64,000 nt of DNA from Roseomonas sp. Lineage in GTDB: Bacteria > Pseudomonadota > Alphaproteobacteria > Acetobacterales > Acetobacteraceae. Positions within the stretch are counted from its first letter, which is position 1; each line of letters starts with the position of its first letter. This document shows, in pieces, positions 1-64,000 of this stretch. Both the position numbers and the translations under genes were made by a program. The stretch spans positions 62,001 through 126,000 of the forward strand of contig JADCGA010000021.1 of assembly GCA_020249265.1 (NCBI GenBank). Reading direction: 5' to 3'. Below the pieces are notes generated by a model. That model saw only the letters and a list, made by a program, of their open reading frames with translations. It made no database searches and was not told the DNA's origin.

Positions 1-1860
1 CGCGCCGCATTGCGCCATGATATTGCCGCGGCGCGCGAAAAAAGCGCCTGCACCGGCTTCGAACCGGCAGCCATCGGCGGTGCAGCTTAGCTTGCCATCG
101 GGGCTGCTGCCTTCAGCGGGCAGCGCCTTGGCCATATCCTGCCCATAAAGCCTGAGCCAGGAATCGCGCGTCAGGTTGGATGCGCCCTGTTGGCGTTGGA
201 TGAATAGCGTATCGGTCGCGAAAAACCCAACAAGCCGCGCATCATGGGACATCAGAATATGCGGCGGCTGCTCCAAACCCGCGCTGGCAAGGCCAAGGAT
301 CATGGGCAGCACGCCCAAGGCGCGCCACCAGCGCCGCCAAAGGCACAGCCAGCAAAGGCCAAAGGCAAAGATGGCCAAGCCCCAGCCGGGAATTGGTATG
401 GCGGTTTCGGTCGCACCCGGCCAGGCCGCGACGATGCGCGCCACCCACAAAATCCCATCCACGCCAAAGCCCATGACCCAAAGCGCCGGCGCTTCCAGGC
501 CAAGCGGCATAAGCACAGCAGCCAACATGCCCGCTGGCATGACGATAAGGGAGGTGAGCGGCACCGCCACCGCATTGGCCGCCACCCCATACCATTGCAG
601 CCGCCCGAAATGCGCAAGGCCGAAGGGCGCTGTCGCGGCACCTGCCAATACCGATGTCATCATCAACCCAAGCACCACAAAGCCAATGCGCCATGCCCAA
701 CCCTTTTGGCCGCGCAACCCGGCAAGGCGCGGCTGCAACGCCTCCCACCCCGCGACCAGGGCGAGCACTGCCGCAAAAGACATCTGGAAAGACGGGCCAA
801 GCAGCGCAGCCGGATTGAAGATCATCACCACCGCCGCAGCCCAGGCAAGGCCGCGCAGCGAAATCGCCTTTCGCCCCGCCAGAATCGCCAGCGTCACCAA
901 ACACGCCATGGCGAAGCTGCGCTGCATGGGCACCTGTGCGCCAGTCAGCAGCATATAGAAGCCGCCGGCCAACAAGGCGCCGCATCCCGCCAGCAATTTG
1001 CCCGGCACCCTGAGCGCAAAGGGACGATAGAGCGCGGCCAGCAGCCGCGTCACCCAGAAGGAAACGCTCATCACGATCGCGATATGCAGGCCGGAGACCG
1101 AGAGCAGATGCGCAAGGCCCGAATCCCGCATGGCATTCAAATCAGCGCTGGTGATCGCGCTTTGGCTGCCGGTCAGCAGCGCTGCTGAAATTGCCCCGAC
1201 CGAGCCCGGCAAAGCCGCCATCACCCGCGCTTCGAGTTCGGTGCGCAGGCCGGCGAAGGGCGGGGCTTCGCCTGCGCCCGGTGTTACCTCTGCCGCGCCG
1301 ATGGCAAAGCCCACACCGCCCTGACCGCTGAAAAAGGCCGCGCGCTGAAAATCCCAGGCGCCCGGATAGGCCGGCGCTGCCGGGGCGCGTATCAGCACGC
1401 GCACACGCAGCAAATCGCCAGGCGCTGGCCGCGCGGGGTCATCATTGCGCAGGCGAATGCGAAGGCTGCGTTCAAGCTGCGGAGCTTCCGGCGCAAATCG
1501 CGCCTGCCCAAGCGTCACCCGCAGCCCCTGCGGCAAGGCCTGCACATTTTGCACAATGCCCTGGACCACGAGTGCGCGCGGTGGTGGGGATAGGGGCGGC
1601 GGCGCCCTTTGCGCATGCCAGAGTGTTACGGCGAAACCAAAGCTGCCTGCCGCAACCAGGCCGCAAAGCCAGCCGCAAAAGGCCCATCGGCGTGCCAAGC
1701 GCATAGCTGCGATGATCAGGCCCGGGGCCAGCCAGATCAGCCGGGCATCCGGTTCTGAGGCCAGGCTGAAGTAAAGCAGGATGCCCGCCCCCATGGCGAC
1801 GGGTAGCCAAAGTGCCTGCTGCTGACGTTCGGTGGCGAAAGCCTCGGCTGCCCTGGTCAT
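1..1860 (-). CDS. comEC: ComEC/Rec2-family DNA uptake channel protein (C-terminus cut by window edge)
   Basis: The reading frame on the minus strand is open from 1860 to the left edge (620 codons) and continues beyond it. It encodes an N-terminal pair of membrane segments, a soluble OB-like stretch (DUF4131 region), then the diagnostic ComEC motif GLAHLLSVSGLHI followed by a run of hydrophobic helices (Competence domain). The part just before the edge is soluble and should lead into the metallo-beta-lactamase-like domain. In competent bacteria ComEC carries single-stranded DNA across the inner membrane. An in-frame ATG at 1881 is an alternative start, and neither has a clear ribosome site. 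It is divergent from gltX. Confidence 0.9.
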   Translation of the reverse strand, partial: MTRAAEAFATERQQQALWLPVAMGAGILLYFSLASEPDARLIWLAPGLIIAAMRLARRWAFCGWLCGLVAAGSFGFAVTLWHAQRAPPPLSPPPRALVVQGIVQNVQALPQGLRVTLGQARFAPEAPQLERSLRIRLRNDDPARPAPGDLLRVRVLIRAPAAPAYPGAWDFQRAAFFSGQGGVGFAIGAAEVTPGAGEAPPFAGLRTELEARVMAALPGSVGAISAALLTGSQSAITSADLNAMRDSGLAHLLSVSGLHIAIVMSVSFWVTRLLAALYRPFALRVPGKLLAGCGALLAGGFYMLLTGAQVPMQRSFAMACLVTLAILAGRKAISLRGLAWAAAVVMIFNPAALLGPSFQMSFAAVLALVAGWEALQPRLAGLRGQKGWAWRIGFVVLGLMMTSVLAGAATAPFGLAHFGRLQWYGVAANAVAVPLTSLIVMPAGMLAAVLMPLGLEAPALWVMGFGVDGILWVARIVAAWPGATETAIPIPGWGLAIFAFGLCWLCLWRRWWRALGVLPMILGLASAGLEQPPHILMSHDARLVGFFATDTLFIQRQQGASNLTRDSWLRLYGQDMAKALPAEGSSPDGKLSCTADGCRFEAGAGAFFARRGNIMAQCGA

Positions 1861-2062
1861 CCCGGCGCGCCAAATACCCATCGGAGCGGTCAGGCTGGGG
1901 CTTTGGGGCAGGGAAGGGGGCACAACTGGCACAACCATAAGTTTATATGAGCAGCGTCCGACAACCAAACAGGAAATTCATTACCCCCCAGCTCTCTCAT
2001 CAGATTTCCCCGGCGCGGCATGTGGTTTAAAGGCAAGGCATCAGGAGAATGATAATCACGCC

Positions 2063-3457
2063 ATGACGGTTCGCACGCGCTTCGCCCCATCCCCCACCGG
2101 CTATCTGCATATCGGTGGGGCACGCACCGCTTTGTTCAACTGGCTTTTTGCGCGCCACCACGGCGGGGAATACCTGCTGCGTATTGAGGATACGGACCGG
2201 GAACGCTCCACCCGGGAAGCGGTTGATCAGATCCTGGATAGCCTGGCTTGGCTTGGGCTTTCGCCCGATGAACCGCCGGTGTTTCAGGCGCAGCGGGAGG
2301 CGCGGCATCGTGAAATCGCGGAGGCTCTGCTGGCGATGGGCAAGGCCTATCGCTGCTGGGCGACGCCGGAAGAACTGGCCGAAATGCGCGAGCGCGCCGC
2401 CGCAGAAGGCCGCCCACCACGGTATGACCGTCGTTGGCGGGATCGTGAGCCTGGCCCGGAACAGGCGGGCAAGCCCTTCGCTATTCGCATCAAGGCACCG
2501 CTGGAAGGTGAAACCGTGGTTGCGGATTTGGTGCAGGGTGAAGTGCGTGTCGCCAATAGCGAATTGGACGACATGATCATCCTGCGGAGCGACGGCACGC
2601 CCACCTATCTGCACGCCGTGGTGGTGGATGATCACGATATGCGCATCACCCATGTGATCCGCGGCGATGATCACCTGACCAATACTTTCCGCCAATGCAT
2701 GGTCTATGATGCGATGGGCTGGCATCGCCCTTACTTCGCCCATGTGCCTTTGATCCATGGTGCGGATGGCGCCAAGCTTTCCAAGCGTCACGGTGCGGTT
2801 TCCGTGCTGGATTTTCGTGAGCAAGGCTTCCTGCCCGATGCCGTCTGCAATTATCTGCTGCGACTTGGTTGGGGCCATGGTGATGAGGAATTCATCCCGC
2901 GTGACCGCGCCGTGACGCTGTTCGACATCAAGGATGTCGGGCGTGCGGCGGCGCGGATGGATTACGCCAAGCTCACGCATCTGAACGGGCAATATCTGCG
3001 CATGGCCGATGATGATGCGCTGACGCGGGATGTGCTGGAACGCCTCGCGAAACGTACTGTGTTGTTCGGGCCGGATGGTGCCAAGCGTGTGCGGATGCTG
3101 ATGCCTTTCCTGAAGGAAAGGGCGAAGACGCTGGAAGAATTGACGGGCGCTTCTGTCTTTGCCGTACAGGATGGCGCGCCGTTGATGGAAGCCAAGGCCG
3201 AGGCATTACTGACGCCGGAAGCAAAGGCGCGGTTTGCTGATCTTGCCGCGTTTTTGCAGACAGCGCCTTGGGAAAAGCAGGAACTGGATCAGTGGCTGCG
3301 CGATTACTGCGAGGTGAAGGGCATCAAGCTTGGCCAGGTGGCGCAGCCCTTGCGCGCGGCGCTGAGCGGCAGCACGACCAGCCCACCGATTGATGCCGTG
3401 CTGTGGGCGCTGGGGCGAGAGGAGGCGACGTTGCGCATCCTTGCAGCGGCTGGCTAA
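2063..3457 (+). CDS. gltX: Glutamyl-tRNA synthetase
   Basis: Class I aminoacyl-tRNA synthetase that charges tRNA-Glu (and in many alphaproteobacteria also tRNA-Gln). The 464-residue protein has the HIGH-type signature SPTGYLHIGGART at the N-terminus and the KMSKS-type loop as AKLSKRHGA in mid-protein, with a C-terminal helical anticodon-binding domain. Length fits the family. The frame is open further upstream (to 1832), but homology starts at TVRTRFAPSPTG, and AGGAG lies at 2043-2047 upstream of the ATG. Stand-alone transcript divergent from comEC. Confidence 0.96.
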   Translation: MTVRTRFAPSPTGYLHIGGARTALFNWLFARHHGGEYLLRIEDTDRERSTREAVDQILDSLAWLGLSPDEPPVFQAQREARHREIAEALLAMGKAYRCWATPEELAEMRERAAAEGRPPRYDRRWRDREPGPEQAGKPFAIRIKAPLEGETVVADLVQGEVRVANSELDDMIILRSDGTPTYLHAVVVDDHDMRITHVIRGDDHLTNTFRQCMVYDAMGWHRPYFAHVPLIHGADGAKLSKRHGAVSVLDFREQGFLPDAVCNYLLRLGWGHGDEEFIPRDRAVTLFDIKDVGRAAARMDYAKLTHLNGQYLRMADDDALTRDVLERLAKRTVLFGPDGAKRVRMLMPFLKERAKTLEELTGASVFAVQDGAPLMEAKAEALLTPEAKARFADLAAFLQTAPWEKQELDQWLRDYCEVKGIKLGQVAQPLRAALSGSTTSPPIDAVLWALGREEATLRILAAAG

Positions 3458-3462
3458 TTTTT

Positions 3463-3478
3463 CGCCGGTCAGCCGGCG
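3463..3478 (+). terminator. Small GC hairpin just after gltX
   Basis: CGCCGG and CCGGCG flank a TCAG loop 5 bases after the gltX stop. There is no downstream T run, so intrinsic termination is doubtful. It may only be a 3'-end stabilising stem. Confidence 0.25.
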
Positions 3479-3525
3479 CGGAAATTGCCGCCGGGCACGG
3501 CGCATTTCGCGGGGTATGGGCGCGG

Positions 3526-4028
3526 TTAACCGTCGAAAGTTTCAAAAAACCATAAAGTATACACTGTCCCTAGAACGAAAATCGCATAACTAAAAATCGA
3601 AATACGCCAAGTGAAAGGCGCAGCGACGAAAACCGATGAGCGAGCTTCCCGTAGAAACTTTGAAAAGCTAAATCGCCAAGGTATGAATCTACGGCAACCT
3701 ATTAATTTCAATAAGAAAAATTGCGGCATAACCAGGAGCCAAGCTTGAATCCTCATAACAAAAACTTCAATCCAAGAGATAGACGAGAGCCACGGAGCGT
3801 TTAGACGTAGCCAGACGCCTAATAGTGAAATGAACGGCCCCACGAAATAGAAACTAGCGAAGGCAATTTGAGACATGGGAGTGGGTTGATGCATGATTTT
3901 TTTGTGAGGCTTGCGATTCCGACGACCAAAACTATTCCGAAGACCAAGAATAGAAACTGTAACGTTTCGGGCTGCGACAATGCTCGCGAGAATAGAAAAG
4001 CGTGGGGGTCTACCTCATGGCGACTCAT
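3526..4028 (-). CDS. Small multi-span membrane protein split over two frames joined by an A7 run
   Basis: No family recognised. Frame one starts at ATG 4028 behind a CAGGAA stretch and gives one hydrophobic helix (about residues 23-41), then runs out of frame and stops at 3819. The second frame (ATG 3894 to stop 3526, 122 codons) has three more hydrophobic segments. The two overlap at seven A residues (minus strand 3903-3897) read as ACA AAA AAA, so A_AAA_AAA is in the phase required for -1 slippage. A slip gives one 167-residue, roughly four-helix protein. Alternatives are two overlapping genes, a frameshifted pseudogene, or a homopolymer error in the sequence. The region is visibly AT-richer than its surroundings, which suggests transfer or relaxed selection. 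Confidence 0.45.
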
Positions 4029-4236
4029 TTCCTGGGCCTCGAAGTGAAAGATATCGTGGGCACTCGGCTAAGGACAGCCAAGGCACCTGCGGACCATGCG
4101 GATTGTCTAAAGTTTATGCTAGTTCGCAATGAGATAGGCCAATTTAGCGAACCCGCCACATGACGCCATGGCTCTGCACCGCTCTGCCTCGCAATCATGC
4201 TGTTCTTCGCACTCACCGCCAGCGCACGTTGCTGCT
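4029..4236. other. Non-coding stretch between the membrane locus and the FAH gene
   Basis: I see no supported gene here. A minus-strand frame crosses it (4342 to 4025), but its composition is that of an antisense shadow of the FAH gene end, and it has no recognisable domain. It probably holds the promoter of the upstream membrane locus, but I cannot assign -35/-10 boxes convincingly. Confidence 0.4.
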
Positions 4237-4265
4237 CTTCCCCGCCAGCTTTCCTGGCGGGGAAG
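4237..4265 (-). terminator. Perfect 12-bp inverted repeat after the FAH hydrolase gene
   Basis: CTTCCCCGCCAG and CTGGCGGGGAAG are exact complements around a 5-base loop, 24 bases beyond the stop of the minus-strand FAH gene. The strong stem fits a transcript end, but no T tract follows on either strand, so it may be a Rho-dependent end or an mRNA-stabilising stem. Confidence 0.5.
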
Positions 4266-4289
4266 TCGAAGATCACCAAAGTCGGCGTA

Positions 4290-5138
4290 TCAGGCTGAGG
4301 CGACAAGTTTCTGCGTCTGCTCACCAAGCCCGGCAATGCCAAGCTTCATGGTCTGGCCGGCCTTGAGGAAGATCGGCACCGGCTTCTTGCCAAGCCCCAC
4401 ACCTGGCGGCGTGCCGGTGAAGATCACATCGCCGGGATTGAGCGTGATGCATTGGCTGACATAGGACACAATCTGCTTCACGCCGAAGATCATGGTCTTG
4501 GTGGAACCATTCTGTTCGCGCACGCCATCCACATCGCAATACATGGCAAGGTTCTGCGGATCGGGGATTTCATCCTTCGTCACCAGCCAGGGGCCGAGCG
4601 GGCCGAAAGTATCGAACCCCTTACCCTTATCCCAGGCGCCGCCGCGTTCTGCCTGCCATTCACGCTCAGACACGTCATTGCCGACGGCATAGCCGGCAAC
4701 ATGATCCAGCGCCTTGTCTTCCGATACATATTTGGCGCGTGTGCCGATGATGATGCAAAGCTCCACCTCGTAATCGGTCTTCACCGAACCGCGGGGGATG
4801 ACAACATCATCATTCGGCCCTTGCAAAGCATTGAGCGATTTCAGGAACACAATCGGCTCCTTCGGGATCGGCGCGCCGGTTTCCGCCGCGTGATCGGCAT
4901 AGTTCAACCCAATGCAAATCAAATTCTTCATGCCCGTAACGGGCGAGCCAAGGCGCGGATTGCCGGCGACCTTGGGCAAGGAATTCACATCCACCGCGGC
5001 GATCTTCGCGAGTGCGGCGGGGGAGAGCACATCGCCCGTGATATCGGGCACAAGGCCCGAAAGATCACGAATGGCGCCGGCGGCATCCAGAATGCCCGGC
5101 TTTTCCTGGCCCGCAGGGCCGTAACGCAAAAGCTTCAT
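4290..5138 (-). CDS. Fumarylacetoacetate-hydrolase family protein, probably 2,4-diketo-3-deoxy-L-fuconate hydrolase
   Basis: A 282-residue FAH-fold enzyme. Visible family features are GLNYADHAAETG near residue 76, the acidic metal-binding run TDYEVELCIIIG, and the C-terminal GDVIFTGTPPGVG. FAH-family enzymes cleave or hydrolyse C-C bonds of diketo acids with a divalent metal. Sequence style matches the group annotated as ureidoglycolate lyase or 2,4-diketo-3-deoxy-L-fuconate hydrolase. The neighbouring DHRS6-like dehydrogenase (5421-6170) makes the latter more likely, as it would supply the diketo substrate. GGGAGG precedes the ATG. It is the last gene of a three-gene minus-strand set. Confidence 0.82.
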   Translation of the reverse strand: MKLLRYGPAGQEKPGILDAAGAIRDLSGLVPDITGDVLSPAALAKIAAVDVNSLPKVAGNPRLGSPVTGMKNLICIGLNYADHAAETGAPIPKEPIVFLKSLNALQGPNDDVVIPRGSVKTDYEVELCIIIGTRAKYVSEDKALDHVAGYAVGNDVSEREWQAERGGAWDKGKGFDTFGPLGPWLVTKDEIPDPQNLAMYCDVDGVREQNGSTKTMIFGVKQIVSYVSQCITLNPGDVIFTGTPPGVGLGKKPVPIFLKAGQTMKLGIAGLGEQTQKLVASA

Positions 5139-5149
5139 CTAAGCCTCCC

Positions 5150-5386
5150 TCAATTGGAACGGCGGGCACGCACATGCCCGAAAAGCGCGAAGCCTGCGGC
5201 AGCAAATGCCAGCGCATGCACCATATTATTCGGCAGCGTCACCGCGCCGGCTGCAAGTAGCAGCGCCATCAACATGGCGATGCATCCCAGCATCATATAG
5301 GCGGGCATCGCCATATCCTCATTGATGCCGGCAAGGATTACGGCACCCATCGCGCCCATCATCGGCACGGCAAATTCACTGGCCAT
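5150..5386 (-). CDS. Small hypothetical membrane protein
   Basis: A 78-residue protein with about three hydrophobic segments and a short basic C-terminal tail (RARRSN). I chose the ATG at 5386 because AAGGAG lies 7 bases upstream; the in-frame ATG at 5401 precedes that ribosome site. It lies between the SDR and the FAH hydrolase with short gaps, so it is likely co-transcribed with them. No family is recognised. It could be a small helper of a transport step or an unrelated inner-membrane protein. Confidence 0.65.
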   Translation of the reverse strand: MASEFAVPMMGAMGAVILAGINEDMAMPAYMMLGCIAMLMALLLAAGAVTLPNNMVHALAFAAAGFALFGHVRARRSN

Positions 5387-5420
5387 TTCATTCTCCTTCA
5401 CGAAAGCGGTTTAGGGCTTC

Positions 5421-6170
5421 CTATAATGTCCAGCCGCCGTCAATCACAATGGCCTGGCCGGTGACAAAAGCGGCCTCATCGGACGCCAGATAAAGCACCA
5501 AAGCGGCCATTTCCTCAGCGGTGGCGAGCCTGCCCATGGCCTGACGCGCGACAAAGGCGGCGCGGGCCGCTTCTACTGAACCGGCGGCGGCGGCATTGGC
5601 AGAGATTCGATCGTGAAGCGATGGTGTATCCACCGTGCCGGGGCAAAGGCAATTGCAGCGAATGCCCTGGCTGACATACTCGGTCGCGATGGATTTCGTG
5701 AGGCCCACCACAGCCGCCTTTGTAGTGCCATACAGGAAGCGATTGGGCGCGCCCTTGATGGATGAACAGGCGGAAGACATGTTCACAATGCTGCCGCGGC
5801 GGCGTTCCAACATGCCTGGGATGAAGGCCTGCGCCACCTTCCACATGGCGCGCACATTCAACCCTAAGCCGAAATCCCAATCCTGATCGGTGCAGGTCAG
5901 GATGGTGTTCTGATGCACAAACCCCGCGCAATTAAAAAGGATATCCACGGGCCCCGTGGCCTTCGCCGCCGCCGCAATGGCCGCATCATCCAGCACATCA
6001 AGCGTCGCAGTAGTGATGCCTGGCGCCGTGAGGGTCGCCAGCAGCGCCGAATCACGATCCGTTGCCACCACGCGCGCCCCTTCGGCGGCCATGGCAAGCG
6101 CTGTGGCGCGGCCAATCCCCTGGCCTGCTGCCGTCACAAAACAAAGCTTGCCCGCCAATCTTCCCGCCAT
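5421..6170 (-). CDS. SDR dehydrogenase of the DHRS6/2-keto-3-deoxy-L-fuconate dehydrogenase type
   Basis: A 249-residue classical short-chain dehydrogenase: cofactor loop TAAGQGIG, then NCAG, a catalytic Ser in MSSACSS, and YGTTK as the Tyr-Lys pair. Stretches such as AGFVHQ, DWDFGLGLNVRAM and RCNCLCPGTVDTPSL match the distinctive DHRS6/BDH2 lineage, whose bacterial members oxidise 2-keto-3-deoxy-L-fuconate. Start at 6170: AAGGAAA lies about 7 bases upstream, while the in-frame start at 6212 would overlap phaC. With the adjacent FAH hydrolase it forms the last two steps of a non-phosphorylated L-fucose route; the early enzymes are not in the window. Confidence 0.85.
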   Translation of the reverse strand: MAGRLAGKLCFVTAAGQGIGRATALAMAAEGARVVATDRDSALLATLTAPGITTATLDVLDDAAIAAAAKATGPVDILFNCAGFVHQNTILTCTDQDWDFGLGLNVRAMWKVAQAFIPGMLERRRGSIVNMSSACSSIKGAPNRFLYGTTKAAVVGLTKSIATEYVSQGIRCNCLCPGTVDTPSLHDRISANAAAAGSVEAARAAFVARQAMGRLATAEEMAALVLYLASDEAAFVTGQAIVIDGGWTL

Positions 6171-6208
6171 GATGTGTTTCCTTCCCCTGGTCGCGACAAT
6201 GCCGCGTT

Positions 6209-7990
6209 TCAATCCTGCGCCATGACTTTCACATAGCTGCCCGGCGCGTCTTCAATCGCGTTCTTCGGCTTGCGTGCGGGTACCTGAACAGGCTCCTGCC
6301 CGGTCACCCAGCGTTGCCAATCGGGCCACCAGGAACCCGCCAATTCCGTTGAGCTTGCCAACCAGGCCTCAGGGTCCGCCGGCAATGTCGTGTTCACCCA
6401 ATGGCTGTATTTGCCCGCATCCGGCGGATTGACCACACCCGCGATGTGCCCCGATGCCGCCAGCACAAAGCGGATATCACCCGTATAGGTCTGCGTCGCG
6501 CGATAGGTGGAAGCCCAGGGCGCGATGTGATCTTCCCGTGTTGAAAGAATGTAAGTCGGCAGCTTGATCTTGCGCAGGTCAAGCTTCACGCCCAGCAATT
6601 CAATCCCACCCGGCTTGATCAGATCATTCTGCTGATACATGCGCCGCAGATAGAAGGAATGCATCCGCGCCGGCATGCGCGTTGAATCATCATTCCAATA
6701 GAGCAAATCAAAGGGGAAGGGATCCTGCCCCAGCAGGTAGTTGTTCACGACAAATGACCAGATAAGGTCATTGGCGCGCAGCATATTGAAGGTGGTCGCC
6801 ATTTCGCGGCCTTCCAGATAGCCGCGTTTTTGCATCTTGGCTTCCAGCGCCTTTAATTGTTCCTCATCAATGAAGACACCCAATTCACCGGATTCTGTGA
6901 AATCCACCAAAGTGGTGAAGAAGGTCGCGGATTTGATGCGGGTATCGCGCTTAGCCGCCATATGCGCGAGTGTCGCCGATAGCAGCGTACCCCCCAGGCA
7001 ATAGCCAATCGCATTCACAGCCTTTTCGCCGGTTGCCTTTTCAATCGCGTCCAGCGCCGCATAGGGGCCTTCCAGCATGTAATCCTCAAAGCCTTTTTCG
7101 GCGAGCTTTGCATCCGGATTGACCCAGGAAACCACGAAAACCGTATGCCCCTGATCCACCGCCCAGCGGATGAAGGAATTCTTTGGGCGCAGATCAAGGA
7201 TATAGTATTTGTTGATCCAAGGCGGCATGATCAGCAGCGGGCGCTTCAGCACCTTTTCAGTGGTGGGCGTATACTGGATCAGCTGCATCAGGTCATTCTG
7301 ATAGACAATTTTGCCCGGCGTGACGGCGATATTCTCGCCTACCTTGAACTTGCTTTCATCCGTCATGCGGATGCGCAGATTGCCCTGCCCGCGTTCAAGG
7401 TCGGTCAGCAGATTGGACAAGCCCTTCAGCAGATTCTCGCCACCTGTTTCCGCCGTGCGGCGCAGCACTTCCGGATTGGTCACGGCGAAATTCGTGGGGC
7501 TCATCGCATCCACGAATTGGCGGGTATAGAAATCCACCTTCTGCGCGGTCTTCTCATCAAGCCCCTCGGCGTCATGCACCAGGCGCTGCATGTAGCGCGC
7601 GGAAAGCAAATAACTCTGCCGGATGAAGTCAAACACTTCATTCTCGCGCCAGGCGTCATCCTTGAAGCGCTTGTCCTTTTGGTCTTCCGCGATCACCGCT
7701 GGCGCGGGCTCACCCATCATGCGGCGCGCGGTATGCTGCCATAACGTCAGGTAATCCTGCCAAAAGCCGATCTGCGCCTGCATCAGCCGTGCGGGATTGG
7801 CCATCAGGCGCGATGTCATGTCCAGGAAGGCATTGCCGATATGCAGCGGGTCGGCCTCACCGGGTGTATCCGTCTGGCGCTTCAGGAAATCGGCGACGAT
7901 ACGCTGGCTGCGTTCCGCCACATCGGCCATGGTGCGGCTGACCAGCGCCGGGTCGGGCAGGCGGAAATGGGGCGGGTCGCTTTCGGCCAT
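6209..7990 (-). CDS. phaC: Class I poly(3-hydroxyalkanoate) synthase
   Basis: Polymerises (R)-3-hydroxyacyl-CoA into storage polyester at the granule surface. The 593-residue protein has the N-terminal PhaC domain, then an alpha/beta-hydrolase core with the lipase-like box GYCLGG (nucleophile Cys331), the Asp in REDHIAPW and the His in ASGHIAGV, completing the Cys-Asp-His triad. Length matches class I enzymes, which act without PhaE. CAGGAAG precedes the ATG. No phaA/phaB or phasin genes lie next to it. The SDR gene follows 38 bases downstream. Confidence 0.96.
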   Translation of the reverse strand: MAESDPPHFRLPDPALVSRTMADVAERSQRIVADFLKRQTDTPGEADPLHIGNAFLDMTSRLMANPARLMQAQIGFWQDYLTLWQHTARRMMGEPAPAVIAEDQKDKRFKDDAWRENEVFDFIRQSYLLSARYMQRLVHDAEGLDEKTAQKVDFYTRQFVDAMSPTNFAVTNPEVLRRTAETGGENLLKGLSNLLTDLERGQGNLRIRMTDESKFKVGENIAVTPGKIVYQNDLMQLIQYTPTTEKVLKRPLLIMPPWINKYYILDLRPKNSFIRWAVDQGHTVFVVSWVNPDAKLAEKGFEDYMLEGPYAALDAIEKATGEKAVNAIGYCLGGTLLSATLAHMAAKRDTRIKSATFFTTLVDFTESGELGVFIDEEQLKALEAKMQKRGYLEGREMATTFNMLRANDLIWSFVVNNYLLGQDPFPFDLLYWNDDSTRMPARMHSFYLRRMYQQNDLIKPGGIELLGVKLDLRKIKLPTYILSTREDHIAPWASTYRATQTYTGDIRFVLAASGHIAGVVNPPDAGKYSHWVNTTLPADPEAWLASSTELAGSWWPDWQRWVTGQEPVQVPARKPKNAIEDAPGSYVKVMAQD

Positions 7991-8068
7991 TGGGGCTTCC
8001 TGGCAAATTTCTGCCCGGCGCTTCGCGCCACGCCCATTTCAGGCTACCCCTATGGCAGGCAGGGGCGC

Positions 8069-8635
8069 ATGAGTGAGCATCGCGAGACAACCGGAACCAA
8101 ACCTCAACCTAGGTGGCGGCGCAAAGCCAATCAAGCACAGCTTTGCGCGCTGCTGGCGCTGGTACTGGCTGGCTGCTCAACGGAGCCCGGCCAGGCAGTG
8201 ATAAAATTCTGGGACCGTGTCTGGGGACCGGCCAATGAAGGCCGTCCCGCACCGCCCGGCGCTGGCGAGCCCTTTCCCAATTTGGGCACTGTCCCGCCCC
8301 GGCCGGAAATCCCGGATGTGGCGACGCGCGAGGCTTTGGCCGCCGGGCTGGTGCAGCAAAGGGACGCAAGCCGCGAACCGCTTGGCGCCTTGCCCGGCGC
8401 CGTACCGCGCTTGGGGCCACCGCCCCCCGCTTTGGCCCCGGCCTTGGCGGGCATGGCCATCCCGGCCCCGGCCATCGCGGCTCCGGCTGCGCCTGTCGCG
8501 CCCAGCGCGCCGCAACAAGCCGCCCCAACGTCAGTCGCCGCCCCGCAACCGGCCGGCATTCCCGCCCCACCGGTCCTCGCCCCCGCTGGCCCCCCGCCGC
8601 CACCTGTTTTGCGTGAAGCGCCTCGCCGGCCGTGA
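8069..8635 (+). CDS. Pro/Ala-rich lipoprotein, hypothetical
   Basis: A 188-residue protein. It has a basic N-terminus, a hydrophobic stretch ending in the lipobox LAGC (Cys near residue 33), a short middle region, and a long C-terminal half made almost wholly of Pro and Ala. This fits an outer- or inner-membrane lipoprotein with an unstructured periplasmic arm. The frame is open upstream to 7841 but that part is antisense to phaC; the ATG at 8069 places the signal peptide correctly. No family recognised. It lies between divergent phaC and the downstream aminotransferase gene. Confidence 0.6.
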   Translation: MSEHRETTGTKPQPRWRRKANQAQLCALLALVLAGCSTEPGQAVIKFWDRVWGPANEGRPAPPGAGEPFPNLGTVPPRPEIPDVATREALAAGLVQQRDASREPLGALPGAVPRLGPPPPALAPALAGMAIPAPAIAAPAAPVAPSAPQQAAPTSVAAPQPAGIPAPPVLAPAGPPPPPVLREAPRRP

Positions 8636-8680
8636 CGGGCTGGTCTATAAGCCCACCCCTTAATCATCGAGACTGAAGCC

Positions 8681-9901
8681 ATGACCGAGGATTTCCATCG
8701 TATCCGGCGCCTGCCGCCCTATGTCTTTGCCGAGGTGAATGCCGCCAAGGCCAAGGCGCGCGCGGCGGCGGAGGATATTGTTGACCTTGGCATGGGCAAT
8801 CCAGATACGCCCACGCCGCCGCATATTGTGGCGAAGCTGATCGAAGCGGTGCAGGACCCGCGTACGCATCGCTATTCCATGTCCAAGGGTATTCCAGGGC
8901 TCCGCAAGGCATTGGCTGGTTATTACGACCGGCGCTTTGGCGTGAAGCTTGATCCTGAAACGGAAGTGGTCGCAACCCTTGGTTCCAAGGAAGGGCTTGC
9001 GAATTTGGCGCAGGCCATCTCAAGCCCTGGCGATACGATTCTGGTGCCGAACCCTTCCTATCCCATCCATCAGTTCGGCTTCATCATCGCCGGCGCTTCG
9101 GTGCGCAGCATTCCCTATACGCCGGATGACGTGATGCTTGAAGCAATTGACCGCGCCGTACGCCATTCCGTGCCAAAGCCCAATGCGGTGATTGTGAATT
9201 TCCCATCGAACCCAACCGCGCTGACGGCGCCGATTGAATTCTACCGCGAATTGGTGGCGCTTTGCCGCCGGCATGACTTGTTCATCCTGTCCGATCTTGC
9301 CTATGCGGAGCTTTATTTCGGCGACACCCCGCCGCCTTCCGTTTTGGAAGTGGAAGGGGCGAAGGACATCACGGTGGAATTCACCTCCATGTCGAAGACC
9401 TACAATATGCCAGGCTGGCGCATGGGTTTTGCGGCGGGCAATCCGCGGCTGATCGCGGCATTGGCGCGCGTGAAATCCTATCTGGATTACGGTGCCTTCA
9501 CGCCTATCCAGGTGGCAGCGACGGCGGCGCTGAATGGTCCGCAGGATTGCATTGAAGAAATGCGCGTTTTGTACAAAGAACGGCGCGAAGTGCTGGTGAA
9601 GGGCCTGCATGCCGCGGGCTGGGATGTGCCGTCGCCAGAGGCTTCCATGTTCCTCTGGGCGCCGATCCCTGAGCGTTTCCGGCATTTGGGCTCGGTCGGG
9701 TTTTCCAAGCTGCTGCTGGAAAAGGCGAAGGTCGCGGTGGCGCCCGGCCTTGGCTTTGGTGAGCATGGAGATGAGCATGTGCGCATTGCCCTGGTGGAAA
9801 ATAGCCACCGCATCCGTCAGGCTTTGCGTGGCATCAAAACCTTCCTGGGTGGCGACAATGCCGCGCCGCAGGATGCTGCTTCTGATATGGTGAATGCATG
9901 A
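8681..9901 (+). CDS. PLP-dependent class I/II aminotransferase, AlaC-like
   Basis: A 406-residue fold-type I aminotransferase. The PLP lysine is Lys239 in SMSKTYNMPGWRMGF; NPSYPIH, NFPSNPTA and SDLAYAELYF are the other cofactor-site motifs. The sequence is closest in style to AlaC-type alanine aminotransferases, often annotated as LL-diaminopimelate aminotransferase in alphaproteobacteria. Its stop overlaps the start of the homoserine dehydrogenase gene by ATGA, so the two are translationally coupled. That pairing points to a role in aspartate/pyruvate-family amino acid metabolism. Confidence 0.9.
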   Translation: MTEDFHRIRRLPPYVFAEVNAAKAKARAAAEDIVDLGMGNPDTPTPPHIVAKLIEAVQDPRTHRYSMSKGIPGLRKALAGYYDRRFGVKLDPETEVVATLGSKEGLANLAQAISSPGDTILVPNPSYPIHQFGFIIAGASVRSIPYTPDDVMLEAIDRAVRHSVPKPNAVIVNFPSNPTALTAPIEFYRELVALCRRHDLFILSDLAYAELYFGDTPPPSVLEVEGAKDITVEFTSMSKTYNMPGWRMGFAAGNPRLIAALARVKSYLDYGAFTPIQVAATAALNGPQDCIEEMRVLYKERREVLVKGLHAAGWDVPSPEASMFLWAPIPERFRHLGSVGFSKLLLEKAKVAVAPGLGFGEHGDEHVRIALVENSHRIRQALRGIKTFLGGDNAAPQDAASDMVNA

Positions 9902-11190
9902 CCCGCCCCCTTGCGATTGCGGTTGCCGGCCTTGGAACGGTTGGCGCCGGCGTGGTGAAATTGCTGCGCGCGAATGCCGATATCATTGCGGCACGCGCCG
10001 GTAGGCCCATTGCCATCACCGCCGTTTCCGCGCGGGAACGCAATCGGGATCGCGGCATCAGCCTTTCCGGGCTGCGCTGGTATGAAGACCCGGTCGCACT
10101 TGCTGCTGATCCGCAAGTGGATGTGGTGGTGGAATGCATCGGCGGTTCGGAAGGCCCGGCGCGTGCCCTGGTGCAGGCCGCGATTGCCGCCGGCAAGCAT
10201 GTGGTGACAGCGAATAAGGCGCTGCTGGCTGTGCATGGCGCGGGACTGGCGCAGGCGTCTGAAGCGCGCGGCGTGGCGCTTGCCTTTGAAGCTGCGGTGG
10301 CCGGTGGCATTCCCGCGATCAAGGCGTTGCGCGAGGGCCTGGCTGCCAATCGCATCCAGCGCGTGGCCGGCATTCTGAACGGCACCTGCAACTACATCCT
10401 GACCGTGATGCGCGAACAAAAGCGCGAATTCGCCGAAGTGCTGGCTGAGGCTCAAAAGCTTGGCTATGCGGAAGCCGATCCATCCTTCGACATTGATGGC
10501 ATTGATGCCGCGCATAAGCTTGCCATCCTGGCGGCCCTTGCCTTTGGCCGCCCAGTGGATTTCGGCGCGGTGCATGTGGAAGGCATCCGCGAAGTCTCGG
10601 CGCTTGATATCGCGCTTGCTGAAGAACTTGGTTATCGCATCAAGCTGCTTGGCATTGCGCGGCGCGAAGATGGCGGCATTTCAACCCGTGTACATCCCTG
10701 CATGGTGCCGATCTCCGCACCCATCGCGCGGGTGGATGGCGTGTTCAATGCCGTGGTGGCGGAAGGTGATTTCGTGGGCCGCGTGATGATGGAAGGCCGC
10801 GGCGCTGGTGAAGGCCCGACCGCTTCCGCCGTGGTCGCCGATGTGATTGACATTGCCCGCGGGCGCTTCACGCCGGTGTGGGGCGCGGAAGCCGCCGCGC
10901 TGAAGCCAGAGCCTTCCTTCCCGATGGATCGCCATACCGGCGCTTATTACCTGCGCCTGATGGTAGTGGATCGCCCCGGCGTGATTGCCGATGTCACGGG
11001 CGTTTTGCGCGACAATGCCATCAGCCTGGAATCCATGCTGCAACGTGGCCGCGCCCCAGGTGAGGCCGTGCCCGTGGTGCTGACCACGCATGAAACGAGC
11101 GAGGCTTCCGTCCGCGCGGCTTTGAAGCGCATTGCGGAATTGAATACGGTGATGGAAAAGCCGGCGCTGATCAGGATTGAGGCTTTATAG
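9898..11190 (+). CDS. hom: Homoserine dehydrogenase
   Basis: Reduces aspartate semialdehyde to homoserine in threonine/methionine synthesis. The 430-residue protein has an N-terminal NAD(P) site (VAGLGTVGAGVV), VVTANKALLA, the catalytic region GILNGTCNYIL with downstream Lys/Asp residues, and a C-terminal ACT domain from about residue 350 (YYLRLMVVDRPGVIADV), the usual site of threonine feedback control. Coupled to the upstream aminotransferase. Its 3' end overlaps the convergent panE-like gene by 6 bases. Confidence 0.96.
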   Translation: MTRPLAIAVAGLGTVGAGVVKLLRANADIIAARAGRPIAITAVSARERNRDRGISLSGLRWYEDPVALAADPQVDVVVECIGGSEGPARALVQAAIAAGKHVVTANKALLAVHGAGLAQASEARGVALAFEAAVAGGIPAIKALREGLAANRIQRVAGILNGTCNYILTVMREQKREFAEVLAEAQKLGYAEADPSFDIDGIDAAHKLAILAALAFGRPVDFGAVHVEGIREVSALDIALAEELGYRIKLLGIARREDGGISTRVHPCMVPISAPIARVDGVFNAVVAEGDFVGRVMMEGRGAGEGPTASAVVADVIDIARGRFTPVWGAEAAALKPEPSFPMDRHTGAYYLRLMVVDRPGVIADVTGVLRDNAISLESMLQRGRAPGEAVPVVLTTHETSEASVRAALKRIAELNTVMEKPALIRIEAL

Positions 11191-12171
11191 GCACCCTGCC
11201 GCCCGCGCCCTGGCGCGCACCAGCGCCAGGACAGTGCGCGAAATCGGCGCAGCCTCACCCACCCAATCGGCCAATTCCACCACGGCGCCGAGCAAGGCCT
11301 CGATCTCCATAGGCCGCCCGCGTTCCAGATCCTGCAGCATGGAGGTTTTATGCGCCCCAACCTCCGCCGCGCCGGCGATGCGCTTATCCACATCAATCGC
11401 GAAGCGCACGCCAAGCGCTTCCGCCACGCGCTGGCCTTCCAGCATCATGGCGCGCGCGACACCGCGCTGACCTTCATCGGCGGTCAGCACATCAAGGGTC
11501 GCGGTGGTGAGCGCCGAGATCGGGTTGAAGGCCATATTGCCCCAAAGCTTCACCCATAATTCATCGCGAATCTTCGGGCGTACCGGCGCCTTGAAGCCGG
11601 CGGCAATCAGCGCTTCAGATAGCGCCTGCGCACGCGGGCTGCGGCTGCCATCGGGCTCACCCAGGCTGAAGCGGTCACCATAGCTATGGTCAATCAAACC
11701 AGGCGCCGTTACCTCGGCGGCAGGATAGACAATGCAGCCAATGGCGCGTGATGGCGGCAGCAGGGCGGAAACCTGGCCATCCGGGTCCACGCTTTGCACA
11801 ATGCGGCCTTCATAAGCGCCGCTAAGCCCGTGGAAATACCACCAGGGAATGCCGTTTACCGCACTCACAATCGCGGTATCGGGGCCAAGCAAAGGCTGCA
11901 TTTGCTTGGCGGCTGAAGGCAGGGAATGCGCCTTCAGCGTCACCAGCACATAATCCTGCGGGCCGGCTTCCTCGGCGCTCTCAACACAGCGCGGATGCAC
12001 AATCTGTTCGGTGCCTTCGCTGATCAGCTTCACGCCGTTCTCGCGCATCGCAGCCAAATGCGGGCCGCGCGCGATGAAGGTGACATCCACATCACCCTTG
12101 GCGGCGAGCTTGGCGCCCATCAGCCCGCCAATGGCGCCGGCACCGAAGATGCAGATTTTCATGCGCGTCAC
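11185..12171 (-). CDS. 2-dehydropantoate 2-reductase family protein
   Basis: A 328-residue ApbA/PanE-type ketopantoate reductase. It has the NADP site IFGAGAIGG at the N-terminus, VKLWGNMAFNPISALT with the conserved Lys/Asn region in the middle, and an all-helical C-terminal domain. PanE reduces ketopantoate to pantoate for CoA. Many paralogues act on other 2-oxo acids, and the ATGA overlap with an oxalyl-CoA-synthetase-like gene leaves the true substrate open. An internal Met4 is an alternative start. Confidence 0.85.
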   Translation of the reverse strand: MTRMKICIFGAGAIGGLMGAKLAAKGDVDVTFIARGPHLAAMRENGVKLISEGTEQIVHPRCVESAEEAGPQDYVLVTLKAHSLPSAAKQMQPLLGPDTAIVSAVNGIPWWYFHGLSGAYEGRIVQSVDPDGQVSALLPPSRAIGCIVYPAAEVTAPGLIDHSYGDRFSLGEPDGSRSPRAQALSEALIAAGFKAPVRPKIRDELWVKLWGNMAFNPISALTTATLDVLTADEGQRGVARAMMLEGQRVAEALGVRFAIDVDKRIAGAAEVGAHKTSMLQDLERGRPMEIEALLGAVVELADWVGEAAPISRTVLALVRARARAAGCL

Positions 12172-13676
12172 CCTGTAAGCCCGAGCTTTTCCGCAAGCCC
12201 AATACGCATCAGTTTACCTGTCGCCCCCTTTGGAATTTCCGGCAGAAACACAACCTTGCGCGGCACCTTGAAATCCGCGAGCTGCTGCGCGGCGAAATCA
12301 CGCAATTCGCGTTCCGTGCAGGCAGCGCCTTCGCGCAGCACCACGGCGGCGGCCACTTCCTCACCCAGCTTGGCGTGCGGCATAGCGAAGGTCAGCGCCT
12401 GCGCCACGGCGGGATGGGCGGAGAGCACGCCATCCACTTCCAGCGGGCTCACTTTCTCACCACCGCGATTGATCAGTTCCTTCAAGCGGCCCGTAAGGGT
12501 CAGAAAGCCTTCCGCATCAAAAGCGCCCTGATCGCCAGTGCGGAACCAGCCATGCGTGAAGGCCTTGGCATTGGCGTCCGGATTGGCTTCATAGCCCGCA
12601 GTCACATTGGGGCCGCGAATCACCACTTCGCCGATCTCGCCTTGCGGCAGGATGGTGCCGTCATCATCCATGATCGCCACTTCAGGCCCGGCAGCTTGGC
12701 CGACGGAGCCAGGCTTGCGCGGCCCGGCCAGCGGGTTGGACGCCATTTGGTGCGAGGCTTCCGTCATGCCGTAGCTTTCCACCAGCGGGCAGCCAAACAC
12801 GGCCTCCAATTGTTCCATCACCGGGCCGGGGAGCGATGCGGAGGATGAACGGATGAAGCGCAACTTCGCCCGCGCAATGATCTCTGTATTGCGATCTGCG
12901 CGCGTCAGGATGGTTTGGTGCATGGTCGGAACGGCGGTGTACCAGCTTGGCCTTTCCTCATCCAAAAGGCGGAAGAAGCGCAAAGCATCAAAGCCTGGTG
13001 TACAAATCACCGCGCCGCCTGCGCCGAGTGAGGAAAGCACGGCCGCGATCAGCCCGTGAATATGGAACAGCGGCATGATGTTGAGGCAGGCATCGGCGGG
13101 TGAAAGCGCAAGTGTGGCGCCAATATGCCGGGCGGAGGCGCAGATATTCGCCTGGGACAGTGGCACAATCTTGGGCCGCGCCGTGGTGCCTGATGTGTGC
13201 AGCACAAGCGCGATATCGCCAGCCTCAGCCGCACCTGGCTGCGCGGCTTGCGCGGGGCTGCCGCCTTCCAGGGTGAAACTGCCTGCGTGATCGCCGGGCA
13301 CCAATTCCAGCACGGCCACGCCAAGCTTCGCCGCCACATCTCGCGCTTCGGTGGCCACGCCCTTTTGCACCACCAGCGCCTTGGCCTTCAGATCGGTCAG
13401 ATAGAAGTTGAATTCATCCGCGCGATAGGCGGGGTTGAGTGGCGCGGTGGTCGCACCCGCGCCAATCGCGATGAAGGCCGCGGCCATTTCCGGGCCATTG
13501 GGCAGCACAATCGCGACGCGGTCATTGCGGCCAATGCCGATGCCATTCAGCCGCGCGATAGTGGCGGCGGCGAGGTCGCGCAGCCCGGCATAGCTTAGCG
13601 CCGGGCGGCCCGGCGCGCGGATGGCCGGCGCATTGGCGGCGCCGCTGGCCAGAATGGCATTCAGGGTTGCGTTCAC
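12168..13676 (-). CDS. AMP-forming acyl-CoA synthetase, oxalate-CoA ligase (AAE3)-like
   Basis: A 502-residue ANL-superfamily ligase. It shows the P-loop HTSGTTARPK, the aromatic/acidic motif YGMTEASHQM, FRTGDQG, and the C-terminal catalytic Lys in IPKGATGKLMR. Strings such as PLFHIHGL, WYTAVPT and RKPGSVG are typical of the oxalyl-CoA synthetase branch (plant AAE3, yeast Pcs60). It would activate a small carboxylate, oxalate by analogy, through an acyl-adenylate. First gene of a two-gene unit with the PanE-like reductase. No formyl-CoA transferase or oxalyl-CoA decarboxylase gene is nearby. Confidence 0.88.
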   Translation of the reverse strand: MNATLNAILASGAANAPAIRAPGRPALSYAGLRDLAAATIARLNGIGIGRNDRVAIVLPNGPEMAAAFIAIGAGATTAPLNPAYRADEFNFYLTDLKAKALVVQKGVATEARDVAAKLGVAVLELVPGDHAGSFTLEGGSPAQAAQPGAAEAGDIALVLHTSGTTARPKIVPLSQANICASARHIGATLALSPADACLNIMPLFHIHGLIAAVLSSLGAGGAVICTPGFDALRFFRLLDEERPSWYTAVPTMHQTILTRADRNTEIIARAKLRFIRSSSASLPGPVMEQLEAVFGCPLVESYGMTEASHQMASNPLAGPRKPGSVGQAAGPEVAIMDDDGTILPQGEIGEVVIRGPNVTAGYEANPDANAKAFTHGWFRTGDQGAFDAEGFLTLTGRLKELINRGGEKVSPLEVDGVLSAHPAVAQALTFAMPHAKLGEEVAAAVVLREGAACTERELRDFAAQQLADFKVPRKVVFLPEIPKGATGKLMRIGLAEKLGLTG

Positions 13677-13743
13677 GCTTATCTCCTCGGCGTTTCCCGA
13701 GGGGATATTATGAACGAAAATGCCGCGCCGTCAGCCCCCGGCG

Positions 13744-13837
13744 AGCGTCTGATCCGCGGAGGCTGAAGGCCGGAGCGGTGAATCAGCCGCTCAAAACCAA
13801 ACTAGCGTCTGATCCGTCAGAACGGATCAGACGCTAG
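13744..13837. repeat. Three copies of the 13-mer AGCGTCTGATCCG
   Basis: Direct copies lie at 13744-13756 and 13804-13816 and an inverted copy at 13823-13835. The last two form the stem described as the terminator. Copy one stands alone in the intergenic gap. The spacing and exact identity suggest a small dispersed or REP-like element, or a duplicated terminator arm. Confidence 0.6.
13802..13837 (-). terminator. Strong hairpin at the 3' end of the gamma carbonic anhydrase gene
   Basis: CTAGCGTCTGATCCGT (13802-13817) pairs perfectly with ACGGATCAGACGCTAG (13822-13837) around a 4-base loop. One arm encodes the last residues of the carbonic anhydrase and the stop is in the stem. On the minus strand it is followed by TTTGGTTTTG, so it can serve as an intrinsic terminator. 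Confidence 0.7.
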
Positions 13838-14374
13838 CGATACGCGATGCCGCCCCGCAAGCTGCACGTAATTCTTAGCGGTGCGATCAAAACCGGCGCG
13901 CTGTTCTTCCGTGAGTACCCTCACCAGCTTGGCCGGATTGCCCATCCAAAGCTCCATGGCGCCGATGCGCTTGCCGGGCGGCAGCACGGAACCGGCGGCA
14001 ATCACGCCGCCTTCTTCAATCACCGCGCCATCCAGCACGGTTGCCCCGATGCCGACAAAGGCGCGGTCCATCAGCGTGCAGGCATGCACAATGGCGGCAT
14101 GGCCCACGGTGACATCATCACCGATGATCGTGGGCTCCTTCCCCGCATTTACATGCACAATGGTGCCGTCCTGGATGTTCACGCGCTTGCCGATGGTGAT
14201 GAAGTTGGAATCGCCACGCAGCACGCAATGATACCAGATGTTGGATTGCTCCCCGATCGTGACATTGCCGATCACGGCGGCAGTGGGCGCGATGAAGACG
14301 CTTTCATGCAGTGTCGGCCAAATGCCTTCAAACACATAAAGCGGGCCGCGATTGGTGGGTTGTTGCATGTCCAT
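13817..14374 (-). CDS. Gamma carbonic anhydrase-family protein
   Basis: A 185-residue left-handed beta-helix protein of the hexapeptide-repeat family. Repeating I/V-G-x-x units run through the middle, with zinc-ligand His residues in the usual positions (NIWYHCVLRGD, GHAAIVHACTL). It is related to YrdA/PaaY and Cam and may hydrate CO2 or bind another ligand. ATG 14374 is preferred because AAAGG lies 8 bases upstream; a GTG at 14389 would overlap argC. It sits 11 bases after the argC stop, so it is likely co-transcribed. Confidence 0.88.
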   Translation of the reverse strand: MDMQQPTNRGPLYVFEGIWPTLHESVFIAPTAAVIGNVTIGEQSNIWYHCVLRGDSNFITIGKRVNIQDGTIVHVNAGKEPTIIGDDVTVGHAAIVHACTLMDRAFVGIGATVLDGAVIEEGGVIAAGSVLPPGKRIGAMELWMGNPAKLVRVLTEEQRAGFDRTAKNYVQLAGRHRVSLASDPF

Positions 14375-14385
14375 TACAGTGCCTT

Positions 14386-15336
14386 TCACGCTGCTTTCGG
14401 CAGATCAGCGGAAACGGGAACGCCCAGCATCAGGCCCAGATTCTGCACCGCCGCACCGGAAGCGCCCTTGCCCAAATTGTCATAGCGCGCGACCAGCACC
14501 GCATGGCCGCGCTTTTCATTGCCATAGACGCGGATTTCAAGGCCATTGGTGCCGTTCAGCGCCTCGGGCTCCAGCTTGCCATTGGCTTCAGCCGTCACCA
14601 CGCGCACCACATCGCTGCCGGCGTAGCGCTTAACCAGCACTGCTTCCAAATCAGCCGGCGTCACGCCACCCTTCAGCATATCAAGATGCAGCGGGATGGA
14701 ATCGATCATGCCCTGCGCGTAATCCGCAACCGAGGGCACAAAAATGGGCCGGCGTTTCAGGCCAGTATATTTCTGCATCTCCGCGACATGCTTGTGTTCC
14801 AGGCCCAAGCCGTAAAGCTCAAAATCCGGGGCGGTCCGTGCGTCATAAGCCGCGATCATGGATTTGCCGCCGCCGGAATAGCCCGATACCGCATTCACCG
14901 TGATCGGGAAATCCGCCGCCATGATGCCGGCATCAATCAAAGGGCGCAGCATCAGAATGGCGCCGGTCGGGTAGCAGCCGGGGTTGGAAATACGCATCGC
15001 CGCCGCGATGGCGCCCGGCTGATCAGGCGTGAGTTCCGCCAAGCCATAAACCCAATCGGGATCAACGCGATGCGCGGTGGAAGCATCAAGCAGCTTCGGC
15101 GCCCGCGCCCCGAGTGAAGCGGCCAGCGCGGCGCTTTCCTTCGCCGCATCATCCGGCAGACACAGGATCACCAGGTCAACACCGGCCATCATCTCACGCC
15201 GGGCATTGGCATCCTTGCGGTGCTCTGCGGCGATGGAGCGCAATTCAACATGCGGATTGGCGGCAATACGGTCACGGATTTGCAAGCCCGTGGTGCCGGC
15301 TTCGCCATCGATGAAAATCTTCGCAGTCTTTGCCAT
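14386..15336 (-). CDS. argC: N-acetyl-gamma-glutamyl-phosphate reductase, type 2
   Basis: Third step of arginine synthesis: NADPH reduction of N-acetylglutamyl phosphate. The 316-residue length and the start [18 protein letters not shown] mark the short type-2 ArgC form. The nucleophile Cys is in [10 protein letters not shown], with DASTAHR upstream. Start at 15336 with TAGGAG 8 bases upstream, rather than an in-frame GTG at 15345. Lies downstream of rplM-rpsI, a common alphaproteobacterial order, but a hairpin separates it from rpsI. The pathway partner argB is at 29585-30469. Confidence 0.94.
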
Positions 15337-15387
15337 GATACCCACTCCTATCCTGCCGCATTGCGGCGCTAAACCTGTCCAAATGCA

Positions 15388-15419
15388 AGAGGGGCGGACC
15401 CTTGCGGACCCGCCCCTCT
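15388..15419 (-). terminator. Hairpin between rpsI and argC
   Basis: AGAGGGGCGG (15388-15397) pairs with CCGCCCCTCT (15410-15419), 48 bases beyond the rpsI stop. On the minus strand it is followed only by TGCATTTGG, a weak T tract. It probably ends or attenuates the ribosomal-protein transcript. Confidence 0.5.
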
Positions 15420-15467
15420 GATGAAGATTCCAAGACGGAACCGGCGCGCGACGCCGGTCCGCTGGCG

Positions 15468-15959
15468 TCAGCGCTTGGAGAACTGGAAGGAACGTCGTGC
15501 CTTCGGGCGCCCATATTTCTTGCGTTCCACCACGCGCGGGTCGCGCGTCAGGAAGCCTGCCTTTTTCAGGATGGAGCGGAGATCGGGCTCATAATTGCAG
15601 AGCGCACGGCTGATGCCATGGCGCACCGCCCCGGCCTGGCCGGACAAGCCGCCGCCCACAACCGAGCAGATGACATCGAATTGCTGATAGCGATCCGCCA
15701 CCAGGAAGGGCTGGGTGATCAGCATGCGCAGCACCGGGCGCGCGAAATACTTCGCCGCCGGGTCGTCATTGATAGTGATCTGGCCCTTACCCTGCTTGAT
15801 CCAGACGCGGGCGACGGCATCCTTGCGCCGACCCGTGCCATAGGAACGGCCCTGCGCATCGCGCTTCGGTTCCCGCTTGATCGCCGCTTCCGCCGTGGCG
15901 GCCGGGGTGCCGGCCACAATTTCCTTGAGGTCCGCGAGGGTCTTGTTTTCGCCGCTCAT
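15468..15959 (-). CDS. rpsI: 30S ribosomal protein S9
   Basis: A 163-residue uS9 protein. It has an alphaproteobacterial N-terminal extension of about 35 residues, then the core ([32 protein letters not shown]) and the basic C-terminal tail ending FQFSKR that reaches the P site. It starts 4 bases after the rplM stop and forms the standard rplM-rpsI operon. Confidence 0.97.
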
Positions 15960-15963
15960 AGCC

Positions 15964-16449
15964 TCAGCCCGCCTTCTTCACTGCGAGGGAATTCTTACGG
16001 TTCAGCGCCGCCACATCCAAGGCAGCAGGCTGCTGGCCGGCATGCGGGTGTTCGGCCCCGGCATAGACATGGAGGTTACGCATCTGCGCCCGGCCCAGCG
16101 GGCCACGGGTGATCATGCGCTCAACCGCCTTTTCAATGACGCGTTCCGGGAAGCGGCCTTCCATGCGTTCACGGATGGTGCGGCCCTTGATGCCGCCCGG
16201 ATAGCCGGTGTGCCAGTAGAACACGCTCTGTTCCGCCTTGGCGCCGGTGACACGCACCTTCTTCGCATTGATGATGACAACATGGTCACCGCAATCCACG
16301 TGGGGGGTGAATTGCGGCTTGTGCTTACCGCGAAGGCGATTGGCGACCAGGGTGGCGAGGCGGCCGAGCACAAGCCCATCCGCGTCAATCAACACCCAGT
16401 TCTTTTTCACCTCCGCCGGCTTTAGCGAGCGGGTTTGCGTGGCAATCAT
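15964..16449 (-). CDS. rplM: 50S ribosomal protein L13
   Basis: A 161-residue uL13 protein with the typical [28 protein letters not shown] and HTGYPGGIK motifs. First gene of the rplM-rpsI operon, behind a good sigma-70-type promoter at 16485-16513. Confidence 0.97.
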
Positions 16450-16484
16450 GGTGGTTCCGAATAAACCTATGGAAAGGAAGCGGT

Positions 16485-16513
16485 CTTATCCGGGCCGGGG
16501 CCAGAAAAGTCAA
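16485..16513 (-). promoter_or_regulatory. Putative sigma-70 promoter of rplM-rpsI
   Basis: On the minus strand TTGACT (16513-16508), a 17-base spacer, then GATAAG (16490-16485) lie about 36 bases upstream of the rplM start. Hexamers and spacing fit the consensus well. Confidence 0.6.
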
Positions 16514-16635
16514 GCGGAAAGCCGGAAACTATGATGTGGTAACATAATACCGCAAATTCGCATGGCCCTACCCTTGGCCGCGCCAGAATGCTTATTTGGC
16601 GCCCTACGGCAACCTTTGACGGAAGAACCGCCCGC

Positions 16636-18333
16636 ATGAGCGACAAACCCCATGGCCTGGCCCGCAATACCTCCAATTACGGGGATCGCGATTTCGCGCT
16701 GTATCTCCGGCGGTCCTTCGCCAAATCCATGGGCTATTCACAGCGCATGCTGGACAAGCCCGTGGTCGGCATCGCCGATACCGCGAGCGACTACAACAAC
16801 TGCCACCGCACCGTGCCGGAACTGATCGAAGCCGTGCGCCGCGGCGTGCTTTCCGAAGGCGCTTTGCCGCTTGGTTTCCCGACCGTCAGCCTGTGTGAGC
16901 CATCGCTCAGCCCCTGTTCCATGCATTATCGCAACCTGATGGCGCTTGATACGGAAGCGATGCTCTCCGCCCAACCCATGGATGCGGCGGTGCTGGTGGG
17001 TGGCTGCGACAAGACCGTGCCGGCGCAGCTTATGGCGGCGATTTCGGCCGATATCCCGGCGGTGATGCTCGTCACCGGGCCGATGCTCGCGCAGGCCTTT
17101 GAAGGGGAGAGGCTTTCCGCCTGCACGGATTGCCGGCGCTATTGGGCGCGCTACCGCGCTGGGGAAGTGACCGAGGCGCGGATCGGCGAATTGGAAGGCA
17201 AACTAGCCACCACCGCCGGGACCTGCGGCGTGATGGGCACGGCTTCCACCATGGCCTGCATTGCGGCGACCCTTGGCTTCATGCCTTTGGCCGGCGCCAG
17301 CGCCCCCGCGGTGCATGCGGACCGCTTGCGCATTGCGGAAGAAGCCGGCGCACAGGCCGTGCGGCTGATCAAGAACCCCATTCTGCCTAGCCAGATGATG
17401 ACGCAGGCCAATCTGGACAATGCGGCGCGGGTGCTGCTGGCCTTGGGTGGTTCCACCAATGCTGTGGTGCATCTGGCCGCCATTGCCGGCCGCGCGGGGC
17501 TTTCGCTCGATCTGAGGCGGCTTGATGCGCTGTCCGAGGAAACGCCGGTGCTGGTGGATCTGAAGCCGACCGGCGAAGGTTATATGGAAGATTTCCACGC
17601 GGCCGGCGGCATGCGCGCGTTGCTCTGGGAACTGCGCGATTTGCTTGACCTTTCAACGATTGATCTGGATGGCGTGAGCCTGGCCGACCGTATCGGCGAT
17701 GGTAGCCACTTCGTGGATCGGCGAATCATTCGTGCGTTCAGCGAACCAGTCTCCCCTGTTGGTGGCCTGGTGGCGCTGTTTGGCTCGCTTGCCCCCGAAG
17801 GTGCAATTCTTAAGCGCAGTGCGGCCACCCCTGCGCTTTTTGAGACCGAAGCGCGCTGCATGGTGTTTGATGGGTTGGAAGATCTGGCGAACCGCATTGA
17901 CGACCCGGCCTTGGATGTCACCGCGCAGGATATTCTGGTGCTGAAACATGTGGGCCCGCGTTCACCTTCCGGCATGCCGGAAGCAGGCTATTTGCCCATC
18001 CCCAAAAAGCTCGCCCGCGCTGGCGTGAAAGACATGGTGCGCATGAGCGATTGCCGCATGTCCGGCACGGCCTTTGGCACCATTGTGCTGCATATTGCCC
18101 CGGAAGCGGCAGTCGGTGGGCCGCTTGCCTTGGTGCAGACGGGTGATCGCATTCGGCTTTCGGTAAAGGACCGCAAGCTGGATTTGTTGGTGGCCGAGGA
18201 TGAAATGGCCCGCCGCCGCGCTGCCTGGCAGCCCGCCCCGGCACCTAAGCGCGGTTGGGACAAGCTGGTTCATGATCAGGTGATGCAGGCGCCGCTTGGT
18301 GCTGACTTGGCGTTCCTGCGCGCGGCGCCTTGA
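16636..18333 (+). CDS. IlvD/Edd-family dehydratase, probably a sugar-acid dehydratase
   Basis: A 565-residue Fe-S dehydratase. The cluster cysteines are seen in GGCDKTVPAQ and AGTCGVMGTAS, plus an N-terminal Asn-Cys pair. Overall style (SNYGDRDFALYLRRSFAKSMGYS, YLPIPKKLA) belongs to the sugar-acid branch (L-arabonate/D-xylonate type) rather than true IlvD. It would dehydrate an aldonate to its 2-keto-3-deoxy acid. The frame opens at 16588, but the ATG at 16636 begins the homology. An L-fuconate role tied to the FAH/SDR pair at 4.3-6.2 kb is possible but unproven. Confidence 0.87.
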   Translation: MSDKPHGLARNTSNYGDRDFALYLRRSFAKSMGYSQRMLDKPVVGIADTASDYNNCHRTVPELIEAVRRGVLSEGALPLGFPTVSLCEPSLSPCSMHYRNLMALDTEAMLSAQPMDAAVLVGGCDKTVPAQLMAAISADIPAVMLVTGPMLAQAFEGERLSACTDCRRYWARYRAGEVTEARIGELEGKLATTAGTCGVMGTASTMACIAATLGFMPLAGASAPAVHADRLRIAEEAGAQAVRLIKNPILPSQMMTQANLDNAARVLLALGGSTNAVVHLAAIAGRAGLSLDLRRLDALSEETPVLVDLKPTGEGYMEDFHAAGGMRALLWELRDLLDLSTIDLDGVSLADRIGDGSHFVDRRIIRAFSEPVSPVGGLVALFGSLAPEGAILKRSAATPALFETEARCMVFDGLEDLANRIDDPALDVTAQDILVLKHVGPRSPSGMPEAGYLPIPKKLARAGVKDMVRMSDCRMSGTAFGTIVLHIAPEAAVGGPLALVQTGDRIRLSVKDRKLDLLVAEDEMARRRAAWQPAPAPKRGWDKLVHDQVMQAPLGADLAFLRAAP

Positions 18334-19190
18334 TTGCAGTTATTGGCGCCACGGGGCGTTCAGGTGCGGCACTGGCGCGCGCCTTGATTGCCACCGGCAT
18401 GCCCTTTGTGCCGGTGCTGCGCGATAAGGCGAAATGGGATGCCTTGGGCTTGGCTGTCGCGCCGCATATTGCGGATGTGACGGACCCACAATCTCTGCGC
18501 GCCGCCTTGCAGGGTGCAGAGATTGTGGTGAACACCGCGCATGCGAGTTTCGCGCCCTCCCTGATCGCCGCCGCACCATCAGGGGCGCGCTTGATAATGA
18601 TGGGCTCCACGCGGCGCTACTCGCACTGGCCTGATGCGCATGGCGATGGGGTGCGTGCCGGAGAGGCGGCGTTGCTGGCCAGTGGTCGGGCTGGGGTGAT
18701 CCTGCACCCCACCATGATTTACGGCGCGCAAGGCGAGGAAAATGTGCGCCGCCTCGCCCGCCTTCTGGCGCGGCTACCCTTTGCGCCATTGCCGGCTGGA
18801 GGGCGGACGCTGGTGCAGCCCATTTACCAGGATGACGTGACACGGGCCCTGCTGGCCGCTATCAGGCATCCCTGGACCCGGGCTGAGAGCATGGTGATCG
18901 CAGGGCCGGAAGCTTTGCTCTATCGCGATTTCCTGGCGGCGGTGGCGCAGGCGGCCGGGCTTCCATCGCGGCCCATCCTGCCCATACCCGCCGCTCTTTT
19001 GGTCCGATTGGCGCCGCTGACACGCTGGCTGCCTGGCCTGCCCAAGATAAATGCGGATGAAATTCGCCGCCTGACCGAGGATAAGGCCTTCGACATCTCG
19101 GCCATGCGCGATATTCTAGGCGTGATCCCAATTCCCCTGAAGCAAGGCCTTGCCTTGACCTTCGCGACAGCAACCCCCTTCCAGCCCTAG
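18330..19190 (+). CDS. NAD(P)-binding NmrA/atypical-SDR family protein
   Basis: A 286-residue Rossmann protein beginning with VIGATGRSGAALARAL (GxxGxxG). It has YGAQGEENVRRLARLL where atypical SDRs of the complex-I-subunit-like group carry a partly conserved region. The only start that keeps the first beta strand is TTG at 18330, which overlaps the dehydratase stop as TTGA, so translation is probably coupled. Substrate unknown; it may act on sugars or quinones. Confidence 0.72.
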   Translation: MIAVIGATGRSGAALARALIATGMPFVPVLRDKAKWDALGLAVAPHIADVTDPQSLRAALQGAEIVVNTAHASFAPSLIAAAPSGARLIMMGSTRRYSHWPDAHGDGVRAGEAALLASGRAGVILHPTMIYGAQGEENVRRLARLLARLPFAPLPAGGRTLVQPIYQDDVTRALLAAIRHPWTRAESMVIAGPEALLYRDFLAAVAQAAGLPSRPILPIPAALLVRLAPLTRWLPGLPKINADEIRRLTEDKAFDISAMRDILGVIPIPLKQGLALTFATATPFQP

Positions 19191-19198
19191 GCTTCCCC

Positions 19199-20374
19199 AT
19201 GCCCATCATCAACCGCATCGCTGAATTCCACCCCGAAATGACCGCCTGGCGGCGGGATTTTCATGAACACCCCGAATTGGGGCTGGAGGAGGTGCGTACT
19301 TCCGGCATCATCGCCGAAAAGCTGCGCGACTTCGGCTGTGATGAGGTGATGACCGGCATCGCCAAGACCGGCGTGGTCGGCGTGATCCGTGGCCGCACCG
19401 ATAATGGCCGCGCCATTGGGCTGCGCGCCGATATTGATGCGCTGCCCATCCTGGAAGAAACTGGCTTGCCTTATGCCTCCAAAATTCCGGGCAAGATGCA
19501 TGCCTGCGGCCATGATGGGCATACCACCATGCTACTGGGTGCGGCGAAATATCTGGCGGAGACCCGCAATTTCGACGGCACGGTTTATGTGATTTTCCAG
19601 CCGGCGGAAGAAAACCTGGCCGGCGGCGAATTGATGGTGAAGGAAGGGCTGTTCACGCGCTTCCCGATGGAACGCGTTTTCGGGATGCATAACTGGCCGG
19701 GCGCGCCGGAGGGGACTTTTCTGTGGCGCGAAGGGCCGGTGATGGCCGCCGTGGCCAATCTGGAAGTGAATATCACGGGAAAAGGGGCGCATGGCGCCAT
19801 GCCGCATAATGGCACGGACCCGATTGTGGTGGCCGCCGCCATTGTGCAGGCGCTGCAATCCATCGTGGCGCGCAATGTGGAACCGGTGGAAGCCGGCGTC
19901 ATCACCATTGGCCATATCACCGGCGGGCACACCTTCAACGTAATCCCTGAAACCGTGCGCATGTTGGGCACCGCGCGCTGGTTTGCGCCCGAGATCGGTG
20001 ATTTGCTCGAACGCCGCTTCAAGGAAACCGTGACCGGCATCGCCGCCGCGATGGGGGCGACTGCCACCGCAGAATTCGCCCGCGCCTATCCGGCCACGAT
20101 AAATGAGGTTGAAAGCACCCAGCTGGCAGCCAAGGCCGCCCGCGCCGTGCAGGGTGACGCCCGCGTGCTGCCCATGCCAAAGCCCACCATGGGCGGCGAG
20201 GATTTTTCCTTCATGCTGAATGCCAAGCCAGGCGCTTATCTGATGCTGGGCGGCGGGCGTGGGCCGGATGAGGCGCAGGTGCATCACCCGCTTTACGATT
20301 TCAATGACAATATTCTGCCCGTTGGCGCATCCTATTGGGCGACACTCGCGGAACAGCTTTTGCCGCGCGGGTGA
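19199..20374 (+). CDS. M20 family amidohydrolase (hippurate hydrolase type)
   Basis: A 391-residue M20D metallopeptidase-like hydrolase. Metal-site motifs are RADIDALPI, HACGHDGHTTMLL, FQPAEE and the C-terminal GGEDFSFML. The central dimerisation/lid domain contains GAHGAMPHNGTDPI. Family members hydrolyse N-acyl amino acids or amidated indole compounds, and the actual substrate cannot be read from sequence. It starts 8 bases after the NmrA-like gene, giving a probable three-gene transcript with the dehydratase. Confidence 0.92.
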   Translation: MPIINRIAEFHPEMTAWRRDFHEHPELGLEEVRTSGIIAEKLRDFGCDEVMTGIAKTGVVGVIRGRTDNGRAIGLRADIDALPILEETGLPYASKIPGKMHACGHDGHTTMLLGAAKYLAETRNFDGTVYVIFQPAEENLAGGELMVKEGLFTRFPMERVFGMHNWPGAPEGTFLWREGPVMAAVANLEVNITGKGAHGAMPHNGTDPIVVAAAIVQALQSIVARNVEPVEAGVITIGHITGGHTFNVIPETVRMLGTARWFAPEIGDLLERRFKETVTGIAAAMGATATAEFARAYPATINEVESTQLAAKAARAVQGDARVLPMPKPTMGGEDFSFMLNAKPGAYLMLGGGRGPDEAQVHHPLYDFNDNILPVGASYWATLAEQLLPRG

Positions 20375-20393
20375 ATTTACCCGAGCGCGCTTT
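20365..20393. terminator. Imperfect hairpin between convergent genes
   Basis: GCGCGGGT and ACCCG-AG-CGC form a bulged stem across the M20 stop codon, followed by TTT on the plus strand. Only 2 bases separate the two convergent genes, so this may end both transcripts. The stem is imperfect. Confidence 0.3.
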
Positions 20394-21288
20394 CCGTCAC
20401 ATCTTCCGCGACCAACCCGGCAAAGCCAGGCGTGCGCTTGATGGCGCCAGCGGAAAGCATGCCGCGTTCCAATTGCGCCAAAGCTTCCGGCGGGAAGCGC
20501 GGCGTATCGGTCCAGAGCTTGACCGACTTGTAGCGCGCAATGGCGCGCGCCATCAGCGCGGCATCGCCGCCCTGGAAATAACCCGCGATGCAAGCCACGA
20601 TTTCTTCCGGCGAAGCACTGGCGAACCACTTCAACGTGCGCGCCAGCCCGCGTACCATCGCTTCCATGGCCGCGCGCTTGGCGGCAATCACATCGGTGCG
20701 GGCATAAAAAGCCGTATAGGAAGTGGGGCCTCGGCTTGCTTGCGCATACCAGACATGGCCTGTGCCGGCGGCTTCCATCTGGCTCACCAAAGGCTCAAAA
20801 AGCTGCGCCACATCAATCGTACCGGCAGCAATGGCGGCGGCATTGGCCGGCATGGTCTGATCCGTGATCCGCTTGATCGTTGCCGGATCAATCCCTGCCG
20901 CGCGGATATCATCCTGCAAGGTCCACCAAGGTGTGGGCACTTCGCTCACCGTGCCAAACGTCATGCCCGCCAAATCGCGCAGCTTGAAGTCGGGGTTGGG
21001 CGCGCGCCCGACCAGAAAGAATGGATCACCCATCACCACCGCACCGAACAAGCGCAAAGGGCAGGCCGGATCGGCATCATGCGCCAGCAGCAGACGCATC
21101 GGCCCACCCCAGGCCAGATCCGCCGTGCCATCCAATACGGAATCCTTCGCAAGCGATGGCACCGCGCCGGGCAGTAGCGTGACCTCTACCCCCTCCACCG
21201 CGTAATCGCCGCGCGCCAGGGCCGCGTAGAATGGTGCGTAAAATAGCGCGCGGAAGGGTTCCTGAACCTTGAGTTGATACATCGCCAT
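20377..21288 (-). CDS. NMT1/THI5-like (SsuA-type) solute-binding protein without signal peptide
   Basis: A 303-residue type II periplasmic-binding fold of the NMT1/THI5 family: FRALFYAPFYAAL early, AWGGPMRLLL, FGTVSEVPTPWW and FEPLVSQMEAAGTG as domain landmarks. Such proteins usually feed an ABC importer for sulfonates, nitrate or thiamine precursors. Here no signal peptide is visible (MAMYQLKVQEPFRAL) and no permease or ATPase gene is adjacent. It may be cytoplasmic, a ligand-binding or THI5-like enzyme. Downstream of the SDR gene with a 6-base gap, so probably co-transcribed. Confidence 0.78.
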   Translation of the reverse strand: MAMYQLKVQEPFRALFYAPFYAALARGDYAVEGVEVTLLPGAVPSLAKDSVLDGTADLAWGGPMRLLLAHDADPACPLRLFGAVVMGDPFFLVGRAPNPDFKLRDLAGMTFGTVSEVPTPWWTLQDDIRAAGIDPATIKRITDQTMPANAAAIAAGTIDVAQLFEPLVSQMEAAGTGHVWYAQASRGPTSYTAFYARTDVIAAKRAAMEAMVRGLARTLKWFASASPEEIVACIAGYFQGGDAALMARAIARYKSVKLWTDTPRFPPEALAQLERGMLSAGAIKRTPGFAGLVAEDVTESALG

Positions 21289-21294
21289 CAGGCT

Positions 21295-22053
21295 TCAGCC
21301 GCGCCCTTCGAAGGGCATCTTGGTAGCCTTGATGGTCATGGTGAAGATATTCGCCTCCAGCGGCAGATTCGCCATATGCAAAATGGCATTGCCGACATGC
21401 GCCGCATCCATGGTGGGTTCCACCGCCGTGCTGCCATCGGCCTGCTTCACGCCGCGCGTCATCCGCTGCGTCATCGGCGTCGCCGCATTGCCGATATCAA
21501 TCTGCCCGGCGCAAATATCGTATTTGCGGCCATCGAGCATGAGGGATTTCGTCAGCCCCGTGATGGAATGCTTGGTGGCAGTATAGGGCGCGCTATCCGG
21601 GCGCGGCGTATGTGCGCTGATGGACCCGTTATTGATGATGCGCCCGCCCTGCGGCTTCTGATCCTTCATGATGCGAAACGCTGCCTGCGCGCATAGAAAA
21701 CACCCGGTCAGGTTCACACCGACAACGCGCGTCCAATCCGCATAGGTCAAATCTTCAAACGGCATGCCGGGCACATTGGTGCCGGCATTATTGAACAGCA
21801 TATCAAGCCGCCCATAGCGCTGCTTCACGGTCGCGAAAAGCGCATCCACCGCCGCAGGGTCGGAGACATCAGAAGGCACGGGCAAAGCGCGTGATCCCGC
21901 CGCGCCGGCCAGGGTCACCGTTTCCTGCAAGGCATCGGCGCGCCTTCCCGCCAGCACCACCTGCCAACCACCTTCCAGCAGCGCCAAAGCCGCCGCGCGG
22001 CCCACGCCGCTGCCAGCCCCGGTGACAACCGCGATCTTGCCTTCTGTGCTCAT
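21295..22053 (-). CDS. SDR family oxidoreductase
   Basis: A 252-residue classical SDR: cofactor loop [12 protein letters not shown], Ser in [10 protein letters not shown] and YTATK as catalytic Tyr-Lys. The C-terminal portion ([14 protein letters not shown]) is typical of a widespread alphaproteobacterial SDR group of unknown substrate. Located between another SDR and the NMT1-like protein, all on the minus strand. Confidence 0.88.
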
Positions 22054-22119
22054 CTCATCTCTCTCCCAATGGTTTGGCGAAGCTTGCAGCGCCCGCGCGC
22101 GGCTGGCAATCCGCCAGCA

Positions 22120-22872
22120 TCAATAGGTCGCACGCCCACCCGATATGTCGAACACCGCGCCAGTGGAAAAGGAACATGCTTCTGAGGCCAACCAGCAGAC
22201 TAATTCGGCGATTTCCTCCACCTGCACAAAACGATCCATCGGGATCTTTGACCGCATCCAGGCGATTTGCTGCGGTGTCATTTGCTTGAAGATATCGGTC
22301 TCTGCCGCCGCTGGCGTGACGCAATTCGCCAAAACGCCGCTGCCCGCCAATTCCTTGCCAAGCGATTTGGTCAGCCCAATCAAGCCGGCCTTGGAAGCGC
22401 TGTAATGCGACGCATTCGGATTGCCTTCCTTGCCCGCGATGGACGCAATATTCACCACACGCCCATACCCGGCAGCGCGCATATGCGGCACCACCGCGCG
22501 GGCAACGATGAAGGGTGCCACCAGATTCACCTCAATCACGCGCCGCCATTCCGCCACCGGCAATTCCCACACCGGCGCATTGCTGCCCGTGATGCCGGCA
22601 TTATTGACTAAAATATCCACCCGCCCATGGGCAGAAAGGGTCGCCTGCGTCGCGGCCTCCACCGCCGCCGCATCGGTCAGGTCCAGGATATGAGTGCTGA
22701 CGCTCGTGGCCTGACCAAGCTTGGCTGCCGCCGCTTTGGACGCGGCCTCATCCATATCCCAAATAGCAATGGCAGCCCCCCGGTTGGCAGCCAGCGCGGC
22801 CACCGCCAGCCCAATGCCGCGCGCCGCCCCGGTAATCACCGCAACCCGCCCGGCCAGATCGATTTTCGCCAT
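22120..22872 (-). CDS. SDR family oxidoreductase (3-oxoacyl-ACP reductase-like)
   Basis: A 250-residue classical SDR with TGAARGIG, NNAGITG, Ser in NIASIAGKEG and YSASK. Start at 22872 with GGAGGGA about 7 bases upstream; the frame is open far upstream but overlaps the divergent TRAP region. The gene is divergent from dctP-like 23009. That arrangement often means the enzyme acts on the transported substrate, for example a sugar acid or hydroxy acid. Note the Ser/Thr-rich C-terminus ending FDISGGRATY. Confidence 0.9.
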   Translation of the reverse strand: MAKIDLAGRVAVITGAARGIGLAVAALAANRGAAIAIWDMDEAASKAAAAKLGQATSVSTHILDLTDAAAVEAATQATLSAHGRVDILVNNAGITGSNAPVWELPVAEWRRVIEVNLVAPFIVARAVVPHMRAAGYGRVVNIASIAGKEGNPNASHYSASKAGLIGLTKSLGKELAGSGVLANCVTPAAAETDIFKQMTPQQIAWMRSKIPMDRFVQVEEIAELVCWLASEACSFSTGAVFDISGGRATY

Positions 22873-22949
22873 GTCATTCCCTCCGTTTCCGGGAGTTTTG
22901 ACGGGAAAACCGCCCCTGGAAAGACCCAAGGCTTCCCGCGCGCGGAAAT

Positions 22950-22991
22950 GCCTGCCTATAGTCATCTCAGCCGGTACACGAAGCCGGTACA
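22950..22991 (+). promoter_or_regulatory. Possible promoter and direct repeat before the TRAP operon
   Basis: CTATAGT near 22955 resembles a -10 box, and GCCGGTACA occurs twice, at 22970-22978 and 22983-22991, 13 bases apart, just upstream of the dctP-like start. The repeat could be a regulator site, but no regulator gene is adjacent. Confidence 0.3.
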
Positions 22992-23008
22992 AAAACGGGA
23001 GAAACGTC

Positions 23009-24010
23009 ATGAATCGTAGGCAATTGCTTGGGGCAACCCTGGCTGCCGCTGGCCTCGCCGCGCCGGCGGTGGCGCGCGCACAGCAGGCCATTACCCTGAA
23101 TGGCGCGGTGCAGTTCAATGATGAGCATGTCTTCACCCGCGCCCTGGTGCGCTTTGAAGAACTTGTGAAGCGCTACTACACTGCGGGGCCGGTGAATTTC
23201 GTACTGCACAAGAACAGCAGCCTGGGGCTCGAAAAACAGTATTTCGAATATATGTCGGCGGGCCGCGGTGCGGTGGATTACGCCATTGTCTCGCCCGCGC
23301 ATATGTCCACCTTCAGCCGCGCCGCACCCTTTGTGGATGCGCCCTTCCTGTTCCGTGACCTGAAGCATTGGAACCAGGTGCTGGACCAAAACCTTTTCGC
23401 GCCCGTGGCGGATGAGGTGGAACGCCGCGCCCGCGTGATGCTGGTTGGCTATGCCGGCGGTGGCGTGCGCAATATCTTCGCCAATCGGCGCATCACCAAT
23501 ATGGCGGAGCTGCGCGGGCTGAAAGTGCGCGTGCAGGGCGCACCGATTTGGTCACGCACCTTCCAGGCGGCCGGCATGGCGCCGACCGTGATTGCCTATA
23601 ATGAAATTTATAACGGCATTCAGAACAACGTGATCGAAGCCGGTGAGAATGAGGCAGCGGGGGTTGAGGCGATGCGCTTCTTTGAAGTGGCGCCGAACCT
23701 GATCATGACCGAACACGCCATCACCATTCGCCCGATCTGTTTTTCGAGCCAATCGCTTTCCCGTCTGCCACCTGCCTTGCAGGAAGCGGTGAAGCGCGCG
23801 GGGCGCGAAGCGGGCGCCTTCGGGCGTGAAGCGGAAAGCAGCGAAGATGGGCAGAAGCTGGCGGCGCTGGAAAGCGCAGGGCGTTTGCGGCGTATTCCTT
23901 TCACTGATCGTGACGCGCTGAAGCGCGCGGTTGATCCGGTGATGGAAGCCTATGCCAAGGAAGTGGGTGCGGAAAGCATTTTTGTCCGCATCAATGCGCT
24001 GACATCGTAA
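23009..24010 (+). CDS. TRAP transporter solute-binding protein, DctP family
   Basis: A 333-residue periplasmic protein with a Tat-like signal (MNRRQLLGATLAAAG... cleaved near ARA-QQ). DctP family traits are the central stretch VQGAPIWSRTFQAAGMAP, with the conserved Arg that binds a substrate carboxylate, and YNEIYNGIQNNVIEAGENE. GGAGAAACGTC precedes the ATG. First gene of a three-gene TRAP operon that takes up an organic acid driven by an ion gradient. Substrate not determinable. Confidence 0.92.
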   Translation: MNRRQLLGATLAAAGLAAPAVARAQQAITLNGAVQFNDEHVFTRALVRFEELVKRYYTAGPVNFVLHKNSSLGLEKQYFEYMSAGRGAVDYAIVSPAHMSTFSRAAPFVDAPFLFRDLKHWNQVLDQNLFAPVADEVERRARVMLVGYAGGGVRNIFANRRITNMAELRGLKVRVQGAPIWSRTFQAAGMAPTVIAYNEIYNGIQNNVIEAGENEAAGVEAMRFFEVAPNLIMTEHAITIRPICFSSQSLSRLPPALQEAVKRAGREAGAFGREAESSEDGQKLAALESAGRLRRIPFTDRDALKRAVDPVMEAYAKEVGAESIFVRINALTS

Positions 24011-24017
24011 GCGATTT

Positions 24018-24050
24018 CGCCTTCCAGTGGCCAGGCGCTGCTGGAAGGCG
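24018..24050 (+). other. Intercistronic stem-loop between dctP-like and dctQ-like genes
   Basis: CGCCTTCCAG (24018-24027) pairs with CTGGAAGGCG (24041-24050), 7 bases after the solute-binding-protein stop, with no T run. Such stems commonly protect the upstream mRNA or partly terminate it, so the binding protein is made in excess over the membrane subunits. Confidence 0.5.
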
Positions 24051-24100
24051 ATGTCCAAGAAGCAAGTTAACTCACCAGCCGGGCAGGGGAGGGGGGCGTC

Positions 24101-24610
24101 ATGCGCGAAACTAGCCTGCGCCATGCCATACAAAGAATAGCCGATATCTATGGCCGCATCCTGTCGGCCTTATTGGCGCTTTGTGTTTTCATCCTGATTT
24201 TTCCCGTGGCCTTGCAGATTTTTGCCCGCTTCACCGATTTTCTGCCGCATTATATCTGGACCGAGGAAATGGCGCGCTTCCTGCTGGTATGGACCATCAT
24301 GATCGGTGCCATGGTGGGGCTGAAGGAAGGTATTCATTTTAACGTGGATCTTTGGCCTGACATGAAGGGCCGCCCGCGCGCCGCGCTTGATCTGGTGACC
24401 GGTGTTTTCGTGCTGGCCTTCGCTGCCGCCTTCCTTTGGTACGGGATCGAATTCGTGGATTTTGCCTGGTTTCGCATCAGTGAATTGGCGGAATTGCCGC
24501 TTTGGCTGATCCATCTCGCCTGGCCCATTCTGGGATTTTCCTGGCTGATCTTCGGTGGTCTCAAATTCTATGATGATTTGCGCACGCTCATCGGGGGAGA
24601 AACGCCATGA
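24101..24610 (+). CDS. TRAP transporter small permease, DctQ family
   Basis: A 169-residue four-helix membrane protein with the DctQ signature region WTEEMARFLLVWTIMIGAMVGLKEGIHF. It pairs with the DctM large subunit in the inner membrane. GGGGAGGGGGGCGTC precedes the ATG. Its stop overlaps the dctM start (ATGA). Confidence 0.92.
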   Translation: MRETSLRHAIQRIADIYGRILSALLALCVFILIFPVALQIFARFTDFLPHYIWTEEMARFLLVWTIMIGAMVGLKEGIHFNVDLWPDMKGRPRAALDLVTGVFVLAFAAAFLWYGIEFVDFAWFRISELAELPLWLIHLAWPILGFSWLIFGGLKFYDDLRTLIGGETP

Positions 24611-25929
24611 TGGGCGGCAATGTATTGGCGCCGAGCGAAGCGGCTTGGCTTCTCTTCGGTGGCTTCTTTGCCCTGCTGGCCTTGCGCGTGCCCGTGGCGG
24701 TGGCGCTTGGCATGGCCTGCTTGCCGGTGATGCTGATTGAACCCCGCCTTGGCGCCATGACGCTGATGCAGGAAACCTTCAACGCCTATAATTCCTTCAT
24801 CCTGCTGGCGGTGCCATTCTTTCTGCTGACTGCCAATCTGATGAATGTGGGCGGCATTACCGATAGGCTGGTGCGGCTTTCCCGCGCGCTGGTTGGGCAT
24901 TTTCCGGGTGGGCTCGCGCAGATCAATGTTGTGCTGTCTATTTTCTTTGCGGGCATTAGCGGCAGCAGCACGGCGGATGCTGCATCGCAATCCAAGATCT
25001 TCATCGAAGCGCAGCGCCGCGAAGGCTATGATGACAGTTTCTCGGTTGCCATCACCGCCGTTTCCGCCGTGCTCGCGGTGATTATTCCGCCTTCCATTCT
25101 GATGATTGTCTGGGGCGGCGTGCTCACGGTTTCTATCGGCGCGCTGTTTCTGGCGGGCGTCATCCCCGGCTTGCTGATTGGCCTCGTGCAAATGGCGACC
25201 GTGCATGCCTATGCGAAGAAGCGCGGCTACCCTACCTATCCGCGCGCCAGTCTTAAGGAAGTGGGTTTCGCCACCTGGATTTCGCTGCCTGCGTTGATGA
25301 CCCCCTTCATCATCATCGGCGGCAAGATTTTCGGCTGGTTCACGGCGACTGAAAGTGCGTGCATCGCGGTGCTTTATGCCGGGGTACTTTCTCTGGTGGT
25401 TTATCGTGAAATGAATCTCAAGGGGCTTTACGGCGCGCTGGGCGAAACCGGAAGGCTGGCCGCGGTGGCGTTGTTTTGCGTTGGCACCGCTTCGGCTTTC
25501 GGTTGGTTGCTGGCCTATTACAAGATCCCCGAAGCCATTCTGGTTGGGGTTTCCGCCTGGGGCATGGGCAAGATCATGACAGGATTTTTCATCGCCGGCG
25601 TCTTTCTGGTGGTGGGCTGCTTTCTGGATGCCATCCCCGCGATCATCATTGTCGGCGCCATCCTGCAACCCTTGGCGATGGAAGTCGGTATCCATCCCGT
25701 GCATTTCGCCATGATCGGGATTGTGAGCCTTGCCTTTGGCCTGGTGACGCCGCCTTATGGCCTATGTCTGATGATTGCCTGCCATGTCGCCGGCATGAAG
25801 ATCGGCGCCGTGATCAAGGATACCATGATCATGCTGCTGCCCATGCTGGCGGTATTGGCTTTGGTGATTGTCTGGCCGGATGTATCGCTGATCCTACCCA
25901 AGCTGATTTCCCCTGAATTCCTGCAATAA
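24607..25929 (+). CDS. TRAP transporter large permease, DctM family
   Basis: A 440-residue, about 12-helix permease with the family motifs PFFLLTANLMN, GGLAQINVVLSIFFAGISGSSTADAA, and IIPPSILMIVWGG. The last sections (AIPAIIIVGAILQPLAM, GLVTPPYGLCLM) form the second inverted half. Completes the TRAP operon. An internal second ATG directly follows the first. Confidence 0.93.
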   Translation: MMGGNVLAPSEAAWLLFGGFFALLALRVPVAVALGMACLPVMLIEPRLGAMTLMQETFNAYNSFILLAVPFFLLTANLMNVGGITDRLVRLSRALVGHFPGGLAQINVVLSIFFAGISGSSTADAASQSKIFIEAQRREGYDDSFSVAITAVSAVLAVIIPPSILMIVWGGVLTVSIGALFLAGVIPGLLIGLVQMATVHAYAKKRGYPTYPRASLKEVGFATWISLPALMTPFIIIGGKIFGWFTATESACIAVLYAGVLSLVVYREMNLKGLYGALGETGRLAAVALFCVGTASAFGWLLAYYKIPEAILVGVSAWGMGKIMTGFFIAGVFLVVGCFLDAIPAIIIVGAILQPLAMEVGIHPVHFAMIGIVSLAFGLVTPPYGLCLMIACHVAGMKIGAVIKDTMIMLLPMLAVLALVIVWPDVSLILPKLISPEFLQ

Positions 25930-25934
25930 GGGAA

Positions 25935-26474
25935 TCAGCCCGCGGTGATGCGTGCCGCAAAGCCGCCCAGGAATACCGCAATTCCCAGATCAAGCGCGAC
26001 AAACCCCGCAGCACCCAGGGCCGTCAGCCGCAGCGCGTTGCGCGCGACAAACCATTCCATCCAAAGCGCAAAAAACAGCGCCAAAAGCCCGCCGAGGTCG
26101 AGTAAAGCCCCATTACTCAACAGCAGCCCTGGCAGGCTTAACCCCGCCAGCGCCAGGTATTGGACCACGGCACACCAATTCCAGGCGGCGATGAAACGTG
26201 GCCAGGCCTCAGCCACGCCAAGCGCCCTGGCAAGATAAAGCGACGCCAAAGCGAAACCTGCCCAGGACGCAACGAAAAGCAGCAAATCAACCAGCAGAGT
26301 CAGCGCCACATCGGCGGGCGTACTGGCCTGATCCTTGAAGAACATGAAAATCGGCAGGCAGATCGCCGCCGCGCGGAAGGAATAAGCCGCGACCGGCAGA
26401 GTATTCTCGAAAGCGGCCAGCCCCACGGCGCGCCCACGTGCCAACATCAGCGCGCCAGCCAGCGCGCGCGCCAC
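25935..26474 (-). CDS. Hypothetical membrane protein
   Basis: A 179-residue protein with about five hydrophobic helices, starting near MARALAGALMLARGRAVGLAAF. The best start is GTG at 26474, with AAGG just upstream, 20 bases after the dapE stop. No named family. Similar short membrane proteins follow dapE in related alphaproteobacteria as far as I recall. Convergent with the TRAP operon. Confidence 0.6.
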   Translation of the reverse strand: MARALAGALMLARGRAVGLAAFENTLPVAAYSFRAAAICLPIFMFFKDQASTPADVALTLLVDLLLFVASWAGFALASLYLARALGVAEAWPRFIAAWNWCAVVQYLALAGLSLPGLLLSNGALLDLGGLLALFFALWMEWFVARNALRLTALGAAGFVALDLGIAVFLGGFAARITAG

Positions 26475-26494
26475 GCCGCCTTGTGGGGTATTGC

Positions 26495-27619
26495 TCAGCC
26501 GACCAGCTCCTCAAGCACCATGCGATAGAGCGTGGCGAGGTCACGCAACTCTTCAATCGGCGCGCATTCATCCACCTTATGCATGGTGGCGCCAACCGCG
26601 CCCAATTCCGCCACGGGGCAATAGCGCGTGATGAAGCGCGCATCCGAAGTGCCACCGCCCGTATCAAGCTTGGCTTGCGCACCCGTCGCGCGTTCAATGG
26701 CGCGTTGCAGCCCGGCGACGAAAGGCCCTGGTTCGGTCAGGAAGCTTTCGCCGGAAACCGTGACCGTCAAATCATGAATGGGCGCTTCTTCTTCCAACAC
26801 GGCGCGAATGCGCTGGGTCAGCCCGCTGCTCCGATGCAGGTCATTGAAGCGGATATTCAAAAACGCCTTGGCCGCTGCCGGGATCACATTGGATGCGCTA
26901 TTGCCAACATCAAAGCCGGTCACTTGCAGCGTGCTTGGCTGGAACCAATCACTGCCATTGTCCAAAGCTTCGGCGGTCAGCCTATTCAGCACGCGCACCA
27001 GCCGATGGATCGGATTATCCGCGCGTTCCGGATAGGCGGAATGGCCCTGAATACCATGCACCGTGATATGCGCCGTCATGGAACCGCGCCGGCCAATTTT
27101 GAGCGTATCGCCCAGCGTCACCTTGGAAGTCGGTTCCCCCACCAGCGTCATATCGGGGATTTGATCATTATCCGCCATCCATTCCAGCACTTTCGCGGTG
27201 CCATTGATGGAAGGCCCTTCCTCATCGCCCGTGATCAGCAGGCTGATACTGCCCTGATGATCCGGCCTCAGCGCGAGGAAATCCGTCAGCCCCGCGACAA
27301 AAGCCGCAATGCTGCCCTTCATGTCGCAAGCGCCGCGGCCATAGATCATGCCATTGGCGACCTCAGCCCCGAAGGGGTCATGCGTCCAACCGGCGCGGTC
27401 GCCCACCGGCACCACATCCGTATGCCCGGCATAACAGAAATGCGGCCCATGCTTGCCGCGCCGGGCGAATAGATTATCCACCTCCGCGAATTTGAGGCGC
27501 GTGCAGGTGAAGCCAAGCGGTATCAGCGCCGCTTCCAGCACACCAAGCGCGCCGCCTTCTTCCGGGGTGACGGAAGGGCAGCGGATCAGCGCTTGCAGCA
27601 GGGGGATCGGATCAGTCAC
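26495..27619 (-). CDS. dapE: Succinyl-diaminopimelate desuccinylase
   Basis: Releases LL-diaminopimelate in lysine and peptidoglycan synthesis. The 374-residue M20A zinc hydrolase shows [32 protein letters not shown] and the C-terminal [13 protein letters not shown] at 27619 is chosen as start: it gives the family N-terminus ([18 protein letters not shown]) and overlaps the dapD stop by 8 bases, so translation is coupled. The longer open frame to 27661 lies inside dapD. Confidence 0.94.
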
Positions 27620-28448
27620 GCAGCAATTCGTTGATTGCAGTCTTCGCCCGCGTTTGCGCATCCACCCGCTTCACAATCACCGCGCAATATAGCGAAGGAC
27701 CGGGTGATCCATCCGGCAGCGGCTTACCCGGCAAGGAACCCGGCACCACCACGGAATAGGAAGGCACGCGGCCCATGAAGATCTCGCCCGTAGTCCGATC
27801 CACGATCTTGGTGGTGGCGCTGATGAAAACGCCCATGGAAAGCACGCTGCCGCGTTCCACAATCACACCTTCCACCACTTCGGACCGCGCGCCAATGAAG
27901 CAATCATCTTCAATCACAACAGGGTTCGCTTGCAGCGGTTCCAATACGCCGCCAATGCCAACACCGCCCGAAAGATGCACATTCTTGCCGATTTGTGCGC
28001 AGGAACCCACCGTGGCCCAGGTATCCACCATGGTGTTTTCTTCAACCCGCGCGCCGAGATTCACGAAGGACGGCATCAGCACCACATTGCGCGCGATATA
28101 GGCCGAACGGCGCACCACAGCACCCGGCACCACGCGAAAGCCGGCTTCACGGAAGCGATTCTCACCCCAGCCTTCGAATTTCAGCGGCACCTTGTCATAA
28201 GCGCCGGTCGAAATATCCATCGGCGCGGAATCGGCCAGGCGGAAGGACATCAGCACCGCCTGCTTCAACCATTGATTGACCTTCCAGCCACCATTCCCAT
28301 CGGGCTCCGCCACGCGCGCCTTGCCGGAATCGAGCATTTCCAAAGCTTCTTCCACCGATGCGCGATCAGCGCCTGAGGTTGAGGGCGAAAGCTGGTCGCG
28401 CCGGTCCCAAAGCGCTTCGATGCGGGATTGAAGGGCGGTCATGGTCAT
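27612..28448 (-). CDS. dapD: 2,3,4,5-tetrahydropyridine-2,6-dicarboxylate N-succinyltransferase
   Basis: Succinylates tetrahydrodipicolinate, two steps before DapE. The 278-residue hexapeptide-repeat acyltransferase has an N-terminal helical domain, then a left-handed beta helix ([36 protein letters not shown]) and a C-terminal strand region. GGAGG lies about 10 bases upstream of ATG 28448. Forms a dapD-dapE operon. Confidence 0.96.
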
Positions 28449-28624
28449 GGGGCGGGTTCCTCCGGCAAAGCGCCCTTTCCTTGCGGCGCGGCGGTGGCGC
28501 TGTCAACGCCGGAAAGTAACGAAAGATTAGGAGGCCATGGGGAATATGGCGCCATGCATGCAAGGTCTGGAATCCGCGCCACCCACCCGGCCCAAGGGCT
28601 TCGGCCCCGGGCCAGGAGCGCCGC

Positions 28625-29581
28625 ATGAGCGGCACCGTCGAGAATATGCTGCGCTTGGCGCGTGAGAGTGATCCCGCGACCCGTGCGATGCTGGCGCGTA
28701 ACGCCACCACCCCGCATGAAGTCTTGGCATTCCTCTCCAAGGATGAGGAACCGCGCGTCAGGGCCAGTGTCGTCGCGAATACGCGCGCACCGTTTTCGGT
28801 GCTGGAAGGTCTCACCGAGGATGAAGATGCCTCGGTCCGCGAAGCCCTGGCGCGTCGTGTGGCGGATATTCTTCCCTCGCTCACCTCCTCATCGCATGAC
28901 CGCCTGGCAAATATTGTCCAGCCCATTCTGTTGCGCTTGGTAGCGGATACGGCGGAACAGGTCCGCTTCATCATTGCTGATGCCGCCAAGCATCTTTCCA
29001 CAGTACCACGCGATGCGATGCTGCGCCTCGCCATGGATACGGAAATCCGTGTCGCTGAGCCGGTCATTCGGCTTTCACCCCTGCTGAATGAGGATGATCT
29101 GCTGGCGCTGGTAGCGTCCCCGCCGGTTCCTGCAACGCTTCATGCTGTGGCGCGCCGTGCCGGCATTGGTGAAGCGATAACCGATGCACTGATCGCCCAG
29201 GGGGATAGGCTCGCCATCGGGCTGATGCTGGAAAATAGCAGTTCAAAAATTCGCCCGGCCAGCATGGATGACGTGCTGAACCGGGCGCGCTTCAATCCCG
29301 AATGGTTTCCAAGCCTGATGGGACGGAATGGGCTAACACCCGATACCGCCATTCGCCTCGCCGGCGTTGTGGTTGATACGCTCTTGCGTCCTTTGATGCA
29401 GCGTCAGGATGTGGACCCTGCGCTGCTGTTTCGCATTCGCCAATGCGTGGCGGATCGCCTGGGTCTGCCGCAACCTAACCTGCCCGGCGGGTTTGGCAGC
29501 CGGCAGATTGATCCGGTGACCAAGGGTTTCCCGGCAAAATCCATGGTCTGGCGGACCGACAATAACGGCCCGCGCTTCTGA
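28625..29581 (+). CDS. DUF2336-type HEAT-repeat protein
   Basis: A 318-residue, largely helical protein. Successive 35-40-residue units (for example ARNATTPHEVLAFLSKDEEPRVRASVVAN) form HEAT-like repeats, as in DUF2336 proteins of alphaproteobacteria. No catalytic motif is present. Likely a scaffold or regulatory partner. Monocistronic between divergent dapD and convergent argB. Confidence 0.75.
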   Translation: MSGTVENMLRLARESDPATRAMLARNATTPHEVLAFLSKDEEPRVRASVVANTRAPFSVLEGLTEDEDASVREALARRVADILPSLTSSSHDRLANIVQPILLRLVADTAEQVRFIIADAAKHLSTVPRDAMLRLAMDTEIRVAEPVIRLSPLLNEDDLLALVASPPVPATLHAVARRAGIGEAITDALIAQGDRLAIGLMLENSSSKIRPASMDDVLNRARFNPEWFPSLMGRNGLTPDTAIRLAGVVVDTLLRPLMQRQDVDPALLFRIRQCVADRLGLPQPNLPGGFGSRQIDPVTKGFPAKSMVWRTDNNGPRF

Positions 29582-29584
29582 CCC

Positions 29585-30469
29585 TCAGGGCCGGATCAGC
29601 GTGCCCGCACCACCATCGGTGAACAGCTCCCTCAGCACCGCATGCGGCACGCGGCCATCCAGGATCACCGCACCCTTCACGCCGCGCTCAACCGCATAGA
29701 TGCAGGTTTCCACCTTCGGGATCATCCCGCCGGAAATCCAGCCATCGGCGATGCCCTTCTTCACCTCGGCCACCGTCATTTCCGGGATGAAATTGCCATC
29801 GGGGCCAAGCACGCCGCGCACATCGGTCAGCATCAACAGCCTTTCGGCAGAAAGCGCGCCGGCAATCGCACCCGCCACCGTATCGGCATTGATGTTATAG
29901 GTCTGGCCATCCGCCCCCACGCCAACGGGGGCCACAACGGGCACGATATCCGCGCCAATCATCAATTCCAACACGCGCGGGTTGATGTGCTCGGGCTCAC
30001 CCACAAAGCCAAGATCGAGCACTTTTTCGATATTGCTGTCCGGGTCGCGATAAGTGCGCATGAGTTTGCGCGCCCGCACCAGCCCGCCATCCTTGCCGGA
30101 AATCCCAACCGCGAGGACACCAGCGCGGGTAATGGCCTCCGCCACTTGTTTGTTCACCGGCCCCGCCAGCACCATTTCCACCACATCCAGCATGGTGGCA
30201 TCGGTCACACGCAGCCCCTGCACGAAGGTGGATTTCACATCCAGGCGCTTCAGCATGGCGTTGATCTGTGGCCCGCCGCCATGCACCACCACCGGGTTCA
30301 CGCCTACCTGTTCCAGCAGCGCGATATCGCGGCCAAAACGCAAAGCGGTTTCTTCTTCCCCCATGGCGTGGCCGCCATATTTCACCACCACGATCTGATC
30401 ATCATAGCGCTTCAGGAAGGGCAGAGCCCCTGCCAGAATTTCCATCTGTTCCTGGGCGGTATCGGTCAT
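29585..30469 (-). CDS. argB: Acetylglutamate kinase
   Basis: Second step of arginine synthesis. The 294-residue amino-acid kinase shows [23 protein letters not shown], and the C-terminal nucleotide region [21 protein letters not shown] at 30469 begins the family sequence ([20 protein letters not shown]); the open frame to 30580 overlaps the holC 3' end and lacks homology. AGGA lies about 10 bases upstream. Follows holC in the same direction. Confidence 0.95.
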
Positions 30470-30522
30470 GTAGGGCGGTCCTGTAAATTTAGGGGTCGTG
30501 TAAAGGGCGGTGACGGGAAGGG

Positions 30523-30990
30523 TCAAGACGTCGGCGGGTGGCTCGCCTTTTTCTCCCAGCCGCGGGCAGTTTGCTGCCAATAGGTCAGGCTATGCCCGGC
30601 ATCCTTGGCGACAACCCAGCGCGCGCGCGCCGCCGCCACTGCGGTTTCATCGCCGCCGTCGAAAAGATCAAGCACGCGGTCATAATTCTGCAACAGTACA
30701 CTTGCCGCGCCATCCACCAGCACCAGGAAGCGCGCGCCATTGGCTGGCGCCACATCCTGATCGGCAATCAGCAAGGGCTGTGCTGCGTCATGCTCGCCGC
30801 CCGCCAGGCCATGCGGCAGCCAGGGTGGATCGGCGGGCAGCCATAGCGCCGCATCCAAAGCGCGCGCACGTTCCGCATCGCCGCACAAGACAAAACCGCG
30901 CCCGCCCGCATCCAGCACGCGGCCCAGCAATTTCGGCAGCGCGTCCTGCAATTTGCTGCGAGTCAAATGATAGAAACCGATCTCGGTCAT
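30523..30990 (-). CDS. holC: DNA polymerase III chi subunit
   Basis: A 155-residue HolC protein: [20 protein letters not shown] at the start and the [12 protein letters not shown] and [11 protein letters not shown] motifs. Chi links the clamp-loader to single-stranded-DNA-binding protein. Its start overlaps the stop of the upstream aminopeptidase (ATGA). A pepA-holC order is widespread in proteobacteria. Confidence 0.92.
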
Positions 30991-32459
30991 GTGTCGCGTT
31001 CAAAGCGCATGGCCACCAGGCGATCCAGCAGGCGCACGCCAAAGCCACTCGGCCCTTTCGGCCCAAGGGGTGCGGCTTCTTCGCGCGCCTCAACCCCCGC
31101 GATATCCAGATGTGCCCAGCTTGTGTCTTCCACGAATTCACGCAGGAAAGCTGCCGCATGGCAGGCATCGGACAGAAAGCGCCCGCCCCAGGCGCCGCTG
31201 CCCGCAAGCGCGCATTGGCGCAGATCGGCGATGTCGCTTTTCAGGACTTCCCTGTGTTCATCATCAATCGGCATGGGCCAGAGCGGTTCGGCCACGGCCT
31301 CCCCCGCTGCCATCAGCGCCGCTGTCAGCGCTTCATCATTGCCGAAGACGCCAGCGCGGTGATGGCCAAGCGCGGTGATGATGCTGCCCGTGAGTGTCGC
31401 TAGGTCAATCATCGCGCGCGGGCGAAAGCGCCGCGCGGTATAGGCCATCGCGTCGGCCAAAATCAGCCGGCCTTCCGCATCTGTATCCAAAACCTCGATC
31501 GTCTTGCCGCTGTAACTCCGCAGAATATCGCCGGGGCGGTAGGAAGCCGCACCGATGGCATTTTCCGCAAGCGCCAGCACCGCCACCGCCGGCGCCGGAG
31601 ACCGCCGCAGCGCCAGCGCCAGCATCGCCCCTGCCGCAGCGGCAGCGCCTGCCATATCGCCGCGCATTTCTTCCATGCCGGCGGCGGGCTTAATGGAAAT
31701 GCCCCCCGTGTCAAAGCAGACCCCCTTGCCGACAAAAGCAACCGGCGCGGCCTTCAGCTTGCCTGGCCAGCGCAGCACGACAAGCCTGGGACCATGTTCG
31801 GCCCCGCCGCCCACCGCGCGAAGCGCGCCCATGCCAAGGGCGGCAAGACGCTTGCCTGCAACTACCTCGACCTTCAGGCCAAAGTCGCGCAGTGCGCGCA
31901 GCCTTTCCGCGAAGCTTGCCGGGTTCAGCCGATTGCCGGGCTCTACCACCAGATCGCGCGCGAAAAGCACGCCACGCAGCATGGCTTCCGCACGCACCCA
32001 AGCCGGTTCGACTTTGGCAGGAGAAGCCACGGCCAGCGTCACCCGCGCGGGCGGTGTGTCCTTATCCTTGCTCGCATCACGCAGCGCATTGAAGCGCCAG
32101 GCATTCAGCAGCGCCCCTGCAGCGAAACCCGCCGCCTGGCGCGCCGTTGCGCCTTCGGCCAGCAAGACCGCCTGCGCGCGGCCCGCAGCTTCGGCCATGC
32201 CCGCACCGCCACCCGCTTCCCAATCCTGCACCGTCCTGCCGGCCCCAATGCCAGCCAAGATGGTGAGGCCATCAGCACCGGGCAGGCACAAGGCCTCACC
32301 CGCCCTGCCGGTAAAGCGCGCTGCCTTGGCCGCTGCCGCAAGCGCGGGATCATCCGGCGCGTCACCGTCAATCACCGGCAGAATCAGCGCGCTTTCGGCG
32401 CCGCGCGCTTTGTGGCGGCGCAGCGCTTCAGCGCTTCGTTTCAGAAGCAATTTCACCAT
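30987..32459 (-). CDS. Leucyl aminopeptidase family protein (M17), second paralogue
   Basis: A 490-residue M17 zinc aminopeptidase. Metal and catalytic residues are visible in GKGVCFDTGGISIKPA, GDMAGAA and DTDAEGRLILAD, so the site looks intact. The N-terminal domain is diverged and Ala-rich relative to PepA (32481-33953). Both genes encode exactly 490 residues and are separated by 21 bases, which suggests an old tandem duplication with specialisation. Coupled to holC by ATGA. Confidence 0.9.
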   Translation of the reverse strand: MVKLLLKRSAEALRRHKARGAESALILPVIDGDAPDDPALAAAAKAARFTGRAGEALCLPGADGLTILAGIGAGRTVQDWEAGGGAGMAEAAGRAQAVLLAEGATARQAAGFAAGALLNAWRFNALRDASKDKDTPPARVTLAVASPAKVEPAWVRAEAMLRGVLFARDLVVEPGNRLNPASFAERLRALRDFGLKVEVVAGKRLAALGMGALRAVGGGAEHGPRLVVLRWPGKLKAAPVAFVGKGVCFDTGGISIKPAAGMEEMRGDMAGAAAAAGAMLALALRRSPAPAVAVLALAENAIGAASYRPGDILRSYSGKTIEVLDTDAEGRLILADAMAYTARRFRPRAMIDLATLTGSIITALGHHRAGVFGNDEALTAALMAAGEAVAEPLWPMPIDDEHREVLKSDIADLRQCALAGSGAWGGRFLSDACHAAAFLREFVEDTSWAHLDIAGVEAREEAAPLGPKGPSGFGVRLLDRLVAMRFERDT

Positions 32460-32480
32460 GGGCGCAAAAGCGACACGGCT

Positions 32481-33953
32481 TCAGCCTTCGTAATGATCCG
32501 CTACCATCCGATCCAGCATGCGCACGCCATAAGCGGTCGCCCCCTTCGGCACGGTTGGCGCATCCTTGGAAGACCAAGCCGTCCCCGCAATATCCAAATG
32601 CGCCCAGGGCTTGCCATTGACAAAGCGCTGGATGAATTGCGCCGCAGTGATGGAACCGCCTGGCCGGCCACCGACATTCTTCATATCGGCAATGTCGGAC
32701 TTGATTTGCTTGTCGTAAGCATCACCCAAGGGCATGCGCCAGGCTTTCTCACCCACTGCACTGCCCGCTTCCTTCACATGGGTAGCCAGTGTGTCATCAT
32801 TGCTGAAAAGCCCCGCGCGTTCGTGGCCAAGCGCGATGATGATCGCACCCGTCAATGTCGCCAAATCCACCATGAAGCGCGGATCATATTTTTCCTGGCA
32901 ATACCACATCACATCCGCCAGCACCAAACGTCCTTCCGCATCGGTATTGATCACCTCCACGGTTTGACCGGAATAGGATTTCACGACATCCCCAGGGCGC
33001 TGCGCGGTGGCGGAGGGCATGTTTTCCACCAAGCCCACCATGCCAATCACATCCGCCTTGGCCTTGCGCCCCGCGAGTGCGGCCATCAGCCCAATCACCG
33101 TGCCGGCGCCGGCCATGTCCCATTTCATGTCTTCCATGCCGCCCGCAGGCTTGATGGAAATGCCGCCCGTATCGAAGGTTACGCCCTTGCCGATGAAAGC
33201 AAGCGGCTTTTGCTTTTTGCCCTTGGGCGCGCCCATCCATTTCATCGTCACCATGCGTGGTTCCTGCGCGCTGCCCTGCGCCACACCCAATAGCGCACCA
33301 AAGCCAAGGCGTTTCATCTCTCGCGGGCCGATGATGTCCACTTCCACGCCAAGCTTTTCGAGTGCCTTGCAGCGTTCCGCCATTTCAGCGGGCGTCAGCA
33401 CATTGGGCGGTTCGGAAACCAAATCGCGCGTCAGGAAAACACCATCCGCGATGGCCTGCATCGGTGCGAAGGCGGCCTTAGCTTTTGTTGCTTCCGCGCT
33501 GGCAATGGCAATGCGTTCCAGCTTCGGCTTGTCTTCTTCCTTTTCCGTGGTGCGATAGCGATCGAAGCGATAACTGCGCAGCCGCGCACCCATGGCAACA
33601 CTGGCAGCAAGCGCCGGCGTCAGCCCATCCGCTGCAATCACCGCCTCGCGTTCCTGCTGCACGGCAACCAACGCGCTGCCGCCGGCATTTTCAGCACCCT
33701 GCGCATCAAGCGCATCGGCCTTGCCAAGCCCGATGGCGACAATTTTGGTGAGGCCCGCGCCTGGCGCCCATAGCGTGCAGGATTGGCCCTTGCTGCCCTT
33801 GAACTTCGCCGCTTCCAAGCCGCGAGAGACCGCACCGCCGGTCGCTTCCTCAGCCGCCTTGGCCAGGCCCGCAAGCGCGGCCCCTTCGGCCAACAGCAAA
33901 ACCAAGGCGCCGCTGCGCGGCAAGGCGGGCTTCACGAAGGTGATATCGGGCAT
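32481..33953 (-). CDS. pepA: Leucyl aminopeptidase (cytosol aminopeptidase)
   Basis: A 490-residue M17 exopeptidase with GKGVTFDTGGISIKPAGGM, WDMAGAG and NTDAEGRLVLAD carrying the two-metal ligands and catalytic Arg. The true start is ATG 33953: CAGGAG lies 5 bases upstream and MPDITFVKP begins the homology, while the open frame continuing to 34529 is antisense to cysQ. Upstream member of the pepA-pepA2-holC set. Confidence 0.94.
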   Translation of the reverse strand: MPDITFVKPALPRSGALVLLLAEGAALAGLAKAAEEATGGAVSRGLEAAKFKGSKGQSCTLWAPGAGLTKIVAIGLGKADALDAQGAENAGGSALVAVQQEREAVIAADGLTPALAASVAMGARLRSYRFDRYRTTEKEEDKPKLERIAIASAEATKAKAAFAPMQAIADGVFLTRDLVSEPPNVLTPAEMAERCKALEKLGVEVDIIGPREMKRLGFGALLGVAQGSAQEPRMVTMKWMGAPKGKKQKPLAFIGKGVTFDTGGISIKPAGGMEDMKWDMAGAGTVIGLMAALAGRKAKADVIGMVGLVENMPSATAQRPGDVVKSYSGQTVEVINTDAEGRLVLADVMWYCQEKYDPRFMVDLATLTGAIIIALGHERAGLFSNDDTLATHVKEAGSAVGEKAWRMPLGDAYDKQIKSDIADMKNVGGRPGGSITAAQFIQRFVNGKPWAHLDIAGTAWSSKDAPTVPKGATAYGVRMLDRMVADHYEG

Positions 33954-34053
33954 GGGGGCTCCTGAGGGCGAAACAATGTCAGCGCACCTTAACAGAGGCA
34001 TCGCCACCAAAACAGGGCTTGCAGCCCAGCGCCGCCAAGGCCAAAGCAGGGGC

Positions 34054-34821
34054 ATGAATAATGATGCGCTGCTGGCCCTGGCCGGCGATCTCGTGGCCAA
34101 GGCGGCTTCCGCCATTATGGCGATCAAGGCCGCTGGCTTTGCCGTGGAACGGAAATCCGACCATTCCCCGGTGACCGAGGCTGATCGCATCGCCGAAGCC
34201 CTGATTGTGGAGGGGCTGCGGGCCGCCACCCCGGATATTCCCGTGATAGCCGAAGAAGAAGTCGCCGCCGGCACCGCGCCCGCCAGCGCCGAGCGCTTTT
34301 GGCTGGTGGACCCGCTGGATGGCACGCGGGAATTTGCTGCCGGGCGCGATAATTTCGCGGTGAATATCGGCCTGGTGGTGGCAGGCCGCGCCATGCTGGG
34401 CGCCGTGGCGCTGCCCGCTTCCGGTGAAATCTTCTGGGGCTGTGTCGGCCTTGGTGCCTGGAAGCGCGATGCCGCCGGCACCCGCCCCATCCGCGCCCGC
34501 ACGCCGCCCGCCGATGGGCTGGTTGTCATGGGTAGCCATCACTACGCCGATGACCCGCGCATGGGCCGCTTCCTGGAAGGCCGGCATGTGGCGCGGGTCG
34601 TGAATATCGGCTCGGCGGAGAAATTCTGCCGGCTCGCGGAAGGCAGTGCCGATCTCTATCCGCGCTTTGGCCGCACCATGGAATGGGATACCGCCGCGCC
34701 GCAGGCCGTGGTGGAAGCGGCCGGCGGGCGCGTGCTGGTGCTGGAAGGCCGCGCACCCTTGCTCTACGCCAAGCTTGGCTTTGAAAACCCAGGCTTTGTC
34801 TGTGAAGGCCTGCCGGGATGA
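34054..34821 (+). CDS. cysQ: 3'(2'),5'-bisphosphate nucleotidase CysQ
   Basis: A 255-residue inositol-monophosphatase-fold enzyme that removes the 3'-phosphate of PAP/PAPS. Lithium-sensitive phosphatase motifs: IAEEE, WLVDPLDGTREF, and WDTAAPQAVVEAAGG. ATG 34054 has AGGGG upstream; the frame is open further upstream only as antisense of pepA. Its stop overlaps the next gene (ATGA). Confidence 0.92.
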   Translation: MNNDALLALAGDLVAKAASAIMAIKAAGFAVERKSDHSPVTEADRIAEALIVEGLRAATPDIPVIAEEEVAAGTAPASAERFWLVDPLDGTREFAAGRDNFAVNIGLVVAGRAMLGAVALPASGEIFWGCVGLGAWKRDAAGTRPIRARTPPADGLVVMGSHHYADDPRMGRFLEGRHVARVVNIGSAEKFCRLAEGSADLYPRFGRTMEWDTAAPQAVVEAAGGRVLVLEGRAPLLYAKLGFENPGFVCEGLPG

Positions 34822-35792
34822 CACGCCGGCTTGGGCCGCAGGATGTCGCTGAAGCCGCGCGGTTGCTGCGCGCGGGCGAACTCGTCGCCTTCCCGACCGA
34901 GACGGTCTATGGCCTGGGAGCCGATGCGCGGAATGGCCGCGCCGTGGCCGCCGTGTTTGAAGCCAAGGGCCGCCCGCATTTCAACCCGCTGATCTGCCAC
35001 TTTCCGGATGCCGAGGCCGCTTTTGCCGAAGTGCTGGCCGATGACCGCGCCCGTGCCTTGGCCGCTGCCTTTTGGCCTGGCCCGCTGACTTTGGTGCTGC
35101 CGCGCCGCCCGGAATGCCGGATTGATCTGCTGGCCGGGGCAGGGCTGGATACCTTGGCGGTACGCGTGCCCGCGCATCCGCTCGCCTTGGCATTGCTCCA
35201 CGCCGCCGCCATTCCTGTCGCGGGGCCTTCGGCCAATCGCTCTGGCGCGGTCAGCCCAACCACAGCGGATCATGTGCTGGAAGGGTTATCCGGGCGCATC
35301 GCCGCCGTTTTGGATGGCGGGGCTTGCGATGTTGGCGTGGAAAGCACCGTGCTCGATTTGGCCATGGGGGGTGCGGCATTGCTCCGCCCCGGCGGTGTGC
35401 CGGTGGAAGCGATTGAAGCTGTAATTGGCCCGGTGTCCCGCCCTTTGCCCATCAGCGCCGCCGAGAAAACCCGCACGCTCCGCAGCCCCGGCATGATGCT
35501 GTCCCATTACGCGCCATCGCTCCCGGTGCGGCTGGGTGCGGTGGATGTGGCAGCGCATGAGGCACTTTTGGCCTTTGGCCCGGCTTTGCCCGGGGCGGGG
35601 CTGGTCTGGCAGCTTTCTGAGGCCGGCGATCTTCGCGAAGCCGCCGCGCGGCTTTTTGCGGGGCTCCGCTTTCTGGATGCCGAGGGCGGCCAGCTTGGCC
35701 TTGCCCGGATTGCCGCCATGCCGGTCCCGGAGATTGGCCTGGGTGCCGCCATCAATGACCGGCTGGCGCGGGCGGCAGCGCCGCGCGGTTGA
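34818..35792 (+). CDS. L-threonylcarbamoyladenylate synthase (Sua5/TsaC)
   Basis: Makes threonylcarbamoyl-AMP for the t6A37 tRNA modification. The 324-residue length shows the Sua5 form: the N-terminal YrdC domain (FPTETVYGLGADA, KGRPHFNPLICH, AGPSANRSGAVSPT) followed by a linker (RSPGMMLSHYAPS) and a C-terminal Sua5 domain. Coupled to cysQ. Confidence 0.94.
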   Translation: MTRRLGPQDVAEAARLLRAGELVAFPTETVYGLGADARNGRAVAAVFEAKGRPHFNPLICHFPDAEAAFAEVLADDRARALAAAFWPGPLTLVLPRRPECRIDLLAGAGLDTLAVRVPAHPLALALLHAAAIPVAGPSANRSGAVSPTTADHVLEGLSGRIAAVLDGGACDVGVESTVLDLAMGGAALLRPGGVPVEAIEAVIGPVSRPLPISAAEKTRTLRSPGMMLSHYAPSLPVRLGAVDVAAHEALLAFGPALPGAGLVWQLSEAGDLREAAARLFAGLRFLDAEGGQLGLARIAAMPVPEIGLGAAINDRLARAAAPRG

Positions 35793-35843
35793 GCCTTTAT
35801 GCAACATTTCCCGCGTAAACCACTTATCCACCACAAAAAACAT

Positions 35844-35873
35844 TTGACTGTGATTTTGGAACTTAACTAGAAC
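35844..35873 (+). promoter_or_regulatory. lexA promoter with alphaproteobacterial SOS box
   Basis: GAAC-N7-GAAC sits at 35859-35873, the exact reverse complement of the GTTC-N7-GTTC box bound by alphaproteobacterial LexA. TTGACT at 35844-35849 is a likely -35, and the -10 falls within the second half of the box (about 35867-35873), so LexA would block its own promoter. Confidence 0.75.
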
Positions 35874-35934
35874 ATCCCCTCAGTTGCCGGTTTGTTCGCC
35901 CCGATTCGCGGGCGTTCTCGGCCAGGAGGGGCAG

Positions 35935-36657
35935 ATGCTAACGCGCAAGCAGCATGAATTGCTGATGTTCATCGACAAGCACCTGCGCGAGACGGGCTTT
36001 TCGCCTTCCTTTGAGGAAATGAAGGAAGCGCTCAATCTGCGGTCCAAATCCGGCATTCATCGCCTGATTACTGCCTTGGAAGATCGAGGGTTTTTGCGCC
36101 GCCGCGCCCACCGCGCCCGTGCCTTGGAAGTCATGCGCCTGCCCGAAGCCATGACGCCCAAGGTGAAGGAAACGGCGCCCAAGCCCGAAGCGCCAAGCTT
36201 CGCGCCGAATGTCATTCGCGGCAATTTCGCCAATAACCTGCCCGCGAGTGCGGCGCGTGTGGCCGCCGAAGCCGCCGCAGTGCATCTGCCGCTGTATGGG
36301 CGGATCGCCGCCGGCCTGCCCATCGAAGCATTGCGCGACAATGGCGCGAGTGTGGAGGTGCCACTCGCTTTGCTTGGCAATGGCGAACATTACGCCTTGG
36401 AAGTCGCCGGTGATTCCATGGAAGAAGCCGGCATCATGGATGGCGATACCGTCATCATCCGCCGTACCGACACGGCCGAAAACGGCACTATCGTCGTCGC
36501 CCTGGTGGATGAAAACGAAGTGACGCTGAAGCGGCTGCGCCGGCGCGGCAATTCCATAGCCCTTGAACCCGCCAATGCGCGGCATGAAACCCGCATCTTC
36601 GGCCCAGATCGCGTGCGCGTGCAGGGCAAGCTGGTGGGCCTGCTCCGCCGTTACTAA
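35935..36657 (+). CDS. lexA: LexA repressor
   Basis: SOS master repressor, 240 residues. The winged helix-turn-helix occupies about residues 1-66 ([22 protein letters not shown]), followed by a long, Ala/Pro-rich linker. Self-cleavage site Ala126-Gly127 in [10 protein letters not shown]; catalytic Ser161 ([10 protein letters not shown]) and Lys199 (EVTLKRL). The start at 35935 has AGGAGG 5-10 bases upstream; the open frame to 35884 is leader. Autoregulation is indicated by the SOS box above. Confidence 0.97.
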
Positions 36658-36664
36658 GAAAAGG

Positions 36665-36694
36665 GCGCGGGTCAGGCCAGACCCGCGCTTTTTT
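36665..36694 (+). terminator. Rho-independent terminator after lexA
   Basis: GCGCGGGTC (36665-36673) pairs with GACCCGCGC (36680-36688) around AGGCCA and is followed by six T. The opposite strand also ends in CCCTTTTC, so it may serve the convergent oxidoreductase gene whose stop is at 36697. Confidence 0.88.
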
Positions 36695-36696
36695 GC

Positions 36697-37716
36697 TTAG
36701 TCAATTTTGACAACCAGCTTGCCGAAATTCTCACCCTTCAGCAGGCCGATGAAGGCCTTGGGCGCATTGGCCAGGCCCTGCACCACATCTTCGCGCCAAT
36801 GCAGCTTGCCTTCGCGCATCCAGCCCAGCATCTCCGCGCGGAATTGCGGGTAGCGCGGCCAGCCCGTGTCACTCACGATAAAACCCTGGATACGCAGGCG
36901 CTTGCGCACAATGGGGCCCAGATTGGGGCCAGGCGGCGCGCCGGCGGCGTCCGCGCCAGGCGCTTCATTATATTGCGCGATCATGCCGCACATCACCATG
37001 CGCCCGAAATCCTTGAAGCGCGGGAAAACGGCGGCCTGCACCGCGCCGCCCACATTCTCCCAATAGACGTCAATGCCCTCCGGCACTGTCGCGTCCAATT
37101 GCGCATTGAGGTCACCGTGATGGTCCAGGCAGGCATCGAAGCCTAGCTCCTTCACCACGAAGTCGCATTTCTCGGCGCCACCCGCGATGCCAACCACCTT
37201 GCAGCCCCTGATCTTCGCGATCTGCCCAGCCACCTGGCCAACGGCGCCGGATGCCGCGCTGATCACCACTGTCTCACCCGCCTTGGGCTGGCCGATATCG
37301 GCAAGCCCCGTCCAGGCGGTCAGCCCCGGCATGCCGAGCACGCCAAGGCTTGAGGAAAGCGGCGGATCGGCTTCCGGCACTTTGAACAGGCGCTCCGGCC
37401 CCACCACGGAGAAACGCTGCCAGCCAAAGCCGCCGAGCACTGTCTCCCCGGCTTTGAAATCGGGATGGCGGGAGGCGACCACCACGCCGGCGGTCTGGCC
37501 TTCCATCACGGCGCCGAGTGCCACGGGCTTGGCGTAGCTTTTCACATCCGCCATCCGCCCGCGCATGTAGGGGTCAAGTGATAGGTACTGCGCGCGCACC
37601 AGGACGTGCCCTTCGCCGGGTTCGGGCATCGCGGTTTCGACAATGTCGAAATCCTCTGGCACCGGGGCGCCGACGGGGCGACGCTTCAACAGGATTTGCA
37701 GGTTGGTTTCGGCCAT
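36697..37716 (-). CDS. NADP-dependent medium-chain oxidoreductase (leukotriene B4 dehydrogenase/CurA-like)
   Basis: A 339-residue zinc-free MDR enzyme: LSLDPYMRGRM near the N-terminus, the cofactor region VISAASGAVGQVAGQIAKIRG, and DVYWENVGG. The group reduces the C=C bond of enones and enals (prostaglandin reductase, curcumin reductase CurA). Monocistronic, divergent from the enoyl-CoA hydratase gene. Confidence 0.92.
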   Translation of the reverse strand: MAETNLQILLKRRPVGAPVPEDFDIVETAMPEPGEGHVLVRAQYLSLDPYMRGRMADVKSYAKPVALGAVMEGQTAGVVVASRHPDFKAGETVLGGFGWQRFSVVGPERLFKVPEADPPLSSSLGVLGMPGLTAWTGLADIGQPKAGETVVISAASGAVGQVAGQIAKIRGCKVVGIAGGAEKCDFVVKELGFDACLDHHGDLNAQLDATVPEGIDVYWENVGGAVQAAVFPRFKDFGRMVMCGMIAQYNEAPGADAAGAPPGPNLGPIVRKRLRIQGFIVSDTGWPRYPQFRAEMLGWMREGKLHWREDVVQGLANAPKAFIGLLKGENFGKLVVKID

Positions 37717-37829
37717 GGGGGGTCTCCTTCGACGCCTATCCTCGCACGGTCAGCGGGGAACCGAAAATAGGGCGCTGACAAGCGCGCCGGTCTGAAGCAG
37801 TCTCCCCGGCCTAAATTTGGAGAATAGCC

Positions 37830-38627
37830 ATGCCCCTGCCCGAAACCGAAACCCTGCAACTGGAAAGCCCTGAGCCCCACATCCAGATCGTACGCCTCAA
37901 TCGCCCGGAGGTTTCCAACGCCTTCAACACGCAAATGGGGCGTGATTTGCACACGGTTTGGTCCGCGCTGATCGCGGAGCCCGGCGATATCCGCTGCGTC
38001 ATCCTGACCGCGACCGGCGGGCGTGCCTTTTGCGCAGGCGGCGACCTCAAGGAACGCAAGGGCATGACGGACGCCGCCTGGCGCCATCAGCATGAGATTT
38101 TTGAGCGCGCCTTCTGGACCATGCTGGATTGCCAAATCCCGATTATCGCCGCAGTGAATGGCCATGCCTATGCGGGCGGGCTGGAATTGGTGCTGGCGTC
38201 AGACTTCGCCTATGGCGTGACCGGCACGCGCTTCGCGCTGACGGAAGTGACCATCGGCATCATGCCCGGTGCGGGCGGCACGCAAACCCTGCCGCGCATT
38301 GTCGGCGAACGGCGTGCGAAAGAAATCATCCTGACCGGCAAGCCCTTCACGGCGGAACAGGCGTTGGAATGGGGCATTCTGAACCGCGTCTGCGCGCCAG
38401 AGGAAGTTTTGCCCGCAGCGCTGGAGACCGCGCGCGTGATTGCCGGCAATGCGCCGCTGTCCATCCGGCAAGCGAAGCGTTCCATGCATTTCGGTTTGCA
38501 GATGGATTTGCGGAGTGCTCTCCGTTTTGAAGTGGAGTGCTACAACCAATTGGTCGGCACTGAAGACCGCCAAGAAGGGATTTTGTCCTTTAACGAAAAG
38601 CGCAAGCCGGTGTTTAAGGGAAGATGA
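37830..38627 (+). CDS. Enoyl-CoA hydratase/isomerase family protein
   Basis: A 265-residue crotonase-fold protein. The CoA/oxyanion-hole motifs are RAFCAGGDLKE and NGHAYAGGLELVLASD. Both glutamates used by true hydratases appear present (GGLEL and LTEVTIGIMPGAGG). Probable role in fatty- or branched-acid beta-oxidation. Coupled by ATGA to a GNAT gene. Confidence 0.9.
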   Translation: MPLPETETLQLESPEPHIQIVRLNRPEVSNAFNTQMGRDLHTVWSALIAEPGDIRCVILTATGGRAFCAGGDLKERKGMTDAAWRHQHEIFERAFWTMLDCQIPIIAAVNGHAYAGGLELVLASDFAYGVTGTRFALTEVTIGIMPGAGGTQTLPRIVGERRAKEIILTGKPFTAEQALEWGILNRVCAPEEVLPAALETARVIAGNAPLSIRQAKRSMHFGLQMDLRSALRFEVECYNQLVGTEDRQEGILSFNEKRKPVFKGR

Positions 38628-39088
38628 TCAAGGTCGCGGTCGAGAATCCGCATCAGGAAGAAATCGTAGCCCTGCTACGCCAATCCGATGCGGTGGCCGC
38701 TGCGCTTTACCCTGGTGCCTTTCGCCGCGCGATCACCCCGGCATCCCTGGACGCGCCGGAGATAAGCCTATTCGTCGCGCGTATCGCTGGCCGCGCCATT
38801 GGCTGCTGCGCCCTGTTTGATCGCGGCGATGGCTCGGCGGAAATCAAGCGAATGATTGTAGATGAAGCCCATCGCGGCAGCGGTGCCGGCGCTGCCTTGC
38901 TGGCCACTCTGGAAGCGGAAGCAACGCGGCGCGGCATTCAAAGGCTATTGCTTGAAGTCGGTATTCGCAACGAAGCGGCTTATGCGCTTTATTGCCGCGT
39001 CGGCTTCACGCCCTGCGCGGCATTTGCACCTTATGAGGCAGACCCGATCAGCCGTTTTCTGGCGAAATCGGTGTCAGCCCAGGCGTGA
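38624..39088 (+). CDS. GNAT family N-acetyltransferase
   Basis: A 154-residue GNAT. The acetyl-CoA pyrophosphate loop is visible as EAHRGSGAGAALLATLE (R-G-x-G-x-A type), followed by LLEVGIRNEAAYALYCRVGF, a usual beta5-alpha4 motif. Target unknown. Overlaps the hydratase gene by 4 bases. Confidence 0.88.
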   Translation: MIKVAVENPHQEEIVALLRQSDAVAAALYPGAFRRAITPASLDAPEISLFVARIAGRAIGCCALFDRGDGSAEIKRMIVDEAHRGSGAGAALLATLEAEATRRGIQRLLLEVGIRNEAAYALYCRVGFTPCAAFAPYEADPISRFLAKSVSAQA

Positions 39089-39096
39089 CGCCTGCT

Positions 39097-39429
39097 TCAC
39101 TCACCCAGCGTCGTTGAAATCCAGCTTTTCAGCTGGCCCTTCGGCAGCGCGCCCACCTTGGTATCCAAAGGCTTGCCATCCTTGAACAGGATCATCGTCG
39201 GGATACCGCGCACCGAATATTCATTCGGCGTCATCGGGTTCTCATCAATATTCACCTTGGCGATGGTGAGCTTGCCGGCATATTCCGCCGCAATCTCATC
39301 CAGGATCGGCCCCACCATGCGGCAGGGGCCGCACCATTCGGCCCAGAAATCCACCAGCACCGCGCCGCTGGAATCGAGAACATCATTCTTGAAGCTCTCA
39401 TCAGATACGGCCTTGGTCAGATCACCCAT
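39097..39429 (-). CDS. trxA: Thioredoxin
   Basis: A 110-residue thioredoxin with the redox site [10 protein letters not shown], cis-Pro in RGIPTMILF and the KVNIDENP strand. It is the general cytosolic disulfide reductant. ATG 39429 is preferred (GGAGAC upstream) over the in-frame ATG at 39441. Convergent with the GNAT gene. Confidence 0.95.
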
Positions 39430-39507
39430 GGGAGTCTCCATCGAATCGCGGGCGGCGGAATGCGCTGCCCTTCTTGCCTCTAGAAATCGTGTCTCGTGGC
39501 CCTCGGG

Positions 39508-42500
39508 TCAAGACGGGGGGTGCTCCGCGGGCTTCGCCGCCTGCCCCATGCCGAGCATGGCCTTCACCCTCTCCCGCAGGCTTTGGAAGGTCACATAAAG
39601 CATCGGGATCATGAAGATACCGATGGTGGAGGCTGCCAACATCCCCCAGAACACCGGCGTGCCCACCGCGCGGCGGCTGATCTGCGATGCGCCTTCCGCC
39701 ACCACCAGCGGATAAAGCCCAAGGATGAAGGCGAAGGATGTCATCATCACAGCCCGGAAGCGCAGCTTGGCGCCAAGCACCGCCGCTTCCTGGATGGATT
39801 TGCCGTGCAATTCGCGCTGTTCCTTGGCGAATTCGATAATCAGAATGCCGTTCTTGGCGGCAAGCGCAATCAGCACCACGATCCCAACCTGCGCATAAAG
39901 ATCAAGCGCAAGCCCCGAAGCCCCGATGGATGCAATCGCGCCCAGCACCCCAACCGCGACCGAAAGCAGCACCGGCACGGGAATGGTCCAGCTTTCATAC
40001 AACGCCACAAGAAACAGGAAGGCGAAAAGTACGGCGAGGCCCAGGATCATTCCCGTCTGCCCGGAAGCCGCCTTTTCCTGATAGGCCGTGCCGGTCCATT
40101 CAAAGGAAAAGCCCTGGGGCAGGGTGGTGGCGCTGATCCTTTCCATCGCCGCCAGACCATCGCCGCTGGACCGCCCTGGCGCCGGTTCGCCATTCACCGT
40201 CAGGCTGCGAACATTGTTGTAGCGCACAATGCTCTGCGGGCCGAATTCCACGCGAATATCGGCCAGTGCGCGGATCGGCACCATTTCCCCATTGGCATTG
40301 CGCACATGCACGCGGAAGATGTCTTCAACCGATGCGCGGTCCGCTTCCTCGGCCTGCAGGCTCACGCGCCAGCTGCGGCCAAACAGGTTGAAGTCATTGA
40401 TGTAATAGCTGCTCATAGTCGCTTGCAGCGCGGCAAAAACATCGCTGATGCCAATGCCAAGCACCTGCGCCCGATCCCGATCCAGATCAAGAAAGATCGA
40501 AGGATTATTGGCCGAGAAAGTGGAATAGACGCGACTGAGCGCGGGGTCCTGATTGGCGGCAAACACCAGGCCACGCATGACTGCGGCCATTTCCGCAACA
40601 GGCCGCCCTTCCAGATTCTGCAACTGGTATTGGAAACCGCCGCCGGTACCAAGGCCCACAATCGGCGGCAAGTTGAAGGGAAAGACTAGCGCCGGGATAT
40701 GCGCCGTGCCGCGCGCCACGCCGGCGATCAGCGCATCCACCTTTGTCTCCGGCGCGGTGCGTTCCTCAAAAGGCTTCAGGGTGACAATGAAAAAGGCGCT
40801 ATTGGATTGCGCCAACCCATTCAGCATGGAAAAGCCGGAGACAGTTTGCACCGCCTGAATACCCGGCAAGGCCCGAATAACCGCTTCGACCTGCTGGCTC
40901 AATTCAATCGTACGATTGAGCGATGCGCCATCGGGCAATTGCATTTCAGCAAGGAAGGCGCCCTGGTCTTCCTGTGGCAGGAAGCCTGTCGGCGTGCGGC
41001 TCGCGATGCCGAAAATCCCGAAGGCAATCACGCCGAGCAGCACGAGGCTGAAAGCGGAAACCCTGACAAGGCGTGCGACAATCGCGCCATAGCCATCACG
41101 CACCGCGTCAATGAAGGCCGAAACCCGCCCCATGATGCCCTTCTTCGGCCCGTGATGCGCCTTCAGCAATATGGCGCAAAGTGCGGGTGAAAGTGTCAGC
41201 GCATTGATGGCGGAAAACAACATGCCAACACTGACGGTCACCGCAAATTGGCGGAACAATTCGCCCGAAATGCCGGGAATGAAGGCCAGCGGCACAAAGA
41301 CCGAAAGCAGCACCATGGTAATCGCCACAATCGGCGCGGTGATGCCTTCCATGGCAAGCTTGGTCGCTTCCGGCACTGAAAGCTCCGGATGATGTTCCAT
41401 GGTGGCTTCAACATTTTCCACCACCACAATGGCATCATCCACCACAATGCCAATCGCCAGCACCATGGCCAGCAAGGAAACCGTATTGGCCGAATACCCC
41501 ATCACACTCAGCACGGCGAAGGTGCTGATCAGGCTGACCGGCACGGCGATCAGCGGAATGATGGTGGCGCGGATGGACCCCAGGAACAGAAACACCACAA
41601 TCACGACCAGCACAAAGGCTTCCAGCAGCGTCTTGATCACCTCATGGATCGTGAGCTTGACGAACAGGGTGGTGTCGTAGGTCACCTCATAGCCCATGCC
41701 GGCGGGAAAGCGCGTGGCCAATTGTCGCATGGTGGCGGCGACACCTTCCGCGACCCCCACCGCATTGGCGCCGGGTGAGAGGAAAATCTGGATCAGCAGC
41801 GCCGCACCGCCATTCAGCCGTGTCTCGGCATCCTGATTCCAGGCGCCAAGTTCCAGCCGCGCCACATCCCGCACGCGCAATATGCTGCCATCGGGATTGG
41901 CGCGGATGATGATGGCGCCGAATTCATCCGTGGTGACCATCCGCCCTGTTGTGGTGATATTGAGCTGATAGGAAGCATCCTGGCTCATGGGCTGGGCGCC
42001 CACACGGCCCAAGGGCGCCACCTGGTTCTGCTTCTGGATGGCGCTGATCACATCGGCAGGCACTAGGCCAAGTGCAACCAGCCGATCGGTCTGGAACCAG
42101 ATGCGCATCGAATAATCGCGCGTGCCGAACATCTGCGCGTCACCCACGCCTGGCACGCGGCGCAGGGCATCCAGCACATTGATCGTGGCGTAATTGCTGA
42201 GAAACAGGGTATCAAGCGAACCATCGGTGGACCGGATGGTGATCACCTGCAGCATGGCGGATGATTTCTTGCGCACCGTCAGGCCAAGCCGCTGCACTTC
42301 CTGCGGCAATTGCGCCAGCGCCAATTGCGCGCGGTTATTCACATTGGTGGTATTCTGATCCGGGTTCGTTCCCACGCGGAAGGATACATTAAGCGAATAG
42401 GAACCATCATTGCCGCTGGTGGATTGCATATAGATCATGCCATCCACGCCATTGATCTGGCTTTCCAAGGGCTGCGCCACGGTTGCTTCCACAACCTCGG

Positions 42501-42663
42501 CCGAGGCACCCGGGAAATTCGCCGTTACCTGCACCTGCGGCGGCACGATGTCAGGGAATTGCGCGACAGGGATGCGCAGCAGCGAAATCAGGCCCGCAAT
42601 CGTGGTTAGGATCGCGATGACAATCGCGAAGCGCGGGCGGTCAACAAACAGTTTTGAGATCAT
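39508..42663 (-). CDS. RND multidrug efflux pump, HAE1 (AcrB/MexF) family
   Basis: A 1051-residue inner-membrane proton-drug antiporter. It has the 12-helix RND layout with two large periplasmic loops. The proton-relay aspartates are in [15 protein letters not shown] (TM4), and the start [17 protein letters not shown] is typical. Follows its adaptor gene by 6 bases. No outer-membrane channel gene lies in the operon, so a TolC encoded elsewhere is probably used. Confidence 0.95.
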
Positions 42664-42669
42664 GGCGCT

Positions 42670-43863
42670 TCAGCCCCGCCTTGGTGCTGTGCCGGGCATG
42701 GAGCCGCTCGGCACATTTGGCGCGGGCTGAGGAGCCACCACGGCGCCGGGGCGGGCACGTTGCGCGCCTTCCGTGATCACCATCTGGCCAATCTCAAGCC
42801 CCTCGGTCACCACAAGCTGGCCACCCAAGCCGCGCGTGGTCTTCACGCGTTTGACTTCCACCTTGTTCTCGGCACCCACAATCAGCACGAAGCTGCCAGC
42901 CTGATCTATTTGCAAGGCGGATTGCGGAATGACGATGGCTTGTTCCGGATCACCCGTTTCCACCACCACCGTCACCGCCTGCCCATCCACCAGATATTTT
43001 TGCGGATTGGGGATCATTGCCTGCACCAGCACGGAATCGGTCGCGCGATTGGTGGTGACATCAACAAATTCAAAGCGGCCTGTGCTGTCCAGCATGGACC
43101 CATCGGGCAGGCGCACGCGCACCTTGATCTGCTCCGAAGCGCCTGCGCCGGCGTTACGCCTGAAGTTCAGCAATTGCCGCTGCGTGACCGGGAAGCTGAT
43201 GCGGATAGGGTCATCGCGCACAATCGTGACCAGCGTGCCGCTGCTTGGGCTGACAACATTGCCGGGGCTGAGCGGCGACCGCCCTGCGCGACCATCAAAG
43301 GGCGCGCGGATTTCGGTATAGTCGTAATTGATCTGGGCCTGCTGCAATTGCGCTTCTGCGGCAGCGACCTTGGCCTTGGATTCCGCTTCCGCCGTGATCC
43401 GGTCATCCAGGGTCGCTTGCGGGATGGCGTTGGTTTTCACCAATTCCCGCCCGCGCGTCACCTGGGTGGTGGCATTGGCCAAATCAGCCCGCGCGCTATC
43501 CAACTGCGCGCGCCGCAAGGCGACCTCGGCCGCGAAGGGCGGCTGTTCCAGGGTGAACAGCAATTGCCCGGCCTTCACCGAATCACCTTCATTGAAATGC
43601 CGCGCCTGCAAGAAGCCCGTGACGCGGGCCAAGATATCCACCCGGTCAATCGCTTCCACGCGGCCAATGAAATCCGCCCCGCGGCTGATGGCCTGGCGTT
43701 CGACGCGGGCCACAAACACCGCGGCTGGCGGGGCGGCGGCTTGCTGGCGGGCGGGGGTGGCTTCTTCCTTGCAGCCGGGCAAAAGCGGCAGGGTCAGGGC
43801 CAAAACCACCGGTAGCGCAAGGCGCGCCGCGCCCTTCTGGTCACGCAAAGCCATGATGGTCAT
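42670..43863 (-). CDS. RND efflux periplasmic adaptor subunit
   Basis: A 397-residue membrane-fusion protein of the AcrA/MexE type. It is a lipoprotein by its lipobox LLPGC (Cys near residue 31), with a barrel-sandwich hybrid (FIGRVEAIDRVDILARVTGFL), a coiled-coil hairpin (RAQLDSARADLANATTQVTRG), then beta-barrel and membrane-proximal domains. Start at 43863 or the in-frame ATG at 43854; both share GGGAGA. No regulator gene is adjacent. Confidence 0.94.
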   Translation of the reverse strand: MTIMALRDQKGAARLALPVVLALTLPLLPGCKEEATPARQQAAAPPAAVFVARVERQAISRGADFIGRVEAIDRVDILARVTGFLQARHFNEGDSVKAGQLLFTLEQPPFAAEVALRRAQLDSARADLANATTQVTRGRELVKTNAIPQATLDDRITAEAESKAKVAAAEAQLQQAQINYDYTEIRAPFDGRAGRSPLSPGNVVSPSSGTLVTIVRDDPIRISFPVTQRQLLNFRRNAGAGASEQIKVRVRLPDGSMLDSTGRFEFVDVTTNRATDSVLVQAMIPNPQKYLVDGQAVTVVVETGDPEQAIVIPQSALQIDQAGSFVLIVGAENKVEVKRVKTTRGLGGQLVVTEGLEIGQMVITEGAQRARPGAVVAPQPAPNVPSGSMPGTAPRRG

Positions 43864-44028
43864 TCTCCCTCAAACCCTGGGCACCAACAGGCCGCCCTAC
43901 GCATGCTAAAGGTAGAAATAACACAGCTTGCGCCAACCTGGGTAGCGTTGGCTGGTGCTTGCGCGGCGTTTCACTCTGCCCGCAATCCGCGCTACAGCAG
44001 CCGCGATGATGCGCGAAGCCCATCCCCG

Positions 44029-44706
44029 ATGCTCAAGCGGCTGACCCGCCATCCGGCTACCCAGGCGCTGCTGGCCTGGCTGATCGGGCTTTATCTGCGG
44101 CTGATCTGGGCCACCACGCGTTGGGAGCTGGTGGGCGCTGAGCATTTGAAGCCGCATCAGGCCGGCCCGATGATCCTGGCCTTTTGGCATGAATGCCTGC
44201 CGCTTGCTGCGCAGGGCTGGCGGCTGATCGCCCACGAAAATCCGGCGGCCCCCGGGCGCAAGGCTGAGGCACTGATTTCGCGCCACCGAGATGGAAGGCT
44301 GATCGCCCGCGCCGTGGCACCCTTTGATGTTGAGGTAGTCCATGCCTCATCCTCGAAGGGCGGGGCGGCGGGGCTGCGCCAGCTTTTGCGCGTGCTGGAA
44401 GGCAGCGGGGTTTCGGTGATCACGCCCGATGGGCCGCGCGGCCCAGCGCGGGAAGCCGCGCCCGGTATTGCCCAGCTTGCCGCTTTGGCGGGGCTGCCGG
44501 TACTGGCCTGCGGGGCGGCATCTTCACGCATGCGGCGCGTCCGGTCCTGGGACCGGATGCGCTTTCCACTGCCTTTCGCCCGTGCCGTGGTGGTGATTGA
44601 AGCGCCCATCACTGTGCCGCGCGAAGACCCGGCCAGCGCCTTGCCGGCCATCACCGCAGCGCTCAACCGCGCCACGGAACGCGCCGATCAGGCGGTGGCG
44701 CGATGA
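44029..44706 (+). CDS. Lysophospholipid acyltransferase family protein (DUF374)
   Basis: A 225-residue protein of the DUF374 branch of LPLAT-like acyltransferases. It has a membrane-proximal N-terminus, FWHECLPL in place of the HX4D-type region, and TPDGPRGPAREAAPGIAQLA. The ATG at 44029 begins the homology; the open frame from 43903 adds a non-homologous stretch. Coupled by ATGA to waaA and followed by lpxK, which places it in lipid A/LPS precursor synthesis or transfer. Confidence 0.85.
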   Translation: MLKRLTRHPATQALLAWLIGLYLRLIWATTRWELVGAEHLKPHQAGPMILAFWHECLPLAAQGWRLIAHENPAAPGRKAEALISRHRDGRLIARAVAPFDVEVVHASSSKGGAAGLRQLLRVLEGSGVSVITPDGPRGPAREAAPGIAQLAALAGLPVLACGAASSRMRRVRSWDRMRFPLPFARAVVVIEAPITVPREDPASALPAITAALNRATERADQAVAR

Positions 44707-46013
44707 TCGCCCAAAGCCTTTCAGCAAAACTCCTGGCCGCGCTATGGGCGCTGGTCGCTAGCCTTCTCGCGCCACTTCTGCCGTTTTACTTGCGGCGCCG
44801 GGTGGCCAAGGGCAAGGAAATCGCCGAACGCCTGGCCGAACGCCAGGGCCATGGCGCGGCGCGCCCACCGGGCCGGTTGATCTGGTGCCATGCCGCCAGC
44901 AATGGAGAAACGCTTTCCCTGCTGCCACTCATGGAAGCCTTGGCAAAGCAGGACCCTGCTTTGTCCTTTCTGGTCACCACTGGCACAGTGACCTCCGCGC
45001 GCTTGCTGGAACAGCGCCTTTCACCGGAACTCGCACATCGCACCCAGCATCGCTTCCTGCCCCTGGACGTGCCGCGCTGGGTCGCGCGGTTTCTGGCAGG
45101 CTGGCGGCCTGATCTGGCCGTAATTGTAGAATCGGAAATCTGGCCAAATATGCTGGCGGCGGCGTATAGGCGAGGCGTGCCCTTGGCCTTGGTGAATGCC
45201 CGCATGTCGGCGCGTTCCGCCCGCGGCTGGGGCTGGGCGCCAGGCTTTGCGCGGGCTTTGCTCGGGCGCTTTGCGCTGATTCTGGCGCAGACGGAAGCCG
45301 ATGCCGCACGCTTCGCCGCACTTGCCGAGCGCCCCGTACCCTGCTGGGGCAATCTGAAATATGCCGCGCCCCCCTTACCCGCTGATCCGGTTGAACTTGC
45401 GCGCCTGACCCTCGCTTGGGAGGGGCGGCCTGTCTGGCTCGCCGCCAGCACCCATCCGGGGGAGGATGAAATCATCCTCGCCGCGCATCGGCTACTCGCC
45501 CCGGATCACCCCGGCTTGCTGACGGTGATGGTGCCGCGCCACCCGCAGCGTGGGCCGGATATCGCGGCTTTGGCTGGGGATTTATCCGTCGCACGGCGCG
45601 GCGCGGGGCAGGATGCCGGGCCAGGCGTTGCGGTTTATGTCGCTGATACGCTTGGCGAATTGGGGTTGTTTTACCGGCTGGCGCGCGTCGCGCTGATTGG
45701 TGGGTCTTTGGTGCCGCATGGCGGCCAGAACCCGCTGGAAGCGGCGCGGCTTGGCTGCCCCATCATCACCGGCCCGCATCACTTCAATTTTGGTGAAATC
45801 ATCACGCGCCTCAGCGCCGCCCATGCCTTGGTCGAAACCCCGGATGGACCGGGGGCGGCGCAGGCGCTGGCGGCCACCCTGGCCCGCCTGCTGGCTGATC
45901 CCGCAGCCGGGCAGGCCATGGCGGCGGCGGCGGAGGCTCTTGCCCAGGACCAGGCCGGCCTGCCGGGGCGCATCGCGACAAGCCTGTTGCCCTTGATCCG
46001 CCCGGCGCGGTAA
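44703..46013 (+). CDS. waaA: 3-deoxy-D-manno-octulosonic acid transferase
   Basis: Adds Kdo from CMP-Kdo to lipid A precursor. The 436-residue GT30 protein has an N-terminal membrane anchor, the acceptor-domain motif with catalytic Glu (EIAERLAERQG), HAASNGETLSLLPL, VESEIWPNML, and the C-terminal nucleotide-sugar domain GGSLVPHGGQNPLEAARLGCP. In the DUF374-waaA-lpxK unit. Confidence 0.95.
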   Translation: MIAQSLSAKLLAALWALVASLLAPLLPFYLRRRVAKGKEIAERLAERQGHGAARPPGRLIWCHAASNGETLSLLPLMEALAKQDPALSFLVTTGTVTSARLLEQRLSPELAHRTQHRFLPLDVPRWVARFLAGWRPDLAVIVESEIWPNMLAAAYRRGVPLALVNARMSARSARGWGWAPGFARALLGRFALILAQTEADAARFAALAERPVPCWGNLKYAAPPLPADPVELARLTLAWEGRPVWLAASTHPGEDEIILAAHRLLAPDHPGLLTVMVPRHPQRGPDIAALAGDLSVARRGAGQDAGPGVAVYVADTLGELGLFYRLARVALIGGSLVPHGGQNPLEAARLGCPIITGPHHFNFGEIITRLSAAHALVETPDGPGAAQALAATLARLLADPAAGQAMAAAAEALAQDQAGLPGRIATSLLPLIRPAR

Positions 46014-46088
46014 CATCGTCCGTCCGGGGACGACCAATCCACAATAATCTCGGGGGTCCTTACCGCATAAGACGGCGAAGCCGCGCGG

Positions 46089-46175
46089 ATGGGAAAGCCC
46101 GAGGCAAGTAATCCAAGCCCTGCACGCCTGTTGCGCGATGCGGGCATCATGGAAGGTTTGAACGGTTTCATCTGA
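46089..46175 (+). CDS. Possible 28-residue ORF overlapping the lpxK start
   Basis: ATG at 46089 opens 28 codons that end in TGATG, sharing one base with the lpxK start. No homology is recognised and there is no good ribosome site. It may be a leader that couples translation into lpxK, or chance. The remainder of the 161-base gap after waaA shows nothing else. Confidence 0.2.
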   Translation: MGKPEASNPSPARLLRDAGIMEGLNGFI

Positions 46176-47143
46176 TGCGATCGCCTGGATTCTGGAGCGA
46201 TAAGCCTGGTGTGGCGGCAGCGATGCTCTCGCCCATTGCGGCGCTTTACGCGGCCACCACGGCGCGGCGCATGGCGCGCCCGGGACAGAGCTTGCCGTTG
46301 CCCGTGATTTGCTGTGGTAACGCCACGGCAGGTGGCGCGGGCAAAACCACGGTTGCACTTGACCTCGGCGAAAGGCTGCAAGCGCGTGGCTTGGCCGCCC
46401 ATTTCCTGCTGCGCGGCTATGGCGGCAAGCTGAAAGGCCCGGCCCGGGTTGACCTTGCCACACATGACAGCCGGGCTGTGGGTGATGAGGCTTTGCTGCT
46501 GGCCGCCCTTTGCCCCACCTGGGTTTCCGCTAATCGCGCCGCGGGTGGTGCGGCGGCACAAGCCGCCGGGGCGCAGGCGATCATCATGGATGATGGGCTG
46601 CAGAACCCGACCCTCGCAAAAACACTATCCCTCCTGATCATTGATGGGTCCTATGGCTTTGGTAATGGCCGCGTGATCCCCTCCGGCCCCCTGCGCGAGC
46701 CGGTTTTTGCCGCCGCGGCGCGCTGCCAGGCGGCGGTGCTGATCGGTGAGGATGAAACCGGCGCGCTCGCGCAACTTCCCGCTGACCTGCCCGTGCTGCG
46801 CGCCCGGCTCGTGCCCGGCCCGGAAGCGGCCGCGCTGGCCGGCAAGCCCGTCGTCGCCTTTTGCGGCATTGCCAATCCGCGCAAGTTTTTCTCGACCCTG
46901 CAGGAAGCGGGCGCCGTTCTGGTCGCGCGCCATCCCTTCGCCGATCACTACCCCTTCGATGATCAGGAAATCCGTGACCTGCTGGCCGAGGCGGAAAAGC
47001 TCCGCGCCACGCCGGTGACGACACGCAAGGATATTGTGCGCATCCCACCCGCTTTGCGTTCCGGCATTCAGGTGGTGAGCATTGCGCTGGCCTGGGATGA
47101 CCCTGCCGCCATTGAGGCGCTGCTGGATGGCGCCTTGACATGA
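46175..47143 (+). CDS. lpxK: Tetraacyldisaccharide 4'-kinase
   Basis: Phosphorylates the 4' position of the lipid A disaccharide. The 322-residue inner-membrane-associated kinase has the P-loop GNATAGGAGKTTVAL, GDEALLLAA and the acidic IIMDDGLQNPTL motif. Last gene of the LPS unit; its stop lies 40 bases before the TetR gene. Confidence 0.95.
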   Translation: MRSPGFWSDKPGVAAAMLSPIAALYAATTARRMARPGQSLPLPVICCGNATAGGAGKTTVALDLGERLQARGLAAHFLLRGYGGKLKGPARVDLATHDSRAVGDEALLLAALCPTWVSANRAAGGAAAQAAGAQAIIMDDGLQNPTLAKTLSLLIIDGSYGFGNGRVIPSGPLREPVFAAAARCQAAVLIGEDETGALAQLPADLPVLRARLVPGPEAAALAGKPVVAFCGIANPRKFFSTLQEAGAVLVARHPFADHYPFDDQEIRDLLAEAEKLRATPVTTRKDIVRIPPALRSGIQVVSIALAWDDPAAIEALLDGALT

Positions 47144-47148
47144 ATAAC

Positions 47149-47176
47149 TTGACAAACCGTCCGGACGGTATAGTTA
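47149..47176 (+). promoter_or_regulatory. TetR promoter with a perfect 14-bp palindromic operator
   Basis: TTGACA at 47149-47154 is a consensus -35 box. The palindrome ACCGTCCGGACGGT (47156-47169) fills the spacer, and TATAGTTA follows as the -10 region. The ATG of the tetR gene is 8 bases beyond. A self-repressing TetR binding here would shut off the whole downstream exporter operon. Confidence 0.75.
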
Positions 47177-47183
47177 AAGGGGC

Positions 47184-47753
47184 ATGGATACCCAACCCCC
47201 AATCGCCGATGCGCCGACACGCATCCTGGATGCCGCTGAAAACCTGATCATCGCCCGTGGTGTCGCCGGCCTGACTTTGGAAGCCGCGGCGCGGGAAGCC
47301 GGCGTTTCCAAGGGGGGCTTGCTTTATCACTTCGCTTCCAAGGAAGCGCTGTTGGAAGCGCTGCTGGGCCGGCTTGCCGCCTTCATCTCCCAGGAATTTG
47401 CGGCTTGCGTCGCCACCCAATCGGAAGGGACAGGGCGCGTTGCGCGTTCCATGCTGGAATGGGGCTTTGGCGAGGGCGAGATGGCCTGCAATGAACGCCA
47501 TCAGCGCGCCGGCGCCGTGTTTCTGGCTGCCTTTCACCATGACCCCGCCCTTTTGGAGCCAATCCGTGCCGTGATTGCCGATATGCGCGCCGCCGTCGCC
47601 CATGATGGCCTGCCGCCGGGCCATGGCGCGGCCATCATGGCTGCCGGCGATGGGTTGTTCATGGCGCGGCTCTTCAGCCTTTACACGCCAAGCGCCGGAG
47701 AATTGGCGCAAATGCGCGCCGCGCTTACTGCGCTATTGGAGGTGCGGCCATGA
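47184..47753 (+). CDS. TetR/AcrR-family transcriptional regulator
   Basis: A 189-residue repressor: N-terminal HTH (ILDAAENLIIARGVAGLTLEA, GVSKGGLLYHFASKEALLEAL) and a variable helical ligand domain of the TetR_C type. Its stop overlaps the HlyD adaptor gene (ATGA), so it is the first gene of a four-gene operon. The palindrome in its own promoter is the likely operator. Confidence 0.93.
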   Translation: MDTQPPIADAPTRILDAAENLIIARGVAGLTLEAAAREAGVSKGGLLYHFASKEALLEALLGRLAAFISQEFAACVATQSEGTGRVARSMLEWGFGEGEMACNERHQRAGAVFLAAFHHDPALLEPIRAVIADMRAAVAHDGLPPGHGAAIMAAGDGLFMARLFSLYTPSAGELAQMRAALTALLEVRP

Positions 47754-48787
47754 CACGGCGCGGCAAGATCATCGTTGGGCTTTTGTTGCTTGGCATTGGC
47801 GGGGCGGCCTTTTGGCACATGCGGCCCAGCGCGCCGCCCCCCGCAAGCCCCGCGCCTGCCGCTGCCTCTGGCCCGATTGGTGTCGGAGCGCTCGGGCGCG
47901 TGGAACCGGCGTCACGCATCCGCCGGCTCAATCAACCAGGCGGCATGGCGGTGACACGGCTTGATCGCCTGCTGGTCGCCGAAGGCGCGGAGGTGACGCA
48001 GGGCCAATTGCTGGCCGAATTCGCCGATGCCGCCATGAAGGACGCCGCCGCCACCCAGGCCGAAGCCGCGGTGGCGGAGGCCGAGGCCAATCTCGCCCGG
48101 CTGCGCGCTGCCGGGCGCCCCTCAGAGATTGAGGCGCAGCGCGCCCGTATTGAAGCCATCACAGCGCAGGAAGAAATTGCGCTGCGTGATGCTGAGCGGG
48201 CAGAACGCCTGGTGCCGACCGGCGCGGGCGCCGTGGCGGCTGCGGATCGCAGCCGCGCCATTGCCACGCGCTTTGCCGCCGAAAAGCGCGAAGCCATGGC
48301 GGCTTTGGATACGCTGCTGTCTTCCCGGCCTGAGGATATTGCGCTTGCCGAAGCACGCCTTGCTGGGGTGCGTGCGGCGGCGGCCAAGGCGCAGGCGGAT
48401 GCCGAATTGGCCCGCGTACGTGCGCCCATCGCCGGCACCATTCTGCGCATCTTCGTCCGCCCCGGGGATCAGGTGGGTGCCGATGGCGTTTTGGAAATGG
48501 CCGATCTTTCCAAGCTTGAAATCGTGGCCGATGTCTATGAGACCGATCTGCCGCGCGTGCGCCTGGGTGCGGCGGCCGAGGTGGTAGTGCCCGGTGAAGC
48601 GCAGCGCCTTGCCGCGCGGGTGAGTGATATCGGCTGGACAGTGCGGCGCCAAATCCAAGCCAGCAATGACCCCGTGGCGGCGGTGGATGCACGCACGGTG
48701 GAAGTGCGCCTGACTTTGGATGAGGCCGGCGCGGCCACCATGCGTCGGCGGTCCAATATGCAGGTGCAGGTGGCGATCCGTCCGTGA
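47750..48787 (+). CDS. HlyD-family ABC exporter adaptor, DevB-like
   Basis: A 345-residue periplasmic adaptor. One N-terminal membrane anchor (IIVGLLLLGIGGAAFW), a Pro/Ala spacer, a lipoyl-like domain half (GRVEPASRIRRLN), a long coiled coil rich in Ala/Glu (about residues 90-210), then RVRAPIAGTILRIFVRPGDQVG. It links the inner-membrane ABC parts to an outer-membrane channel. Coupled to both neighbours by overlaps. Confidence 0.9.
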   Translation: MTRRGKIIVGLLLLGIGGAAFWHMRPSAPPPASPAPAAASGPIGVGALGRVEPASRIRRLNQPGGMAVTRLDRLLVAEGAEVTQGQLLAEFADAAMKDAAATQAEAAVAEAEANLARLRAAGRPSEIEAQRARIEAITAQEEIALRDAERAERLVPTGAGAVAAADRSRAIATRFAAEKREAMAALDTLLSSRPEDIALAEARLAGVRAAAAKAQADAELARVRAPIAGTILRIFVRPGDQVGADGVLEMADLSKLEIVADVYETDLPRVRLGAAAEVVVPGEAQRLAARVSDIGWTVRRQIQASNDPVAAVDARTVEVRLTLDEAGAATMRRRSNMQVQVAIRP

Positions 48788-50028
48788 ATGCGCTGACCGA
48801 AAATCTACGCGCCCCGCCCGTGGCTTCCGCACCGGCACCGCGCGGCAAAGGGCGCGTTTCGCCGCTTGAATGGTTCTGGCTGCCCGCGCGGCTTGCGACG
48901 CGGCAGCTTTTCTTCGAACGTGCGCGGCTACTCTCCGCCATTGCGGGCGTGATGTTCGCCGCCGTGCTGGTCTTCATGCAGCTTGGTTTCCGCGCGGCCC
49001 TGTTTGACAGCGCGACCCGGCTTTACGCCGCCATGGAAGCGGAATTGTTCCTGATGAATCCGCTCACCATGGCGAGCTTTCGGCCGGAAACCATGCCGCG
49101 CATCCGTACCCATCAGGCGCTTGCGCTGCCGGAAGTGGCGCAGGCCGTACCGGTTTATTTGACACAGCTTCCCTGGCGCAATCCAGAAACCGGCGCCAAG
49201 CGCGCCATTCAATTGATCGGCTTTGACGTTGAAGCGGGTGCGATGCGTTTTGAGGGTCTGGACAAGATAGCCGATGCGCTACGGCAAGTGGATGCGGTTG
49301 GTTTTGATGTCCGTTCCCGCCCTGAATTTGGCGATGTCGCCAAAAAACTCGCCGATGGTGGGCCGTTTGAGGTGCAGATCGGCAATCGCATGATGCGCCT
49401 TGTGGGTCTTGTGGAAATCGGCCCTTCCTTCGGCGCCGATGGCAATCTGGTGATGAGCGAGGTGAATTTCCGCCGCGTGGTGCGCGAACGTAATCAAGCC
49501 AATGTTGACCTGATTGCCATTCGCCTGGTGCCCGGTACCGATATTCAGGCCGCCAAGGCTAGGCTTAAGGCCTTGTTGCCCGGCGATGTCATGGTGCTGA
49601 CGCAGCCTGAATTGGTCGCGCATGAACGCCATTACTGGGAAAACGCGACTGCGATTGGCTTCATCTTCGGCTTTGGCAGCATCATGGGGCTGATTGTCGG
49701 GATGGTGATTGTCTATCAGATCCTGTTCAGCGATATCGCCAATCACTTGCGCGAATATGCGACACTCAAGGCGGTTGGCTATTCCAATTTCTATCTGGCG
49801 CGAGTGGTCATGGCCTCGGCCCTGATCCTGGCAGTACTTGGATTTGTGCCGGGATTTCTGGCCTCCATCTGGATGTATGAATTTGTCGGCGCCGCCACCT
49901 TCCTGCCACTGGGTATGACGTTGGATCGGGCCGTTACGGTTTTCCTGATGATCTTTGGCATGTGCGCGCTGGCAGGAGTGCTCGCCATTCGGAAGCTTCG
50001 TGATGCCAATCCCGCGGATTTATTCTGA
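48784..50028 (+). CDS. ABC exporter permease, DevC family (FtsX-like)
   Basis: A 414-residue permease: one N-terminal helix (LLSAIAGVMFAAVLVFMQLGF), a large periplasmic domain, then three C-terminal helices (IGFIFGFGSIMGLIVGMVIVY and beyond). That is the MacB/FtsX-like topology of DevC. Starts with GTG overlapping the adaptor stop (GTGA) and ends with TGATG into the ATPase gene. Confidence 0.92.
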   Translation: MNALTENLRAPPVASAPAPRGKGRVSPLEWFWLPARLATRQLFFERARLLSAIAGVMFAAVLVFMQLGFRAALFDSATRLYAAMEAELFLMNPLTMASFRPETMPRIRTHQALALPEVAQAVPVYLTQLPWRNPETGAKRAIQLIGFDVEAGAMRFEGLDKIADALRQVDAVGFDVRSRPEFGDVAKKLADGGPFEVQIGNRMMRLVGLVEIGPSFGADGNLVMSEVNFRRVVRERNQANVDLIAIRLVPGTDIQAAKARLKALLPGDVMVLTQPELVAHERHYWENATAIGFIFGFGSIMGLIVGMVIVYQILFSDIANHLREYATLKAVGYSNFYLARVVMASALILAVLGFVPGFLASIWMYEFVGAATFLPLGMTLDRAVTVFLMIFGMCALAGVLAIRKLRDANPADLF

Positions 50029-50717
50029 TGCAGGCTGACCCGATTCGGATTGAGGCGCTGAACTACGCCTATGGCGAAGGTGAACTGCGCCGCCCCGTAC
50101 TGCGCGACGTTGCCTTGCAGGTTCGGGTGGGGGAGGTGCTGTTGCTGACCGGCCCTTCGGGTTCTGGCAAGACTACCTTGCTCACGCTGATCGGCGCGCT
50201 GCGCACGATGCAGGAAGGCTCCTGCCAAGTGTTGGGGCAGGAGTTGTTTGGGGCTTCCGAAAGCGCGCGGGTTTCGCTCCGCCAACGCGTCGGCTTCATT
50301 TTCCAGAACCACAATCTGCTCGGTGCGCTGACTGCGCGACAAAATGTGGCCATGGCGCTTGAAGTGGCGCCACGCTTTTCCGAAACCGAGCGCCTTCGCC
50401 GCGCCGGTGCGATGCTGGCCTCGGTGGGATTGGCCGAACATGTGGATCGCCTGCCCGGCAAGCTTTCCGGCGGGCAGCGCCAGCGTGTGGCGATCGCCCG
50501 CGCCCTGGTGGGAGAGCCCGGCCTTGTGCTGGCCGATGAACCAACTGCGGCGCTGGACAAGGTCACCGGCGCCGAAGTGGCGCGTCTGCTGCGTGATTTG
50601 GCGAAATCGCGCGGCGTGCCGATTCTGATGGTGACGCATGACCCGCGTATTCTGGATATCGCGGATCGCGTGGTCAGCATGGAAGATGGTCGGATTGTGG
50701 AGAATGCATTGGCGTAA
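50028..50717 (+). CDS. ABC exporter ATP-binding protein, DevA family
   Basis: A 229-residue ATPase with Walker A GPSGSGKTTLL, Q-loop FIFQNHNLLG, signature LSGGQRQRVAIARAL, Walker B LVLADEPTAALD and H-loop VTHD. Partner of the DevC-like permease. In cyanobacteria DevBCA exports heterocyst glycolipids with a TolC channel; the cargo here is unknown, probably a lipid or amphipathic compound. Confidence 0.94.
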   Translation: MQADPIRIEALNYAYGEGELRRPVLRDVALQVRVGEVLLLTGPSGSGKTTLLTLIGALRTMQEGSCQVLGQELFGASESARVSLRQRVGFIFQNHNLLGALTARQNVAMALEVAPRFSETERLRRAGAMLASVGLAEHVDRLPGKLSGGQRQRVAIARALVGEPGLVLADEPTAALDKVTGAEVARLLRDLAKSRGVPILMVTHDPRILDIADRVVSMEDGRIVENALA

Positions 50718-50727
50718 TTTAATAAAT

Positions 50728-50761
50728 GCAACGTTGCGTTGACATCGCTTCATCGCATCGG
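50728..50761 (+). promoter_or_regulatory. Possible promoter of the AapJ-like gene
   Basis: A 10-bp palindrome GCAACGTTGC (50728-50737) runs into a consensus TTGACA (50739-50744), but no good -10 box follows at the right distance. This would separate the binding-protein gene from the exporter operon. Confidence 0.35.
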
Positions 50762-50801
50762 TGACATGGCGCCTCTTCAACAGAGAAAAAGAGGCCCCCC
50801 C

Positions 50802-51839
50802 ATGCGTAAATACGGCTTCAAAGCCGCCCTCGCCGCGCTTTTCGCAACCTTTGCCACCCCAAGCTTCGCGCAACCTTCTGCGAGCCCCACGCTGGACACG
50901 ATCAAGGCGCGCGGCACGCTGGTATGCGGTATTCACAATGGTGTCGCGGGCTTTGCGCTGCCCGATAGCCGCGGCGTCTGGCAGGGCTTGGATGTGGATC
51001 TCTGCCGCGGTTTGGCGGTGGCGATTTTCAACGATGCGTCAAAGGTGCGCTTCGTGCCGCTGTCATCTTCCACGCGCTTTACGGCGTTGGGCGCGGGGGA
51101 AGTGGATGTGCTGTTCCGTACCTCTACCCAGACCATGTTGCGCGACACCACGCTCGGCCTGCGCCATGCGGTGACCTATTTTTATGATGGCCATGGCTTC
51201 ATCGTGAAGGCGGATGCGGGCATCAACAAGGTTGCTGAGATGCGCGGCGCCACGATCTGCCTGATCCAGGGCACGACAAATGAACAGGTGACGGCGGATT
51301 ACTTCCGCAGCATCAATACGCCGTTCCAACCTGTTGTGTTTGAACGCACCGACCAAGCGGTCGCTGCCTTGCAAGCCGGCCGCTGCGACAGTTTCGGCAC
51401 GGATGCATCCCAGCTTGCCGGCGTGCGGTCTGCCATGCCGCGACCTGCGGATTGGACCATCCTGTCGGAACGGTTCTCAAAGGAACCTTATGGCGCCTAT
51501 CTTCGCCGCGGCGATGAGCAATGGTTCGATGTGGTGCGCTGGTATACCTATGCCGTGATCGAAGCCGAGGAACAGGGCATCACCCAGGCCAATGCCGAAC
51601 AGATGCGCCGGACCAGCACCAATCCCAATACGCGCAGGCTTTTGGGCGTGACGCCGGAACTCGGCCAATCGCTGAAGCTTGATCCTGCCTGGGCCTATAA
51701 TGTCGTGCGCGCCATCGGCAATTATGGGGAGCTTTATGAGCGCACCATGGGCGACAAGAGCCAGGTGCAATTGCCGCGCGGCCCGAACCATCTTTGGACC
51801 ACACCGGGTGGGCTGATGTATGCGCTGCCGATGCGCTGA
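50802..51839 (+). CDS. General L-amino acid ABC transporter solute-binding protein, AapJ-like
   Basis: A 345-residue family 3 periplasmic amino-acid-binding protein with a clear Sec signal (cleavage near SFA-QPSA). Landmarks: LDTIKARGTLVCGIHNGVAGF, GLDVDLCRGLAVAIF, and the extended C-terminal part typical of AapJ/BztA (GVTPELGQSLKLDPAWAYNVVRAIGNYGE). AGAGG precedes the ATG. The usual aapQMP genes are absent, so it must use permeases encoded elsewhere. Confidence 0.92.
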   Translation: MRKYGFKAALAALFATFATPSFAQPSASPTLDTIKARGTLVCGIHNGVAGFALPDSRGVWQGLDVDLCRGLAVAIFNDASKVRFVPLSSSTRFTALGAGEVDVLFRTSTQTMLRDTTLGLRHAVTYFYDGHGFIVKADAGINKVAEMRGATICLIQGTTNEQVTADYFRSINTPFQPVVFERTDQAVAALQAGRCDSFGTDASQLAGVRSAMPRPADWTILSERFSKEPYGAYLRRGDEQWFDVVRWYTYAVIEAEEQGITQANAEQMRRTSTNPNTRRLLGVTPELGQSLKLDPAWAYNVVRAIGNYGELYERTMGDKSQVQLPRGPNHLWTTPGGLMYALPMR

Positions 51840-51857
51840 GGGTTTTTGCTGAAGCTG

Positions 51858-51893
51858 AAAGGCGTGATCCATGGGAATGGGTCACGCCTTTTT
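51858..51893 (+). terminator. Rho-independent terminator after the AapJ-like gene
   Basis: AAAGGCGTGA (51858-51867) pairs with TCACGCCTTT (51882-51891), extended by a short inner stem, and a run of T follows (51889-51893). It lies 18 bases after the stop and 15 bases before the stop of convergent pyk, which it may also serve. Confidence 0.85.
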
Positions 51894-51907
51894 GTTTCTG
51901 GGGCGCG

Positions 51908-53563
51908 CTACTTCACAATCGCGACGCGCAGCGCATTCGTCGTCCCCGGCGTGCCGAAGGGCACGCCGGCGGTCACCACCACCTCATCCCCGCTTTTGGC
52001 GAAGCCTTCATGCTGGGCGGCGCGCGTCGCGCGCGCCACCATTTCGGTCATGGAGTGGATTTCATTGACCTCCAGCGGATGCACGCCCCAGATCAGCGCC
52101 ATGCGGCGCGCGACACCCGCGCTGGTGGTCAGCCCCAGGATCGGGCAATGGGGCCTTTCGCGTGCCACTCGCAACGTGGTGGACCCGGTGGAACTGAAGG
52201 TCGCAATCACCTCGGCTTCAATAGTCTCGGCCACCTGGCGCGCAGCGGTGGCGATGGCGCCGGCGCTGGAATGTTCGGGCGGCGGGCGCGCGGCATCGGT
52301 CAGGCGGCGCCAATCGGGGTCCTGTTCTACGCGCGCCACAATGCGGTCCATCATATTCACCGCTTCATAGGGGTATTGCCCGGCGGCTGTTTCGGCTGAC
52401 AGCATCACCGCATCCGCGCCATCGAATACCGCGGTGCCGACATCAGACACCTCGGCGCGGGTTGGGCTTGGCGCGGTGATCATGCTCTCCAGCATTTGTG
52501 TCGCCACCACAACCGGTTTGCCGAGCGCGCGGGCGCTGCGCACGATGCGCTTTTGCGCGAGTGGCACTTCTTCTGGTGGGAGCTCCACGCCCAAATCACC
52601 ACGCGCGACCATGACGCAATCGGTCAGCGCCATGATGGCGTCCAGGTTTTCAAGCGCCTGGGGTTTTTCCAGCTTCACCATGATCCAGGCGCGCCCGGCG
52701 GCGATTTCCTTGGCCTCCGCCACATCTTCCGGGCGCTGCACAAAAGAAAGGCCGATATATTCAACGCCCTGATCCAGCACGAAGGCCAGGTCCGCGCGGT
52801 CCTTTTCCGTCAGCGCCGGGATGGGCAGCGCCACATCGGGCACATTCACGCCCTTGCGGTCTGACAGCGGGCCGCCGACCACTACCTGGGTTTCCAGATG
52901 GTCCGGGCGCTTATGCGTCACGCGCAAACGCAGCTTGCCATCATCCAGTAGCAGGGAAGTGCCGATTTCGGCGGCGCTGATGATTTCCGGATGGGGCAGG
53001 TTCACGCGGCTGACATCGCCGGGGGTGGGGTTCAAATCCAGCCGAAAGCTCTGGCCGGTTTGCAATTGCACCCGCCCGGCCTGAAACCGCCCAACGCGGA
53101 GCTTCGGCCCTTGCACATCGGCGAGAATCCCGATGGGGCGGCCCACCTTGGCTTCCACGGCGCGGATGGCGGCGATGCGCGCGGCGTGATCCTCATGGCT
53201 GCCATGGGAAAAATTGAGCCGGAAGATATCGGCGCCGGCGCGGTGGAGCTTTTCGATCATTTCCGCGCTGCTGCTGGCGGGGCCGAGCGTTGCGATGATT
53301 TTGGTGCGGCGCCGGCGGCGCAGAACGGGGCGGGCCACCATGCGGGGTGCTCCTATCATGGGTTCGGAATTTGATGGGGTGGGGGCCAGATCGGGCCGCA
53401 GGCTTTCCGGCGGTAAGTTCAGCGCCTTGGAAAGCTCCGAGACGCGATCTTCCGGGATGCGCTTCCATTGGGAAACGGCGGCAGTGGAAATGCCCAAGGC
53501 GGCGGCGATCTGCTTGACGGTGCCGCGCCGGGCGAGAAGGGCTTCGAGGTTTGGGTCACGCAT
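51908..53563 (-). CDS. pyk: Pyruvate kinase with an N-terminal Cro/YdaS-like DNA-binding domain
   Basis: The open frame gives 551 residues. Residues 1-59 form a helix-turn-helix unit (QIAAALGISTAAVSQWKRIP, then the LRPDL ending typical of P22-Cro/YdaS-like domains). Residues 60-74 are a Pro/Ser linker. From about residue 75 a full pyruvate kinase follows: GADIFRLNFSHG, ADVQGPKLRVG, MVKLEKPQALENLD, VMVARGDLGVELP, ATQMLESMI and GADAVMLSAETA. It converts PEP and ADP to pyruvate and ATP. An internal ATG at 53341 (Met75) has TAGGAG 8 bases upstream and would give a normal 477-residue enzyme, while the first ATG at 53563 has no ribosome site and TAAGAT 6 bases upstream (possibly leaderless). A fusion, a dual-start gene, or a very long annotated start are the options. 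Confidence 0.85.
   Translation of the reverse strand: MRDPNLEALLARRGTVKQIAAALGISTAAVSQWKRIPEDRVSELSKALNLPPESLRPDLAPTPSNSEPMIGAPRMVARPVLRRRRRTKIIATLGPASSSAEMIEKLHRAGADIFRLNFSHGSHEDHAARIAAIRAVEAKVGRPIGILADVQGPKLRVGRFQAGRVQLQTGQSFRLDLNPTPGDVSRVNLPHPEIISAAEIGTSLLLDDGKLRLRVTHKRPDHLETQVVVGGPLSDRKGVNVPDVALPIPALTEKDRADLAFVLDQGVEYIGLSFVQRPEDVAEAKEIAAGRAWIMVKLEKPQALENLDAIMALTDCVMVARGDLGVELPPEEVPLAQKRIVRSARALGKPVVVATQMLESMITAPSPTRAEVSDVGTAVFDGADAVMLSAETAAGQYPYEAVNMMDRIVARVEQDPDWRRLTDAARPPPEHSSAGAIATAARQVAETIEAEVIATFSSTGSTTLRVARERPHCPILGLTTSAGVARRMALIWGVHPLEVNEIHSMTEMVARATRAAQHEGFAKSGDEVVVTAGVPFGTPGTTNALRVAIVK
53341..53352 (-). promoter_or_regulatory. Internal ribosome-binding site and ATG within pyk
   Basis: On the minus strand AGGAG, then 8 bases, then ATG at 53341 (codon 75 of the long frame), exactly where the pyruvate kinase core begins (MVARPVLRRRRRTKI). 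This is a better start signal than that of the long form. Confidence 0.6.
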
Positions 53564-53569
53564 GGCCGT

Positions 53570-53632
53570 ATCTTAGCAAAATTAAGTTAAAATACTACCC
53601 AGAACCCGTTTAACTTAACTTTTAAAAGTTAA
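53570..53632 (-). promoter_or_regulatory. Cluster of TTAACTT/AAGTTAA sites upstream of the HTH-pyruvate kinase gene
   Basis: Heptamer copies lie at 53584-53590, 53610-53616, 53615-53621 and 53626-53632. The last two form the perfect 18-bp palindrome TTAACTTTTAAAAGTTAA (53615-53632), which also contains the glycerate-kinase stop codon. TAAGAT at 53575-53570 is a plausible -10 box, placing one site within the promoter spacer. The pattern fits operators for a Cro-type domain, here perhaps the one encoded by pyk itself. Confidence 0.55.
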
Positions 53633-54909
53633 GCTATCAGCAAGGCCCGAAAATCATTCACATTGGTCAGCGTCGGCCCCGTCACCACCAGATCACCCAG
53701 CGTCTGGAACAGCCGGTAGCTGTCATGCCCGGCCAGTAGCGCGCGCGGGTCAAGCCCGGCCGCACGGGCGCGAGCCAGAGTATCGGGGGTGGCGATGGCG
53801 CCGGCATTATCCTCCGACCCGTCAATGCCATCCGTATCGCCCATCAGCGCCCAGATGCCGGGGGTGCCAGCCAAAGCCAGCGCGCAGCCGAGCAAGCATT
53901 CCCCATTCCGCCCGCCTCGGCCTGGCTTGGGGCTGCGGATGGTGACCGTGGTCTCACCGCCGGAAAGCAGGATGGCGGGGCCGGGCAAAGGGTGACCATG
54001 GGTTGCGGCGGAACGCGCAATGCCGGCGAGGGCGGTGCCCAATTCCCGCGCCTCCCCTTCCAGCGCATCGCCCAGGATCAGCGGCGTCAGGCCCAGCCCA
54101 CGCGCGGCAGAGGCGGCGGCTTGCAAAGCCATGGCGGGGGTCGCGATGAAGCGGTAATTCGGCGTCCCCAAGCGCGGATCGCCGGGCTTCGGGCTTTCCT
54201 CCGCCCCTGCGGCCAAATGCGCCTGCACGGCTTCCGGCAGCTTCATCCCGTAATGCGCCACCAAGGCGCGGGCATCGGCGAAGGTGCTTGGGTCCGGCAC
54301 GGTGGGGCCAGAGGCAATCACACTCGGGTCATCCCCCGGCACATCGGAAATCGCGAGTGTGACGACGCGCGCCGGATGGGCGGCGGCGGCCAGCCTTCCG
54401 CCGGAAAAGGCGGAAAGATGCCGTCGGATGCAGTTCATTTCATGGATGGTGGCGCCCGAGGCCAGCAGCGCCTTATTCACGGCAATCAGTTCCTCCAGCG
54501 TCAGGCCGGGGGCGGGCAGCGTCGTCAGCGAAGACCCCCCGCCCGAGACCAGAAACAGCACCAGATCATCCGCCCCCGCACCGCGCGCCACTTCCAGCAA
54601 TGCCGTTGCCGCCTGGGCGCCTGCGGCATCCGGCACGGGGTGGGAGGCTTCAAGCACGCGCACCCGCTGCGTGGGGTAGCCATGGGCATAGCGGGTCACC
54701 ACCAGGCCCTCGACTGGCGCATCGGGCCAGGCATTCTCCACGGCTGCCGCCATGACAGCGGCGGATTTCCCGGTGCCCAGCACCATTACCCGACCGCGCG
54801 GGCGTTCCGGCAAATGCCGCGCCAGCACCTGGCGCGGATCGGCGCTGGCAATGGCAGCGTTGAACACCTGGCGAAGGGCGGCGCGGGCGGTTGCATCGGT
54901 AAAGGCCAT
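53629..54909 (-). CDS. Glycerate 2-kinase (GckA/TtuD, DUF4147-MOFRL family)
   Basis: A 426-residue two-domain kinase: the N-terminal DUF4147 part (VLGTGKSAAVMAAAVE, FLVSGGGSSL, NCIRRHLSAFSGGRLA, ISDVPGDDPSVIASGP) and the C-terminal MOFRL domain (LLSGGETTVTI, GRGGRNGECLLG, GDTDGIDGSEDNAGA). It phosphorylates D-glycerate to 2-phosphoglycerate. Older entries name it hydroxypyruvate reductase. It lies 65 bases upstream of pyk on the same strand, echoing the ttuD-ttuE (kinase-pyruvate kinase) pair of tartrate degraders. Confidence 0.92.
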   Translation of the reverse strand: MAFTDATARAALRQVFNAAIASADPRQVLARHLPERPRGRVMVLGTGKSAAVMAAAVENAWPDAPVEGLVVTRYAHGYPTQRVRVLEASHPVPDAAGAQAATALLEVARGAGADDLVLFLVSGGGSSLTTLPAPGLTLEELIAVNKALLASGATIHEMNCIRRHLSAFSGGRLAAAAHPARVVTLAISDVPGDDPSVIASGPTVPDPSTFADARALVAHYGMKLPEAVQAHLAAGAEESPKPGDPRLGTPNYRFIATPAMALQAAASAARGLGLTPLILGDALEGEARELGTALAGIARSAATHGHPLPGPAILLSGGETTVTIRSPKPGRGGRNGECLLGCALALAGTPGIWALMGDTDGIDGSEDNAGAIATPDTLARARAAGLDPRALLAGHDSYRLFQTLGDLVVTGPTLTNVNDFRALLIA

Positions 54910-54990
54910 GGCGTTATTCCTTTGTCACCTTGAGTATGGCGAAGTCGCGCCAGATGGGCCATCTATAGCGGCATAATTCAGGAGGCCCCG

Positions 54991-55299
54991 ATGCCGGAAT
55001 TCGACAAAGCAACCCAAACAGAATTGGAAGCCGCGGCTTTCCGCCGCTTGGTGGAACATCTGCGCGGGCGCAATGACGTGCAGAATATAGACATGATGAA
55101 CCTGGCGGGTTTCTGCCGGAATTGCCTGAGCAAATGGTACCGCGCCGCCGCCGAGGAAAAGGGCCTGCCGCTGACCGACCCCGAAGCGCGGGAGATCATC
55201 TACGGCATGCCGTATAAGGAATGGCAGGCGCAGCACCAAAAGGAAGCGTCGCCTGAGCAAAAGGCGAAATTCGCGGCTTCCGGACAGGGGCAGCATTGA
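54991..55299 (+). CDS. DUF1244 domain-containing protein
   Basis: A 102-residue conserved alphaproteobacterial protein with the DUF1244 core (FRRLVEHLRGRNDVQNIDMMNLAGFCRNCLSKW region) and a polar tail. Function unknown; the Cys pair in FCRNC may bind metal. AGGAGG lies before the ATG. Upstream of gapR, a common pairing. Confidence 0.9.
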   Translation: MPEFDKATQTELEAAAFRRLVEHLRGRNDVQNIDMMNLAGFCRNCLSKWYRAAAEEKGLPLTDPEAREIIYGMPYKEWQAQHQKEASPEQKAKFAASGQGQH

Positions 55300-55352
55300 T
55301 GGCCAGCCCCCCCAAGGCTAAAGCCTCCGGCCTTCACACCGAGGAACGCAGA

Positions 55353-55622
55353 ATGGCTAAGGCCCCCGCCACGCAGGAAACCACCGAAGTCGGCGGCATT
55401 GCCGGCGAAAGGCTGCGGTCCATTGTTGAACGCATTGAACGCCTGGAAGAAGAAAAAAAGGCGCTGTCCAGCGATATCAAGGACATTTTCGCCGAAGCGA
55501 AATCAGCCGGCTTTGATGTGAAGGTGCTGCGCGCGGTGATCCGGCTGCGGAAGCAGGAACCGGCGGAGGTGGAAGAACAGGAAACGCTGCTGGATCTCTA
55601 TCGCCGCGCGCTTGGGATGTGA
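55353..55622 (+). CDS. gapR: Nucleoid-associated protein GapR (DUF2312)
   Basis: An 89-residue coiled-coil DNA-binding protein, the same length as Caulobacter GapR. Visible: IVERIERLEEEKKALSSDIK (coiled coil), DIFAEAKSAGFDVKVLRAVIRLRKQE, and LLDLYRRALGM. GapR binds overtwisted DNA ahead of polymerases and aids topoisomerases. ATG at 55353 with GAGGAA upstream gives the family start; an earlier in-frame start at 55296 would add a poor 19-residue extension. Confidence 0.93.
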   Translation: MAKAPATQETTEVGGIAGERLRSIVERIERLEEEKKALSSDIKDIFAEAKSAGFDVKVLRAVIRLRKQEPAEVEEQETLLDLYRRALGM

Positions 55623-55637
55623 TGCGCCAATGGGCAG

Positions 55638-57902
55638 CTACCGCGCATCCGCGCGGCGCTGCCCCGAAGCGTTTCGGCTACGCACATAGTAATCCGTGCC
55701 CGTGCCGGGATTGTTGATGTAGAATTCATCGCGCGGGAAAACATCCGTCAGCGGCGCTTCCTCACGCTTCTGCCCCGGCAGCCATTGCAGCGGCGTGCCG
55801 GCAAATAGGCTGGGCCAATCGCTGAAATCCTTATTGCCCGCACGCAAATGCGCCAGATGTGCCGGTTTGGCGAATTCCGCGGCAAGCTTTACCGGGTCAA
55901 AGGGGATTGGTTCATTTGAACCGATCATGACCCCCGCCGGCATCAGCAGCAGCGCATGGGGAAAGACCGCAGCAAAGGTTTCCACCGCGCGCTGCGTCGG
56001 CGTCCATTGAATATAAAGGCCACCCGGCGCCAAACGCCGCCGCGCCTGTTCAATGAATTCCGCGCTATAGAGAAGGCCGGAATGGGACCCCTGCGGCAAA
56101 ATGGCGTCCGCCTCAATAATGTCGTAGCGCCGGTCTTCCTTGGCGAGCGTGCGCCGACCATCGCCATATTCCATCTGCCAGCGCGGGTCCTTGAACATGC
56201 GCGCGATGGGACCTTCCGGGTAATGCTGCCCAATCTCCTCAAGCGCTGTCAGCACTGGCGCCACCAATTCAATGGCGCGAATCTGGCTTTCCGGGCGGAT
56301 ACCCGCAGCCCAGGGCGTGCCGCCACTGCCAATCCCAATCACCAGCACTTCCTTCGGGTCAGGATGGATCAGCGGCCCAACCGCGCCCAGGAATTGATGG
56401 ATGGAAAGAAAAGGAATGCGCCCCTGGCTGAAGCCCTGGATGAAGAAGGGGCCTTCTGCCACGCCATCCGCGCCCTTGCTGTCGCGGAAAAACGCCACGC
56501 CCGAACGATCCTCTGCCCAGGCCACCATATGGCCCGGCCCTTCCGCATGCATGCGTGACCAAAGCCCGGCATTGCCCGGCATGAGCAAAAGCGCGAGTGC
56601 AGAGGCAATGGCGAGGCCCCCTTCCACCGGCCGCCGCCAGCCGCCATGCCAAAGCCAGCCCAGCAGCAGCAAAAGTGAAAGAGCGGCCAGCAGCTTGAGC
56701 GTGCCCGCCGTGCCCAGAAAATGCAGCGTGATCAGCCCGGTGAAAATGGACCCTGCCGCATTGCCGGCGATATTGGCCAATTGCACCCAACCGACCCGCG
56801 TGCCGACACTCGCCAAATCCTGCTGCACGGCGCGCTGCACAAAGGCGAAGGTCATGCCAATCAGGAAGGAAGGCGGGCCTACCACCAGCACGGCCAGGAA
56901 GATGGTCATCGCCAGCGCCCCGCCATGCAGGCGCGAATGATCCACCGCCATCAGATCAGCAATGGGCCAAAGCGGCATGGCGAGCCAAAGTGCCGCCAGC
57001 AAAACCACCGCCAGGACAAAACCCGCCCCTTGGGTGATGAAAAAGGCCGGGCGAGGGTCCTTGAGCTTCCGTACCATGCGGGCCGCAAAGGCCATGCCAA
57101 GCCCATCGGCCAGCAGAAAAATCCCAAGCACGGTCGGGAAAAGATAGGCGTGGTATTGCCCTACTTGGCCCATGATCCGGACCCAGAGGATTTCCAGCGC
57201 AACAATCACATAGCCCGAAAGAAAGACCAGAAAGCACCAAAGCGGCAGGCTTCCAAAGGGCGCATCGCCATCCTTGGTGGCGGGGCTCGGCGCCGGCAAA
57301 GGCAGGCCGCGCAGCTGCGGCAGTAGGGATAGCGCAAGGAGAGCCGCGAAAATCTCCAGCCCGGCCGCCAGCCAAAGCGCGCCCACGAAGCCAAGATTGC
57401 CGACGAGAAACCAGCCGCCAAGCAGCGCGCCAAGCCCGGCACCAAAGGTATTGAGGCCGTAGAGCAAGCCAATCCGCTCTGCCACGGTGTCCAGCGCCGT
57501 TGAAACTGCACGCGCTAAAAGCGGCAAGGAAGCGCCCATGAGCGTGGTCGGCAGCACAAGCCCCGCGAAGCAAAGCGCGAAGATCATCGCCGGGTCATCC
57601 ACCACCCCGGCCAGATCGGTCGCCAGCCAATCATACAAAAAGGCCTTGGATAGCAGGGCAAAAATGCCAACGCCGATTTCCGCGATGGCAAAGCCAATCA
57701 GCGCGCGTGCCGGCGTGATTCGGTCAGCGATCTTGGCACCAATGATGGAACCAATGCCAAGACCTGCCAGGAAGGCGCCCACCACCAGCGCGGCAGAAAT
57801 TGTGTCTGAGCCGGCAAAAATGCCCAGCATCCGCTGCCAGACAATCTGGCACAGCAGCGCGGCAAAGCCAGACACGAAAAAGGCAACGGCCAAACGAGGC
57901 AT
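55638..57902 (-). CDS. Membrane-anchored spermidine-synthase-like protein (fused MFS-like/Rossmann)
   Basis: A 754-residue protein. The first ~430 residues hold about 12-14 hydrophobic helices in two blocks, like the permease half of fused MFS/spermidine synthases (FFVSGFAALLCQIVWQRML, FLSGYVIVALEILWVRIM). The last ~280 residues form a Rossmann domain with VLVIGIGSGGTPWAAG and YGDGRRTLAKEDRRYDIIEADA. The aminopropyltransferase Asp-x-x-Asp-Pro motif is not seen (ADAILP instead), so true spermidine synthesis is doubtful. Convergent with gapR. Confidence 0.82.
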   Translation of the reverse strand: MPRLAVAFFVSGFAALLCQIVWQRMLGIFAGSDTISAALVVGAFLAGLGIGSIIGAKIADRITPARALIGFAIAEIGVGIFALLSKAFLYDWLATDLAGVVDDPAMIFALCFAGLVLPTTLMGASLPLLARAVSTALDTVAERIGLLYGLNTFGAGLGALLGGWFLVGNLGFVGALWLAAGLEIFAALLALSLLPQLRGLPLPAPSPATKDGDAPFGSLPLWCFLVFLSGYVIVALEILWVRIMGQVGQYHAYLFPTVLGIFLLADGLGMAFAARMVRKLKDPRPAFFITQGAGFVLAVVLLAALWLAMPLWPIADLMAVDHSRLHGGALAMTIFLAVLVVGPPSFLIGMTFAFVQRAVQQDLASVGTRVGWVQLANIAGNAAGSIFTGLITLHFLGTAGTLKLLAALSLLLLLGWLWHGGWRRPVEGGLAIASALALLLMPGNAGLWSRMHAEGPGHMVAWAEDRSGVAFFRDSKGADGVAEGPFFIQGFSQGRIPFLSIHQFLGAVGPLIHPDPKEVLVIGIGSGGTPWAAGIRPESQIRAIELVAPVLTALEEIGQHYPEGPIARMFKDPRWQMEYGDGRRTLAKEDRRYDIIEADAILPQGSHSGLLYSAEFIEQARRRLAPGGLYIQWTPTQRAVETFAAVFPHALLLMPAGVMIGSNEPIPFDPVKLAAEFAKPAHLAHLRAGNKDFSDWPSLFAGTPLQWLPGQKREEAPLTDVFPRDEFYINNPGTGTDYYVRSRNASGQRRADAR

Positions 57903-58054
57903 GACCGGAAAGCTCCCCCAGAGGCGGCATTTTCACCGCGTTGTCTTTAGTGCCCGCAAATTACGGCGAAATTACCGCATGGCAAGTGCCCATCTTGCCG
58001 GAAACCGCCCCTCGGCGCAGGCTGCGCCCCGAAACGCCAAGCGGAGAGTCGGCA

Positions 58055-59593
58055 ATGAATGGTGCGGAAAGTCTGGTCCATACACTCATAGGTAGCGGGG
58101 TGGATGTGTGTTTCTCCAATCCCGGCACGAGTGAAATGCATTTCGTGGCAGCCTTGGACCGGATCCCGGGCATGCGCTGCGTGCTGGGCTTGCAGGAAAA
58201 TGTCGTGACCGGCATGGCCGATGGCTATTGGCGCATGGCGGAAAAGCCGGCCTGCACCTTGCTGCATTGTGGCCCTGGCCTCGCTAACGGCTTGGCCAAT
58301 CTGCATAATGCGCGTCGGGCACGTTCCGGCATTGTGAATATCACGGGTGATCACGCCACCTATCACCGCCCCTATGACGCGCCGCTGACCGCCGATACCG
58401 AAGGCTTCGCCCGCGGCGTTTCCGCCTGGGTGCGCACTTCCACCGATTCAACCAAGGTGGGCGCCGATGCGGCAGTGGCGGTGCAGGCGGCGCGCACCTC
58501 ACCAGGCCAAATCGCAACCCTGATCCTGCCCGCCGATACCGCCTGGAATGATGGCGGCGTTGTCGCGGCTGCCCTGCCGGTGCCATCGGTGCCTGAGGCC
58601 GACCCGCATGCCATCCGCAATGCCGCGCGCATCCTGCGTGAAAAGAAGAATGTGCTGATCCTGCTGGGCGGCCCCAGCTTGAGGGAAGGCGCGCAGTTGC
58701 ACGCCTATCGCATCGCTGAGGCAACCGGCGCGCGGCTGCTGGCGGAGGGCTCAAACGGCCGCACCCAGCGCGGGCGGGGGCGCATCGCCCTCGAACGTGT
58801 GCCCTATTACGTGGACCAGGCGGTGGATGCGCTGAAATGGGTGGAGCATCTGATCCTGGTGAATGCCAAGGCGCCGGTCGGCTTCTTTGGCTATCCGGGC
58901 AAGCCTTCGCTGCATTACCCGCCCAATGCCGAAGTGCATGTGCTGACGCGCTATGAACATAACGCCGAAGTCGCCTTGGCCGCGCTGGCCGAGGAACTGG
59001 GCGCGCCTGCCATCGCCATCCCTGATCGCGGCCCGCGCCCGGAAGTGGTGCGCGGAGCACCAACACCGGAAGGGCTCGCGCGCGTACTCGGTGCGCTGAT
59101 GCCGGAAGGGGCGATCATTGCCGATGAAAGCGTTTCCTATGGCCGCGGCTTCTTCCCGGAAACCCATAACGCGCCGCCGCATGATTGGTTGCAGATCACG
59201 GGGGGCGCCATTGGTTGCGGCATGCCTTTGGCAACCGGTGCTGCGGTGGGCGGCGGAGGCCGGCGCGTGATCAATATGCAGGCCGATGGTTCGGCCATGT
59301 ATACGGTGCAATCGCTTTGGACTCAGGCACGCGAAAAGCTGCCGGTGACAACCGTGATCATTTCCAACCGCAAATACGCGATCCTGCTTGGCGAATACCG
59401 CAATGTCGGCGCCAATCCAGGCCGTACTGCGATGGATATGATGGACCTCGGCAATCCTGATATCGGCTGGGTGAAACTGGCCGAGGGCATGGGTGTGGAA
59501 GCCGCGCAGGCAACCACGCTTGATCAGGTCGCGGATATGATGAGCCAAAGCTTTGCCCGTCCGGGCCCCTTCCTCATTGAATTGGTGGTATGA
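58055..59593 (+). CDS. ThDP-dependent enzyme, acetolactate-synthase-large-subunit-like
   Basis: A 512-residue thiamine-diphosphate enzyme. The activating Glu is Glu48 in LQENVVTGMADGYWRM, and the C-terminal ThDP/Mg motif reads QADGSAMYT followed about 27 residues later by ISNRKY. It lacks the FAD-domain features of true IlvB and belongs to a widespread decarboxylase-like group of unknown substrate. ATG 58055 with GGAGAG upstream starts the homology (NGAESLVHTLIGSGVDVCFSNP). Coupled by ATGA to the SDR gene. Confidence 0.87.
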   Translation: MNGAESLVHTLIGSGVDVCFSNPGTSEMHFVAALDRIPGMRCVLGLQENVVTGMADGYWRMAEKPACTLLHCGPGLANGLANLHNARRARSGIVNITGDHATYHRPYDAPLTADTEGFARGVSAWVRTSTDSTKVGADAAVAVQAARTSPGQIATLILPADTAWNDGGVVAAALPVPSVPEADPHAIRNAARILREKKNVLILLGGPSLREGAQLHAYRIAEATGARLLAEGSNGRTQRGRGRIALERVPYYVDQAVDALKWVEHLILVNAKAPVGFFGYPGKPSLHYPPNAEVHVLTRYEHNAEVALAALAEELGAPAIAIPDRGPRPEVVRGAPTPEGLARVLGALMPEGAIIADESVSYGRGFFPETHNAPPHDWLQITGGAIGCGMPLATGAAVGGGGRRVINMQADGSAMYTVQSLWTQAREKLPVTTVIISNRKYAILLGEYRNVGANPGRTAMDMMDLGNPDIGWVKLAEGMGVEAAQATTLDQVADMMSQSFARPGPFLIELVV

Positions 59594-60369
59594 ACATGGA
59601 TATGCAACTTGCCGGCAAGCGTGTGCTTGTCACGGGTGGATCAAAAGGCATTGGGCTCGCTTGCGCGGAAGCCTTCGCGCGGGAAGGCTGCGATGTGGTG
59701 CTTTCCGCGCGCGATACGGCAGCGCTTGCCACCGCCGCCGATAAGGTGCGCGCTTTGGCGCAGGTGCGGGTGGAAACCCTCGCCGCTGATCTTTCGCGTG
59801 TCGAGGAACGCGAAAGGCTGCATGCGGCTTTTCCGGATATTGATGTGTTGGTGAATAATGCCGGCGCCATTCCTTCGGGGCGCTTGCAGGATATTTCCAT
59901 ACAGCGTTGGCAGGAAGCCTGGAGCCTGAAGGTGTTTGGCTATATTCACCTCTGCCAGCTCTATCTGCCGGCGATGGAAGCGCGCAAGGCCGGCGCGGTG
60001 GTGAACATCATCGGCATGGCCGGGCGTTCGCCCAAGGCCGGCTATATTTGCGGCGGCGCGGGCAATGCATCCTTGATTGCCTTCACGCAGGCTTTGGGCG
60101 CGGCGACGCAGGCCAATGGCCTTAAGGTTGTCGGCATCAATCCCGCTGTAACCAAGACCGACCGCATGATCACCCAGGCGCGCGTCAATGCGAAGCTGAA
60201 ATTCGGCGATGAGGAACGCTGGGCGGAAACCATCACCGGCCTGCCCTTCAACCGCCCAATCGAATCAAGCGAAATCGCTGATCTGGCCGTGTTCCTGGCA
60301 AGCCCGCGCGGCGTTTATGTGAATGGCACGGTGGTGGATGTGGATGGTGGGGGGATGTGGCGCGGTTGA
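59590..60369 (+). CDS. SDR-fold protein with substituted catalytic Tyr-Lys
   Basis: A 259-residue SDR with intact cofactor loop TGGSKGIG, NNAGAI and NIIGMAG. Where classical SDRs have YxxxK the sequence reads GGAGN (in YICGGAGNASLIAF), so Tyr is Gly and Lys is Asn. It ends in the usual GTVVDVDGGGMW. It may use another mechanism, bind rather than reduce, or act with the coupled ThDP enzyme upstream. Convergent with dxs, 4 bases apart. Confidence 0.82.
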   Translation: MNMDMQLAGKRVLVTGGSKGIGLACAEAFAREGCDVVLSARDTAALATAADKVRALAQVRVETLAADLSRVEERERLHAAFPDIDVLVNNAGAIPSGRLQDISIQRWQEAWSLKVFGYIHLCQLYLPAMEARKAGAVVNIIGMAGRSPKAGYICGGAGNASLIAFTQALGAATQANGLKVVGINPAVTKTDRMITQARVNAKLKFGDEERWAETITGLPFNRPIESSEIADLAVFLASPRGVYVNGTVVDVDGGGMWRG

Positions 60370-60373
60370 GGCG

Positions 60374-62293
60374 TCACGCCCGCGCCGGCAACTGCATCTC
60401 TGCCTTCACCAGCGCGGCAAGTGCTGTCGCCACGATCTGCGGCGCATTCAGCCCTGCCTGATCATATTGCTTGCGTGGCGCTTCGTGATCAATGAAGACA
60501 TCCGGCAGGCACATGGGGCGCAACTTCAGCCCGCGATCCAGCAGCCCGCGCGTCGCCAAATGATGCATGACAATGCCACTGAAGCCGAGCATGGAGCCTT
60601 CTTCAATCGTGATCAGCACCTCATGCTCACGCGCCAAGCGTTCCACCAAAGCGGTATCAAGCGGCTTGGCGAAACGCGCATCTGCAACCGTGCAGGAAAG
60701 CCCATGGGTCGCCAATTCATCAGCCGCCTTCAGGCATTCCTGCAAGCGCGCGCCATAGGACAGAATGGCAATCGCAGTGCCTTCGCGCAGCACGCGCCCC
60801 TTGCCGAGATCGAGCACCGAACCGCGCTTGGGCAGTTCAAGACCGAAACCCTCACCACGCGGATAGCGAAACGCGGAAGGCCGATCATCAATCGCGGCAG
60901 CAGTTGCCACCATATGCATCAGCTCCACTTCATCAGCGGCGGCCATCAGCACCATATTGGGTAGGCAGCCGAGATAGGCGATATCGAAAGACCCCGCATG
61001 GGTCGCGCCATCCGCGCCCACCAACCCAGCGCGATCCATGGCGAAGCGTACGGGCAGGGATTGCAGCGCCACATCATGCATGATCTGGTCATAGGCGCGC
61101 TGCAAAAAGGTGGAATAAATCGCGCAAAAGGGCTTGAGCCCTTCGGTCGCAAGCCCCGCCGCAAAGGTCACCGCATGCTGTTCGGCAATGCCGACATCAA
61201 AGCTGCGGCGCGGAAATTTCTTGGCGAAGGCATCAAGCCCCGTGCCGGATGGCATGGCGGCATTGATGGCGACAATGCCCTCATCCGCCTCAGCCTCCGC
61301 AATCAAAGCATTGGCGAAGACCTTGGTGAAGGAAGGCGGGCCAGGCGGTGCCTTGGCCTGTTCGCCGGTGATGACATTGAACTTCACCACGCCGTGATAT
61401 TTGTCGGGCGAGGATTCCGCCGGCGCATAGCCCTTGCCCTTTTGTGTCACCACATGCAGCAGGATCGGGCCTTGGTGATCCGTATCACGCAGATTGCGCA
61501 GAATGGGCAGCAAATGGTCCAGATCATGCCCATCCACCGGGCCGACATAATAGAAGCCCAGCTCTTCAAACAGCGTGCCGCCAGTCAGCAGCCCGCGCGC
61601 ATATTCATCTGCCCGGCGCGCCGCGCGTTCCAACGGAGCAGGAAAACGCTTGGCCAGCCGCGCCATCATGTCACGCAGCGACAGGAAGGGGCGGGATGAA
61701 ATCAGCTTGGACAGATAGGCACTCATCGCGCCCACGGGTGGGGCGATGGACATGTCATTATCGTTCAGAATGACAATGAGATTCGCCTTGGAAGCCCCCG
61801 CATTATTCATCGCCTCATAAGCCATGCCCGCACTCATCGCGCCATCGCCGATCACGGCGATCACATGGCGATCCTTGCCCTGCAATTGGCTGCCAATCGC
61901 CATGCCAAGACCTGCGGAAATGCTGGTCGAAGAATGCGCGGCACCGAAGGGATCGTATTCGCTCTCACTCCGTCTGGTGAAGCCGGAAAGCCCGCCGCCC
62001 TGGCGCAGCGTGCGAATGCGATCGCGCCGCCCGGTCAGAATCTTGTGCGGATAGGCCTGGTGCCCGACATCCCAGACCAGCCGGTCATGCGGTGTATCGA
62101 AAATCGCATGCACCGCCACGGTCAATTCTACCACCCCAAGCGATGCACCAAGATGCCCGCCGGTGACGGAAACCGCGTCAATCGTCTCGGCGCGCAATTC
62201 TTCGGCCAGACGTTTCAATTGATCGCTGGAGAAATTTCGCAAATCGCTGGGAATGGCCACGCGATCCAGCAGCGGTGTGACAGGACGGTTCAT
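60374..62293 (-). CDS. dxs: 1-deoxy-D-xylulose-5-phosphate synthase
   Basis: First step of the MEP isoprenoid pathway: pyruvate plus glyceraldehyde-3-phosphate to DXP. The 639-residue ThDP enzyme has [34 protein letters not shown] (Mg-ThDP site), [15 protein letters not shown] (catalytic Glu) and a transketolase C-terminal domain. Its ATG directly follows the ispA stop (TGAATG). Confidence 0.97.
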
Positions 62294-63211
62294 TCAGCTT
62301 CTCCGCGCGATGGTATAATCCGCGAGCGCGCGCAAATGCGCCGCCGCTTCCCCAAAAGCATCCAGATGATCTTGCGCCTGGGCGGCAAGCCGTTCCGCTT
62401 GCAGCCTGGCGCGTTCAAGCCCCAAAAGCCCGACCAAGGTGGCCTTGCCCGCATCGGCATCCTTGCCGGTGCGCTTGCCAGTTTCCTCGGCTGAGGCGGT
62501 GGCATCCAGCACATCATCAGCAATCTGAAAGGCAGCGCCCAAATCGCGGCCATAGGCGGAAAGCGCATGGCGCAGCTGGATGGGTGCCTTGCCGAGTATG
62601 GCGCCGGCTTCTGCGGAAAATTCAATCAGCTTGCCGGTCTTCAGCAATTGCAGCCGACCTATTTCTGCTTCTTCCAAAGGCCGGCCGGCTTCTTCCGCCA
62701 GCATATCCAGCATTTGCCCGCCACACATACCGCGCGCCCCGGCGGCGCGGGCCAAGGCACGGCAAAGCTCGGCGCGCACAGCGGGGTCGGCGTGGGTGTC
62801 AGCTTCGCTCAGCACCAGAAAAGCCTGGGTTTGCAGCGCATCGCCGGCCAATACGGCGGTAGCCTCATCAAAGGCGCGATGCAGGGTGGGCTTGCCGCGG
62901 CGCAGATCATCATCATCCATGCAGGGCAGATCATCATGCACCAACGAATAGGCGTGCAGCATTTCAATCGCCGCCGCCACGCGCAAGGCCGCTTCGCGCG
63001 ACACGCCGAATTGCGCCGCCCCTTCCAGCACCAGGAAACCGCGCAGCCTTTTGCCGCCGCCCATGCTGGCATAGCGCATGGCTTCAAACAGCCGCGCCTC
63101 ATCGCCTTCCGGCGGCGGGATCAAGGCATCAAGCGCGTGATCAATTTCCGCAGCCGCCGATGCCATCGCGGTAGCAAGGGCCTTGGCGGGATCGGGTGCA
63201 GCGGCGGGCAT
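62294..63211 (-). CDS. ispA: Farnesyl diphosphate synthase-type polyprenyl synthetase
   Basis: A 305-residue all-helical prenyltransferase. First Asp-rich motif in VHDDLPCMDDDDLRRGKPT and second in FQIADDVLDATASAEE, with GKDADAGKATLVGLLG after it. Elongates DMAPP with IPP to farnesyl diphosphate. Central gene of xseB-ispA-dxs; gap to xseB 8 bases. Confidence 0.95.
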   Translation of the reverse strand: MPAAAPDPAKALATAMASAAAEIDHALDALIPPPEGDEARLFEAMRYASMGGGKRLRGFLVLEGAAQFGVSREAALRVAAAIEMLHAYSLVHDDLPCMDDDDLRRGKPTLHRAFDEATAVLAGDALQTQAFLVLSEADTHADPAVRAELCRALARAAGARGMCGGQMLDMLAEEAGRPLEEAEIGRLQLLKTGKLIEFSAEAGAILGKAPIQLRHALSAYGRDLGAAFQIADDVLDATASAEETGKRTGKDADAGKATLVGLLGLERARLQAERLAAQAQDHLDAFGEAAAHLRALADYTIARRS

Positions 63212-63219
63212 GCGGCGCC

Positions 63220-63480
63220 TTATTCCACGTCTCGCAAGGATAGCCCGGCGGGGCTATCCACAATCGCCTGGATTTTCTGCTCTGCTTCCGCGAGCTTCGC
63301 CTCACAATGGCGCTTCAGCGCCGCGCCGCGCTGATACGCGGTGACCGAGGCTTCCAAGGCACCCTTGCCGCTTTCCAATTCCCGCACAATTCCCTCAAGC
63401 TCCGCGAGCGCTTGCTCGAAGGAAAGGGCGGCTAAATCTGACGGCGGGGCCCCCGCCGCATCATTGGGTGTACGTGCCAT
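63220..63480 (-). CDS. xseB: Exodeoxyribonuclease VII small subunit
   Basis: An 86-residue XseB: LSFEQALAELEGIVRELESG and the helical hairpin with YQRGAALKRHCEAKLAEAEQKI. Pairs with XseA (not in window). Promoter-proximal gene of the xseB-ispA-dxs operon. Confidence 0.95.
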   Translation of the reverse strand: MARTPNDAAGAPPSDLAALSFEQALAELEGIVRELESGKGALEASVTAYQRGAALKRHCEAKLAEAEQKIQAIVDSPAGLSLRDVE

Positions 63481-63513
63481 ACTGTCAGCCTAGCCTGACA
63501 AAGTTGGAAATGT

Positions 63514-64000
63514 CTATTCCGGTTCGATGCCGGCGGTACGAATTGCTGAGGTCCAGCGTTGGGTCTCGGCCTTCACAAAGGCAGCCGCTTCCTCAGGGGT
63601 GGAGGTAGAAACCACCATGCCGAAGCCGGAAGAGAGCCTTTCCCGCAAATCAGCCTGCTCCCCGGCGCGGCGGACGGCGGCATTCAGGCGGGAAACCGCA
63701 ATGGCCGGCGTGCCAGCAGGCACGAAAAGCCCGAACCAGGCGGTGATTTGATAGCCCGGCAGATTGCCGGCTTCGGCCACTGTTGGAATCTCCGGCAGCA
63801 TGGCGGAGCGTTGGGGAGAAGTGATGCCGAGGATACGCAGCTTCCCATCCCGCGCCTGCGGCAAGATAACCAACTGATCCGCCACGAAAAGATCAACGCG
63901 CCCCGCGAGCAAATCCTGCACCGCCAAGGGGGATGACCGATAGGGCACGCGCAGCATCTTGGCGCCGGCCATATGGGCCATAAGCTCGGTTGAAACCTGC
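63514..64000 (-). CDS. Tripartite tricarboxylate transporter solute-binding protein, TctC/Bug family (N-terminus cut)
   Basis: The minus-strand frame is open to the right edge (codons reading QVSTELMAHMAG continue past it). About 160 C-terminal residues are visible: MLRVPYRSSPLAVQDLLAGRVDLFVAD, a TSPQRSAMLPEIPTVAEAG motif, and WFGLFVPAGTP, all standard Bug-protein landmarks. It would bind a carboxylate in the periplasm. The signal peptide and start lie outside the window. Confidence 0.92.
   Translation of the reverse strand, partial: QVSTELMAHMAGAKMLRVPYRSSPLAVQDLLAGRVDLFVADQLVILPQARDGKLRILGITSPQRSAMLPEIPTVAEAGNLPGYQITAWFGLFVPAGTPAIAVSRLNAAVRRAGEQADLRERLSSGFGMVVSTSTPEEAAAFVKAETQRWTSAIRTAGIEPE

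Follow-up and report, generated by a model that had tools for sequence, protein, structure and literature searches.

The window, the whole 64,000-nucleotide stretch of Roseomonas DNA that was analysed, carries on its minus strand (53563-51908) one open frame of 551 codons with an ATG start and zero internal stops. Judged by the frame, Pfam, NCBIfam and its relatives, this gene (51908..53563) encodes a fusion of a Cro/YdaS-type HTH domain, a linker and a pyruvate kinase. A single frame with these three parts, the kinase complete, had been described in the first-pass annotation of this DNA and was found uninterrupted on the minus strand, as was the LRPDL motif said to end the HTH, at residues 55-59. 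A gene of the glycerate 2-kinase type (53629..54909, minus strand), recognized by its Pfam domains DUF4147 and MOFRL, lies 5' of the fusion gene on the same strand. The pyk gene likewise adjoins a glycerate kinase gene in the PA1498-PA1499 pair of the gcl cluster, as described in PMC12694930. In the genome to which the window belongs, which is 99.87% complete, the fusion was the sole pyruvate kinase match.

The kinase part comprises a barrel domain (residues 85-402; 52358..53311, minus strand), assigned by Pfam PF00224 and alignment to 7oo1, and a C-terminal alpha/beta domain (residues 436-547; 51923..52258, minus strand), assigned by PF02887. Both were far over the Pfam cut-offs and the kinase domains are complete. 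The NCBIfam match of the kinase was PRK06247 pyruvate kinase, with 699 bits, and the closest solved structure by sequence, 7oo1, matched residues 85-549 with an E value of 3.3e-160 (5.7e-188 for the profile match). An AlphaFold2 model of the fusion protein, built from 28 sequences and with a mean pLDDT of 79.6, gave this region the strands and helices of the kinase domain. The residues R115, N117, S119, D149, K297, E299, D323 and T355, which we take to be the catalytic residues of pyruvate kinase, were all invariant in 28 fused sequences. The 7oo1 protein is P. aeruginosa PykF, which is a tetramer in solution and is allosterically controlled by metabolites (PMC8637920); by analogy we infer that the fusion protein is a tetramer with pyruvate kinase activity. 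The likeness to the PykF type (7oo1; PRK06247) covers residues 85-549; 7oo1, unlike the fusion, begins at the barrel and has neither an HTH nor a linker.

The HTH domain (residues 1-59; 53387..53563, minus strand) was delimited from Pfam, sequence relatives in the PDB and the structure model. A Pfam search of the N-terminus for the two families named at first pass, with residues 1-75 alone as the query, bore out the P22_Cro assignment (PF14549, residues 11-44, 36.7 bits against a cut-off of 30.2), but YdaS (PF15943, residues 13-59) narrowly missed its cut-off, with 29.7 bits against 30. The sequence relatives in the PDB were the Cro protein 3bd1 (E 1.6e-7), P22 Cro 1rzs (E 5.2e-6) and XPH1 5w8y. 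The modelled domain had five helices (residues 4-10, 15-23, 27-31, 38-48 and 52-55; pLDDT 77-87 by block) in the helical HTH fold of the P22_Cro/YdaS family. The Pro-rich linker that follows (residues 60-84; 53312..53386, minus strand) was defined from the model and from dN/dS, and its residues 62-75, with a pLDDT below 50, are predicted to be disordered.

Within the genus, 33 of 35 genomes encoded the HTH and the kinase in one frame, at full length in 31 and truncated by contig ends in 2; of the other two, one had a match that began at a contig edge and one had no match. When the HTH by itself was used to scan named genome records, 87 loci were confirmed, and the best 80 of the 87 were all fused in frame to pyruvate kinase (79 of the 80 were read by script and the other, L107, separately; L157 and L163, which the script did not recognize either, were also read separately). 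These 80 came mostly from roseomonads (Roseomonas, Falsiroseomonas, Neoroseomonas, Belnapia, Roseococcus, Rubritepida, Humitalea and others), the remainder being Acetobacteraceae, Rhodospirillales or Alphaproteobacteria named less exactly, together with two called Asaia. The HTH extension, whose conservation in frame among Acetobacteraceae pyruvate kinases had been the first point raised for checking, is thus present in both sets. Two artifacts had also been considered, an HTH gene of its own, closed by a stop ahead of pyk, and a frameshift in the assembly. Both were ruled out by the continuous frame in the window and in the fused relatives that were read. Because HTH and kinase share one frame across the genus and at the loci of the HTH scan, the fusion is not a product of chance or of assembly error; it is real. 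In one genome (G001, locus L054) the 3' third of pyk was seen to be present twice, the second copy lying some 3.2 kb away from the intact gene.

In the family (249 genomes), kinase matches that started at residue 1 numbered at least 35; the other matches listed started at residue 24 or later, mostly at 59-84, and those that were read had no HTH. A pyruvate kinase of G050 that matched from residue 21 was considered as a candidate fusion and rejected, as it had neither the HTH nor the exact operator described below. A tree of the kinase part, made from 54 chosen loci and the window (40 fused, 15 non-fused), required six changes of the HTH trait, which was patchy and absent from several roseomonad lineages, and a single clade of fused kinases was rejected (p-AU 2.9e-12). 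This pattern may reflect an early gain with several losses, or transfer.

Two palindromes, considered as candidate operators, precede the fusion gene. The proximal one, CTTAGCAAAATTAAG (CTTAATTTTGCTAAG on the gene strand), matches CTTA-N7-TAAG exactly and occupies -23 to -9 relative to the ATG (53572..53586). The distal one is the own-clade form of the site, a perfect 20-bp palindrome, CTTAACTTTTAAAAGTTAAG, at -70 to -51 (53614..53633), and shares bases with the stop codon of the gene upstream. No other copy of its core, TTAACTT-N4-AAGTTAA, was present in the own genome within two mismatches, and this distal site can be fitted to the N7 pattern only at the cost of one mismatch in each register. 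The sister clade has an exact CTTA-N7-TAAG at the distal place as well, with about 41 bp between it and the proximal one. Neither a sigma-70-type promoter at 53400-53900, a result that leaves repression by promoter overlap conjectural, nor an intrinsic terminator at the candidate operators was found.

The palindromes were compared in 80 distinct fused promoters of 130 nt each, drawn from 115 fused loci. They contained 116 exact CTTA-N7-TAAG sites, against 0.1 expected from 200 base shuffles. At least one exact site was present in 78 of the 80 promoters, two were present in 38, and two promoters had none; when one mismatch was allowed, all 80 had a site at the proximal or the distal place, with no proximal site in 3 and no distal N7 site in 12. 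A scan of half-site spacings from N0 to N15 gave the 116 sites at N7, 35 at N12 (including the own-clade 20-bp palindrome) and 0-6 at every other spacing. The members of an exact pair were 41 bp apart in 27 of 38 promoters (range 37-42), or about four helical turns. Since the seven inner bases vary, the palindromes are not a matter of plain sequence conservation. Non-fused relatives lacked them: no CTTA-N7-TAAG was found within 360 nt in 15, with one mismatch allowed, nor in 3 more in which exact sites were sought, a total of 0 of 18. An exact pair occurred in 10 of the 249 family genomes, 9 of the 10 directly before a fused pyk, while the pattern read backwards, used as a control, formed a pair in 1 of 249. 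The tenth pair (L139 of G652, a genome not listed as fused) was more closely spaced and lay beside the frame of an XRE-type repressor. On the tree, the association of HTH and operator amounts to three well-supported independent contrasts (p 0.25), too few for significance, and for this reason the weight of the case is placed on the footprinting and not on the tree.

The same HTH was also sought in phages and in other bacteria of the class. The best match among 50,697 phage records was an unannotated cro-like frame of Komagataeibacter phage phiKM1 (LC644974.1; L284:1501-1743), which matched the HTH at 41% over 59 aa (E 6e-10), shares the N-terminus MRD, and adjoins an annotated XRE-type repressor gene on the opposite strand. 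The 3.2-kb piece of this phage held three exact CTAA-N7-TTAG sites against 0.01 expected, a half-site chosen after matches with two mismatches had been seen; one lies at -26 to -12 from the cro-like start and two are elsewhere in the piece. The phage's host, Komagataeibacter, belongs to the same bacterial family as the roseomonads. In 385 evenly sampled genomes of the class, a profile of the HTH matched in 11: the window's own, six with fusions to a TorD-type chaperone, one with a fusion to an NAD(P)HX enzyme, two with short frames and one with a LysR-like frame. A fusion of the HTH to a CcdA-type antitoxin tail was noted at L052 (G028) and L053 (G001), Pfam having been run on the L052 protein. 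The TorD-type fusions (Nitrate_red_del; L041-L044, L046 and L047, of G395, G156, G059, G069, G191 and G223) were identified by Pfam in three cases and by reading in the other three, and all six had an exact ATAG-N7-CTAT in the 125 nt that precede the HTH match, with a half-site that was chosen after looking. L048:1-1683 (G050) joins the HTH to a bifunctional NAD(P)HX epimerase/dehydratase, and GTAAGCATAACTTAC stands ahead of it at -27 to -13. That phage, chaperone and kinase genes have the 4-N7-4 format in common argues that the HTH itself reads the palindromes. The most likely history is that a phage Cro domain was captured by pyk to give an autoregulating enzyme, which in one clade would also control pckA.

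Exact sites were searched for through the whole of 22 fused genomes. The own genome had 5 exact CTTA-N7-TAAG sites and 32 of the backwards-read pattern, and the motif is therefore rare rather than enriched there. The four sites away from pyk fell in permease, peptidase and TonB receptor genes and in the gap where recA and a tctC-like gene face each other with their 3' ends (names from reading the frames). Only the pyk sites are in promoter position. A regulon beyond pyk in the own genome was thus unsupported, the other four sites being coding or between convergent genes. Twelve sister-clade genomes of the same genus had 46 exact sites: 24 at pyk, 11 at pckA, 3 in the gap between genes for a DAO-family oxidoreductase and an ABC solute-binding protein (SBP), 1 at maeB and 7 elsewhere; the domains of the targets were identified with Pfam on one example each. 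Nine fused genomes of other genera had 25, of which 15 were at pyk, 1 was at maeB and 9 were elsewhere. Of 26 fused genomes (G434 excluded from the count), two had an exact operator at maeB; these, G028 and G510, belong to different genera, and maeB was rejected as a general target. The operators between the divergent DAO-family and solute-binding protein genes, seen in G004, G010 and G032 (L173, L179 and L206), differ from one another in their inner bases.

The region upstream of pckA was compared in 40 genomes (29 of 30 searched, G478 having no match, and 11 further loci; the sister-clade genomes G015, G016 and G030 were left out). An exact operator was present in 12 of 13 sister-clade genomes, the exception being G003, and in none of 5 own-clade genomes (the window's own and 4 others), 13 non-fused genomes or 9 other fused genomes, 6 of the last having a one-mismatch match at other places. 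The site lies inside the last codons of the preceding gene, of the PNPOx/DUF2470 family. There the 12 sister-clade genomes have TTA...GTA/TTA-AGC codons that read F-L-x-x-V/L-S-D; among 17 other genomes with readable codons, none has that TTA and 9 have Pro instead (F-P-x-P). It looks as if the end of the preceding gene's protein had been adapted to accommodate the DNA site of pckA. A second conserved block, resembling GTAACC-NNN-CGGTTCG, was seen just upstream of the pckA operator (L171, L203, L207 and other pckA loci) and in some fused genomes that have no pckA operator; it is perhaps the site of another regulator.

Taken as a whole, the sequence data are best explained if the fusion gene encodes an enzyme that is also a regulator, a reading in which we have considerable confidence. 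It had been suggested at first pass that a glycolytic enzyme might respond to PEP, FBP or AMP and relay the signal to DNA binding, and the DNA-binding part of that suggestion is made probable, at the own promoter and at pckA in the sister clade, by the comparison of promoters. The footprint strongly favors binding of the HTH to the CTTA-N7-TAAG palindromes before pyk, and the fusion protein very likely binds its own operators; by such binding, pyruvate kinase would control its own transcription. The likely sign is repression because the proximal site reaches to 9 bp from the ATG. The HTHs of the kinase tetramer would bind both palindromes on one face of the DNA, and on balance the fusion protein probably represses its own gene. 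A tetramer would offer four HTHs, which may be distributed two per operator. In the sister clade, the conserved upstream site suggests that the fusion protein also acts on pckA, the gene for PEP carboxykinase, which we regard as likely; one and the same protein would then catalyze the conversion of PEP to pyruvate and regulate the enzyme that makes PEP from oxaloacetate.

Changes in the kinase driven by ligands (PEP, sugar phosphates or AMP) might alter the affinity for DNA through the flexible linker. Such effector control is a guess by analogy with P. aeruginosa PykF as described in PMC8637920, and metabolite gating of DNA binding by the fusion protein is given a little short of an even chance. 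A wider picture is put forward tentatively. Capture of a phage Cro may have made pyruvate kinase a flux-sensing transcription factor, in which the tetramer would bridge two operators four helical turns apart, the allosteric state would set the affinity for DNA, and in some lineages the enzyme would directly control PEP carboxykinase and occasionally malic enzyme. The kinase might then be one case of a wider alphaproteobacterial habit, in which attachment of the same Cro domain, with a 4-N7-4 operator, to a chaperone of the TorD type, to an enzyme of NAD(P)HX repair and to a CcdA antitoxin would give self-regulating genes.

Pyruvate kinase holds a central place in the control of carbon flux, and if the reading is true the PEP-pyruvate-oxaloacetate node would be coupled to transcription directly, at the molecular level. 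Many roseomonad genera have kept the fusion; candidate operators precede the fusion gene itself and, in one clade, pckA as well. The fused and non-fused genomes, with and without the pckA site, form a natural series in which the change of an enzyme into a regulator can be studied, and the reading predicts exact sites.

Enzymes with a DNA-binding domain of their own are a known kind. PutA, BirA and NadR are active enzymes of this type that repress genes of their own pathway, and the fusion, by its sequence, resembles them in having an intact enzyme and a dedicated DNA-binding domain in one chain. To our knowledge none of the three is a glycolytic enzyme, and it is in this choice of enzyme that the present protein differs from them. 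The fusion resembles the P22 Cro and YdaS-type phage repressors (PF14549, PF15943; 3bd1, 1rzs) in the sequence of its HTH, in the palindromes before its own gene and in having a phage relative with the same N-terminus; the matched Cro/YdaS proteins, in contrast, are free proteins of 61-80 aa, and the fusion tethers the domain to a housekeeping enzyme. BzdR, in the account given in PMC3602430, is an XRE-type HTH fused to a domain like shikimate kinase; it regulates a promoter, and its enzyme part senses benzoyl-CoA and has undetectable shikimate kinase activity. An XRE-type HTH, a linker and the domain of a metabolic kinase are common to BzdR and the fusion, but the C-terminal part of the fusion, unlike that of BzdR (PMC3602430), is a complete and conserved pyruvate kinase, with no second one found in the genome. 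Among the titles and beginnings of abstracts that were covered in the open-access literature, none described such a pyruvate kinase fusion.

A simpler account, to which we assign a substantial but less than even chance, is that the protein is a plain autorepressor. More protein would mean less transcription, with the kinase serving as tetramer scaffold and gauge of abundance and with no gating by metabolites. The operator evidence needs no ligand to explain it, Cro proteins act independently of effectors, and the disordered and variable linker means that coupling between the parts may be weak. This account leaves unexplained the pckA operator of the sister clade and the tethering to pyruvate kinase, and the related P. 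aeruginosa PykF is under allosteric metabolite control (PMC8637920).

It is unlikely that the gene yields two proteins, with the working kinase made from an internal start at M69 or M75 and the long form a rare regulator. The alternative form of 477 residues envisaged at first pass might indeed be made from this gene, as M69 and M75 are both present in the linker and a start at M75 gives 477 aa, and 59 of 74 homologues also have an ATG in the linker. The linker has no ATG in the other 15 of the 74, however, and no ATG, GTG or TTG in 3 of the 74.

That the palindromes are bound by some other, unlinked regulator, while the fused HTH does something else or nothing, appears very improbable. The link between HTH and palindrome is drawn from comparison of sequences, and one observation would fit such a regulator: in G652, which is not among the genomes listed as fused, the operator-like pair adjoins the frame of a separate XRE-type repressor. 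Against this, the exact site tracks the HTH on the kinase tree, being present in 39 of 40 fused rows and 0 of 15 non-fused rows, and other carriers of the HTH have their own 4-N7-4 palindromes upstream (the TorD fusions, 6 of 6, and the phage cro-like gene).

To return to the proposed enzyme-regulator, its three parts were compared by dN/dS in 73 of the 80 loci and the window (L064, L068, L081, L100, L109, L115 and L133 were dropped as partial or with an offset start). The kinase was under the strongest purifying selection, with 0.03 in the own clade and 0.11 in the sister clade, and selection on the linker was relaxed (0.41 and 0.43, respectively). A decaying relic of phage capture with no present function is scarcely credible for the HTH, even though the domain is common to phage Cro and is missing from several roseomonad lineages, in view of its dN/dS of 0.12 in the own clade and 0.23 in the sister clade, which indicates purifying selection, the invariance of core residues such as 28-33 in 28 sequences, and operators kept at a fixed spacing.
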